Positions 1 to 41,558 of a stretch of DNA of 41,558 nucleotides are shown here, piece by piece. Position 1 is the first letter of the stretch. Each line of letters starts with the position of its first letter. The stretch is from Chloroflexota bacterium (GTDB lineage: Bacteria; Chloroflexota; UBA6077; FW602-bin22; JACPRP01), in assembly GCA_023480885.1 (NCBI GenBank), contig JAMCWX010000055.1:1-41558 (forward strand), read 5' to 3'. The translations under genes and the position numbers were made by a program. Under the pieces are notes generated by a model, which was not told the origin of the DNA, did no database searches, and was given only the letters and a program-made list of their open reading frames with translations.

Positions 1-276
1 TAAGCACGTCGTCACCACGCCCTTCGTGCACATGATGTCCTTGATGGCCACAGGCACGCCCGTGAGCGGCGAGATAGCCTTGCCTCTGGCGATCTTCTCG
101 TCCGCGCGCCTGGCCTGCTCCAGGGCCAGCTCTGGCGTCACCGTTATATACGCCTTGATCGTGCCGTCAGTCTGAGCGATCCTGTCCAGGACGGCCTGGG
201 TAAGCTCCACCGAGGATATCTGTTTCCTGGACAGCAGATCGTGAGCCTCGTGAACGGTTAACTTATAAAGCTCCAT
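1..276 (-). CDS. gatA: Asp/Glu-tRNA amidotransferase subunit A, N-terminal part
   Basis: First 92 codons of GatA, the amidase subunit that releases ammonia from glutamine for transamidation of Glu-tRNA(Gln) or Asp-tRNA(Asn) in the cytoplasm. The ATG follows the gatC stop codon directly, and a GAGGAGG inside the end of gatC serves as its ribosome binding site. The visible part begins MELYKLTVHEAHDLL and reaches PLTGVPVAIKDIMCTKGV, which holds the Lys of the Ser-cisSer-Lys amidase triad. The rest lies beyond the window edge, so this is a boundary cut and not a broken gene. It is translationally coupled to gatC. Confidence 0.93.
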   Translation of the reverse strand, partial: MELYKLTVHEAHDLLSRKQISSVELTQAVLDRIAQTDGTIKAYITVTPELALEQARRADEKIARGKAISPLTGVPVAIKDIMCTKGVVTTCL

Positions 277-579
277 CTATCTCTCGTAATCCTCCTCGAA
301 AACGGGAAGGATTCTGAAATAATCTTCCTCTCGGCGAGGCGCGTTCTGCAGCACGCCTTCGACGGGCAGGCTCGGCTGTACCTCGTCTGGGCGCACGACG
401 TTGCGCAAGGGCAGCACGTGTGCTGTCGGCGAGATGGCGGAGGTATCCAACTCCTTCAGAATCTCCATGTTCTCCAGAATGCTGGAAAGCTGGTCGCGCA
501 TTCGCTCCTTCTCGTCCTCGGTCAGACCCAGCCGCGCCAGTTGGGCCACGTGCTCGACTTCTTCTCGGCTTAGTGTCAT
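277..579 (-). CDS. gatC: Asp/Glu-tRNA amidotransferase subunit C
   Basis: Small subunit of the GatCAB transamidosome, which helps GatA fold and bridges it to GatB. The 100 residues are the normal length for the family. They begin [19 protein letters not shown], the typical GatC opening, and contain the conserved helix-turn region [13 protein letters not shown] followed by a [11 protein letters not shown] segment. The stop abuts the gatA start with no spacer. asnS lies about 110 bases upstream on the same strand, so the three may be co-transcribed. Because a dedicated AsnRS is encoded next door, the GatCAB enzyme here probably serves mainly Gln-tRNA synthesis; that is an inference. Confidence 0.95.
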
Positions 580-650
580 AATCGAACCTCTAACAGACTA
601 TCTAAAAACTGTCATTTCGGAGGAAACGGCGATTTCCCCACCTCTCCCAG

Positions 651-670
651 GCGGGGGACAAGCCCCCGCG
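651..670. repeat. Short GC-rich palindrome between asnS and gatC
   Basis: GCGGGGG and CCCCCGC arms around a short loop form a compact hairpin just after the asnS stop codon. There is no T-run, so it is not a typical intrinsic terminator. Similar palindromes followed by GCTACG occur near 27.88 kb, which points to a dispersed REP-like repeat. Confidence 0.5.
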
Positions 671-689
671 CTACGATCTGAGGTAGGCA

Positions 690-1982
690 TTACGGATAAA
701 TCCTGTATAGCATCCGCGCGAACGGGATCGTCTCGCGAACGTGATCGAGGCCGCAGATCCAGGCCACCGTGCGCTCTATCCCCATGCCGAAGCCAGCGTG
801 AGGAACGGAGCCGTAACGGCGCAGGTCCAGATACCACTCGTATGCCTCCTTGGGCAAGTTGTGCTCCACGATCTTCTTTTCGAGCATCTCCAGGTCGTCC
901 ATGCGCTGGCCGCCGCCGATGATCTCCCCGTAACCCTCGGGAGCGAGCAAATCGGCGCAAAGCGCGACCTCTGGACGCTCTGGATCGGGCTTCATGTAGA
1001 AAGCCTTGCTCTGCGTGGGATAGCGGTGCACGAACACTGGCTTCTCGAACTGCTCGGCGAGGATCGTCTCGTCGGGTGCGCCGAAGTCGCCGCCCCACTC
1101 GATTTCCACCCCGTTCTTGCGCAGAATCGCTATGGCTTCGTCGTAAGAGATGCGCGGGAATGGCGGCTCGACCTTCTTCAGGCGAGTCGTGTCCCGCTGC
1201 AGCATCTCAAGTTCCTGCTGCCGCTTGCTCAGCACCCGCTGCACGACGTAACTGACGAACTCCTCCTGCACGCGCATATCCTCGTCCAGGTCGGCGAAGG
1301 CCATCTCTGGCTCGATCATCCAGAACTCCATCAGGTGGCGTCTGGTCTTCGACTTCTCCGCCCTGAAGGTCGGCCCGAAGCAGTAGACGCGGCCGAAGGC
1401 CATCGCCGCCGCCTCCATATAAAGCTGGCCGCTCTGGCTCAGATAAGCCTTATCGCCGAAGTAGTCCGTCTCGAACAGCGTAGTCGTCCCCTCGCAAGCC
1501 GCCGGCGTCAGAATCGGCGCGTCGATCAGCGTGAATCCACGCTCGTCCAGGTAGTCGCGGCAGGCATTGATGATCTCGGCGCGCACCCTGAGAATAGCGT
1601 GCTGCTGCGAAGAGCGCAGCCAGAGGTGCCGATGGCTCATCAAGAAGTCGACGCCGTGCTCCTTTGGCGCTATCGGATAATCCAGCGCCCTGTGCACCAG
1701 TTGCAGATCGCCGATCGACAGCTCGTAACCCCCTGGCGCCCGCTTGTCCTCGCGTACCTTGCCAGTGGCGACGATCGAGGACTCCTGCGTGAGCGAGTCC
1801 GCCAGCGCGAAAGTCTCGGGGGTGACGTCCCCCTTAAAGACCACGCCCTGGATGATGCCCGTGCCGTCGCGAATCAAGATAAACTGAATCTTGCCGCTCG
1901 ACCGTTTATTGTAAACCCAGCCACGGAGAGTGACCTCCTGGCCTTCGTATTCTCCTATATTGCTGATAATGACATTAGTCAA
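690..1982 (-). CDS. asnS: Asparaginyl-tRNA synthetase
   Basis: Class IIb aminoacyl-tRNA synthetase charging tRNA(Asn). An N-terminal OB-fold anticodon-binding domain ([14 protein letters not shown], then [11 protein letters not shown]) precedes the catalytic domain. Motif 2 reads [20 protein letters not shown]; the EFWMIEPE form is typical of AsnRS and not AspRS. Motif 3 is [20 protein letters not shown], ending RMLYRIYP. I place the start at a TTG seven bases after a GGAGG, giving about 430 residues. The longer frame would begin at a TTG that lies inside this ribosome binding site. All class II motifs look intact. gatC and gatA follow on the same strand. Confidence 0.93.
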
Positions 1983-2051
1983 AAGGTATGCCTCCAAGTA
2001 TGTCGGTTATTCTACACGCCGCCTGCCGGTGCGTCAAGCTGGGCTACGGCC

Positions 2052-2112
2052 GGCCCTCACCCCCCCAAAGGGAAGGACGCCCTCTCCCAGAGGGAGGGTT
2101 AGGGTGAGGGCC
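2052..2112. repeat. Inverted-repeat element between the activase gene and asnS
   Basis: Perfect 11-base arms (GGCCCTCACCC and GGGTGAGGGCC) enclose a smaller CCTCTCCCAGAGGGAGG palindrome. It is a REP/MITE-like intergenic repeat with no coding potential. It sits immediately next to the stop codon of the activase gene and to a second repeat family at 2121-2147. Confidence 0.65.
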
Positions 2113-2113
2113 G

Positions 2114-2953
2114 TTATCTTTCCGTGTCTCCGTGTCTCCGTGGTGAACGCGCCCCGACGTCATCTCGCCCCCTCACACAACACCCGATCGCCCCGTTGAA
2201 ATCCGGTCGTTCCGGCACTATGACCTCGCACCCCATCTCTTGCGCGACGATCGCCTTTAGCGCCCCATTTCGCGCCACGCCACCGGCGAAGACGATGACC
2301 CCGCTGCGCAAGCGCTCGACCAGCGGCCGCAGGCGGCGCCAGATCGACCAGTTGACGCCCGCGCACAGGCTCGATGGCCCGTGTCCCTCCACGATCTTGC
2401 CGATCAGCTCGGATTCCGCGAAGACCGCGCAGGTCGAGTTCAGATTCGCCGGGCTTTCCTCGTGGCGAGAGAGCTCGTCCAGGCTCACGCCCAGCACCGA
2501 GGCCATATTCTCCAGATATCGGCCCGAGCTAGCCGCACAGCGATCGTTCGTCGCGAAATCCATCATAATGCCATCGCGCACCTGCGCGACCTTGGTATCC
2601 TGTCCGCCGACGTCCAGCAGCGTGAAAGCCATCAGGCCCGTCTGGTGGACCGCACCGGCCACGTGGGCGTTCAGCTCCGGGATCACCTGCACGTCGATCG
2701 AGCCCGAGTATACCTGCGCCGCCAGGTCGAGCTCGGGCATGCCGACGTTGTGGCGGCCGTAGCCCGTGGCGACGACGACGTCGCCAGCGCGCACGCCGAG
2801 CTTCTCCAGGTTCACCGCCAGCTTGCCATCCACGCGCAGGCCGAAATCGCGATAGAAGGCCATCGTGTCCATCCGCTGGAAGCGCCCGAAGCTGTCCTCC
2901 GAGAAGGTCACTATCTTCACCGCTCTGCTGCCCAGGTCGATGCCGAAGATCAC
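2114..2953 (-). CDS. BadF/BadG/HgdC-type acyl-CoA dehydratase activase
   Basis: ATP-dependent electron-injecting activase of the ASKHA fold. In this family a dimer with one bridging [4Fe-4S] cluster uses ATP hydrolysis to reduce a partner iron-sulfur enzyme. Visible features are GIDLGSRAVKIV (phosphate 1), DVGGQDTK, the cluster Cys in NDRCAASSGRYLE, a second Cys in STCAVFAESELIG, and FAGGVARNGAL. I choose the GTG that overlaps the upstream stop as GTGA, six bases after GAGGAG. The partner gene is directly upstream and translationally coupled. The C-terminus runs into a dispersed repeat (2121-2147), giving a tail SPRRHGDTER that looks non-native. Confidence 0.88.
   Translation of the reverse strand: MIFGIDLGSRAVKIVTFSEDSFGRFQRMDTMAFYRDFGLRVDGKLAVNLEKLGVRAGDVVVATGYGRHNVGMPELDLAAQVYSGSIDVQVIPELNAHVAGAVHQTGLMAFTLLDVGGQDTKVAQVRDGIMMDFATNDRCAASSGRYLENMASVLGVSLDELSRHEESPANLNSTCAVFAESELIGKIVEGHGPSSLCAGVNWSIWRRLRPLVERLRSGVIVFAGGVARNGALKAIVAQEMGCEVIVPERPDFNGAIGCCVRGRDDVGARSPRRHGDTER
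2121..2147 (-). repeat. Dispersed CACCACGGAGACACGGAGACAC repeat, half copy
   Basis: One arm of the CACCACGGAG family with an 8-base period (GGAGACAC). It forms the last codons of the activase gene. Other copies lie at 4068, 6867, 31656 and in the array from 41313. Confidence 0.7.
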
Positions 2954-3978
2954 TTCAAGCTCCTCGCCACTGCCCGCTGCCGACACATTTCCACGAACGC
3001 CTCCAGTCGCATCCTGCTCCTGGCATCCAATGGCCCTGGCCTATCCCCTTCCAGCGTCAGAATCGGCACCTTGATACGCTGCCGCAGAATGATGTCCTGA
3101 ATCTGATGGTGGCAGAAGCTCTGCACGTAATGGATCAGCGCGTCGACCCGCCGCCGCGACACCTCGGCCTCGATGTCGGCGAGCCGCCCCTCGAAATCGT
3201 ACGGATAAGTGTAATCCAGATACATCTGCGCGACGTCGCGCTCGGCTGGACCGGGCATGGCGAACTGCCGCTGGATCTCGTTGAAAACCACTCTCGCGCC
3301 CAGGCCCTCGACGTGCTCGTAAAGGTCCGTCACGATCGGCGGCACCCCGACGAAGCCCAGACGGATCGAAGCCTGGCCGTCCTGGTCATCCCGACTTATG
3401 CTCTCCTTCTGCCGCAGCAAATCGCCCAGTTGCTGCTGGAACAGCGCGGGGTCCCCGTTGAAATCGCTGCACGAAACGGACCATATGTGGTTCTCGAAGC
3501 CAGTGACGTTGCCGGTCTGCCAGGTAAGCTCGTCCAGGCGGAGCGCCAGCGCGCGGACCTCATCGAGCTGCCTCTTGGTTGCCTCGACCTCGTCCCAGTT
3601 CGTGCCGAAGCGGTCCATCAGCCGCTCGATCTCCGCCACCAGAAAGCGGCGGTCCCTGGGATAGGGGAACGAGAACGGCACGATCTCCACGCCCTTCGAG
3701 CGCAGCACCTCCGCCATCGCCTCGTTGTTGCTGCAGTCGCCGCGCATCACGGCGATGACCGTGCCGATGTTATGCCGCAGGGCAGCCGTGTAGATGCCCT
3801 TGACCCAACTGCACGTGTTGCGCGGAAACCCCTCCAGTTCCGCCTGCTCGACCAGCTTCGCCGGGTCCGGCGCTGTAATGAAGATATTGTTCAAGTCGAC
3901 GGGCACCAGGCCCGCGGCGAAGAGAACCTCCACCGGGATCGTGGTGACGAGCCCGATTTTCGCTGCCACGTTAGACAC
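2950..3978 (-). CDS. 2-hydroxyacyl-CoA dehydratase / BcrC-HgdB family iron-sulfur protein
   Basis: Member of the family that includes 2-hydroxyglutaryl-CoA dehydratase subunits, benzoyl-CoA reductase BcrB/BcrC and the double-cubane cluster proteins. These accept an electron from an ATP-driven activase for a difficult reduction or radical dehydration. Conserved Cys are visible in RNTCSWVKGIY, MRGDCSNNEAMAE and YVQSFCHHQIQD, as expected for one cluster. The activase gene overlaps the stop codon. Only one such subunit is present, where the classical enzymes have two. Start chosen at GTG six bases after an AGG; a TTG at 4002 and a GTG at 3969 are alternatives. The substrate cannot be read from the sequence. 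Confidence 0.85.
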   Translation of the reverse strand: MSNVAAKIGLVTTIPVEVLFAAGLVPVDLNNIFITAPDPAKLVEQAELEGFPRNTCSWVKGIYTAALRHNIGTVIAVMRGDCSNNEAMAEVLRSKGVEIVPFSFPYPRDRRFLVAEIERLMDRFGTNWDEVEATKRQLDEVRALALRLDELTWQTGNVTGFENHIWSVSCSDFNGDPALFQQQLGDLLRQKESISRDDQDGQASIRLGFVGVPPIVTDLYEHVEGLGARVVFNEIQRQFAMPGPAERDVAQMYLDYTYPYDFEGRLADIEAEVSRRRVDALIHYVQSFCHHQIQDIILRQRIKVPILTLEGDRPGPLDARSRMRLEAFVEMCRQRAVARSLK

Positions 3979-4067
3979 ACTTTGCCTAGAATATAGATAC
4001 AATAAATTATATACGACTGCAGACCATAGTGGCTAGCCTTGGAAGTGCGGGAGATCGCCAGGTCACG

Positions 4068-4096
4068 TTCACCACGGAGATACGGAGACACGGAGG
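4068..4096 (+). repeat. Dispersed CACCACGGAG repeat, half copy
   Basis: TTCACCACGGAGATACGGAG followed by ACACGGAGG, in the gap between pyrE and the dehydratase-family gene. Same family as the copies at 2121, 6867, 31656 and 41313 onward. Confidence 0.7.
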
Positions 4097-4164
4097 GGTG
4101 GAGTGGCTCCCCTCTCCCTCTGGGCTCATCGTTATACATAAGTGTGCTCGACCGATTATGGGCG

Positions 4165-4746
4165 CTACATTCCGCTCTTCTCGAACTCCTCGATCTCCTG
4201 GCGCGTGACGCCTAGGTCCTCGATGGTGAAGATCGGCTCGAACTTATAACCAGCGGCCGTGATCGCCTCCCCGCCGCCTTCGAGCCTGTCCAGGAGGGCG
4301 ACGATCTTGATCACCGTGGCGCCGGCCAGTTCTGCCGCTTTGGCCGCCTTGAGCGAGGACTCGCCAGTCGTGATGACGTCGTCAACGATCACGACTCTGG
4401 CGTTAGGAGGGAGAGGACCTTCGACCAGTTTCTTGGCGCCGTGGTCCTTCTGTTCTTTGCGGGCGATGAAGGCGGGGATAGGCTTGCCCCGCACGAAGCT
4501 AGTGAGGGCGACGGCCGTGGCGATGGGATCGGCACCCATAGTGAGGCCGCCGACCGCGTCCGCGCCATCGTCCTTGATGCGGTCGAAGAGCACCCGGCCG
4601 ATGAGGTAGCTTCCTTCAGGATGGAGAGAGGCGAGCCTGGCGTCGACGTAGTAGCAACTCCGCCGGCCGGACGCCAGTATAAAATTACCTCGCTTGAAAG
4701 AGTGCGCCTTGACGATCTCCAGCAGCCTCTGAGTCTCAGCGTCCAA
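4165..4746 (-). CDS. pyrE: Orotate phosphoribosyltransferase
   Basis: Joins orotate and PRPP to form OMP in de novo pyrimidine synthesis. The PRPP-binding motif VVIVDDVITTGES is intact, and the flexible-loop sequence FIARKEQKDHGAKKLVEG carries the catalytic Lys residues. Length about 193 residues is normal. I prefer a TTG start six bases after GGAGGT. An ATG seven codons upstream (4767) has no ribosome binding site and would lie only a few bases from the transcription start implied by the promoter at 4777-4806. The gene appears to stand alone, flanked by repeats. It ends with a normal C-terminal EEFEKSGM. Confidence 0.93.
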   Translation of the reverse strand: MDAETQRLLEIVKAHSFKRGNFILASGRRSCYYVDARLASLHPEGSYLIGRVLFDRIKDDGADAVGGLTMGADPIATAVALTSFVRGKPIPAFIARKEQKDHGAKKLVEGPLPPNARVVIVDDVITTGESSLKAAKAAELAGATVIKIVALLDRLEGGGEAITAAGYKFEPIFTIEDLGVTRQEIEEFEKSGM

Positions 4747-4776
4747 CTCGCCACCTCCAGCATCCATTTGTCAGTT

Positions 4777-4806
4777 ATTATATGGCCCGTGGGCGCTGGT
4801 TGGCAA
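4777..4806 (-). promoter_or_regulatory. Sigma-70-type promoter of pyrE
   Basis: TTGCCA and a perfect TATAAT separated by 18 bases, reading towards pyrE. The implied start is near 4770, which favours the TTG start of pyrE with its GGAGGT. Confidence 0.7.
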
Positions 4807-4892
4807 GCAGGTGCGGGCAGTCGGCCAGGGTATCTCACCCCACCTTGACGCACCACCCGCAAAGGAATAGAATGCGAGCCAGCATTGATCTC

Positions 4893-4956
4893 GGGGCGAA
4901 CCTTGTGTTCACCCCGGGCAGCAATTAACACGTACGGGCGAACCTTGTGTTCGCCC
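4893..4956. repeat. Two tandem GGGCGAACCTTGTGTTCGCCC hairpins
   Basis: Two copies (4893-4915 and 4936-4956) of a palindrome with arms GGGCGAAC and GTTCGCCC around CTTGT; the first has one mismatch. They lie in the 289-base gap between pyrE and cas6, which otherwise holds only the pyrE promoter and the cas6 ribosome binding site. They look like REP-type repeats. Confidence 0.65.
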
Positions 4957-5035
4957 GGGTTCTCCCCTAAGACGATTAGCCCGTAGGGACTAGCCGCTGG
5001 CTCGCCCGCCAAGACTCTAATAAAGGTGGAAAGCG

Positions 5036-5995
5036 ATGGCTGGACTGCAAGCGCACATCCTGCGCTTCGAGGCTGAGGCGACCTCTGATATCCATCTGCG
5101 ACACCACAAGGGGTCAGCGCTGAGGGGCGCCTTCCTTCACGCGCTGCGAACTGACTTCTGCACCAACCCTTCCCTTGCTTCCTGCCACGCGTGCAGCATT
5201 CACACTTCCTGCCCCGTCCGTTTCCTGGTTTCTACGATTGACGAGGACGGCGGACGAGGCTCCAACGCCCCGCGTCCATATATCATAGAGCCCCCCGTGG
5301 ACGCCAGAGAACTCTATCGACCGGGCGACCCCCTCGTCTTCAATATCGTCCTGTTCAGTCGCGCTCTCTCGATGTTCCCCTACGTCGTCATCGCCGCCCA
5401 AAGAATGGGCGAATTCGGCCTGGGGATCGGCCGCGGCAGATTCGCGCTGCGCGAAGTCTGGGCCGTCGAGCCCGTAGCTGGCGTGCAGCAGCGCGTGCTC
5501 CGTCGTGGTGACGATCTCGTCAAAGTGCCCGACCTGCCCATCGGACACAAGCAGGTGTTCGAAGTCGCGCGGCACCTGGAATGCGGCGCTTCCGAGAATC
5601 TCAAGGTCCGTTTCAAAACCCCGTTGCGGCTGGTCACTAACGGACAACTGGTGCACCGCCTCAGCTTTGCAACGCTAATGCGCCGCCTGTTCGAGCGGCT
5701 TACCGTTCTTTGGGACGCCTACGCCGGCGAGCCCCTGGCGCTGGACTTTGCCAACGTGTTGGCGTGTGCGGAGCAGATCGGCGTTAGCTACGACAACACC
5801 CGCTGGCTGGACCTCGATCGCTATTCCACACGGCAGGGACGGCCGCTGCCGATGGGCGGGCTCGTGGGCGAGATCGCCTTTCAGGGCGACCTGGCGCCAT
5901 TCCTCCCCTGGCTTCAAGGGGGCACCATCACGCACGTCGGCAAGTACGCCGTGATGGGCAATGGGTGGTATGAAATGATAGAAAACAGGGAATAG
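5036..5995 (+). CDS. cas6: CRISPR pre-crRNA endoribonuclease Cas6 (RAMP), solitary
   Basis: Resembles the Cas6 branch with a Cys-rich insertion (COG5551-like), which cuts CRISPR repeat RNA in type I and III systems. After an N-terminal RAMP-like region there are Cys at about 42, 50, 53 and 59 (SCHACSIHTSCP). The C-terminal half has MGGLVGEIAFQGDLAPFLPW and HVGKYAVMGNGWYEM, matching the conserved glycine-rich RAMP loop. AGGTGG lies six bases before the ATG, and 319 residues is a full length. No CRISPR array, cas1, cas2 or effector gene is in the window, so it is an orphan here. The stop codon lies inside a GGGAATA heptamer array. The catalytic residue was not identified. Confidence 0.8.
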   Translation: MAGLQAHILRFEAEATSDIHLRHHKGSALRGAFLHALRTDFCTNPSLASCHACSIHTSCPVRFLVSTIDEDGGRGSNAPRPYIIEPPVDARELYRPGDPLVFNIVLFSRALSMFPYVVIAAQRMGEFGLGIGRGRFALREVWAVEPVAGVQQRVLRRGDDLVKVPDLPIGHKQVFEVARHLECGASENLKVRFKTPLRLVTNGQLVHRLSFATLMRRLFERLTVLWDAYAGEPLALDFANVLACAEQIGVSYDNTRWLDLDRYSTRQGRPLPMGGLVGEIAFQGDLAPFLPWLQGGTITHVGKYAVMGNGWYEMIENRE

Positions 5996-6011
5996 GGAAT
6001 AGGGAGTAGGG
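5988..6011. repeat. GGGAATA heptamer array
   Basis: About three units of GGGAATA/GGGAGTA at the 3' end of cas6, supplying its TAG stop. The reverse-complement array is at 21872-21921. Confidence 0.6.
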
Positions 6012-6062
6012 CACGGGGGTTGGGGCAACGGGTCTGAGAGATCACTCTATACTAAAGAGGCG

Positions 6063-6092
6063 TTGACAGTCTTACACCTGGTATTGTAGATT
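6063..6092 (+). promoter_or_regulatory. Probable promoter of the vapBC pair
   Basis: TTGACA and TAGATT with 18-base spacing, about 35 bases before the antitoxin ribosome binding site. The partly symmetric TATTGTAGATTAATA overlaps the -10 and could be an autoregulatory operator; that is a guess. Confidence 0.45.
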
Positions 6093-6130
6093 AATATGTA
6101 GGCAGCATTATAGATAGCGTGGAGGAGTCG

Positions 6131-6400
6131 ATGGCAGGAACGGAGGTCAGGCAAGCGAATTTCCTGTTGCCTGTGGATTTGCTCGACGAGATGAAGCGTG
6201 TTGTGCCCAGGCGCGAGCAGAGCAAGGTGGTAGCGGCGGCGTTGAGGAGAGAGCTCAAGCGTATGCAACTTCGCCGTGCGCTTGACGAATCGTTTGGCGC
6301 CTGGCGCGAAGAGCCTCACCCTGAGCTCGAGCGAGGCACCGACCAGTACGTCAGAGACATGCGGCGCTCCACTCGCGGCAGACCGGTCGCCGAGAGGTGA
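6131..6400 (+). CDS. vapB: VapB-like antitoxin
   Basis: 89-residue partner of the downstream PIN toxin. The N-terminal part (VRQANFLLPVDLLDEMKRVV) looks like a ribbon-helix-helix DNA-binding segment, and the Arg- and Glu-rich C-terminal part would wrap the toxin. GGAGG lies just before the ATG at 6131; an upstream GTG is itself inside this ribosome binding site. The stop overlaps the toxin start as GTGA, so the two are translationally coupled. Autorepression with the toxin is usual for the family. Assignment depends mostly on the gene order; the sequence alone is only weakly diagnostic. Confidence 0.75.
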   Translation: MAGTEVRQANFLLPVDLLDEMKRVVPRREQSKVVAAALRRELKRMQLRRALDESFGAWREEPHPELERGTDQYVRDMRRSTRGRPVAER

Positions 6401-6780
6401 ATGCGATCCTGGTCGACACCGACGTGCTGATCGATTTCCTGCGCGGCAGGCCAGAAGCGAGGGGGTTCTTACTGGCGCTGTCCGAGCGAGCGGCTTTGCA
6501 TTGCTCGGTGGTGACCGTGGCCGAGCTCTACGCTGGCGTGCGCAAATCAGAGGAGCAGAAGACTGCCCAGCTTATCGCCGGCATGGTTGTCGCTCAGATC
6601 ACCCAGGAAATCGCCGAGACGGCGGGTCGGCTCAGGCGCAACGCCAGGGGGTTTTCTCTCGATCTGGACGACTGTTTCATTGCTGCCACTGCCTTAGCTG
6701 AAGGCGCCTCGCTGGCCACCAGGAACGCGAAACACTATCCGTTCGACAGCTTGGAGTTGATCGTACCCGCGTACCACTGA
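6397..6780 (+). CDS. vapC: VapC-type PIN-domain ribonuclease toxin
   Basis: 127-residue PIN domain, the expected size for VapC, which cleaves RNA (often tRNA or rRNA) with Mg2+. Acidic active-site residues are visible in ILVDTDVLIDFLRG, VTVAELYAG and SLDLDDCFIAATAL, and TRNAKHYPF is the usual end of the domain. The GTG start overlaps the antitoxin stop by four bases. All catalytic acidic residues seem intact, so the pair is probably functional. Its neighbours (solitary Cas6, kinase, restriction-modification operon) place it in an accessory block. Confidence 0.88.
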   Translation: MNAILVDTDVLIDFLRGRPEARGFLLALSERAALHCSVVTVAELYAGVRKSEEQKTAQLIAGMVVAQITQEIAETAGRLRRNARGFSLDLDDCFIAATALAEGASLATRNAKHYPFDSLELIVPAYH

Positions 6781-6866
6781 CGGATACCTTGCGCCAGCGT
6801 CTCGCCATCCCTCTGAAAATGCCCCGTTGCCCGTCGCGGTCATTCCGCCGAAAAAGGCGTGATGTT

Positions 6867-6919
6867 CACCACGGAGGCACGGAGGGGAACCTTCTGATCT
6901 TCTCGGTGTCTCCGTGGTG
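6867..6919. repeat. Full-length CACCACGGAG inverted-repeat element
   Basis: Arms CACCACGGAG (6867-6876) and CTCCGTGGTG (6910-6919) flank a core containing CCTTCTGATCTTCTC. The same core and arms recur in opposite orientation at 31656-31716. It is the only structure seen in the 525-base gap 6781-7305; no convincing gene was found in the rest of that gap. Confidence 0.7.
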
Positions 6920-7305
6920 CATTTCGCAACCCTATTCCGTATCAACCGCACGCGTTATGGATAGCCGCTTTCGCGGGTGCGCAACAATGATGCGGCTTAC
7001 TAGTTGACAGCTTCATCGTTTGGTCGTAATATTCATCCTGGCTAATGCCTGATTTAGTGGCTGGCACGGACCTGCCCGCTGTGGCGTTGTTTTCTTCCCT
7101 CTGTAGTCTTGATTTGTAGCGCTAGTCGCGACAAGTGAATGATATAGATAGTCAGCTAATGTTTCGTGGTTTTGCGACGATTTCGGCGGCTTATCCGAGA
7201 CAATCTGCAGCACAAAAGCACGGATCTTTTTCTGTACATCTATAGCAATTCTGCCAATGAAGAGCCTGTTGTGATGCAAGGGTACCCGATGGCACTCGCG
7301 CGCCG

Positions 7306-9267
7306 TCATCGTCGGCTCAAGGGTGCTTTCCAGTCATCCGAAGGAATCGGCTCAAGAGGCACAAGTCGAGCACCGTTCCAGTAATATCGAACCTGCGCCA
7401 CTCCACCGCTCGGGCAGCACATCGGGTCATTCGGGCGGTACAAAGGATACGAAAGTGATACCGTGTCATTCGTCTGCCACTTAAGGTTGACTGTGGCACT
7501 GGGATTGAGGGTATCGGTCCCGATGTAGTCATTGTTCACAAAGAAAAACGCTCGCTGATTGTAACCGTCTGCAGAGCCAGTTGCCACTCCTATGAGCACA
7601 CGGATCGTGTTCCTGTCGTTGTAACTACCGGCACTCTTCACGGTGTATCCTAGGCTGGCCACCTTCGCGACAGCGGACTGCACACCTTGTGCCTTCGAGA
7701 CTTCGGTTGTTTGCACCTGTTGCGGTTGCGTCTGTCCAGACTCGTTGATAACACGCCACCACACCCGCATCGTCCTCGTTACAAACCAAGCCTTGTTGGC
7801 AAATACCAGCCTGTGCACGCCTGTCTTGTGCGCAATGAACGAAAAGCTGTAGCGGCCGGATACAGTGCCGGCATCTAGGATCGGCTCTCCATAGGGGTCC
7901 TCGACCCAGAACGTGACAGTATTCCCCGCTGCGTCCATGAAGTAGCCATCGACGGTCTGTCCAGCAGAGATACTTACGGGCACACGCTCGATCCCATCGA
8001 AAGCCGCTAGCTTGAAGCCAAAATAGGAATATTGTACCGGGGTAGGCGTAGGCGACGGCGTAGGGGTATTCGTAGGCGTCGGTGTAGGCGTGCTCGTAGG
8101 CGTTGGAGTGGGCGTCTCGGTCGGCGTTGGAGTGGGCGTCTCGGTCGGCGTTGGCGTCGGCGTTGCAGGCAACAACACGCCCAACGCGGCGCTGCTGAGC
8201 TGGCGAACGCTGGCGCTGATCGCGCCGCCACCGCCAGTGTAGCTAGCGGCCGGGGTGCTATTGCCGGGCGCAATACTCGATGCCCAGAAGGCAGCTAGGA
8301 ACAGGAGGGCGATTCCTCCTATGAGGCCCAAAAATGTATGGCGCAGCCATCGGCGAGAGCGTGCGATCTTTCTAACGCTTTGCTCGGTCGGTCTCGGCAC
8401 GACAACGGTTGGGGATTCGTGGCGGGCGGCGGTTACCGCGGCCTGGGGATCAGATTTACCCACGGCGGCCAAGGCATCGCCCAAGAGCGACCCTGTCTCA
8501 TAGCGTCCCGCTGGGTCCTTTTGCAGAGCCTGCATAACCACGGATTCGAGATCGGGCGGGATCTTCGGGTTCGCCTCAGCGAGCGGCTTTGGGGCGGCCG
8601 TGATTCTCAGAGCGAGCGACTGGGCCGGCGTCTCGGCGCGCTCGAAGGGCAGCCGGCCAGAGAGCATTTCGTAGATCACTAGACCAAGCGCGTATATATC
8701 GCTCTTTTCGTCCGGCCTCTGTCCCTCGATTTGCTCTGGAGCCAGGTAATCCAAGGTGCCCACAAGCATTCCACCAGTTACAAGGCCAGTAGCGGCCCCT
8801 GCTCGCGAAATGCCAAAGTCCGCCAGTTTCGCTGTCCCATCGTTGGCGATCAGGACGTTTTGGGGCTTGATGTCGCAGTGGATGATGCCGCGCTCGTGCG
8901 CCGCGGCCAGACCAGCAGCCAACTGCCGCGCGTAGTTCAGGGCGAGGTCGATGGGCAGCGGGCCATCACTGAGTATCTGCCTTAGCGTCCTGCCCTCGGC
9001 AAACTCGAGAACTATGTACTGGGCACCGCCGTCCTCGCCCACGTCGTAGACGGCCACGATGTTGGGGTGGTTCAGCGCAGCGGCGTTCTGCGCCTCGGCT
9101 CTGAAGTGCTCGGCGAACATCGGGTCAGCGGCGATGCCTTGGTGAATAACCTTGACGGCGACGGTGCGCTGTAGCTTTGTGTCAACGGCTTTGTAGACCG
9201 TCGCCATCCCACCTTTGCCGATCACTTCAGTGATCTGGTATCTGTCGGAGAGAAGCTTGCCGATCAG
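7306..9267 (-). CDS. Membrane-anchored Ser/Thr protein kinase with extracytoplasmic domain
   Basis: Hanks-type kinase: GKGGMATVYKA (about 18-27), VAVKV Lys 39, HCDIKPQN (130-137), DFG (150-152), APE near 177. The residue before the catalytic Asp is Cys, so it is a non-RD kinase. A transmembrane helix (about 311-333) leads to a TPTPTPTE-repeat linker (about 369-410) and a beta-rich outer domain of roughly 240 residues, perhaps a ligand sensor. No ATG, GTG or TTG fits in frame after the preceding gene's stop. The best start is a CTG eight bases after GGGAGG. A longer frame from 9447 would overlap the PEBP gene and adds no kinase sequence. Confidence 0.88.
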   Translation of the reverse strand: MIGKLLSDRYQITEVIGKGGMATVYKAVDTKLQRTVAVKVIHQGIAADPMFAEHFRAEAQNAAALNHPNIVAVYDVGEDGGAQYIVLEFAEGRTLRQILSDGPLPIDLALNYARQLAAGLAAAHERGIIHCDIKPQNVLIANDGTAKLADFGISRAGAATGLVTGGMLVGTLDYLAPEQIEGQRPDEKSDIYALGLVIYEMLSGRLPFERAETPAQSLALRITAAPKPLAEANPKIPPDLESVVMQALQKDPAGRYETGSLLGDALAAVGKSDPQAAVTAARHESPTVVVPRPTEQSVRKIARSRRWLRHTFLGLIGGIALLFLAAFWASSIAPGNSTPAASYTGGGGAISASVRQLSSAALGVLLPATPTPTPTETPTPTPTETPTPTPTSTPTPTPTNTPTPSPTPTPVQYSYFGFKLAAFDGIERVPVSISAGQTVDGYFMDAAGNTVTFWVEDPYGEPILDAGTVSGRYSFSFIAHKTGVHRLVFANKAWFVTRTMRVWWRVINESGQTQPQQVQTTEVSKAQGVQSAVAKVASLGYTVKSAGSYNDRNTIRVLIGVATGSADGYNQRAFFFVNNDYIGTDTLNPSATVNLKWQTNDTVSLSYPLYRPNDPMCCPSGGVAQVRYYWNGARLVPLEPIPSDDWKAPLSRR

Positions 9268-9281
9268 TTCCCCATCCTCCC

Positions 9282-9662
9282 TTACCGCATTCCCTTTTGA
9301 TACGCGCCCAAAAGCTGCGCCTGGCCCAGTATAGGACCCTGCATCGCGTCGAGAACCTGTTGCTTCGTAGCGTCGGGCTGCAGCTCCAGCTTCGCGTTCA
9401 GCGCGTAGAGGACGAAGACGATAGTTCCATCTAGCGCTCCGCTCCATGAGAGCCTGGGCGAGATGTTTTCACCGTCGCACGTGAAGCGAGAGGGGATCGC
9501 TCCATCGGATTTGAACGCGCCGCTGGCGAGCAAGAAGCTCGTAGCCCCTGGGCTCTGCGTCCCCACTTGGCCGGTCGCACCTGGCCCGCCGCAAGTCACG
9601 GCCGCCAGCCCAAATACCAAGCAGATGGCTGCTACCAAGAGCGATCTCCATCGCCTCTCCAC
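9282..9662 (-). pseudogene. YbhB/YbcL (PEBP) family lipoprotein with internal deletion
   Basis: The N-terminus has a lipoprotein-like signal (LLVAAICLVFGLAAVTC) and then GAFKSDGAIPSRFTCDGENI and SPRLSWSG, the family opening. It then jumps to FVLYALNAKLELQPDATKQQ and GQAQLLGAYQKG, the family ending. The middle of the fold, including the DPDAP, HWVLYNIP and HRYFF ligand-pocket segments known from this family, is missing in frame. That is roughly 75-80 residues. At 126 residues it is probably non-functional although the frame is open. GTG start with AGAGG seven bases upstream. It sits 16 bases after the helicase-nuclease gene and 14 bases before the kinase start. Confidence 0.75.
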
Positions 9663-9678
9663 TTGTTAGCCTCTCGAT

Positions 9679-12513
9679 TCATTCCGTCATATTCTGCGTC
9701 AGGGTATCCCGTATATCGCCCGGCTGATAGGCTACTGCCCATCGCCAGGGTCCGAAACCGCCGTGCGCATTCACCGCCCGTACCCATTCGTCCAGGTAGC
9801 GACGTTTGACCCGATCCTGCTCGGTGTCCTGGCCCTTGGTTTCCAGAACCAGCATATCGCCGCTGGCAAGGCGAACAAGAAAGTCGGGCCGGTATTTGCG
9901 CACGACGCCGTGGTAGACGTACAACACCTCGAACCCCAGATGATCGTTCTTCGCCCAGGCGACGACCTGGTCGCTGCCATCCAAGACAAAGGCGTCCGAT
10001 GCCTCCCAGGTGCTATCATACACGCAGACGTTGATGTGTGATTTGCGAGTCCTCTCGCACGGTCTACCGGTGTACCAGGTCCGCATTCCAGCCGTGGAAC
10101 CGATCGGGTGGTCGCAGTCGAATACAGGCACCGACTGTTCGGTATTCTCCTGCCGCACCGCCTCCCAAATGTGCTGCACCACTCGCGACATATTGAGCGT
10201 GATGATGAGGCGGCGGGGCAGCTCATCCTGATAAAACAGCGGCGGATGAATTGCAATCCGGTCCGACTGAATGAACCGCTCTGCAAATCGCACCAACTGC
10301 GCCAGCAGCATCTCGCGACTACCGCGCCAATCGTGCTTCATCTGGTCGAACACGTCGCGCGCCGTCTCGAAAATGATGCGCTGGGTGCGGAACTCCCGCG
10401 CCAGCCGCTCCAATTCGATGCGGTTGATCTTGGTCACGTCCGGCTTGCCCTCGATGATGGGAGCCAGTTCCGCCACCTGAGCGGTGTGTGCCGCGTCCAA
10501 CTCCAGAGGACGGACTTTCGCCCAATCCAAGATCAGCGTGCGTTGAAACACGCGGTCAATGCGCACCACATTGGGCCAGCGAATCTCAAACCTGGCCTTG
10601 GCGGGGTCCGGCTCAACGGCAGTCTCAGGACTCGGCGGTGGGGGCGGACCGTCCTGCCCACCTTCGTGAGGGAGAAAGGTGAACGGCACACCAAAGATGT
10701 TGACGTACTCCGGCTCGAACAGGCCCGTTTCTGGAGCGGTCTCGTATGACGTGCGCCGAAGGCCGCGTCCCACTACCTGCTCGCACAACAACTGGCTGGT
10801 GAAGGCGCGCAGGCCCATCACGTGCGTCACCGTCTTGGCGTCCCAACCCTCACTAAGCATCCCCACCGAGATGACGTTCTGGATTTTCTCACCCGGTTCA
10901 CCGGGCTTGCCTACGGTGTCGACCGTGAGGCGCAGGCGCTCGGCCTGTTGCGTCTTGGTCAGCTTAGGCCCGACCCGCTCGGTCTCAGTTTCCGTCTCAC
11001 CCTCGCCCTCGGAAGCTTCCGCCGCCACGACCGGCTCCTCTAGCGCCTCCGCCTCGTTGAGCACCTTGGAGTCGATGTGCAGGATGCGCTCCGGGTCCGA
11101 CAGTTCGTCTATGTGAATGCGCTTTGAATCGAAGGCGTGCTTGATGCGCGCCGCCGTCTCGGTGCGATTGCAGACCGTGATCATCACCGGAGGGGTGGAG
11201 AGCCCAGCTCTATTCCAGACTTTTTGCGTCTCGCGCCAGTCGTAGCCCAGCAGATAGTAGGCGTTGAGCACCAGGTCAGGCAGTGGCTCGTGGGGCTCAG
11301 ACCGGCGGTTCAGATCATCCTTCACGTCCGGGTCGTTGTATATGTGATAGAGGCGTGACTTGTAGGTCTTGGCGTCGGGCACGGCGTCGTCGCGCACTAC
11401 CACGCGAGGGGTCTTGACCAGTCCCGATTCGATGGCGTCGTTCAGCCCAAAGTCGCTGACGATCCAACCGAACAACGCTTCCTCGCTGCTCTTCTTTCCT
11501 GATGGGGTGAAGGGAGTGGCGGAGAAGTCATAGCAGGTCAGGATGCGCCGTGAGCGGTGCAGACGGTCCAGCCCGCCGATCCAGACTGTAGCTTCCTCGG
11601 CGCTGTCCTTGAGATCACGCTGGCGCAGGTACTTGCCCTCCGCCTCCCAGTTCACTCGCCAAGCATGGTGGGCCTCGTCGTTGATCACCAGTAGGTTGTG
11701 GGCGTTCGCCATCTCGCCCAGCACATCACGAGTGTAGGCCTCATCGCTCTTGACGCCGCGCTTGTCCACGGTGCGGCGCTTTCGTACCTGCTCGCCAGTT
11801 TCCCATGCCAGGGCATGCCAGTTGCGCACCAGCACCTTGCCCTGGCGCAGCTTGTCCAGGAGCGCGCTGGGCACGACGCGAAACGACTCGTAGTAATTGC
11901 CCGGAGCCGATAGTCCCAATACCGATAGACGCTTCCTGACCGTCAGCCCCGGCGCGATGACCAGCACATTCTTAGAGAAGCGGGCATCCTGCGGATAGGT
12001 AACCTTGTTGAGGATGTGCCAGGCGATGACCATTGCCATAACGATGGTCTTGCCAGAGCCAGTGGCCATCTTGCAGCACTGGCGCGCGAACGCGCCACCG
12101 TCGCCTGGAATCTCAATGCCTACACGCTCGGCCGCTGGTGCTTCGGTCAGCCAAATGAGCGTCTCCACTGCCTCCAGTTGGCAGAAGAAGAACCGCCGCG
12201 TCTCAAACTCCTCAGGGTCGCACCAGTGCTCCAGCAGGCGCTTGGTTATGCTGCTCACGCCCGGATATCCCGCCTCGCGCCAGGCCTTGACACGCGGGCG
12301 AATCCGGTTAACCAGTTGGATTTCAATGAAGATGCCGGGGTCGTCGAAGGCCCTGGAGTTCTGCGAGGCCACCACGTAACCCGCGGGGCGCCGCCCCTCC
12401 ACCAGGTCGAAGAGCCGCGTCTCGCGATCGTAGCGCCAGTGGCGGTCAGGCTCCTGGTAGGGCGAGTTGATGATGAGGCGGTCGATAGCTGCCTGTCCCG
12501 TTTGGGTAACCAT
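9679..12513 (-). CDS. Type III-like restriction subunit: DEAD/DEAH helicase with PD-(D/E)XK nuclease
   Basis: 944-residue restriction subunit of the operon. Walker A ATGSGKT is at 150-156, the DEAH box (VINDEAHHAW) at 279-282, and FSATPF is helicase motif III. The helicase C region has MLSEGWDAKTVTHVMGLRAF and QVVGRGLRR. The C-terminus has a nuclease motif YRPDFLVRL then LVLETKG (D877, E891, K893), a PD-(D/E)XK site. This layout matches Res-type enzymes that translocate and cut DNA together with an adenine methyltransferase. ATG start with AGGA upstream, eight bases after the DUF2283 stop. It is the last gene of the operon, and all motifs look intact. Confidence 0.9.
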   Translation of the reverse strand: MVTQTGQAAIDRLIINSPYQEPDRHWRYDRETRLFDLVEGRRPAGYVVASQNSRAFDDPGIFIEIQLVNRIRPRVKAWREAGYPGVSSITKRLLEHWCDPEEFETRRFFFCQLEAVETLIWLTEAPAAERVGIEIPGDGGAFARQCCKMATGSGKTIVMAMVIAWHILNKVTYPQDARFSKNVLVIAPGLTVRKRLSVLGLSAPGNYYESFRVVPSALLDKLRQGKVLVRNWHALAWETGEQVRKRRTVDKRGVKSDEAYTRDVLGEMANAHNLLVINDEAHHAWRVNWEAEGKYLRQRDLKDSAEEATVWIGGLDRLHRSRRILTCYDFSATPFTPSGKKSSEEALFGWIVSDFGLNDAIESGLVKTPRVVVRDDAVPDAKTYKSRLYHIYNDPDVKDDLNRRSEPHEPLPDLVLNAYYLLGYDWRETQKVWNRAGLSTPPVMITVCNRTETAARIKHAFDSKRIHIDELSDPERILHIDSKVLNEAEALEEPVVAAEASEGEGETETETERVGPKLTKTQQAERLRLTVDTVGKPGEPGEKIQNVISVGMLSEGWDAKTVTHVMGLRAFTSQLLCEQVVGRGLRRTSYETAPETGLFEPEYVNIFGVPFTFLPHEGGQDGPPPPPSPETAVEPDPAKARFEIRWPNVVRIDRVFQRTLILDWAKVRPLELDAAHTAQVAELAPIIEGKPDVTKINRIELERLAREFRTQRIIFETARDVFDQMKHDWRGSREMLLAQLVRFAERFIQSDRIAIHPPLFYQDELPRRLIITLNMSRVVQHIWEAVRQENTEQSVPVFDCDHPIGSTAGMRTWYTGRPCERTRKSHINVCVYDSTWEASDAFVLDGSDQVVAWAKNDHLGFEVLYVYHGVVRKYRPDFLVRLASGDMLVLETKGQDTEQDRVKRRYLDEWVRAVNAHGGFGPWRWAVAYQPGDIRDTLTQNMTE

Positions 12514-12521
12514 TTCTCGTC

Positions 12522-12734
12522 CTAGCTCGCTTTCGGGACTGATTCGAACAAGAGCCGCCGAATGTCGGCCTGCGGCGCCCGCTTCGATAGGTGCAGCAGC
12601 TCGATGCCGACGACGCGGCCCCGTTCGTCGTAATCTACGATGATGCCGGGTGAGAGCTCCTCGGAACTGACGGCGGGCGCTTCACTGAGGGTCAGGTACA
12701 GTGCATCGGCCTGTTGATCCACCTTGAGCTTCAT
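12522..12734 (-). CDS. DUF2283-family small protein, putative antitoxin
   Basis: 70 residues beginning MKLKVDQQADALYLTLSEAP and containing SPGIIVDYDERGRVVGIELL, the hallmark of the DUF2283 fold. Members often sit next to a DUF4258 gene, and the pair is a proposed toxin-antitoxin module; that role is inferred from genomic association. The ATG overlaps the DUF4258 stop by four bases. Its unusual feature is position: it lies between the methyltransferase and nuclease genes of one restriction-modification operon and will be co-translated with both. Confidence 0.82.
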   Translation of the reverse strand: MKLKVDQQADALYLTLSEAPAVSSEELSPGIIVDYDERGRVVGIELLHLSKRAPQADIRRLLFESVPKAS

Positions 12735-12979
12735 GGGATGCTTCTCCTCCGATCAAAGAATGCCGTTACAACTCGCATCGGTTTGCTGCTCCTGTTCACG
12801 ATCACCCGCAGGACACGATCGCCCTTTTCCTGAATCCGCGCCAGGCGATGCTCCAGATCGGGATCTATCGTATCGGCCTCGGTTGCCTCCGGCGCGCTCA
12901 ATGCGCGTTCAATCCACGCAAGCGGAATCTGCCGCTTTTCTAACACGTCCCGAGCATGCTCTGTCAATACGTATTCCAT
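12731..12979 (-). CDS. DUF4258-family small protein, putative toxin
   Basis: 82 residues with LTEHARDVLEKRQIPLAWIE near the start and KPMRVVTAFFDRR near the end, the pattern of DUF4258 proteins (RelE-like in general shape). The ATG lies three bases after the methyltransferase stop, whose last codons provide a GAGGGTGAGGG ribosome binding site. The four-base overlap with DUF2283 indicates coupled translation. Toxic activity is inferred from the pairing only. It may instead be a regulator or accessory factor of the restriction system. Confidence 0.8.
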   Translation of the reverse strand: MEYVLTEHARDVLEKRQIPLAWIERALSAPEATEADTIDPDLEHRLARIQEKGDRVLRVIVNRSSKPMRVVTAFFDRRRSIP

Positions 12980-12982
12980 CCC

Positions 12983-15900
12983 TCACCCTCGCTCGGTAAG
13001 GTCCATCACCTTCAGGCTCTCGATGCCCCGGTCGTCAACTATCTTGACGGCGATGCGCCGGTGCTCGCCCGGCTCGAAGGGCAGCGATTCCGTGCCCCGG
13101 TAGGCTTCGATGAGCTCCTGGTCTATCTCCGCCTTCAGATTGCGGGCCAGCTTGGCCCAGCCCTCATCAGCACCAGCCATCGGGAAGAAGACCTGGCGGG
13201 GGAACAGGCTGCGCCCGTCGTAGTCGGTATCGAGCAGCCAGACCGCTATCCTGTCCTTGCCGCTCGACTCAATCCCGCCCGTCTTGGTGTTATAGTAGTC
13301 AAAGCCCTCGACGGCGACGCGCCACTTGCCTATATGTTCCCCTTCGGTGATTCGTTCTAGCCACACGTCCGGCTGGCCAATGAGCCAGAATGACTCGTTG
13401 CTGGCCCGCTTCTTCTTGAGATCGTCGGTCAACAGGTCGGCGTTCATCTGCACTTTGAGCAGAGTGACGCCCGGCCAGTTTGTCTGGTCGATGTCCTTGG
13501 CCGCCTCGGGATCGAACTGGAACGCGGCGAAGACCACCAGCTTGGGCCTGGGCACCAGGGTCTCCGCCTCTTCGATGGCCCGCTCCACCTGGCGTTGCTC
13601 CAGAGGAGCGTGCTCTGGACCGAACGAGACGACGACGCGCTGGGAGGCATACGCTGTCCCCTCCTCGCGAACGGTGCGGCTCCCCTCGGCGCTGGGACGG
13701 GTCTCGCCCTCGGCGTGCAGCCAGCGACAGCCGGGCAAGGGTTCCAACCGCGCAAAGCGCATGTACTGCTCGGCCTTGCCGCGGATGCCAGTCCGCAGCA
13801 GTTCGTCCCGCCATTCGGCCTGGCGCAGCGTCTCGCCGGAACGCGCAATGGACGTGTCGGCAGGCTGCGGCGCACTCTCGAGAAGCTCGTCCACCGACTT
13901 CACGGCCGGTGCAGGCCCGGCCTCAACCGTGAACGGCCCGCTCACCCGCACCTTCTTGCGGTCGACATAGGGCTGATCGTAGAGCGTCTCCAGGTCGGCG
14001 TGCCTGGCTATGGCTTCGTCCATTTCCTTCTGCATTGCTCGGCGAGCGGTGTGGAAACCCTGGAAAGGCTCGCGGGCACCTTCAGGCCAGTCTTCGGGAA
14101 ACTCAAAGGGAACCTCCCACTCCAGAAGCGCGTTGACAGGTGCCTCCTGACCGGAGGGCATTCGATAGGTCAGGCCGTCGGACGCGGCGAAGTCGACGAT
14201 CTGGCCAGCGCGTCCGCCTTGCGTGACCTTGAACTTCCCCGTCTGGCCCTTGAGCGCAGCGTTGAGATCGGCCAGAGCCTGCTCGATAGCCGGGTGCATG
14301 CGAGCGTAGATGCCGTCGATCTCAGGGTTGTTGGCTATGGACTTGAGCGTGATATGCGGCACGGTCTTGTACTTGAAGCCGCTGCCCACGCCCTCTTCCG
14401 GGTGCGCCAGCTCGTAGTAGTCGAAGACGGCAGCCATCAGCCGCTGCCTGGCCAGTGTGATGGCGACCCGAGATGTGTCGCAGGTGATCCAGCGGCGTCC
14501 CCACTTCTCGGCGACATAGGCGGTAGTTCCCGAGCCGCAATTGTGAACAACGCAAACCTCCGTGATGAACGAGTGCGCATCCTCGATCTCCAGATCGTAA
14601 ACCTCTTCGTCAGTGTACTGGAACTCAACGGATTCAACCGCCACCGCTGCACGCTCTGCGCCGAAGAAGACCAGGTCCCCTGGTTGAATCCTTGCTGCCT
14701 GAAGCCATTCCGCCCCCTCAAGGCTTTCCCTCCGCAGCTTGCATTGGCTTTGAATCGCCAGGCACACTCCCCCGAGATTCTCCGCCACCTCTTTCGCGGT
14801 GAACCTGAGCACATCGATGCCAATCGAGCGCATATAGGTATCGCGCTGGGCATCATACTCGACTTCATCCGGCTCGAAGTGCGTGGCGCCATCTACCTCC
14901 ACGACCAGATGCGCCTCGCGCGAGTAGAAGTCCGCGATATAGGGACCGATAGGATGCTGACGGCGGAATTTGAAGCCAAGCTGCCTGCTGCGAAGGGCTG
15001 CCCAGAGCCGTCGTTCGAGAGCGTTTGCCTCTCGGCGAAGCTGTTGCCGCCGCTCTATGTGCCCAACAGGGCTCGCGCTCCAATCCCGCTGGCCACCCAA
15101 GGTGCGCGGGCGAGGCTTACATAGGATTCGATGGTCGGCTGTGAGCCAAAGGGTCTGGCGATTCAGGGCGTGGCGAATGCCGATCATCAAGCCCCTGTAC
15201 GGCCGGCGGATGACCCGTAGCACGCGGTGCAGGATGCCATCGTGCCCGAAGATGAGATTGCCTGGCTGAATTTGATCGATGGCGACGATTCGGCATCCCA
15301 CCTGCGTGACACGTTGGGCGTTGCCTCTTTCGATCTCCCCCGCGGACGGGGCGTCCCCCCTCCTAACCTCCCCCGTGGACGGGGGAGGAATGTAATGGTC
15401 TCGCGCGGACGGGGGAGGAATGTAATGGTCGCCCGTGGACGGGGGAGGAATGTAATGGTCGCCCGTGGACGGGGGAGGAATGTAATGGTCGCCCGTGGAC
15501 GGGGGAGGAATGTAATGGTCGCCCGTGGACGGCGGAAGGACGGTTTGCTTTCCGACGGATGGGAGATGAGCAGCATACTTCACCGCGGACAGTGGAAGAA
15601 CGGGCTGCTCGTAACCCCCTCCTCCATCCACGGGTTGTCCAGCGCTTCCCTCCCCGCCCGCGGGGAGGGCTAGGGTAGGGGCCAAAACCCCCGTCCCCTT
15701 CCGAACACACGTCGGGTCAAACACCAGGTCGCCGGGATCGGTAGTCATGAGGATGCAACGCTCGATGACCTTCGTCGCAGTTTGCACAACGTAGACCTTT
15801 GGATCTGTTCGGCTTTGAACACTGGCGAAATCAGACCAAACATTACCCCGCACGTAGGCGGGGAAATCGTCTATATAGCGAATGTAAGCTAGCGCCCGTC

Positions 15901-17044
15901 CCTCATCGGCAATACGGCCCGCCCGAATGAGCCTCTGCATCCCGCCCTGGTTGGTTTTCCAGAACCCAAATCGCGGTCTGATACTCCTGCCATTGAACCC
16001 CACCGCGAATGCACTATTTTCGCCTCCGCTCTGCGATGTCAAGGTGTCGAGACGGAACCGTCTCCCTCCTAGAGGGGTGGCGCTGTCAAGCGCTGCCACC
16101 GAGGTCGTCTCGCCAGATTCCAGAAGTACTTTGGTATACTTTGAGGCGCCCGCCCCACCGGCTGACTTAACCTCATAGAGCTTACGGTATTGGACGCCAG
16201 CCTTATCCCGGGCATACCAGACCACGTAGTCGCCCACCGAAGGCGCAAGCTCGCTCGTCTGGCTGCTCGTTGTAACGAACGTGATCAACGCCACGAAGTT
16301 CCCTGCCCCAAACACCTCATCCATCAACTCGCGCACGTGGTGCACGTTCTCATCCCCGATCTGCACGAAGATGCTGCCCGATTCGCTGAGCAACTCGCGG
16401 GCCAGCAGCAGGCGGTCGCGCAGGTAGGTGAGGTAGGAGTGGATGCCCAACTCCCAGGTGTCGCGGTAGGCGCGGATCTGCTCTGGCTCGGCGGTGAGGT
16501 CCTCGTCCTTGCCGTCCTTCACGTCGCGCTTGTTGACGAAGGGCTGGAAGTTGGAGCCGTACTTGATGCCGTAGGGCGGGTCGATGTAGATCATCTGCAC
16601 CTTGCCCGCCATGCCCTCTTTCTCGAGCAGCGAGTTCATCACCAGCAGGCTGTCGCCGGCAATAAGACGGTTGCTCCAGCCGTGAGGGTGCTTGTAGAAC
16701 TCGACCGCTTCGCGAAGTGGTTCCTTGCGCTCGGTGTCAAACAGGGATAGCTGCACCGGGCCACCGTTGCCATTGCGCTTGCGCACCGCCTCGACGATCG
16801 TGCGCGGATCGATGCGCTCGTGGACGTGCAGCGAGACCGGGGGCACCTCGAAGGAAGAGTGCTCGGCCTTGCCCGCCCAGATCAACTGTGGGTCCAGATG
16901 AGGGTCGTAGGCATACGTTTTCTTTTTGCCGGTCTCAGGGTCGGTCTCTGAGGTCACCAGTCCCACGGGCGGGTTGTTGACCCGCGTTTTGTCCCGATGC
17001 TCGTATTGCTCTATGTCCTTCCTCTCCTGTCCAGGCGAAGCCAT
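12983..17044 (-). CDS. Site-specific DNA (adenine-N6 type) methyltransferase interrupted by an intein
   Basis: Modification subunit of the operon. The beta-class order is seen: catalytic DPPY (MIYIDPPYGIKYG, 155-158) comes before the SAM motif. That SAM motif is split: residues 442-445 (FDPT) are separated from CGSGTTAYVAEKWG (836 on) by a 390-residue intein with Cys1, a terminal His-Asn and a Cys +1. After splicing the motif would read DPTCGSGTT and the enzyme would be 963 residues. The C-terminal half (about 490 residues) is probably target recognition and partner contact. ATG start with AGGTGG upstream. Without splicing the SAM site would be destroyed, so methylation, and safety from the restriction subunit, depends on the intein. 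Confidence 0.9.
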   Translation of the reverse strand: MASPGQERKDIEQYEHRDKTRVNNPPVGLVTSETDPETGKKKTYAYDPHLDPQLIWAGKAEHSSFEVPPVSLHVHERIDPRTIVEAVRKRNGNGGPVQLSLFDTERKEPLREAVEFYKHPHGWSNRLIAGDSLLVMNSLLEKEGMAGKVQMIYIDPPYGIKYGSNFQPFVNKRDVKDGKDEDLTAEPEQIRAYRDTWELGIHSYLTYLRDRLLLARELLSESGSIFVQIGDENVHHVRELMDEVFGAGNFVALITFVTTSSQTSELAPSVGDYVVWYARDKAGVQYRKLYEVKSAGGAGASKYTKVLLESGETTSVAALDSATPLGGRRFRLDTLTSQSGGENSAFAVGFNGRSIRPRFGFWKTNQGGMQRLIRAGRIADEGRALAYIRYIDDFPAYVRGNVWSDFASVQSRTDPKVYVVQTATKVIERCILMTTDPGDLVFDPTCVRKGTGVLAPTLALPAGGEGSAGQPVDGGGGYEQPVLPLSAVKYAAHLPSVGKQTVLPPSTGDHYIPPPSTGDHYIPPPSTGDHYIPPPSTGDHYIPPPSARDHYIPPPSTGEVRRGDAPSAGEIERGNAQRVTQVGCRIVAIDQIQPGNLIFGHDGILHRVLRVIRRPYRGLMIGIRHALNRQTLWLTADHRILCKPRPRTLGGQRDWSASPVGHIERRQQLRREANALERRLWAALRSRQLGFKFRRQHPIGPYIADFYSREAHLVVEVDGATHFEPDEVEYDAQRDTYMRSIGIDVLRFTAKEVAENLGGVCLAIQSQCKLRRESLEGAEWLQAARIQPGDLVFFGAERAAVAVESVEFQYTDEEVYDLEIEDAHSFITEVCVVHNCGSGTTAYVAEKWGRRWITCDTSRVAITLARQRLMAAVFDYYELAHPEEGVGSGFKYKTVPHITLKSIANNPEIDGIYARMHPAIEQALADLNAALKGQTGKFKVTQGGRAGQIVDFAASDGLTYRMPSGQEAPVNALLEWEVPFEFPEDWPEGAREPFQGFHTARRAMQKEMDEAIARHADLETLYDQPYVDRKKVRVSGPFTVEAGPAPAVKSVDELLESAPQPADTSIARSGETLRQAEWRDELLRTGIRGKAEQYMRFARLEPLPGCRWLHAEGETRPSAEGSRTVREEGTAYASQRVVVSFGPEHAPLEQRQVERAIEEAETLVPRPKLVVFAAFQFDPEAAKDIDQTNWPGVTLLKVQMNADLLTDDLKKKRASNESFWLIGQPDVWLERITEGEHIGKWRVAVEGFDYYNTKTGGIESSGKDRIAVWLLDTDYDGRSLFPRQVFFPMAGADEGWAKLARNLKAEIDQELIEAYRGTESLPFEPGEHRRIAVKIVDDRGIESLKVMDLTERG
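14540..15709 (-). mobile_element. Intein with DUF559 (Vsr-like) nuclease domain inside the methyltransferase
   Basis: 390 codons in frame. Block A begins CVRKGTGVLA; the Hint fold resumes at GCRIVAIDQIQPGNLIFGHD. Block B is LTADHRILC (T190, H193). Block F is EVYDLEIEDAHSF (H379). Block G is VCVVHN followed by Cys +1 of the extein. Between blocks B and F, about 217-322, lies a DUF559-like domain (LERRLWAALRSRQLGFKFRR, GPYIADFY, LVVEVDGATHF), a PD-(D/E)XK/Vsr-related nuclease likely to act as homing endonuclease, with D260, E271 and D273 as candidate catalytic residues. Residues 11-136 are a low-complexity insert made largely of 10-residue repeats. All splicing residues appear intact. Confidence 0.9.
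15368..15540. repeat. 30-bp tandem repeat, in frame within the intein
   Basis: Five near-identical 30-base units plus partial copies. They contain the palindrome CCTCCCCCGTGGACGGGGGA-GG (22 bases, complete at 15368-15389). On the coding (minus) strand each unit encodes PPPSTGDHYI. Decayed units extend to about 15600, and a related CCCTCCCCGCCCGCGGGGAG palindrome lies at about 15648-15670. The period is exact and the 'spacers' identical, so it is not a CRISPR array. Confidence 0.85.
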
Positions 17045-17231
17045 CTCCCACCTCGGTCACCAAGTGTTGGGATCTCTCGGATTCGTATCAGATATCGCCA
17101 ATTAACGGCTGATAGTCCGGCCAGTCCTGCCAAACGCCGGCCCTGCGGTTTGGCTCGCACACTGCTGCTTGTCAGCGATAGTATAATCAGGCAACGCGCC
17201 TGGGTCAATAGTCCGCCGCCCTTCCAGGGGC

Positions 17232-17260
17232 TTGGCATAGCCAGTGCTGTCAGGTATATT
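17232..17260 (+). promoter_or_regulatory. Promoter of the HTH-recombinase pair
   Basis: TTGGCA and TATATT with a 17-base spacer, about 30 bases before the ribosome binding site AAGGAG. It lies in the divergent region shared with the restriction-modification operon, whose own promoter I could not identify. Confidence 0.6.
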
Positions 17261-17291
17261 ATCCATCAAAATAGACAAAGGAGCACTCACT

Positions 17292-17522
17292 ATGCTTGAG
17301 CTCAAGGAAGCTTTCATTTCCAGTTCGGAAGCAGCGGCGATTTTGGGCTTGCGTCCGTTCGGCATTCAGAAGCTTATCAGGCGCGGGAAAATCCCCGCCG
17401 TCAAGATCGCTAACCGTTGGCTCATCCCCAGAGCCTTTGTGGAAGAGTTCGCTAAGAGCTACGTCCCCAGGAGGGGCAATCCCATATGGCGAGAGCGGGC
17501 CACAAGGAGGGAACAGAAATGA
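17292..17522 (+). CDS. Excisionase-type HTH DNA-binding protein
   Basis: 76 residues with SSSEAAAILGLRPFGIQKLI and RRGKIPAVKIANRWLIPRAF, the MerR/excisionase-like winged helix (HTH_17 pattern). AAGGAG lies eight bases before the ATG at 17292; a longer frame from 17244 has no such site. The stop overlaps the recombinase ATG as ATGA. Such small proteins act as directionality factors or regulators of the recombinase they are coupled to. The divergent restriction-modification operon starts 250 bases away, so it might also bind there, which is speculation. Confidence 0.8.
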   Translation: MLELKEAFISSSEAAAILGLRPFGIQKLIRRGKIPAVKIANRWLIPRAFVEEFAKSYVPRRGNPIWRERATRREQK

Positions 17523-18652
17523 GGGCAGCGCTTTATTGCCGGGTAAGCACAGACCTACAGGAGAAAGAGCAGACCATCCAGAGCCAGGTCGAGACTCTGC
17601 GCAAATACGCTTACGACAAGGGGTATGAGGTTGTGGCCGAGTTCCTTGACGATGGTTACTCTGGCGCAACCCTGGAACGTCCCGGACTCGACCGCCTTCG
17701 CGATGCCCTCCGGTCTGGAGAGTTCGAGGCGGTGCTGGTACACTCCCCCGACCGCCTGGCCAGAAAAGCCGTCTACCAGGGCCTGCTCCTTGAGGAACTA
17801 GAGAAGGCAGACGTCAGGATCGAGTTCCTAAACCACCCGGTGGACGACAGCCCGGAAGGGAAGATGCTCTTGGGTATGCAAGGTCTCTTCGCGGAATACG
17901 AGCGGGCCAAGATCGCTGAGCGGGCTCGTAGAGGCAAGTTGCATTGGGCTAGGCAAGGCGCCGTCTTCACCGGTTTCGTCCCTTACGGCTATCGCTACCT
18001 CCCTCGCGATGGGGAGCCCAACCGAAAGTCTGGGATGGAGATCGATGAAGCCCAAGCCGCCACGGTTCAGCAGATGTATCGCTGGCTCATAGAGGAACGC
18101 CTCTCCTGTCGCGCCATCGCCAAGCGGCTCACGGAGCTAGGTATACCGACTTGCACGGGCAAGACGCGGTGGCGGCCAAGCACCGTCAACCAGATACTGA
18201 AGGACGAGGTTTACAAGGGCACCTTCTACTACAATCGCGGGCAATCGGTGGAACCGACCCGCCCCTCTCGGCAGAACCCCTACCGCAAGCACAAGCTCAC
18301 GGGGCGGAAGCTGCGACCTCGGAACGAGTGGATTCCCATCCCTGTGCCCGCCATCGTCGACGAAATCACCTGGGAAGCAGCCCAACGTCAGTTGCGCGAG
18401 AACTCCCTTTATTCCCCGCGACATAACACCCACCATTCGTACCTGTTGCGAGGTCTCATACGCTGCCCTCGGTGTGGAGGTGCTTATGTCGGCGGCTTTG
18501 CTCGAGGTCGCCGGTACTACCGCTGTAGTCGGACGGAGCCCTTGGCAGCCAAAGATGGGTGTGTTGTCGTGCGGGGCGTATCGAAGCTGAACCCGTGGAG
18601 GAGGCGGTCTGGAGCGCCATTTGCGAGGCTCTGCAAAAACGCGAGCTGTTGA
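17519..18652 (+). CDS. Large serine recombinase, C-terminus frameshifted
   Basis: Resolvase/invertase catalytic domain with the nucleophile in ALYCRVSTDLQE (Ser10), then VLVHSPDRLARK and FAEYERAKIAERARRGK. A recombinase domain follows (RAIAKRLTELGI, TVNQILKDEVYKG), then half of a zinc ribbon (IRCPRCGGAYVGG). AAGGAGG lies eight bases before the ATG, which overlaps the HTH gene. After the second Cys region the frame goes astray near 18563 and ends in a meaningless tail. The missing coiled-coil part is found in the two other frames downstream. The enzyme as encoded lacks its C-terminal segment and may be inactive unless these are sequencing errors. Confidence 0.88.
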   Translation: MRAALYCRVSTDLQEKEQTIQSQVETLRKYAYDKGYEVVAEFLDDGYSGATLERPGLDRLRDALRSGEFEAVLVHSPDRLARKAVYQGLLLEELEKADVRIEFLNHPVDDSPEGKMLLGMQGLFAEYERAKIAERARRGKLHWARQGAVFTGFVPYGYRYLPRDGEPNRKSGMEIDEAQAATVQQMYRWLIEERLSCRAIAKRLTELGIPTCTGKTRWRPSTVNQILKDEVYKGTFYYNRGQSVEPTRPSRQNPYRKHKLTGRKLRPRNEWIPIPVPAIVDEITWEAAQRQLRENSLYSPRHNTHHSYLLRGLIRCPRCGGAYVGGFARGRRYYRCSRTEPLAAKDGCVVVRGVSKLNPWRRRSGAPFARLCKNASC

Positions 18653-18816
18653 CAGAGGAATACCGCCGACGCGCCGAACAAGCGGAGCGATGGGCACCGT
18701 TGATACGGAGCGCAGGCAGATCAAGACGGCGCTGAAGCGGCTGAAGGTGCAACAGGACCGCGTCACCGATGCCTACATCAACGAGGCGATGGAGTTGGGC
18801 GAGTACAAGGCCAGGA
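18565..18816 (+). pseudogene. Displaced C-terminal part of the serine recombinase
   Basis: Frame 18565 onward reads CRAGRIEAEPVEEAVWSAIC, then KRELLTEEYRRRAEQAERW, the expected continuation of the zinc ribbon and coiled coil. At about 18690 it moves to another frame reading TERRQIKTALKRLK and AYINEAMELGEYKARM. Each jump is explained by a single missing base in a short homopolymer (a T near 18564, a G near 18692). Together with 17519-18652 these segments make one ordinary large serine recombinase. Confidence 0.75.
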
Positions 18817-19268
18817 TGGTATTCGGGGGCAACGGCTACATGTCCAACACCGAGGAGCGCATTCACACAGGGGTGTTCAAGGGCGAAGGGATGAGCCCAG
18901 GTGCTGACAAGCGCAGGGGAGGCGCCAGCTACTTCTTCACTCGCATCAAGGCCCAGGTCGAATGGAACGCGGGCCACCCGGTGTTCGACAAGCGGCTCCT
19001 GCTGAGGTCGGATAACATCAGCTACGATGTGGACTACTACGGCGCCGCTGACGAAGCGAGCAAACAACGTCGGGCGGCCGACATCGCCGGGTGGAAGAGC
19101 AACGCCAACAGCGTGACCAACGAGACCATCACCAAGAACGGATTCAGCGCCCTGAACTACATCGTGCGAATCAACAGCCAGGGCAGGCGGAGCGAAATCC
19201 TGGACCTGCTCCGGCAGCACGGTATTACCCGCCTGAACGGGCGGAAGATCGAGGATATCGTCGTATGA
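18690..19268 (+). CDS. Chimeric ORF: recombinase tail fused to an unrecognised domain
   Basis: 192 residues. Roughly the first 42 belong to the recombinase coiled coil (ending LGEYKARM). The rest starts at about 18817 with VFGGNGYMSNTEERIHTGVF and continues GADKRRGGASYFFTRI and NGRKIEDIVV. The second part looks like a compact domain cut from a larger protein, vaguely like C-terminal domains of phage head or toxin proteins. I cannot name it. No good ribosome binding site precedes the ATG. The stop overlaps the next gene by four bases (ATGA). It may be the remains of a deletion that joined two genes. Confidence 0.5.
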   Translation: MGTVDTERRQIKTALKRLKVQQDRVTDAYINEAMELGEYKARMVFGGNGYMSNTEERIHTGVFKGEGMSPGADKRRGGASYFFTRIKAQVEWNAGHPVFDKRLLLRSDNISYDVDYYGAADEASKQRRAADIAGWKSNANSVTNETITKNGFSALNYIVRINSQGRRSEILDLLRQHGITRLNGRKIEDIVV

Positions 19269-19633
19269 CACCACAAGAACATCTGGCAAAACTAATGCAG
19301 TATGGGGCCACGGTCGAGGTCAGGAAAACCGCGGGAGGCCCATACCTGGCCCCCTGGCCTGTCGACTACCTGAACTGGGACGGCGACACTCTAGTTTTCT
19401 GGTGGATCGGCAGTTCGAACGGCACCCGACCCCACTATGTGAAGGCGACCAAGGTGGAAGATCGGGGCGATGGCATATTCGCCTTCACGACCTCGCAGGG
19501 CGACGTCGCGACGCTGGAACCGGCGTGGAGCCCAGAGCAGTTTGAAATGCTCCGGAACTGGCGGCAACTGAAAGCGAGTGGGCAGGGGCAGCGCAATTAC
19601 GATGAGGGAGGCTGGCATTATGGCCAGGTATGA
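19265..19633 (+). CDS. Hypothetical protein
   Basis: 122 residues, not recognised. It is rich in Trp and aromatic residues (PWPVDYLNWDGDTLVFWWIG, LEPAWSPEQFEMLRNWRQL) and looks soluble and beta-rich, with no signal peptide or membrane segment. The ATG overlaps the stop of the chimeric ORF, and its own end overlaps the next gene by 14 bases, so three genes are tightly coupled. A small protein right after a toxin-like domain could be an immunity partner. That is only a hypothesis from position. Confidence 0.6.
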   Translation: MTPQEHLAKLMQYGATVEVRKTAGGPYLAPWPVDYLNWDGDTLVFWWIGSSNGTRPHYVKATKVEDRGDGIFAFTTSQGDVATLEPAWSPEQFEMLRNWRQLKASGQGQRNYDEGGWHYGQV

Positions 19634-20057
19634 GGTAATGCGCGAGGCCGTAGGGGATCGCAACCTGGGGGCAATGCGGACGGACTTGATCTGGGTCTAT
19701 GGCCAGGAAGGGATTAAGGTGGGAGCTGTCAACAGCTACGAACACCTGGCTGCTGATTACCAGGCTCGCATCGAGCAGGCGGGGGCCAATGGCCACAGCA
19801 CGCTGGATAGCTGGTTCTATTGGTCAGCTAACGGTGGCAACGGCTACGCCAACGTGCGCACAACCCCAGAAGTTCAGGAGGGGCCCGATACCTGTCTCCG
19901 TATTCCTCATGGAATAAAGAAAAAGCCGCCAATCCGTGAACCGTATCAGTTCGAGATTGGCGCCAGAAAAGGCGCGCTTCAGTTGGTAGTATCATGGCAA
20001 ACTAGCGAGAGTTGTCAAGCAGCCTCACGCGCTGCACCGAAGTTCCCATATCTCTGA
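19620..20057 (+). CDS. Hypothetical protein, 3' part doubtful
   Basis: 145 residues from an ATG eight bases after GGGAGG. The first part (MARYEVMREAVGDRNLGAM, GHSTLDSWFYWSANGGNGYA) looks like a real soluble protein. From about residue 95 on the composition changes (PHGIKKKPPIREPYQF, SESCQAASRAAPKFPYL). The end overlaps a convergent gene by 43 bases, so the native C-terminus may be lost. Function unknown. It is coupled to the preceding gene by a 14-base overlap. Confidence 0.5.
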   Translation: MARYEVMREAVGDRNLGAMRTDLIWVYGQEGIKVGAVNSYEHLAADYQARIEQAGANGHSTLDSWFYWSANGGNGYANVRTTPEVQEGPDTCLRIPHGIKKKPPIREPYQFEIGARKGALQLVVSWQTSESCQAASRAAPKFPYL

Positions 20058-20326
20058 CCATCCTTGGCAAAACCAGCGAGATAACTAATTGCTGGCTTTC
20101 CTTCAGGCCATTCGTTAACTACGGATATCTCGATCGCATCGCCAGCATTTACAGTCGCAGTCAACTGCTGAAACAGATGCTCATCAAGGACCTTCACAGA
20201 TTGAGAAATGATCTTCTCTTTACCGTCTGGTCTGCGCGCGCGCTTCCACCATGCTAGCGCAGGTGGCTCCCCCGGCACAATGCCTCCGACATTCACTTTC
20301 AAGGTAACCTGCTGTCTATTCATCAT
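20015..20326 (-). CDS. Hypothetical protein
   Basis: 103 residues from an ATG six bases after AAAGG, which itself lies in the last codons of the upstream gene. It has VTLKVNVGGIVPGEPPALAW near the N-terminus and AGDAIEISVVNEWPEGKPAI further on, suggesting a small beta-rich soluble protein. No family recognised. It follows the 20329 gene with almost no gap, so the two form a pair. The 3' end overlaps the convergent ORF on the other strand. Confidence 0.6.
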   Translation of the reverse strand: MMNRQQVTLKVNVGGIVPGEPPALAWWKRARRPDGKEKIISQSVKVLDEHLFQQLTATVNAGDAIEISVVNEWPEGKPAISYLAGFAKDGQRYGNFGAAREAA

Positions 20327-20328
20327 AC

Positions 20329-21129
20329 TCAACCTTTGGCCTTGGGTCTTATCTTGGGTAACAATGGCGGCAAGCGCTTCTCAGGAGACGCCATTTGAGG
20401 CGGCGGCTCGCCAGTTCCGCCTGTATCGATAACCGTGTCGCTTTCAAGATCGTATATGCCGATCTGATCATACTTCTTCCCAAGACGGATAGTCAATTGC
20501 TTATCAGACAAAGTTGCTGAGACATCCAGATAAGTCAGATCCTCATCTGTATCAAACCAAGTGCCGACACTATTCCGTGGATCTCTCAATAAATCCAAGT
20601 TCTCCTCAATGAAAGCACGCAGGATCCTATGATCAATAACCGAGACTGCGTAGAGCTTCTTCCCCTTCAAGTTGCCGAAATACGGGTTGAAAGTTGAACC
20701 GCCATCGGTGTTGTGAGCTTCGGTAATTTGCTCAACTAAATCGCTTGTATCAAGTGACTTGGGCAACGACAACTTCGGGTTCGATAGATATTCAATAATA
20801 TCAGAAGTTGTCACATCGTCGGCCTGCAATGCCTTTTCCATCCACTTCTTGGTTTCCTTCGCGCCAAGTATATCACGCAAGCTCCTCGCATAGCGCATCG
20901 ACCCCCAGCGCTTATCAACCTTCCGCCCGACGAAGTCCTCCAACTTCACCGCGCCGTTCTTGTAAGCTTGGAAGGCGGCCTTGCCCAGTATTTTCTCCTT
21001 CTCGGCATCAGATAGCTGCTCGAACAGGTCCGTGCCTTTCTCCACCTGTACCTGGGTCTCTGGCACGTCCTTGAAGCCAAGCTCTCGCCAGGTCTTCGTC
21101 ACCTGCACCATCGCACATCTGCTGTTCAC
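20329..21129 (-). CDS. Hypothetical protein, phage head/MuF-like features
   Basis: About 266 residues. The N-terminal part (SDAEKEKILGKAAFQAYKNG, then KLEDFVGRKVDKRWGSMRY) recalls the C-terminal region of phage minor head (SPP1 gp7/MuF-like) proteins. The middle (KLYAVSVIDHRILRAFIEEN, TWFDTDEDLTYLDVSATL) is unrecognised, and the tail is Pro- and Lys-rich. The start is uncertain: GTG at 21129 or ATG at 21111, neither with a good ribosome binding site. It may be a fragment of a prophage gene. No other capsid, terminase or tail gene is seen nearby. Confidence 0.55.
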   Translation of the reverse strand: MNSRCAMVQVTKTWRELGFKDVPETQVQVEKGTDLFEQLSDAEKEKILGKAAFQAYKNGAVKLEDFVGRKVDKRWGSMRYARSLRDILGAKETKKWMEKALQADDVTTSDIIEYLSNPKLSLPKSLDTSDLVEQITEAHNTDGGSTFNPYFGNLKGKKLYAVSVIDHRILRAFIEENLDLLRDPRNSVGTWFDTDEDLTYLDVSATLSDKQLTIRLGKKYDQIGIYDLESDTVIDTGGTGEPPPQMASPEKRLPPLLPKIRPKAKG

Positions 21130-21257
21130 GGGTTTGCAGTAGTTTCAACGTCACGCTTACCTATGAGGAATCGAATCAACTCCGTGGTATAATTGCAGCG
21201 AACGCCTCGGCGCTGATCCTCTCGCCAGCCTAGCAACTGTTGGAGGTAATCTCGGCT

Positions 21258-21362
21258 ATGGTAATCAACAATACCGAGACAGGAATGAGCCGGTTGTCCA
21301 TCAGCCTTGGCTTCTGGTCGGCCTTCGCAATCGCCGCTGCATTTGTGGTTTTCACGATCTAG
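21258..21362 (+). CDS. Possible small membrane protein
   Basis: 34 codons from an ATG 11 bases after GGAGG. They encode a short polar start and one hydrophobic helix (SISLGFWSAFAIAAAFVVF). The spacing is a little long, so this is only a candidate. It is followed by a second hydrophobic frame at 21421. Confidence 0.35.
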   Translation: MVINNTETGMSRLSISLGFWSAFAIAAAFVVFTI

Positions 21363-21420
21363 CAAGTGGCGAAAAGCGCCTCCTGGCGCGAATCGCTCTC
21401 TGTGAGGCAGACTGGGGAGC

Positions 21421-21645
21421 GTAATAAGGCTCGCGTTCCTGGCGAATGGGATCTTCTGCATCCTGGGAGGCGTCGGCTACGCGCTCGATATCGTGTTGCT
21501 GGCCTTCCTGACGCTGAACTTCGGCACGGGCGGCGCAGTCCTGGTCGCGGCGATTTCTTTGTGCGTGCTCTTCAAAAGGATGGGGAGCAGGTCTTTGGAG
21601 CCTTTGCCAGACCCTCACCTTACCTCACCTGGCCCATTCCATTGA
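21421..21645 (+). pseudogene. Fragment of a membrane protein gene without a start codon
   Basis: Open frame of 75 codons reading VIRLAFLANGIFCILGGVGY, then DIVLLAFLTLNF and GGAVLVAAISLCVLFKRMG, clearly two hydrophobic segments and a basic end. There is no ATG, GTG or TTG between the upstream in-frame TGA (21403) and this sequence, only a CTG. It looks like the remnant of a small membrane protein, perhaps once joined to the frame at 21258. The longer plus-strand frame 21366-21803 in this region is not convincing. Confidence 0.35.
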
Positions 21646-21735
21646 CAAAAGGGGCCAGGCTCGCCGCGCTCCATCCCGTGTGCAAGAGGAGCGCGGCATC
21701 TTGGAAAGGATCTTGCAGAGGATCTCCCAAAGTGA

Positions 21736-21805
21736 GTTCAGGGGCGGACAGCCAGTATCAAAGGGACTGTTTTCGGCACTTCCGATACCCTGTCCGCCCC
21801 TGAAC
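21736..21805. repeat. 70-bp palindromic element
   Basis: Perfect 16-base arms GTTCAGGGGCGGACAG and CTGTCCGCCCCTGAAC with a second inner pair (GTATC/GATAC). A related copy that has lost its right arm lies at 27765-27819. It is one of several repeats in the otherwise gene-poor stretch 21646-22096. Confidence 0.75.
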
Positions 21806-21871
21806 CCAAAGGGAGAGGGGATAACGCCTCCACCCTACAGCGATTTGCGATGAACCCCGGCAGGCATGTTC

Positions 21872-21921
21872 CCCTATTCCCTATTCCCTATTCCCTATTC
21901 CCTGTTCCCTATTCCCTATTC
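21872..21921. repeat. CCCTATT heptamer array
   Basis: About seven units of CCCTATT with one CCCTGTT variant, the reverse complement of the array at 5988-6011. It lies just upstream of the cooS promoter. Confidence 0.7.
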
Positions 21922-21953
21922 TCCCCCCTTCTCAATCTATTTGCTATAATTAC

Positions 21954-21982
21954 TTGACAATCCCCCCAAGTCTCACTATCAT
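21954..21982 (+). promoter_or_regulatory. Strong sigma-70-type promoter of cooS
   Basis: Perfect TTGACA, 17-base spacer and TATCAT. The leader of about 105 bases holds a GCTCCC/GGGAGC palindrome and ends in AAGGAGG. No CooA/CRP-type or known riboswitch motif was recognised. Confidence 0.75.
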
Positions 21983-22096
21983 CATAATTAGCAACTTAAT
22001 CTGCCCATTCCTGTGCGTCTCGCTCCCAGGGAGCCCTCCTGTCGGCACATTACCCATCGAGTGCGCGCCCGGGAGCTATCTTCTAAGGAGGAGTCA

Positions 22097-24055
22097 ATGG
22101 CAAACAATAGGAGTTGGGACCCCACCGCGCAAGCGGTTATCGAAAAGGCCCACGAACAGGGATTCTCTACCGCCTTCAGCCGCGCCGAGGGAATGAAGCC
22201 CTGCCCTATCGGCCGCGCCGGCAGCTGTTGCTCGTTCTGCTTCATGGGACCCTGCCGCATGGTCGGCAAGGACCGCGAGCAGCTAACCGGCATCTGCGGC
22301 GCCAAGCCGGCCACTATCGCCGCCCGCAACCTCGCCCGCTGGATCGCCGCCGGCGCCGCGTCGCACTCTGACCACGGCCGCGATATGGCCATCGCCTTGC
22401 GCGAGACGGCCAGGGGCAAGGCTCAAGGCTACCAGATCAAGGACGTCAAGAAGCTGCACGCCACCGCCAGGTATCTCAACGTCAAAACCGAGGGCCGAAC
22501 CAAGGAGGAGATCGCCATCGACGTCGCCAACGCGGCCCTCGCCCAGTGGGGCCAGCAGGAAGGCGAGATTATCTGCCTCTCCCGAGCGCCCAAGGCCCGC
22601 CAGGAGGTCTGGCGCAACCTGGGCATCGGCCCCCGAGGCGTCGATCGCGAGATCGTCGAAACCCTCCACCGCACGGGCATGGGCACGGACCAGGAGCCCG
22701 AGCACATCCTGATGCACGCGCTACGCACCTCCTTGACCGACGGCTGGGGCGGCTCCATGCTCGCCACCGACATCGGCGACATCCTCTTCGGCACCCCCAA
22801 CCCGGTGCGCTCCAAGGTCAACCTCGGCGTCCTCAAGGAGGACGAGGTCAACATCGTCGTCCACGGCCACGAGCCACTGCTTTCCGAGATGATCGTCCAG
22901 GCCGCCGACGACCCCGAGGTCGTGGCCTACGCCAGGTCCAAGGGCGCCAAGGGCATCAACCTGGCCGGCATCTGCTGCACGGCCAACGAGGTTCTTATGC
23001 GTCAGGGCGTGCCCTCGGCCGGGAACTTCCTCAACCAGGAGCTGGCCATCCTCACCGGCGCCGTGGACGCCATGGTCGTCGACGTGCAGTGCGTGATGCA
23101 GGCGCTCCAGGGCCTGAGCACGAAGTTCCACACCAAGCTGATCACCACCTCCAAGAAGGCGAAGATAACGGGCGCCACGCACATCCAGTTCGACGAGCAC
23201 GAGGCGCTGCCCATCGCCAAGCTGATCGTCAAGATGGCGATAGAAAACTTCCCCAACCGCGGCAAGAGCGAGATTCCCGAGGAGCTCGACGACCTCGTCG
23301 CCGGGTTCTCCCACGAGTACATCAGCTATATGCTCGGCGGCGTCTACCGCGCTTCGTTCCGCGCCCTCAACGACGCCATCATCGAGGGCCGCATCAAGGG
23401 CGTGGCCGGCATCGTCGGCTGCAACAACCCCAGGACCGTCCAGGACCAGGGGCATAACTATCTGACGCGAAAGTTCATCGAGAACGACGTGCTCGTCGTG
23501 CAAACAGGCTGCGGCGCCATCGCCTCGGCCAAGGTCGGGCTCCTGACGCCAGAGGCGCTGCAATACGCCGGGCCAGGACTTCGGGAGGTGTGCGAGGCCG
23601 TTGGCATCCCGCCGGTCATCCACCTCGGCTCCTGCGTGGACAACTCGCGCATCCTCACCATCGCCACGAATATGGTCACCGAGGGCGGCCTGGGCGACGA
23701 CATCTCGGACCTGCCGGCCGTCGGCATCGCCCCCGAATGGATGCACGAGAAGGCCCTCTCCATCGGCGCCTACTTCGTCGCCTCGGGCGTCTACGTGCTC
23801 TTCGGCGGCGGCCCATCGCCAGTCGAGGACAGCCCCGAGGTCACGGATATCATCGCGCGCGTCTGGGAGGAGAAGGTCGGAGGCAAGCTCGATTTCGAGC
23901 CGGATTTCGACGAGATACTGCGGAAATCCCTCGAACACATCGAGAAGAAGCGGCGGGCGCTCAAGCTCGGCAACTGGGCTCCCGGCAAGTACGCCCGCAC
24001 CTTCATCACGCCGCAAGAGCTGGCCAGAAGAGGTGAGACCGCGCTGCAGGAGTAG
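22097..24055 (+). CDS. cooS: Anaerobic (Ni-Fe) carbon monoxide dehydrogenase catalytic subunit
   Basis: 652-residue CooS oxidising CO to CO2 at a Ni-Fe-S C-cluster. Cys 36 and 44 fit the D-cluster; Cys 45, 48, 53 and 67 fit the B-cluster. C-cluster ligands are all visible: His in VVHGHEPLLSEM, Cys in AGICCTANEV, DVQCVMQAL, GIVGCNNPRT, QTGCGAIASA and LGSCVDNSRI. The Lys in WMHEKALSIG completes the site. AAGGAGG lies five bases before the ATG. No cooF, cooC, acsB or hydrogenase gene lies within the window, so its electron partner is unknown. It could act in CO oxidation, CO2 reduction or redox balance. It is the clearest sign of an anaerobic life style. Confidence 0.97.
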   Translation: MANNRSWDPTAQAVIEKAHEQGFSTAFSRAEGMKPCPIGRAGSCCSFCFMGPCRMVGKDREQLTGICGAKPATIAARNLARWIAAGAASHSDHGRDMAIALRETARGKAQGYQIKDVKKLHATARYLNVKTEGRTKEEIAIDVANAALAQWGQQEGEIICLSRAPKARQEVWRNLGIGPRGVDREIVETLHRTGMGTDQEPEHILMHALRTSLTDGWGGSMLATDIGDILFGTPNPVRSKVNLGVLKEDEVNIVVHGHEPLLSEMIVQAADDPEVVAYARSKGAKGINLAGICCTANEVLMRQGVPSAGNFLNQELAILTGAVDAMVVDVQCVMQALQGLSTKFHTKLITTSKKAKITGATHIQFDEHEALPIAKLIVKMAIENFPNRGKSEIPEELDDLVAGFSHEYISYMLGGVYRASFRALNDAIIEGRIKGVAGIVGCNNPRTVQDQGHNYLTRKFIENDVLVVQTGCGAIASAKVGLLTPEALQYAGPGLREVCEAVGIPPVIHLGSCVDNSRILTIATNMVTEGGLGDDISDLPAVGIAPEWMHEKALSIGAYFVASGVYVLFGGGPSPVEDSPEVTDIIARVWEEKVGGKLDFEPDFDEILRKSLEHIEKKRRALKLGNWAPGKYARTFITPQELARRGETALQE

Positions 24056-24180
24056 ACCCTGGGCGGGCGCGTGGGCGCGAGGGAGGAAGGAGGCGGCCCT
24101 CACCCCAGCCTCGCCTGGCCCCATCGCCCTTGCGCACCCCCACCCCGCCAAGCTGTGACCGCTGGCTCGGCAAAACTCCG

Positions 24181-24219
24181 GGCAGGCGGCAGGGTAAGGA
24201 GGAAACCCTGCCGCCTGCC
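24181..24219. repeat. Perfect 15-bp stem-loop downstream of cooS
   Basis: Arms GGCAGGCGGCAGGGT and ACCCTGCCGCCTGCC around the loop AAGGAGGAA. It lies 125 bases past the cooS stop and lacks a T-run, so it may be an mRNA-end or processing structure and not a plain terminator. The rest of the 272-base gap 24056-24327 shows no gene. Confidence 0.65.
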
Positions 24220-24327
24220 GCTGGATCACACGAAGGACATGGCGGGTCTTGGCCCCGCCGTCGGTTAAGCACCCCATCAGGGCCGAGGATAGTCGCCCGG
24301 TGCTGCTGTTTATGGAAGGGCCTGGCG

Positions 24328-24783
24328 CTACGCGCTAAACGCCGGCTTTTCCTTTGCTCTCTTGGCCGCACGCCGCAGGGAGCGGCTGGCGAGCAAACTC
24401 AAGAGGCCATCGTAAGTGGCGCTCTTGTTCTTCAAGCCGCACAGCCTGGTGATCCGCTTGCGCGTCGTTGGATCGCGCGAGAAACAATAGAGTGTCTTGC
24501 CGCTACTCTGACAAGCCTCCCTGTAGAGAATCCCGCAATTGGCTAACTCCTCGAGGGTCGCGTTCGTGTACTCGGCTGAGTGGAAACCCAGCGCTGCCGC
24601 GAAAAACGAGGCGTCGCCGACGGCGTCGGGATGTCGGTGCAGGAGTTGCACGATCTGGTACTTCACGAGGTCGTCGACCTGGGTAGACACCAGATGGTTC
24701 AGATCGGGATCGTTGAGGTCCACGTCGAGAATGCCACTGGAATCTCGCGCACCCAGGTCTCTTTGGGTTGCCAGCACGGTCAC
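24328..24783 (-). CDS. Putative winged-helix-like DNA-binding protein
   Basis: 151 residues from a GTG six bases after GGGAGG. The core (DDLVKYQIVQLLHRHPDAVG, ATLEELANCGILYREA, KTLYCFSRDPTTRKRI) has the helix-helix-wing look of small transcriptional regulators of the ArsR/MarR kind, but no family can be fixed. The C-terminus is basic (SLRRAAKRAKEKPAFSA). It is convergent with cooS and might regulate it or a distant target. A perfect hairpin (24847-24872) lies upstream of the start and may be its operator or leader. Confidence 0.55.
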   Translation of the reverse strand: MTVLATQRDLGARDSSGILDVDLNDPDLNHLVSTQVDDLVKYQIVQLLHRHPDAVGDASFFAAALGFHSAEYTNATLEELANCGILYREACQSSGKTLYCFSRDPTTRKRITRLCGLKNKSATYDGLLSLLASRSLRRAAKRAKEKPAFSA

Positions 24784-24846
24784 ATGACACCTCCCTAGAT
24801 GTGATTCCAGCAGAGCCGGAATCATACGCCGATCAGAGAAATAGAA

Positions 24847-24872
24847 AGACCTGAGGCAATAGCCTCAGGTCT
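24847..24872. promoter_or_regulatory. Perfect 11-bp hairpin upstream of the regulator-like gene
   Basis: AGACCTGAGGC and GCCTCAGGTCT around AATA. It could be a terminator-like structure, an operator, or a repeat. No long T-run follows on either strand. It lies in the 545-base gap 24784-25328. Confidence 0.5.
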
Positions 24873-25003
24873 ATGGTGTCTAGACGTAGCTATTCCTCTT
24901 TCATAATGCCTACGGGGTTAGCTGACGGATTCGGGCGAAAGAGCTACCCTACTTGCCCCACTGCAAGATTCACCCCACTTGGTTGGTTCCCCCGCTCCCG
25001 CTG

Positions 25004-25075
25004 AGCGGCCCAGTGAACGGTCCATTGAGCGGTCCAATGAACGGCCCATCAAGCGGCCCAATGAGCGGAATTAGG
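25004..25075. repeat. 12-bp minisatellite
   Basis: Six degenerate 12-base units of the type AGCGGCCCAATG, alternating AGCGG and AACGG starts. It is in the gap between the regulator-like gene and the histidine kinase. In one frame it would read GP-rich tetrapeptides, but no credible gene contains it. Confidence 0.7.
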
Positions 25076-25328
25076 CTCTCTTCTATTTGGCTGTACGATC
25101 AAATTGTAGCGCATTACAGGCTGCTCGTCAAGGCGACAAAGGTCCTACTGTGCTCATATTCGTCTCCCCATCTCCTACCGTCTCCTTTAGCGTCCGTCCC
25201 AGCCAGCACACCACGAGGATTTGCACGCCGAGACACGTCAAAATGCTAGCGTTTTCGTCAGGCGGCCCCATCTCATCTACAAAAGGGGCCGCCTATCGCG
25301 GAGCGGATAGATATCCATCAAGGCTCGT

Positions 25329-26522
25329 CTAGGCTACCTGTCCCTCCTTCCAGTCGACGAGCCTGTCCGGATCGGAACGATCGTGCGCAGATTCACCGCT
25401 ATACACAGGCAGCGTGAAGGTGAACTTGCTGCCAACTCCCACCTGGCTCTTGACGGTAAGGTCCCCACCGTGCTTGAGAACGATATCCCTGCTGATGCTC
25501 AGGCCCAACCCGGCTCCGCCGGCCTTGCTACCAACCGCGCCGTCCGTCCGATAATAGCGCTCGAAAATCCTCTCCAGATCTTGCGGGGCGATGCCAATCC
25601 CTTGATCGGCCACAGAAACAGCCACGAAGCCACGCACGTGGGCAGCTTGAACGACGACCTTGCTTTTGGGAGGCGAGTATTTGATCGCGTTGGTGACCAG
25701 GTTCACCAGAACCTGCATCACGTTCTCCGGGTCCGCGTCCACGGTCGGCACGTCTGGCCTGACGCGCACCTCGAGGATGTGCTCGTTCGCGTTGCCGGCG
25801 AACATCCGCGAGCAGTCGGCCAGCAGTTTGTGCACGTCGAGCTCCTGCCTGGTCAGCGAGAAATGTCCCGCCTCGATCAGCGAGGCGTCCAGCAGGTTCT
25901 CCGTGGCGTTCCGCACCTGGTTCGAGGCATAAACTATTCCCTGGAGCAGGTCGGTGCGCTTCTCCGCGTTCAACCTATCGCCAAGACGAAGCAGCACCTG
26001 GGCGTTGCCGCCGACGACCGTTGTGGAGGATCGCAGGTCGTGAGCCACCGAGCCGACAAACTGCATCGTGGTCTCGCGAAGCCTTTCCAGTCTGGAGTTC
26101 TCCTCTCTCAGTTGATCGTTCGTGGCGCTCACGGCATTGAAGGCAAGCATCAATTCCAAGTTCCTGTCCCTATCCTTCCGCGCGGCCTGGGCAGCGCGCA
26201 CGACGTGGCGATCGAAAATGGCGACCAGAAGGCCCACGCCCAGGTAGAGAACAGCCTGCGACGTGAGGTGGAGAGGGCTAGGGAGCGGGCGGTCCTTCAA
26301 GGCATACCCAAATAAGATGAGGAGAAGGAGCGACGACGAAGAACTTGCTAGCGCCCCGACGACGCCAAGAAACGCGGCTGCTAACACAACGCTGACGACA
26401 TAGAAGTCTTCCAGGAGGGAAGTAGGCAAGCCGAAGTAAATGGCGGCGCTAAGCAGAATCTGAAGCGTGAATACAGCCAGGCTGCCCCAGGTTTTACGAA
26501 GGGTATCCGATCGCGTCTGCAT
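25329..26522 (-). CDS. Membrane sensor histidine kinase
   Basis: About 397 residues. Three to four hydrophobic segments near the N-terminus (LAVFTLQILLSAAIYFGLP, VVSVVLAAAFLGVVGAL, AVLYLGVGLLVAIF) are followed by a coiled coil (REENSRLERLRETTM). Then come the H-box VGSVAHDLRSSTTVVGG, N-box VLVNLVTNAIKYSPP, G1 VADQGIGIAP, F-box FERYYRTD and G2 GGAGLGLSISRDI. All ATP-binding motifs are intact. ATG at 26522 has GAGAGG nine bases upstream. The sensor region is mostly membrane-embedded with no large outer domain, so it may sense a membrane-linked cue. No response regulator gene is adjacent, so it is an orphan kinase here. Confidence 0.93.
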   Translation of the reverse strand: MQTRSDTLRKTWGSLAVFTLQILLSAAIYFGLPTSLLEDFYVVSVVLAAAFLGVVGALASSSSSLLLLILFGYALKDRPLPSPLHLTSQAVLYLGVGLLVAIFDRHVVRAAQAARKDRDRNLELMLAFNAVSATNDQLREENSRLERLRETTMQFVGSVAHDLRSSTTVVGGNAQVLLRLGDRLNAEKRTDLLQGIVYASNQVRNATENLLDASLIEAGHFSLTRQELDVHKLLADCSRMFAGNANEHILEVRVRPDVPTVDADPENVMQVLVNLVTNAIKYSPPKSKVVVQAAHVRGFVAVSVADQGIGIAPQDLERIFERYYRTDGAVGSKAGGAGLGLSISRDIVLKHGGDLTVKSQVGVGSKFTFTLPVYSGESAHDRSDPDRLVDWKEGQVA

Positions 26523-26785
26523 AAGCCGCGGCCTCTCATCCCCATGCAGTCGTCCAGCCAACGAGCAATGCACGGATACCTTACGTGTGCCTCAGGTGCG
26601 AATCAAAAGTTCATCACATTTGCAGAAATCATACACCTCTCCAGCCGAAAAGTCAAGCGGTTGCGCACTATTATCTTGCCAAAACCACCACGTGAAGCGT
26701 AGAAATAGTATACAATTTGGACCTGAAAAGGTATAATATATCCACCGGTAAGGAGTAGTGAGGGTGAGGGGAGGTTGATGGCGAG

Positions 26786-27343
26786 ATGACACAAGAAAGC
26801 ATCAACGCTTTAGACGCGGTCAACATTGCCATTCAGATGGAGAGGGACGGGCACAAGTTCTATCACGAGGCAGCGGCGCGGATAGAGGATGACAACGGCA
26901 AGGAGATCTTCGCGAAGCTAGCCAACGACGAGCTTGCGCATCTATACTGGTTGATGACCGTTCGCCAGTCCCTGGTCAGGACAGGACAGTTCGGCGAAGT
27001 GGAAGCGCTCTTGAAGGAAGATCAGCCGATCGATCACAACGTTTTCGAAGGGTTCCCGGCGATGGCCCACAGCCTCGAGATCGAACCTGGCTCGCGCGAA
27101 TTGGACGCGTTTCAGATGGGCATTCAGGCTGAAAAAGACGCTGTAGCTTTCTATTTGCGGGCCGCGGAGACGACCCACGACCTCGGCGGAAGGTCCCTGT
27201 TCAAGCGCCTTGCCGAGTGGGAAGAGGAGCACGTGCGCATCCTCGAGACCGAGCGCGACTACCTGGAGAACAACGGCGTCTGTCTCGGGCTTGCCGAGTT
27301 CCATCTCGAAGGTCCCGAATATATGAGGTGGTGGAGGCGATAA
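26786..27343 (+). CDS. Ferritin-like (rubrerythrin-type) di-iron protein without rubredoxin domain
   Basis: 185 residues with two helical repeats bearing the di-iron ligands: IQMERDGHKFYHEAA with ANDELAHLYWL, then IQAEKDAVAFYLRAAE with EWEEEHVRIL. There is no CxxC rubredoxin domain, so it is an erythrin-like member, usually linked to peroxide or oxygen protection in anaerobes. GGAGG lies about ten bases before the ATG. A perfect TATAAT at 26732-26737 with a weak TATACA 17 bases upstream is a likely promoter. It is divergent from the histidine kinase gene. The redox partner is unknown. Confidence 0.85.
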   Translation: MTQESINALDAVNIAIQMERDGHKFYHEAAARIEDDNGKEIFAKLANDELAHLYWLMTVRQSLVRTGQFGEVEALLKEDQPIDHNVFEGFPAMAHSLEIEPGSRELDAFQMGIQAEKDAVAFYLRAAETTHDLGGRSLFKRLAEWEEEHVRILETERDYLENNGVCLGLAEFHLEGPEYMRWWRR

Positions 27344-27363
27344 TGGCCTTGCTCGCACGTTTC

Positions 27364-27393
27364 TTGACAATGACGGCCAGGCGGTGTTAAACT
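27364..27393 (+). promoter_or_regulatory. Promoter of a small RNA/leader unit
   Basis: TTGACA and TAAACT with an 18-base spacer, just after the ferritin-like gene. Transcription would start near 27400 and run to the terminator at 27659-27690. Confidence 0.55.
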
Positions 27394-27458
27394 TGTTATG
27401 TGGCATCGGTCAAGGGATCGACAGGCCTCCATTCTCGTGAGGAGGAGGTAGCAGGTCT

Positions 27459-27515
27459 ATGTATCCGATGAAGAAACCTCACAAAGTTTACGGAGTCTGG
27501 CAGGTCGACTTCTAG
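27459..27515 (+). CDS. 18-codon ORF inside the structured RNA
   Basis: MYPMKKPHKVYGVWQVDF, from an ATG nine bases after GGAGGT, a good ribosome binding site. It is basic at the start and aromatic later. The ribosome binding site can pair with an upstream CCTCC, so translation may be controlled. It could be a leader peptide or a small peptide precursor. No family is recognised. Confidence 0.4.
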   Translation: MYPMKKPHKVYGVWQVDF

Positions 27516-27658
27516 AGCCCTGCGCAGCCACGCAGGGCGACCACGACCTCAGGCTATACCCCGAAATGCCGATGGCCGAGAAACCTATGAGGTTCGGGCC
27601 ATAAGAGACGGGTCTGAATGACCAGTGGGGGTAGATGTCCTGATAATCGAAGAAACGC

Positions 27659-27690
27659 GTGCCCCGCGAATTGCGGGGCACCCTTTTTTT
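27659..27690 (+). terminator. Intrinsic terminator of the small RNA unit
   Basis: GTGCCCCGC and GCGGGGCAC around GAATT, followed by CC and seven T. It is the most typical Rho-independent terminator in the window. Confidence 0.88.
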
Positions 27691-27764
27691 GCTAAGTCTT
27701 TGCTAAGTCTTGACGTCGGACTTGCCAGGCCGCCAGAGCAGATAGCGACCTCCACCCCTATGGG

Positions 27765-27819
27765 GTTCAGGGGCGGACAGCCAGCGTCAAAGGGACGGTT
27801 TTAGGCAGTTCTGATACCC
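27765..27819. repeat. Truncated copy of the 70-bp palindromic element
   Basis: Left arm GTTCAGGGGCGGACAG and inner part (TCAAAGGGACGGTTTTAGGC, CTGATACCC) match the element at 21736. The right arm is replaced by a different hairpin repeat at 27821. Confidence 0.7.
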
Positions 27820-27820
27820 T

Positions 27821-27886
27821 GGGCGCAATGAATTGCGCCCCTACAGATACGACGACGCCTCGCGTGGGGGCGCGATGAATCGCGCC
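27821..27886. repeat. Two related GCGCAATGAATTGCGC-type hairpins
   Basis: GGGCGCAAT-GA-ATTGCGCCC (27821-27840) and GGCGCGAT-GA-ATCGCGCC (27869-27886) share the same design. They form the end of the 27691-27891 gap, which holds only repeats. Confidence 0.65.
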
Positions 27887-27891
27887 TGGCG

Positions 27892-28467
27892 CTACGATGC
27901 GTCCAGTGGCTTGTTCACGGGCTTGGTCTTGGCGAACTCCAACAACTTCATCAGGGCGTCGCGCACCTCTGGCTCCGCTTTCTCGGCCGCGTCCTTGACG
28001 AGCTTCTGATCCTTAAAAAGCTGCTGGCCCATTACCGACATGCCGTTGATCGACTGTATGATCGTCACCCGCTTCTGCGGGTCGATCTCTCGATTGAGCA
28101 TGGACGCGAGAAAGTGCTTGGTGAAATGCCAGCCCCAACCCATTCGCAGCAGCGCCTCCGCGGCCGGCACCCACATCCATTGTGGGTACTTCTCTGGCGC
28201 GCGGGCGATGGCCTCTAACGTGACCCTTGCCGTGACGCCAGCCGCCAATACGCCCAGCGCGGTGATGCTTCCCCTAACGACCAGCGGATGGGGTTCTCGC
28301 CACAAGCGCTTGCTCAGAGTACGCGCGATCTCTTCGCTCTGGCTCTCATCCAGGTTATCTGCTAGTTTGCGCAGTCGACCAATAGACTCCAGGAATGCCT
28401 TGCCGTTGCCTTTCTCCAGGCCGTCTACGATCTCCCGACTATCCTCTTCCTCCTGCCACTTGGACAT
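27892..28467 (-). CDS. HEAT-repeat-like helical protein, function unknown
   Basis: 191 residues, all-helical in appearance, with repeat-like units (LWREPHPLVVRGSITALGVL, PQWMWVPAAEALLRMGWGW, PQKRVTIIQSINGMSV, EPEVRDALMKLLEFAK). This resembles HEAT or PBS-lyase repeats that form a scaffold. There is no signal peptide, and the N-terminus is acidic (KWQEEEDSREIVDGLEK). GGAGG lies about ten bases before the ATG. It is a single gene between repeats and murI. It is likely a protein-interaction module; no partner can be named. Confidence 0.7.
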   Translation of the reverse strand: MSKWQEEEDSREIVDGLEKGNGKAFLESIGRLRKLADNLDESQSEEIARTLSKRLWREPHPLVVRGSITALGVLAAGVTARVTLEAIARAPEKYPQWMWVPAAEALLRMGWGWHFTKHFLASMLNREIDPQKRVTIIQSINGMSVMGQQLFKDQKLVKDAAEKAEPEVRDALMKLLEFAKTKPVNKPLDAS

Positions 28468-28558
28468 GGCAACCGCCCCTCCAGGACTATGCTTGTTAGC
28501 TATGTAAAGTCAGGTGTAATTCTACCCTAAAGGCTCGCTCACGTGCAAGGTTTTAGAG

Positions 28559-29380
28559 CTACTCGACAAAGACGAGGTCGACGTGTTCGACGTGCAACAT
28601 CTCACGCCCCAGAAGCTTTCGCACGGTTTGCCGTAATGCCTCGACATCGCCGGTCGTGAAGTAGCGCACGGAGCCGGAGGCAGAGCGCGAAGAGTCGAGG
28701 CCGTTGGCTGCCATCACCCTGCCCACCTGGCGAGCCACCGCGGGCGCTGGATCGACGACGTTGATGCCAGCCCTAGTCGTTTTCTGAATGAAGCTTTCTA
28801 TCAGCGGCCGCAGAAACGGATAATGGGTGCAGCCAAGGACGATGGTATCTATCTGGTCCTGCAATAGCGGCGCAACGTATCGCGCCACGAGCCCCTCCGC
28901 CTCGGCGCCATCGATCTTGCCTTGCTCGACGAGCTCAACCCAGCCAGGGCAGATCTGGCGAACAACCGCCGTATCACTCGCGAACTTTTCGATCAGGTCG
29001 TCGAAGATCGCGGCCTGGAAGGTAGCGTTGGTTGCCAGCACGCCGATGCGCTTGCTCTGCGTCGTTTGGGCGGCTGGCTTGACCGCGGGCACTATGCCCA
29101 CGAAGGGCACCGAGAAGTTCGCCCTCAGATAGGCCAGGCTGGCCACCGAGGCCGTGTTGCAAGCCACCACGATGAGCTTCGCGTCATTGGCCAACAGGAA
29201 CTCGACGATGGATCGAGAAAGCTGGCGTATCTCCTCAGCCAGCTTGGCGCCGTATGGACAGTGGGCAGTATCGGCGAAGTATAAGAGATCCTCGGAAGGG
29301 AACTGCGCCTCGATCTCTCTGAGAATCGTCAGGCCTCCGACTCCAGAGTCGAAGACGCCCACAGGACGGTTATCGGCCAC
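28559..29380 (-). CDS. murI: Glutamate racemase
   Basis: Makes D-glutamate for peptidoglycan. The Asp-Ser motif is in VFDSGVGGLTIL. The two catalytic Cys are in VVACNTASVAS and VLGCTHYPFLRP, and the active-site sequences YFADTAHCPYG and VDPAP are also present. 273 residues is the normal length. GTG start six bases after GGAGG. It stands alone. Together with the DAP operon at the other end of the window it implies a peptidoglycan-containing wall, or at least the precursors for one. Confidence 0.95.
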   Translation of the reverse strand: MADNRPVGVFDSGVGGLTILREIEAQFPSEDLLYFADTAHCPYGAKLAEEIRQLSRSIVEFLLANDAKLIVVACNTASVASLAYLRANFSVPFVGIVPAVKPAAQTTQSKRIGVLATNATFQAAIFDDLIEKFASDTAVVRQICPGWVELVEQGKIDGAEAEGLVARYVAPLLQDQIDTIVLGCTHYPFLRPLIESFIQKTTRAGINVVDPAPAVARQVGRVMAANGLDSSRSASGSVRYFTTGDVEALRQTVRKLLGREMLHVEHVDLVFVE

Positions 29381-29527
29381 CTTTCTCCTCCCCTTCGCTG
29401 CGTGACTGCAAGGTCGTCTCCAGGTCTATCTTAGCACATCGGACTCATTTTCCCAACCTGAAAATACCTAGATCGTCTGCCAGGCCAATTGCGAACATGT
29501 TGTAACCATCCAAGCGGCCAGGCTTCC

Positions 29528-29557
29528 TTGACAAACTGGTGGGCATCCTGGTATAAT
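29528..29557 (+). promoter_or_regulatory. Consensus promoter of the rplU operon
   Basis: Perfect TTGACA and perfect TATAAT, 18 bases apart, about 50 bases before the L21 start. It is the best promoter match in the window. Confidence 0.85.
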
Positions 29558-29609
29558 GCCTCGCTGTGAGATAAAAAAGGACAGCTTGACAGGCGTGGAG
29601 GATTGAATC

Positions 29610-29930
29610 GTGTACGCAGTCGTCGAGACGGGCGGAAGGCAATACAAGGTGACCAAGGGTCAGGTGATCGACGTCGAGAAGCTCGACGCGGAGCCAGGCC
29701 AGACCATCGAACTCGAGAAGGTTCTGTTGGTTTCCAGGGACGACGAGGTCTCAGTCGGAAAGCCGACCGTGCCCGGAGCGAAGGTCCTGGCCAAGGTGCT
29801 TGGCGAGGAGAAAGGCAAGAAGATAATCGTCTTTAAGTACAAGCCCAAGACGCGGTACCGCCGAAAGACCGGACACCGCCAGATTTGCACCCGCCTCGCT
29901 ATTGAGGACATCATTCCAGGCCGCGCCTGA
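29610..29930 (+). CDS. rplU: 50S ribosomal protein L21
   Basis: 106 residues starting [18 protein letters not shown] and ending with the conserved [17 protein letters not shown] region that binds 23S rRNA. GTG start eight bases after GGAGG. First gene of the L21-L27 pair, the usual order in bacteria. The small Cys-protease-linked gene often found between L21 and L27 in Firmicutes is absent. Transcribed from the consensus promoter just upstream. Confidence 0.97.
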
Positions 29931-29960
29931 CGGCAGCCGTTTGATTGGAGGTGATTAAAT

Positions 29961-30218
29961 ATGGCTCACAAGAAGGGAGTTGGCAGCTCGCGCAATGGCC
30001 GCGACAGCCAGTCCAAGCGGCTGGGCGTCAAGCGATCTGATGGCGAATTGGTGAGGGCAGGAACTATCATCCTGCGACAGCGCGGCACGCGCATCAACCC
30101 GGGTAACAACGTGGGACTCGGGCGAGACCACACCCTCTACGCTCTGATCGACGGCGCCGTCAAGTTCGAGTTTGCCAGCAAGAATAAGAAGCAGGCTAGC
30201 GTTTACACAATAGCCTGA
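29961..30218 (+). CDS. rpmA: 50S ribosomal protein L27
   Basis: 85 residues beginning [20 protein letters not shown], the conserved mature N-terminus that reaches the peptidyl-transferase centre. There is no Firmicutes-type cleavable N-terminal extension, in keeping with the missing protease gene. It contains [15 protein letters not shown] and [17 protein letters not shown] lies just upstream of the ATG. It forms an operon with rplU, 30 bases away. Confidence 0.97.
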
Positions 30219-30226
30219 TTATATGG

Positions 30227-30270
30227 CCGGTTGCCCTGAGAGTGATCGATTTCTCTTGCCTGGCAGCCGG
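30227..30270 (+). promoter_or_regulatory. Hairpin leader between rpmA and rpmE
   Basis: CCGGTTGCC and GGCAGCCGG form a nine-pair stem with one G-U, with an inner GAGA/TCTC pair. It sits 36 bases before rpmE and might be an autogenous L31 leader or a weak terminator; TCTCTTTCC follows. Confidence 0.4.
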
Positions 30271-30305
30271 TCTCTTTCCATTATGACGAGAGGTTTACAT
30301 TTCAT

Positions 30306-30626
30306 ATGAAGAAGGGAATCCATCCGAAGCTAGTTCAATCAACGGTGGTTTGCGCCTGCGGCAACTCGTTCCAGACGCTATCCGTCAAGCCAACGCTCAA
30401 GGTTGAGATATGCTCTCATTGCCACCCGTTCTTCACTGGCACGCAGCGTATTGTCGACACTGCGGGGCAAGTGGAGCGCTTTATGCGCAGGATGGAACGG
30501 GCTGGCCGAGCAGGGGCAGCGGGCGCCAGCGCTCCGGCGCAGCCAGCGGAGACGACCAAAGCGCCAGAGGCTGCCGCTGAAGCATCGGAGGCCGCTACAA
30601 CCGAGGAAGAAGCCGCCAACACTTAA
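30306..30626 (+). CDS. rpmE: 50S ribosomal protein L31 with long acidic C-terminal extension
   Basis: The L31 core [20 protein letters not shown] and [20 protein letters not shown] carries all zinc-binding Cys (CxC and CxxC), so it is the zinc form. After about residue 66 an Ala/Glu/Pro-rich tail of about 40 residues ([20 protein letters not shown]) follows, unlike the usual 66-75-residue protein. Its role is unknown. A terminator lies just downstream. The next gene encodes a DUF1385 protein, a common neighbour of rpmE. Confidence 0.95.
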
Positions 30627-30648
30627 TATGGATGAGGCGGTACATAAA

Positions 30649-30680
30649 AGAGGCAGAGCAGATAGCTCGGTCTCTTTTTT
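30649..30680 (+). terminator. Intrinsic terminator after rpmE
   Basis: AGAGGCAGAGC and GCTCGGTCTCT around AGATA (one mismatch, one G-T pair) followed by six T. It overlaps the 5' side of a longer possible frame of the DUF1385 gene, which supports the later start at 30701. Confidence 0.7.
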
Positions 30681-30700
30681 CATCTACAGGAGTGAATGAC

Positions 30701-31606
30701 TTGGCCAAACCAACATACGGTGGGCAGGCGGTCATCGAAGGGGTGATGATGCGGGGCCAGCGGGAAATGGCCGTGGCTGTTCGCGACCCGTCGGGGAATA
30801 TCATCATCCAAGCCGAGACCTTATCAGGCTTCGTCTACACGAGCAAGTGGGCAAAACTGCCGTTCATTCGTGGCGCGGTGTCGATGTGGGACATGCTGGT
30901 GCTGGGCGTGCGAATGCTCCTCTTCTCGGCAAACGTGGCTGCGGCCGAGGAAGCCGTCGAAATGACCCCGAAAATGCTCTGGGTGACCCTCGCCGTGGCC
31001 CTTATCATGGCTACGGCGCTGTTCTTCGTGCTGCCAGTCGTCCTCGTGGGAGCAGTAGACCAATTCATCAGCTCTCCATTTCTGAGCAATGTCGTCGAGA
31101 AAGTCATCCGGCTCGGGATTCTGATAGGATACATTGGCGGCGTCGGACTGTTCCCCGACGTACGGCGTGTTTTCGCGTACCACGGTGCAGAGCATAAGGC
31201 AGTCAACGCCTACGAGGATAGCGCGCCCCTGGAAGTTAGCGTAGTCAGCGAGTACAGCACAGCCCATCCACGCTGTGGCACGAGCTTCCTGCTCATCGTG
31301 ATACTCGTCTCATTTCTGTTCTTCACTCTGCTTGGACGTCCACCGATGGAGGTCCGCATCGCTTCCCGAATATTGCTGGTCCCCGTCGTGGCCGCTGTCG
31401 CCTATGAACTGATAAAGCTGGGCGGCGCTCATCGAAACAATCCCCTGGTGAAGATCCTCCTTGCGCCAGGCATGGCCCTCCAGTCTTTGACGACCCGAGA
31501 GCCAACGTCCGATCAGGTGGAGGTGGCCATCGCGGCGCTGCAGCGTGTGCTCGCTGCCGAACAGGAGCATAGCCTGGAAGAGCAACAGGTGGGGACACCC
31601 GCGTAA
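30701..31606 (+). CDS. DUF1385-family membrane protein
   Basis: 301 residues from a TTG eight bases after AGGAG; the longer frame from 30632 would run through a terminator hairpin. The family opening KPTYGGQAVIEGVMMRG is present, as are RVFAYHGAEHKAVNAYE and STAHPRCGTSFLLIV, with conserved His, Glu and Cys. Four to five hydrophobic segments predict an inner-membrane protein. Function is not established for the family. The conserved polar motifs suggest a metal-dependent membrane enzyme, which is inference. Its place after rpmE is a widespread gene order. Confidence 0.9.
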   Translation: MAKPTYGGQAVIEGVMMRGQREMAVAVRDPSGNIIIQAETLSGFVYTSKWAKLPFIRGAVSMWDMLVLGVRMLLFSANVAAAEEAVEMTPKMLWVTLAVALIMATALFFVLPVVLVGAVDQFISSPFLSNVVEKVIRLGILIGYIGGVGLFPDVRRVFAYHGAEHKAVNAYEDSAPLEVSVVSEYSTAHPRCGTSFLLIVILVSFLFFTLLGRPPMEVRIASRILLVPVVAAVAYELIKLGGAHRNNPLVKILLAPGMALQSLTTREPTSDQVEVAIAALQRVLAAEQEHSLEEQQVGTPA

Positions 31607-31655
31607 GGCTACCTGAATTTGCCCGGCACTATCGTGCCGCCAGGCGCAAACAGAA

Positions 31656-31716
31656 CACCACGGAGACACAGAGACACGGAGAAGATCAGAAGGCTCCCCT
31701 CCGTGCCTCCGTGGTG
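31656..31716. repeat. Full-length CACCACGGAG inverted-repeat element, reverse orientation
   Basis: Arms CACCACGGAG and CTCCGTGGTG with a core matching the element at 6867 in reverse complement. It carries one more 8-base GGAGACAC-type unit and one core substitution. It is the only structure seen in the 228-base gap 31607-31834. Confidence 0.75.
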
Positions 31717-31834
31717 AACATCATACCCTACTCTGAAAAACGTTTTCATCTCGGTGATCGCCCGCAGGACGATGGGCAACTCCGTGGTGTAATTCCGCTA
31801 CGCCTTCGACGCCACAATTGCTATATTGCACGCG

Positions 31835-33112
31835 TCAGCGAGCCGCCGTAGTTGCCGCTTTCCTTGCTTTGACCTGAGTGAAAAGCTTGAGATAATCGCG
31901 CAGGTTTCTAGTGATGAGGAAGTTCTCCCTCACGTGCTCGCGGCCACGGGCGCCCATCGCTGTGGCTATCTTGGGATGCTTGAGCAGATAGAGAACCTTT
32001 TGAGCGCACTCTTCGGTAGTGTCGATCAGATAGCCAGTCTTGCCTGAATCGACCTGCAGCGGAATGCCTCCCACGTTGCCAGCGACGACGGGACGGCCCT
32101 TCCAGAGCGCCTCGGAAACGACCAGCCCGAAACCCTCACGGATTGATTTCTGCAGTACGACCGTGGCGGCACGCTGGAAAGCGTTCACCTCCGAGTTGCC
32201 GACGCCGTTCAGGTTGGATAGCAAATGGATATCCTCGTCTTCGCCAGCTCGCCTTGCGGTGCGCTCGAAGTAAGACCAGCCTTCGGGATCGTCCGAGGCC
32301 ATAGAAGCCACCATCACTAGCTGCAGATCCCGGATGTGGTGCTTGACCATGCGGTAGACGTCGATGACGCCTAGCGGGTCCTTCCAGGGATCGAAGCGAG
32401 AGACCTGGCAGATCATAGGACGATGGATGTCGACTTTGTACTCCTGCAAGATGTCGGCGACTGTCTCTATCGCCATATCCCCGTTCTTCGGGCTCAGCGG
32501 GTCGATGGAAGGAGGAATTACGGCGATTTCTGGCCGCCTTAAGTCTTCCTTAACGTATCCCCGTAGCGTGAAAATAGCAGCATCGTGTTCGTCGACGAAT
32601 GGCCGCAGGAAATCCCAGACATCAGGCTGTGCGCTAGTCAGGTCGATATGGCAGCGCCATATCCACCTGCCCTCGACCGCCTGAGGGTCATATTGCCGAA
32701 GCAGGTGCAGGATACCTGCCGGTTGTGGATCGTGGATAACAACGAAGTCGTACGACTCGTCAAACAGCTCAGCGTTCAAGGCGTTGTACTTGCGCCAGAT
32801 ATCGAACATCTCTGGCGACCAGGGAACGTACATTCCCTGAAGGCTATTGTGCATAGCCTTGGTCACCTTGAAGAACTCGTCGGCCCCCCGAATTACCTGC
32901 CAATCAGTTTCCAGGCCGACGTCGTTCATCAGCGGAACCAGCGTGCCTAGGATCTCAGCAACACCGCCGCCGAAGGCAGTGGCATTAACGTGCAACACCC
33001 GCGCCCCCTTTAGCGCGCGAGCTAGCTCACGAATTTCCTCGATTTTATCGTCGCCGATTATGGGTCTGTAGTCATCGAGCGACTTTGGAATCGTTGGTAC
33101 AGAACCAAACAT
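31835..33112 (-). CDS. treT: Trehalose synthase, NDP-glucose-dependent (GT4 family, TreT-like)
   Basis: Transfers glucose from a nucleotide sugar to glucose to give trehalose. Two Rossmann lobes are visible: VLHVNATAFGGGVAEILG at the N-terminus, RCHIDLTSAQPDVW and IPPSIDPLSPKN, then QVSRFDPWKDPLGVIDVYR and REGFGLVVSEALWKGRPVVA with the GT4 E-x7-E region. 425 residues is normal. I prefer ATG 33112, nine bases after GAGGGG, over a TTG at 33139. The neighbouring glycogen synthase uses the same kind of donor, so the pair suggests compatible-solute and storage sugar metabolism. Confidence 0.88.
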   Translation of the reverse strand: MFGSVPTIPKSLDDYRPIIGDDKIEEIRELARALKGARVLHVNATAFGGGVAEILGTLVPLMNDVGLETDWQVIRGADEFFKVTKAMHNSLQGMYVPWSPEMFDIWRKYNALNAELFDESYDFVVIHDPQPAGILHLLRQYDPQAVEGRWIWRCHIDLTSAQPDVWDFLRPFVDEHDAAIFTLRGYVKEDLRRPEIAVIPPSIDPLSPKNGDMAIETVADILQEYKVDIHRPMICQVSRFDPWKDPLGVIDVYRMVKHHIRDLQLVMVASMASDDPEGWSYFERTARRAGEDEDIHLLSNLNGVGNSEVNAFQRAATVVLQKSIREGFGLVVSEALWKGRPVVAGNVGGIPLQVDSGKTGYLIDTTEECAQKVLYLLKHPKIATAMGARGREHVRENFLITRNLRDYLKLFTQVKARKAATTAAR

Positions 33113-33270
33113 CTCGAACCGCCCCTCACCTTCCGCCAATATCCTTTTTCGTCGTTCAAAGGCTAATCACGAAAGTTTACCACATTTCCTTCACAGGTGA
33201 CAAAAGAGCTATGACACAGCCCCGATTCCTTCAGCTCTTGAGATGTATCGGGGCACAGCGCGCGATGCGC

Positions 33271-34743
33271 CTACGTCCTGGCAACTCCTCCACGTCTGAA
33301 GCTCAACGCTTTCTCGTAGAGGTCAGCGTACTTCTTTGCGGAGGCTCCCCAGGAAAAGTCCTGGGTCATGCCAGTCCTCATCAGCTTGTGCCAGGTGTCA
33401 GGATACCTAAAGCTCTCGGTGGCACGGGCAACCGCAATCGAAAGCGCGTGCGCATCATAAATGTGGAACAAGAAGCCGTTGCCCTCACCTGTCCGCGGAT
33501 CGAAATCCCTGATGGTATCTACCAGGCCGCCAGTAGCCCTGGCAATGGGCACGGTTCCATAGCGCAGGGAGATCATCTGGCCCAGCCCGCAGGGCTCGAA
33601 ACGCGAGGGCATCAGGAACATGTCTGAGCCCGCGTACACGCGCTGTGCGAGCGCCGCGTCGAACTTCAGGAAAATGCCTGTTTTATTGGGATACTTCTCG
33701 CCTATCTGGCGGAAGAGCTCGTGGTATTTCTGCTCGCCGGTGCCAAGAACGACGAACTGCATGTTGAGTTCCTTCATCAACGGGTCGATGGCCTGGGCGA
33801 TCAGGTCGAAGCCTTTCTGGTCCGCCAGGCGGGAAACCGTGCCAACCAGTGGCACTGTGGCATCGACTGGCAGGCTGCATTCCTGCTGCAGCGCGAACTT
33901 GTTCTCGGTTTTCTTGTTAATGGTAAGCACATCGTAGTTGGCGACGATGCGCGGGTCTGCCGCTGGATTGAACTCCTCGTAATCGATGCCGTTGATAATG
34001 CCGAAGAGCCTGTCGGCGCGGCTCTGCAGCAGTTGTTGCAACCCCTCGCCGTACTCAGGCGTGAGAATCTCTTGCGCGTACGTCGGGCTGACGGTATTGA
34101 TGACATCCGAATAGAGGATGGCCAGACTCATCATATTCAGCGTGTATGGCATCGTGGGATGCTGGGCCGCGTAAACCCCCCGGTCGATGCGCGCCACGTC
34201 GAGATAACGTCCATCGACAATCCCCTGATAGGCCAGATTGTGAATGGTGAACACTGCGGCGGTATTGCCATAGAACGGGTCGTCCTTATATATGCTTCTC
34301 AGCCAGTATGGGATTATGGCCGTGTGCCAGTCATTGCAATGAATCACATCGGGCTGCCAGCCGAAGCGCTTCGGCACCTCCAAAACCGTGCGACAGAAGA
34401 GGAGGAAGCGTTCTATGTCGTCGGGATAGCCGTAGACAGCATCGCGATTGTAGTACTTGGCGTTCTCCACGAAGTAAATGGGCACGATCCCACCGAGGAG
34501 CGCGGTGTTCACTGAGACCTGCTCGGTCCAGTCGTCTAACGACACAGGGAACTCGCCGAGCACCTGCGTGAGGCCGTACTTCCCGGGATCGATCAGGCCG
34601 TATCGCGGCACGATCACACGGACGTCGTGCCCCTGGCTCTTCAGGGCTTTGGGAAGGGCGCCGGCGACGTCCGCCAGCCCTCCTACCTTGGCGTAAGGGG
34701 CCACTTCTGCCGAAGCAATCAGCACTTTGAGAGGTCTATCCAT
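33271..34743 (-). CDS. glgA: Glycogen synthase (ADP-glucose, GT5)
   Basis: 490 residues. The ADP-glucose-binding motif AKVGGLADVAGALPKAL is at the N-terminus. IHCNDWHTAIIPYWL, FTIHNLAYQG and GIINGIDYEEFNP are typical. EPCGLGQMISLRYGTVPIAR followed by TGGLVDTI is the C-terminal catalytic loop with the conserved Glu. Start ATG 34743, nine bases after AAGGAG. Extends alpha-1,4-glucan from ADP-glucose. treT lies downstream on the same strand after 158 bases, so they may share transcription. glgB, glgC and glgP are not in the window. Confidence 0.96.
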   Translation of the reverse strand: MDRPLKVLIASAEVAPYAKVGGLADVAGALPKALKSQGHDVRVIVPRYGLIDPGKYGLTQVLGEFPVSLDDWTEQVSVNTALLGGIVPIYFVENAKYYNRDAVYGYPDDIERFLLFCRTVLEVPKRFGWQPDVIHCNDWHTAIIPYWLRSIYKDDPFYGNTAAVFTIHNLAYQGIVDGRYLDVARIDRGVYAAQHPTMPYTLNMMSLAILYSDVINTVSPTYAQEILTPEYGEGLQQLLQSRADRLFGIINGIDYEEFNPAADPRIVANYDVLTINKKTENKFALQQECSLPVDATVPLVGTVSRLADQKGFDLIAQAIDPLMKELNMQFVVLGTGEQKYHELFRQIGEKYPNKTGIFLKFDAALAQRVYAGSDMFLMPSRFEPCGLGQMISLRYGTVPIARATGGLVDTIRDFDPRTGEGNGFLFHIYDAHALSIAVARATESFRYPDTWHKLMRTGMTQDFSWGASAKKYADLYEKALSFRRGGVART

Positions 34744-34945
34744 ATCGAAGATCTCCTTCCATTCGGTGAACAAGTGCAGCAATGCCTTGCCACTTTGTTA
34801 CTGCAAGGCGCGTGCCCCATTCCTGCACACGCCACGAGCAGTTCATTGAACGATACAATCGTTCCGGCCAAAAGCCCTGCCGAAGCTTATAGCATCGATC
34901 GGCCAGTTTCAAGCTGGGGATTCGAACGGATTGTCGCTTGACATA

Positions 34946-36130
34946 TTATAGAATCTGCTTTATTCTATCCGCCGCTTCGCGAAGCCGGCTCACGTCGGCG
35001 GTCAGGGCCATACGCGCGTAGCCCTCGCCATACTTGCCGAAGCCATTGCCAGGCGTGCACACGACACCAGCTTTTTCGATCAGCATGCTGACGAAACTGG
35101 CTGAGGTGTAGCCTTCTGGCACGGGCGTCCAGATATAGAAGGTGGCCTTTGGCGCTTCTGCTGCCAGGCCAGCAGCGCGAAGGCCTTCGATGAGCACGTC
35201 CCGGCGCTCCTGCCACACCTTGATATTCGCTCTCACCGCGGCCTGAGAATTCAACATCGCTTCGATGCCTGCTTCCTGCACCGCCTGGAAGGCGCCAGAA
35301 TCGAGATTGGCCTTGACGCTACGCAGGGCGTCGACCACCTCATGACGGCCGGCCACAAAGCCGATCCTCCACCCTGTCATGTTGAACGTCTTAGAGAGCG
35401 AGTGGAATTCGATGCCAACCTCCGCCGCGCCAGGCACCTGGAGGAGGCTCAGCGGCTCGTAGCCGTCGTAGGCAATCTCGGAGTAGGTGTTGTCCTGAGC
35501 GACGACGACGTTGTGCTTCCTGGCGAACTCGACTACCTGCTCGTAGAATTCCCAGGTGGCGACGGCGCCAGTGGGGTTGTTGGGGTAATTGACGAACATT
35601 AGCCTGGCGCGAGCGGCGATATCCTCGGGAATAGCTTTGAGATCTGGCAGGAAGCCATTCTCTCGCAGCAGCGGCATGAAATAAGGCTCGCCGCCAGCGA
35701 AGATGGTTCCCGCGTTATAGACAGGATACGCCGGGTCTGGTATGAGCACTACTTCGCCTGGATTCACCAGAGCGAGGGGCAGATGGCCAATGCCTTCCTT
35801 GGCGCCGATAAGCGTGATGATCTCGCGCTGGGGGTCTAGCTCGACGTGGAATCGTCTGGCATACCACTTGGCCGCGGCCTCGCGGAATTCCTGCAAGCCT
35901 TCGGATTCTGGATAGCGATGATTGACCGGCTTAGCAGCGGCGATTTCGAGAGCGCGGATGATGTTCTGCGGCGTCGGTATGTCAGGGTCGCCTATGCCAA
36001 GATTGATTATGTCGACTCCTCTCGCCATCGCCTCACGCTTCTTGCGGTCTATCTCCACAAAAAGGTACGGTGGCAGTTGAGCCAACCTGTGGGCAATCGA
36101 AACCTTCAATCCTATCTCATCAGACCCCAT
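34946..36130 (-). CDS. dapL: LL-diaminopimelate aminotransferase
   Basis: PLP enzyme that converts tetrahydrodipicolinate directly to LL-DAP, skipping the succinylase and acetylase steps. 394 residues. NLGIGDPDIPTPQNII and the PLP Lys in HSLSKTFNMTGWRIGFVAG are diagnostic of class I/II aminotransferases, and FVNYPNNPTGAVA is the family Asn region. ATG 36130 lies nine bases after GGAG and overlaps the dapF end by 11 bases. The complete dap gene set upstream and the lack of dapC/dapD/dapE here make DapL the best call; sequence alone could also fit a related aminotransferase. Confidence 0.9.
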   Translation of the reverse strand: MGSDEIGLKVSIAHRLAQLPPYLFVEIDRKKREAMARGVDIINLGIGDPDIPTPQNIIRALEIAAAKPVNHRYPESEGLQEFREAAAKWYARRFHVELDPQREIITLIGAKEGIGHLPLALVNPGEVVLIPDPAYPVYNAGTIFAGGEPYFMPLLRENGFLPDLKAIPEDIAARARLMFVNYPNNPTGAVATWEFYEQVVEFARKHNVVVAQDNTYSEIAYDGYEPLSLLQVPGAAEVGIEFHSLSKTFNMTGWRIGFVAGRHEVVDALRSVKANLDSGAFQAVQEAGIEAMLNSQAAVRANIKVWQERRDVLIEGLRAAGLAAEAPKATFYIWTPVPEGYTSASFVSMLIEKAGVVCTPGNGFGKYGEGYARMALTADVSRLREAADRIKQIL

Positions 36131-36983
36131 AATAGTATTCTCCATCACACACGTATTCAGCCGGTCCAGTCATATAGACGGGCTGGCCATCACCTTGCCA
36201 TTCGATTCTCAGCCGCCCACCGTCGAGGATCAGGTCCACCTCCGCTTCGACGAAGTCGTGTAGGATAGCGGCGACGGCGGATGCGCAGGCGCCAGTGCCG
36301 CAGGCCAGGGTCTCGCCCGCGCCTCGCTCCCATACCCGCATCCTCACGCTCCTGCGATCCAACACCACGCAGAACTCCGTATTGGTCCGCTCCGGGAACA
36401 TCGGATGGTGCTCGAATAGCGGGCCGATAGCAGGCAGATGCAGCGCATCGACTTCGCTCTCGTCGATGAAAGCGATCGCGTGGGGGTTGCCCATCGAGAC
36501 GCAAGAGACGAGGTAAGTCTTCTCTCCTACGGTCAGGGGATAGTCCTTGACCGTGGGCGCGTCGATTCGAGCCGGAATCCTGGCGGCCTCCAGGATCGGC
36601 GCTCCCATATTGACGCGGACAGAGGCGACCTTGCCATCCTCGACGTTCAGCCGCACCACCTTGACGCCGGCGAGGGTTTCAATAGCCAGCTCAGCCGAAG
36701 TGGTGAGGCCAAGGTCGTAAACGTGTCTGGCGAAGCAACGAATGCCATTGCCGCACATCTGCGCCTCGCTGCCATCGGGATTCAACATCCGCATGCGGTA
36801 GTCGGCTAGGGAAGACGGCAGGATAACGATCAGACCATCGGAGCCAATGCCGAAGTGCCGATCACAGACTTTCCTCGCAAGATCTTGCCAATCGACGCCC
36901 GTCCATCTGGCAGCTTCCAGCGCGTTGACCATTACGAAGTCGTTGCCGATGCCGTGCATCTTGGTGAAGGGAATTTTGAGCAC
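36120..36983 (-). CDS. dapF: Diaminopimelate epimerase
   Basis: Cofactor-free epimerase making meso-DAP from LL-DAP. The two catalytic Cys lie in QMCGNGIRCFARH and LACGTGACASAVAA. The N-terminus is KIPFTKMHGIGNDFVMVNA. 287 residues is normal. GTG start six bases after GGAG and directly after the lysA stop with no spacer, so the genes are translationally coupled. The end overlaps dapL by 11 bases. Confidence 0.97.
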   Translation of the reverse strand: MLKIPFTKMHGIGNDFVMVNALEAARWTGVDWQDLARKVCDRHFGIGSDGLIVILPSSLADYRMRMLNPDGSEAQMCGNGIRCFARHVYDLGLTTSAELAIETLAGVKVVRLNVEDGKVASVRVNMGAPILEAARIPARIDAPTVKDYPLTVGEKTYLVSCVSMGNPHAIAFIDESEVDALHLPAIGPLFEHHPMFPERTNTEFCVVLDRRSVRMRVWERGAGETLACGTGACASAVAAILHDFVEAEVDLILDGGRLRIEWQGDGQPVYMTGPAEYVCDGEYYYGV

Positions 36984-38222
36984 CTAGAGCTCCTCTCCGC
37001 GCACGAGGTCCTCGTAGCCCTCGCGCCGCCGAACTAACCGGCACGCGTCCCCCGACACGAGGACTTCGGCCGCTCGCAGCCTGGAGTTGTAGTTGGAAGA
37101 CATCGAAAAGCCGTACGCGCCAGCGCACTGGATCAGCATCAGATCGCCGGCCTCGAACTTCGCCAGCTCTCGGTCGTGGGCAAAGAAGTCGCCGGATTCG
37201 CAAATCGGCCCCACGACGTCTACCTTCTCCAGCTCGTTCACCTCAGCGACGCTGAGAATAGGATGATAGGCGTCGTAAAGCGATGGGCGAATAAGGTCGT
37301 TCATCGCCGCGTCGACTATGACGAACTTCTTGGCAGGATTCCGTTTAGTATAGATTACGCGGGTCAGCAGGGCGCCGGCGTTGCCGACGATGAAGCGTCC
37401 TGGCTCCATCACCAGCGTGCAGCCCGTTTCCCTCACTAGCGGAACGATGTGTTCGGCCAGCGTTTCGGGCCCCTCGGGATTCTCGTCCTCATACCTTATG
37501 CCCAATCCACCACCGATATTCACATACTGCAAATCGATCCCGTCGCGCTTGAGTTGCAGCGTCAGCTCGACAACCTTGGTTGCCGCCTCGACAATGGGAT
37601 GCACCGCGACCAGTTGCGAACCGATGTGCATCTGAATTCCCTTGGCCTCGACGTTAGGAAGGTCCTGCACGTAACTGTAAAGCTGCAGCGCCTCCTCAAC
37701 GGGGATGCCAAACTTATATTTCGTCATGCCCGTCGTTATGTACGGATGCGTTTTCGGGTCGATGTTGGGGTTTATCCGCAGAGCGATGGGCGCTCTTAGC
37801 CCGACGTTGCCCGCGACGTGGTTGATGGTCTCGAGTTCAGCGCGAGACTCGACGTTGAACATGAGGATGTGCGCCTTTAGCGCATACTCGATCTCCGCCG
37901 GCAACTTGCCGACGCTGGCGTAGACTATCCGCTGCGGGTCGATGCCCATTTTCAGAGCCTTAAACAACTCGCCGCCCGAGACGATATCGGCACCAGCACC
38001 CAGGCCAGCTGCGATGCGGCCTATCGACAGATTTGAGTTCGCCTTGAGCGAAAAGCAGATCAAATGCGGGATGTCGCCGAAAGCTCTGTCCAACATGTCG
38101 AAATTCTGCGCGATCTGGGCCTGACTGTAGACGTACGCTGGAGTGTCGAATTGGCCAGCGATATCGGCTAGCTTCACTCCTTCGCAGTAGAGGGTCTGAT
38201 TATCATAGTAGAAAGCTTCCAA
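36984..38222 (-). CDS. lysA: Diaminopimelate decarboxylase
   Basis: PLP-dependent, fold III, makes L-lysine from meso-DAP. The PLP Lys is in ICFSLKANSNLSI, with SGGELFKALKMGIDP, HIGSQLVAVHPIV, NIGGGLGIRYEDENP and the C-terminal GPICESGDFFAHDREL with the active-site Cys. I use the TTG five bases after AAAGGAGG; the longer frame from 38246 begins upstream of that ribosome binding site. 412 residues. A terminator-like hairpin lies between dapB and this gene, so it may be partly attenuated relative to dapA and dapB. Confidence 0.95.
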   Translation of the reverse strand: MEAFYYDNQTLYCEGVKLADIAGQFDTPAYVYSQAQIAQNFDMLDRAFGDIPHLICFSLKANSNLSIGRIAAGLGAGADIVSGGELFKALKMGIDPQRIVYASVGKLPAEIEYALKAHILMFNVESRAELETINHVAGNVGLRAPIALRINPNIDPKTHPYITTGMTKYKFGIPVEEALQLYSYVQDLPNVEAKGIQMHIGSQLVAVHPIVEAATKVVELTLQLKRDGIDLQYVNIGGGLGIRYEDENPEGPETLAEHIVPLVRETGCTLVMEPGRFIVGNAGALLTRVIYTKRNPAKKFVIVDAAMNDLIRPSLYDAYHPILSVAEVNELEKVDVVGPICESGDFFAHDRELAKFEAGDLMLIQCAGAYGFSMSSNYNSRLRAAEVLVSGDACRLVRRREGYEDLVRGEEL

Positions 38223-38254
38223 TCTGACCTCCTTTATCAGAGGCAACTACCTAC

Positions 38255-38280
38255 AAAAAAGGAACCGCCGGCGGGGCGGT
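38255..38280 (-). terminator. Terminator-like hairpin in the lysA leader
   Basis: ACCGCC and GGCGGT around CCGCC, then TTCC and six T, between dapB and lysA. The stem is short (six pairs). It may be a partial terminator or an attenuator of lysA-dapF-dapL. Confidence 0.45.
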
Positions 38281-38339
38281 GGCTCTTCGTACGGGGTGTT
38301 GCTGCTGGATCTTGCGCTGTTGCCGGTGCAAAGGCGCAA

Positions 38340-39137
38340 TCAAAGATTCAGGACATCCGCCATCGAATAGAACCCTGGCTTCTGTTTGGCTACAAACTTA
38401 GCCGCCCGCAAGGCGCCAAGGGCGAAGTTCTGGCGGCTGAAGGCGCGATGAACGACCTCGATCTGCTCAGCCTCGTTGGCAAATATCACGGTGTGGTCGC
38501 CGACTATCCCACCTGCTCGAACGGCGTGAATGCCGATCTCGCCAGTCGACCTTGGAGCGATCCCCTTACGTCCGTAAGAGCCTACTTCGTCCAGATCTTT
38601 CTGAAGAGCCTGGGCGATTACCTCGGCCAGCTTCAGAGCCGTGCCCGAGGGCGCATCTTTCTTCATGCGGTGGTGAGCTTCCACTATCTCGATATCGTAG
38701 CTCTCGTCGAGGGCCCTGGCGATCAAAGGCAGCGCTTTCAGAAGCACGTTGACGCCGACGCTCATATTGGGGGCAAGCAGCACTGGCGTAACTTCAGCCG
38801 CCTCACGGAGCTTCGCAATCTGCGCCGAGCCGAGGCCTGTGGTGCCGACAACCGCGGCCTTCTTGTGAAGAGCGGCGACTCCCACGTGCTCGACCGTAGC
38901 CTCAGGCGCCGTGAACTCGATGATGGCATCCGCCTTATCAATCACGCTCTCCAGGTCGTCAGTGGCCGTTATTCCTATTGGCTGCTGCCCTCCCAGGATG
39001 CCGAGATCCATGCCGACCTCGGACATTCCAGGCTCGACCACGCCACCCACCAGATCCAATTCTTTATCTCTCAAGGCATCCGCCACCAGTTGGCGGCCCA
39101 TTCGCCCAGCGGCGCCTACGATGATGACTTTAACCAC
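38340..39137 (-). CDS. dapB: 4-hydroxy-tetrahydrodipicolinate reductase
   Basis: NAD(P)H-dependent reductase of the lysine/DAP pathway. N-terminal nucleotide-binding VIIVGAAGRMGRQLV, the central IIEFTAPEATVEHV and GTTGL motifs, and the active-site EAHHRMKKDAPSGTALKLAE. It ends near GALRAAKFVAKQKPGFYSM, the family signature. 265 residues from GTG 39137, six bases after GAGGG; the alternative GTG at 39152 would start upstream of this site. It follows dapA by 18 bases. Confidence 0.96.
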   Translation of the reverse strand: MVKVIIVGAAGRMGRQLVADALRDKELDLVGGVVEPGMSEVGMDLGILGGQQPIGITATDDLESVIDKADAIIEFTAPEATVEHVGVAALHKKAAVVGTTGLGSAQIAKLREAAEVTPVLLAPNMSVGVNVLLKALPLIARALDESYDIEIVEAHHRMKKDAPSGTALKLAEVIAQALQKDLDEVGSYGRKGIAPRSTGEIGIHAVRAGGIVGDHTVIFANEAEQIEVVHRAFSRQNFALGALRAAKFVAKQKPGFYSMADVLNL

Positions 39138-39155
39138 TCGCTTCCCTCTCACTAC

Positions 39156-40031
39156 CTACTTCAAGAGACCGTACGTCGATAGCGCTTCTCTCAGCTTGCG
39201 CGCGTTGCCCTCGGCCATCGGGCTCATTGGCAGGCGCAACTCGGGCGAACACATTCCCATCAGGCTGGCAGCGGTCTTCACCGGAATAGGATTGGTCTCG
39301 ATAAACATCGCCTTACAAAGATCGAACAGGTGGTAATACAACTCTCGTGCTCGCTCGACGTCTCCGCCAAGGTAAGCCGCGCACATGTCGGCCACTGGGC
39401 GAGGATAGATGTTGGCCACCACCGAGATAACTCCCTTGCCTCCTACTGCCAGGATAGGCAGGGTGAGCGTGTCGTCTCCAGAGAGAACGTCGAAATCAGG
39501 CCCACAGAGCTTGACGACCGCCGCAATCTGCTCCAGGTTGCCGCTGGCCTCTTTCACGCCGACGATGTTGTCGATTTGGGCCAGGCGCGCTATCGTCTCT
39601 GGCGCCATATTGACGTTGGTTCGACCAGGGATGTTGTACATAACGATAGGCAGGTCAGTCGAAGCGGCAATAGCCTTGAAGTGTAAATAAAGCCCCTCTT
39701 GGGTGGGCTTGTTATAGTAGGGAGCCACAACCAGGACGCCATTCGCACCCAGACGCTGGGCGTTGCGGGTGTACTGGATAGCTTTCGCCGTGTCGTTGGA
39801 ACCTGCGCCGGCGACAACTGGCACGCGCCCGGCGGCCACTTCGACGACAGTGCCGATCACGAGCTCGTCCTCTGCCTCCGTCATCGTCGCCGTTTCGCCC
39901 GTGGTGCCACACGGCACGAGGCCGTTGGTGCCGTTGGCGATCTGAAACTCGACAAGCGCGCGCAACTTTGCCACATCGACCTTGCCGTCCTTGAAGGGTG
40001 TGATCAGGGCCACAAAGGATCCAGAGAACAC
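39156..40031 (-). CDS. dapA: 4-hydroxy-tetrahydrodipicolinate synthase
   Basis: First gene of the DAP operon; condenses pyruvate with aspartate semialdehyde. The Schiff-base Lys is in IVGVKEASGNLEQ, with the Tyr in VMYNIPGRTNVNM and VPCGTTGETATM at the substrate loop. 291 residues from a GTG eight bases after AGGAGG. The longer frame to 40265 adds 78 residues with no family match and is rejected. Starts the lysine/meso-DAP gene set dapA-dapB-lysA-dapF-dapL. Confidence 0.97.
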   Translation of the reverse strand: MFSGSFVALITPFKDGKVDVAKLRALVEFQIANGTNGLVPCGTTGETATMTEAEDELVIGTVVEVAAGRVPVVAGAGSNDTAKAIQYTRNAQRLGANGVLVVAPYYNKPTQEGLYLHFKAIAASTDLPIVMYNIPGRTNVNMAPETIARLAQIDNIVGVKEASGNLEQIAAVVKLCGPDFDVLSGDDTLTLPILAVGGKGVISVVANIYPRPVADMCAAYLGGDVERARELYYHLFDLCKAMFIETNPIPVKTAASLMGMCSPELRLPMSPMAEGNARKLREALSTYGLLK

Positions 40032-40115
40032 CTTACTTCCCTCCTGGTTAACTGGCTGCCGTCTACACTGCCCCATTTGCCAGAGATGAGCGAAAATGTT
40101 TAGGGACGTGCGAAA

Positions 40116-40144
40116 AAAATAACACATTCGACAAAGCCCGTCAA
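40116..40144 (-). promoter_or_regulatory. Probable promoter of the DAP operon
   Basis: TTGACG and TATTTT, 17 bases apart, about 85 bases before dapA. No lysine riboswitch (L box) fold was recognised in this short leader. Confidence 0.4.
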
Positions 40145-40319
40145 GTCTTGCCGCTTGTCGAAGCGCCAGCCCTGAGACTGCTCGTCCTGTTGTATGACTT
40201 GACACCCCGCAAACGATTATGTTACTTTCAACCTGAACCTGGCGTCGTCGATCTATCAATGACATATTTGAGTGCGTGTCTCAGACCAACCTGAGCGCCT
40301 CAGACGATTGGAAAGACTG

Positions 40320-41318
40320 ATGGAGAGCTTGGAAAACGCGTTCCGCGGCAAAAAGACCATGATCACTGGTGGGCTGGGGTTCATCGGCAGCAATCTCGCC
40401 CATCGCCTCGTCGAGCTAGGGGCTGATGTGCTGCTGATCGATTCCCTGATTCCGGACTACGGTGGCAATCTGCAGAACGTGGCCGACATCCGGGACAAAG
40501 TCAGGATGAATATCGCAGACATCAGGGACGAGAACGGCATGAACCATCTGGTCCGCGGCCAGGATTACATTTTCAATCTGGCCGGCCAGGTCAGCCACAT
40601 CGACAGTATGCGCGATCCTTACACAGACCTGGAAATCAATTGTCGCAGCCAGCTCTCGATCCTCGAGGCGTGCAGGAAGAACAATCCGGACGCGAAGCTG
40701 GTCTTTGCCAGCACACGACAGATCTACGGCGTGCCTGATTACCTTCCCGTCGACGAGCGACACCTGCTCCATCCGACCGATGTCAACGGCATCAACAAGA
40801 TGGCCGGTGAGTGGTACCACATCGTTTACAACAACATCTACGGCATTCGCGCTTGCTCCCTTCGTCTCACTAACACCTATGGCCCACGACTGCTGGTCAA
40901 GCACAACCGTCAGGGATTCGTCGGTTGGTTCATTCGCCAGGCCATCGACGGCGAGCGCATCAAGCTCTTCGGCACTGGCGAACAGCGGCGTGACTTCACC
41001 TACGTGGACGATGCAGTCAACGCCTTTCTCCTGGCCGCGGCCAAGGATGAGGCAAACGGCCAGGTTTACAACCTGGGCGGACTCCAGCCGGTCAGTTTGC
41101 TCAAACTCGTTCAAATACTCGTCGAGCTGTGCCCAGGCGCCAGCTACGAGATCGTACCTTTCCCCGACGACCGCAAACGCATAGATATCGGCGACTACTT
41201 CGGCTCTTTCAGCAAGATACGCTATGCTCTCGGCTGGATACCACAAGTGCCGCTGGCTGAGGGTTTGCGCAGGACTGTCGAGTTTTACCGAGCGAACAAG
41301 CAGTATTACTGGGAATAG
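40320..41318 (+). CDS. NAD-dependent sugar-nucleotide epimerase/dehydratase-like SDR
   Basis: 332 residues of the extended SDR family. The NAD motif TGGLGFIGSNLAHRL and FNLAGQVSHIDSM are clear, as is LTNTYGPRLLVKHNRQGFVG and RRDFTYVDDAVNAFLL. The usual catalytic Tyr-x3-Lys is replaced: the sequence reads TDVNGINKMAGEWYH, with Asn where Tyr is expected. The STRQIYG motif has lost the catalytic Ser pattern as well. I recall relatives with the same NGINK, so this may be a subfamily trait. ATG 40320 is preferred over 40272 by domain start. Its stop codon lies in the first unit of a tandem repeat. Confidence 0.85.
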   Translation: MESLENAFRGKKTMITGGLGFIGSNLAHRLVELGADVLLIDSLIPDYGGNLQNVADIRDKVRMNIADIRDENGMNHLVRGQDYIFNLAGQVSHIDSMRDPYTDLEINCRSQLSILEACRKNNPDAKLVFASTRQIYGVPDYLPVDERHLLHPTDVNGINKMAGEWYHIVYNNIYGIRACSLRLTNTYGPRLLVKHNRQGFVGWFIRQAIDGERIKLFGTGEQRRDFTYVDDAVNAFLLAAAKDEANGQVYNLGGLQPVSLLKLVQILVELCPGASYEIVPFPDDRKRIDIGDYFGSFSKIRYALGWIPQVPLAEGLRRTVEFYRANKQYYWE

Positions 41319-41558
41319 CGAAGCCCACGCTCACCACGGAGGCACGGAGACACGGAGTGTTGGTAGATAGAGAGATAACACAAGCTATCTTGAATAGCGA
41401 TGCCCACACTCACCACGGAGACACGGAGTGTTGCTAGATAGACAGATAACAGAAGCTACCTTGAATAGCAAAGTCCACGCTCACCACGGAGACACGGAGA
41501 CACGGAGTGTTGCTAGATAGACAGATAACAGAAGCTACCTTGAATAGCAAAGTCCACT
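41313..41558. repeat. Tandem array of 79/71/79-bp units
   Basis: Units begin GAATAGCG or GAATAGCA at 41313, 41392, 41463 and 41542; the last is cut by the window end. Each contains CTCACCACGGAGACACGGAG, then GTGTTGCTAGATAGACAGAT. The 8-base length difference equals one GGAGACAC unit. Confidence 0.85.

Follow-up and report, generated by a model that had tools for sequence, protein, structure and literature searches.

A DNA methylase gene of a Chloroflexota bacterium is interrupted in methylase motif I by a full-length intein with a DUF559 nuclease domain of the homing type. Judging from sequence comparison and structure prediction, this intein very probably splices and homes, and the palindromes lodged in its first splicing block appear to belong to a class that accompanies DUF559 genes elsewhere.

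Intein boundaries, splicing motifs and predicted fold

The methylase ORF (12983-17044, minus strand; 1353 aa; Pfam N6_N4_Mtase, 2.3e-24) lies in a window of 41,558 nucleotides, the whole stretch of DNA analysed here. Its intein of 390 aa runs from C1 (residue 446, codon start 15709) to the last Asn (residue 835, codon end 14540), and the exteins together amount to 963 aa once it is removed. At the junctions, DPT/CVRKG ... VVHN/CGSGTT, methylase motif I (the SAM motif) is split directly ahead of its Cys. The class 1 intein signature is present (C1, block B TxxH, terminal HN and Cys at +1), and C1, T190/H193 (block B), H379-S380-F381 (block F) and H389-N390 (block G) were invariant in a four-relative alignment. 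The features are listed in Table 1.

Table 1. Features of the interrupted methylase gene and its neighbour, with further loci in which DUF559 cassettes or their insertion site were read
Feature	Position or locus	Strand	Evidence
N-extein, methylase residues 1-445, with DPPY motif, ending ...FDPT	15710..17044	-	ORF, Pfam, junction reading
Intein, 390 aa, C1 to terminal Asn	14540..15709	-	junctions, alignment, empty sites
Intein block A, first half, CVRKGTGVLAP	15677..15709	-	alignment; pLDDT 92 over residues 1-10
Repeat-derived insert read in frame within block A, residues 12 to ~136 (approximate end); disordered in the prediction	15302..15676	-	alignment, pLDDT
Palindrome CCCTCCCC-6-GGGGAGGG with C-rich tail	15648..15669		hairpin scan
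Tandem array, period 30 bp, 5.5 copies	15372..15536		repeat search
Palindrome CCTCCCCC-6-GGGGGAGG at one array end	15367..15388		hairpin scan
Intein block B, TADH	15131..15142	-	alignment
DUF559 (Vsr/EDxHD-like) nuclease domain	14741..15052	-	Pfam, PDB profile search, Foldseek
Intein blocks F and G, EVYDLEIEDAHSFITEVCVVHN	14540..14608	-	TIGR01443, alignment
C-extein, CGSGTT to methylase end including stop	12983..14539	-	ORF, junction reading
BPTD_3080-family restriction endonuclease, NF046055, 1161 bits (cut-off 800)	9679..12513	-	profile match
MetH-like loci with linker read	L043, L045, L048, L274-L303		
Other long ORFs with in-frame DUF559, of which several were judged by eye to be DNA methylases	L033, L038, L039, L040, L041, L042, L046, L047, L050, L051, L053		

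The DUF559 profile matched ORF residues 665-768 (Pfam; E 8.9e-30; 103.2 bits, cut-off 20.6), and the C-terminal intein model TIGR01443 also scored above its cut-off (27.3 vs 15.6 bits). Pfam Intein_splicing (PF14890) stayed below its cut-off (22.5 vs 35.8 bits) and covered the last 38 residues only; of the Hint and DUF559 profile matches that the initial annotation had anticipated, those to DUF559 and TIGR01443 were obtained and that to Intein_splicing fell short. An N-terminal intein model was absent among the profile matches to the ORF, consistent with the interruption of block A by ~125 foreign residues. By alignment, the DUF559 domain, which we take to be related to Vsr, is located between Hint blocks B and F, where the homing domains of inteins lie.

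AlphaFold2 was run on a four-row alignment of the intein. The model had a mean pLDDT of 60.5, with residues 1-10 at 92 and residues 14-136 nearly all below 50. Beyond residue 136 it consisted of Hint strands (good confidence), a DUF559-like stretch (middling confidence) and the last Hint strands. A Foldseek search with the model returned 3hrl as the top match (2.7e-4), followed by intein and intein-like domains (E from 3.1e-4); the match to the intein-type structure 6rix had a TM (target) of 0.69 and an E value of 0.028, and I-Bth0305I (3r3p) was found with a probability of 1.00 and a TM (target) of 0.77, but with an E value of 0.053. In a sequence-profile search of the PDB, 3hrl (1.2e-24) and the KlbA intein (2.1e-5) were matched. 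The profiles, the AlphaFold2 model and Foldseek support the reading as an intein of Hint type that carries a Vsr-like DUF559 nuclease. Together with the junctions and motifs they agree with the initial annotation, which had placed such an intein at the position directly preceding the SAM-motif Cys and whose figures of 390 and 963 residues were right to the base.

Two small genes between the methylase and the restriction gene (12522-12979), one with DUF2283 and one with a weak, BrnT-like DUF4258, resemble a toxin-antitoxin pair. A serine recombinase gene (Resolvase and Recombinase domains; 17486-18652, opposite strand) lies beside the restriction-modification genes. Elsewhere in the window, a c-di-AMP riboswitch at 24891-25020 was the sole Rfam match at the gathering threshold, and a tandem repeat of ~79 bp occupies the window end (41342-41557).

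A repeat-derived insert in block A

The boundaries of the intein had been exact in the initial annotation, which missed that residues 12 to ~136 are repeat-derived and not intein fold: block A holds translated palindromes and a 30-bp tandem array. Both palindromes belong to a hairpin class with a pyrimidine left arm, which we defined on examples of the same phylum and then fixed at 8-bp stems; 7-bp stems were used for the comparison of seven intein inserts and for the MetH survey below. Within the 41.5-kb window, the class was found nowhere else than in these two palindromes. The exact stem of the intein palindrome occurs at one place in the host genome (G000), at two in G019, at three in G002 and at none in G294, and the whole insert matched itself alone in G000 (E ≤ 0.001). 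By these two counts, of exact stem and of whole insert, the palindrome lacks the high genomic copy number of REP elements; the inserts do contain short palindromes, single or paired, as in REP/REPIN. Because the class is confined to the intein within the window and the insert matches only itself in the genome, host repeat noise is disfavoured as the sole source of the insert.

A GC-rich insert sits at the identical point in all seven inteins (that of the window and the six relatives described below). G002 has one palindrome pair, and repeats with periods of 30, 33, 36, 42 and 183 bp are present in others of the seven. Five of the seven contain a perfect pyrimidine-arm hairpin of at least 7 bp, those of G412:C10 and G425 being imperfect (by eye), and the reading frame is kept through the insert in six. 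Because they share this insertion point, the seven inserts may go back to a single old event, with turnover since then. We infer that the palindrome insert is tolerated in the intein since it falls in the loop between the first two Hint strands.

Palindromes accompany free-standing DUF559 genes

We determined the density of the hairpin class around 40 free-standing DUF559 genes (open frame ≤307 aa, not at a contig edge), taken from the first 40 matching genomes. The density was 1.54 per kb within 600 bp of the genes (73 hairpins in 47 kb) vs 0.07 per kb beyond 2.5 kb (34 in 466 kb). The corresponding values were 0.06 and 0.02 per kb for the mirror class, and 0.49 and 0.33 per kb for all other hairpins. 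At least one palindrome was present within 600 bp at 28 of the 40 loci (21 on both sides, 5 upstream only, 2 downstream only), and none within this distance at the other 12. Within 1 kb, we counted 39 palindromes upstream and 35 downstream. The chance of at least 28 of 40 at the background rate is 1.5e-21, a figure that ignores the definition of the class on examples from the same phylum.

When equal windows were compared, the class was present at 16 of 20 DUF559 loci, at 0/25 HNH loci, 0/23 RAYT-like loci and 1/26 ParE loci; this comparison left out loci on short contigs (5 HNH, 7 RAYT-like, 4 ParE, 6 and 7 DUF559), and its DUF559 loci from the phylum search overlap the 40 loci. Two class-level searches gave 24 DUF559 loci, eight of them from genomes outside the first 400, and these sets are not independent. 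The RAYT-like loci carried 1.63 other hairpins per kb, which is in keeping with RAYT's own REPs. In the host genome G000, whose assembly is 88.7% complete, no Y1_Tnp match was found (E ≤ 0.001), and a RAYT as the present mover in this genome is therefore disfavoured.

The association extended to plasmids of Deinococcota, Alphaproteobacteria and Cyanobacteriota. Across 12 DUF559 loci, chosen from 36 records for genus spread, the density was 1.18 per kb near the gene vs 0.095 per kb far from it, with at least one palindrome at 9/12; L174, L175 and L178 had no palindrome of the class. None was found near L002 either, the second and weak DUF559 match of the host genome (24.4 bits). The plasmid gene of L172 has a short DUF1156 ORF on one side and further ORFs on the other, that of L173 lies between NAD(P) transhydrogenase subunit genes, and that of L174 adjoins a DUF1156 gene, settings which might resemble that of a free-standing homing gene.

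Stem distance was correlated with nuclease distance among the 28 palindrome-bearing loci (Mantel r 0.46). After GC and family the coefficient was 0.37, and when both members of a pair came from different families it was 0.30 (p 0.0002 in each of the three tests, the floor of 5000 permutations).

The palindromes could nevertheless be ordinary host terminators or repeats, with a nearness to DUF559 that is meaningless for the nuclease. REPs are known inside genes (PMC3733652, in its available part), and members of the class also occur away from DUF559, both among the 34 hairpins in the far 466 kb and at L132, L136 and L137, where palindromes are present and DUF559 was not seen by eye. We consider this explanation unlikely, since ordinary repeats would not account for the palindromes on both sides of the gene at 21 of 40 loci, their similar numbers upstream and downstream, their scarcity at the control genes, the restriction of the class to the intein within the window or the covariation of stem with nuclease that persists once GC and family are accounted for. 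At L136 (G019:C37), a 3-kb locus without visible DUF559, a palindrome of the same stem type as that of the intein lies at 1501-1522 between methylase-like and helicase-like ORFs.

Relatives of the intein

To find relatives, we queried 400 genomes of the phylum with the last 249 residues of the intein. This query matched 130 genomes, mostly via the DUF559 domain, and full-length intein relatives with 48-52% identity were found at the identical site in G019, G002 and G294. Searches of two further classes (29 and 158 genomes) added two intein copies in G412 and one in G425, giving six further inteins of this kind with a patchy spread. The intein of G412:C155 occupies the matching motif of a distant methylase: its core is 54% identical to that of the window, vs 32% for the exteins.

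Three of the six relatives look damaged. The intein of G002 lies in a 430-aa ORF, the frame of G412:C10 is broken in the insert, and the intein of G425 is without C1 and the terminal HN. This damage, and the ~125 foreign residues in block A, would be expected of a decaying intein in which the repeat insert spoilt block A, so that it no longer splices and leaves the methylase inactive. For the window, we find such decay distinctly unlikely: the splicing motifs are all intact and the frame of 1353 aa is open, and insert, splicing motifs and open frame coexist in G019, G294 and G412:C155 too.

DUF559 cassettes within other proteins

DUF559 was also found between translated palindromes in long ORFs, namely in MetH-like proteins, DUF1156-like and other methylases and a RecQ-like helicase (hosts assigned by eye); a Hint domain was not seen in these ORFs. 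We surveyed the MetH-like linker in one family of the phylum, where 30 of 47 matching genomes were read and the host was named by eye. Nineteen of the 30 loci were without a palindrome, three had palindromes only, and eight had palindrome, DUF559 and palindrome in frame (one of the eight cut by the contig end). DUF559 was accompanied by palindromes in 8/8 of these loci. The three states of the linker look like non-autonomous and autonomous forms of one element.

Alternatively, DUF559 could serve in repair or defence as a Vsr-like domain rather than act as a homing nuclease: its fold resembles that of Vsr-like nucleases, to which it is presumably related, and stand-alone copies are common. This would, however, leave its place between Hint blocks B and F, the place of homing domains, and its in-frame presence in hosts as unrelated as MetH and methylases to be explained, and we regard it as very unlikely.

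Empty sites and distribution of the methylase

The phylum search for methylase relatives matched 59 genomes, and the intein site was read at 30 loci. Twenty-seven were empty, 26 with the exact motif DPTCGSGTT and one with the variant DPTCGSGTS; two were occupied (the window and G294) and one was cut off. The intein-free homologues that the initial annotation had suggested searching for were thus found, with the motif at the same site. L084 and L085 were empty with the exact motif, and L086 was empty as DPTCGAGTT. G019 has one occupied and one empty methylase. In a Deltaproteobacteria MAG (L004, one relative from a single-sequence search of genome contigs), the methylase is uninterrupted with the exact motif (best segment 60% identical), and a restriction-like gene lies downstream. 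Among 331 plasmid records with relatives, no place covers 80% of the query, as expected if the intein is absent there. In-frame repeat stretches were also seen off the intein site, in the C-terminal parts of the methylases of L084 (methylase of G109) and L008/L037.

Three intein-bearing methylases were included in a tree of 34 and stood in three separate places; its supported branches require three changes, perhaps a single gain with two losses. The absence of the intein from most relatives read and the scatter of its bearers on the tree fit a mobile parasite. One scan of viral contigs gave no relative, and phage records gave three partial matches of less than 60% identity; these results disfavour a viral origin.

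DNA recognition by Res generally depends on Mod in type III systems, a rule which may not extend to the BPTD_3080 family. Where it holds, loss of Mod should silence restriction too, which casts doubt on the initial annotation's premise of a paired nuclease that remains dangerous. Its further proposal, that splicing times methylation relative to restriction, is scarcely credible: the intein does split the SAM motif and the precursor should therefore be inactive, but nothing found here suggests conditional splicing, 27/30 of the relatives' loci manage without the intein, and Res probably depends on Mod.

Discussion

The published sources compared here were available in part, and statements on them apply to those parts. 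Inteins are known in conserved regions of phage DNA methylases, where they are patchy and have moved between divergent methylases (PMC9957025). The intein of the window is alike in its conserved methylase region, its patchiness and its transfer between divergent methylases, whereas the phage methylase inteins described in the available text carry LAGLIDADG; the intein of the window has DUF559 and, in block A, an insert with palindromes. The EDxHD homing family includes I-Bth0305I (PMC3943268) and, according to PMC9403480, a gene that contains DUF559; the predicted fold of the DUF559 domain of the window resembles this family (3r3p, at the Foldseek values above). The review describes EDxHD enzymes as phage-derived intron nucleases (PMC9403480), in contrast to the domain described here, which lies inside an intein.

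REPs inside genes and their RAYT partners are known (PMC3733652), and REP/REPIN elements with RAYT transposases have been described further (PMC3116915, PMC2817692). They likewise are short palindromes, sometimes paired, sometimes inside genes and beside a mobility-type gene. Their partner is RAYT, however, whereas here it is a DUF559 nuclease, the class was seen at none of 23 RAYT-like loci, and the exact stem occupies a single place in the genome. Rickettsia palindromic elements share the in-frame insertion into protein genes (PMC3733652), but the DUF559 palindromes often enclose a DUF559 domain. The ShiLan domain is a phage methylase insertion read in frame without splicing domains, which hides an out-of-frame HNH (PMC11855218); it resembles the in-frame DUF559 insertions without Hint, and differs in that DUF559 is in frame and has palindromes, in the window also with a Hint domain. 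In one genome, an intein and REPs are both named, with no tie between them in the available text (PMC5896051). Within the open-licence literature, we found no report of an intein carrying REP-like palindromes, and no title or abstract tying DUF559 to palindromes. Methylase inteins, the EDxHD assignment of a DUF559 gene and REPs in genes were thus already known, and the palindrome-bearing intein and the tie between DUF559 and palindromes would, within that search, be new.

Our preferred reading is that of a splicing and homing intein. The intein would splice out after translation, restoring DPTCGSGTT; its DUF559 nuclease would cut intein-free alleles, and repair of the cut allele would copy the intein in. 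The palindromes are probably what DUF559 nucleases act on or through, and could serve as substrate, landing site or mobile end. Beyond this, we see an even chance that DUF559 nucleases and the pyrimidine-arm palindromes cognate to them make up a novel kind of mobile system. In it, a REP-like element would be partnered not by an HUH transposase but by a Vsr-like nuclease that recognises its own stem type. Such recognition would explain the covariation of stem and nuclease. The system would comprise the palindrome alone, cassettes of palindrome, DUF559 and palindrome between or inside genes (MetH, methylases), and the intein with palindromes in its Hint loop.

The partnership of DUF559 and palindrome, which rests on association and covariation, may be a larger finding than the intein. 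Pfam labels DUF559 a 'protein of unknown function', yet the domain is common, as the 130 matching genomes among 400 indicate. If the association holds, it would give this family a testable role, and it supplies a candidate driver of GC-rich palindromes, the movement of which is otherwise unexplained. The intein would be a compact case in which to study splicing, cutting and palindrome recognition, and it illustrates how a nuclease and its repeats can ride inside working genes.
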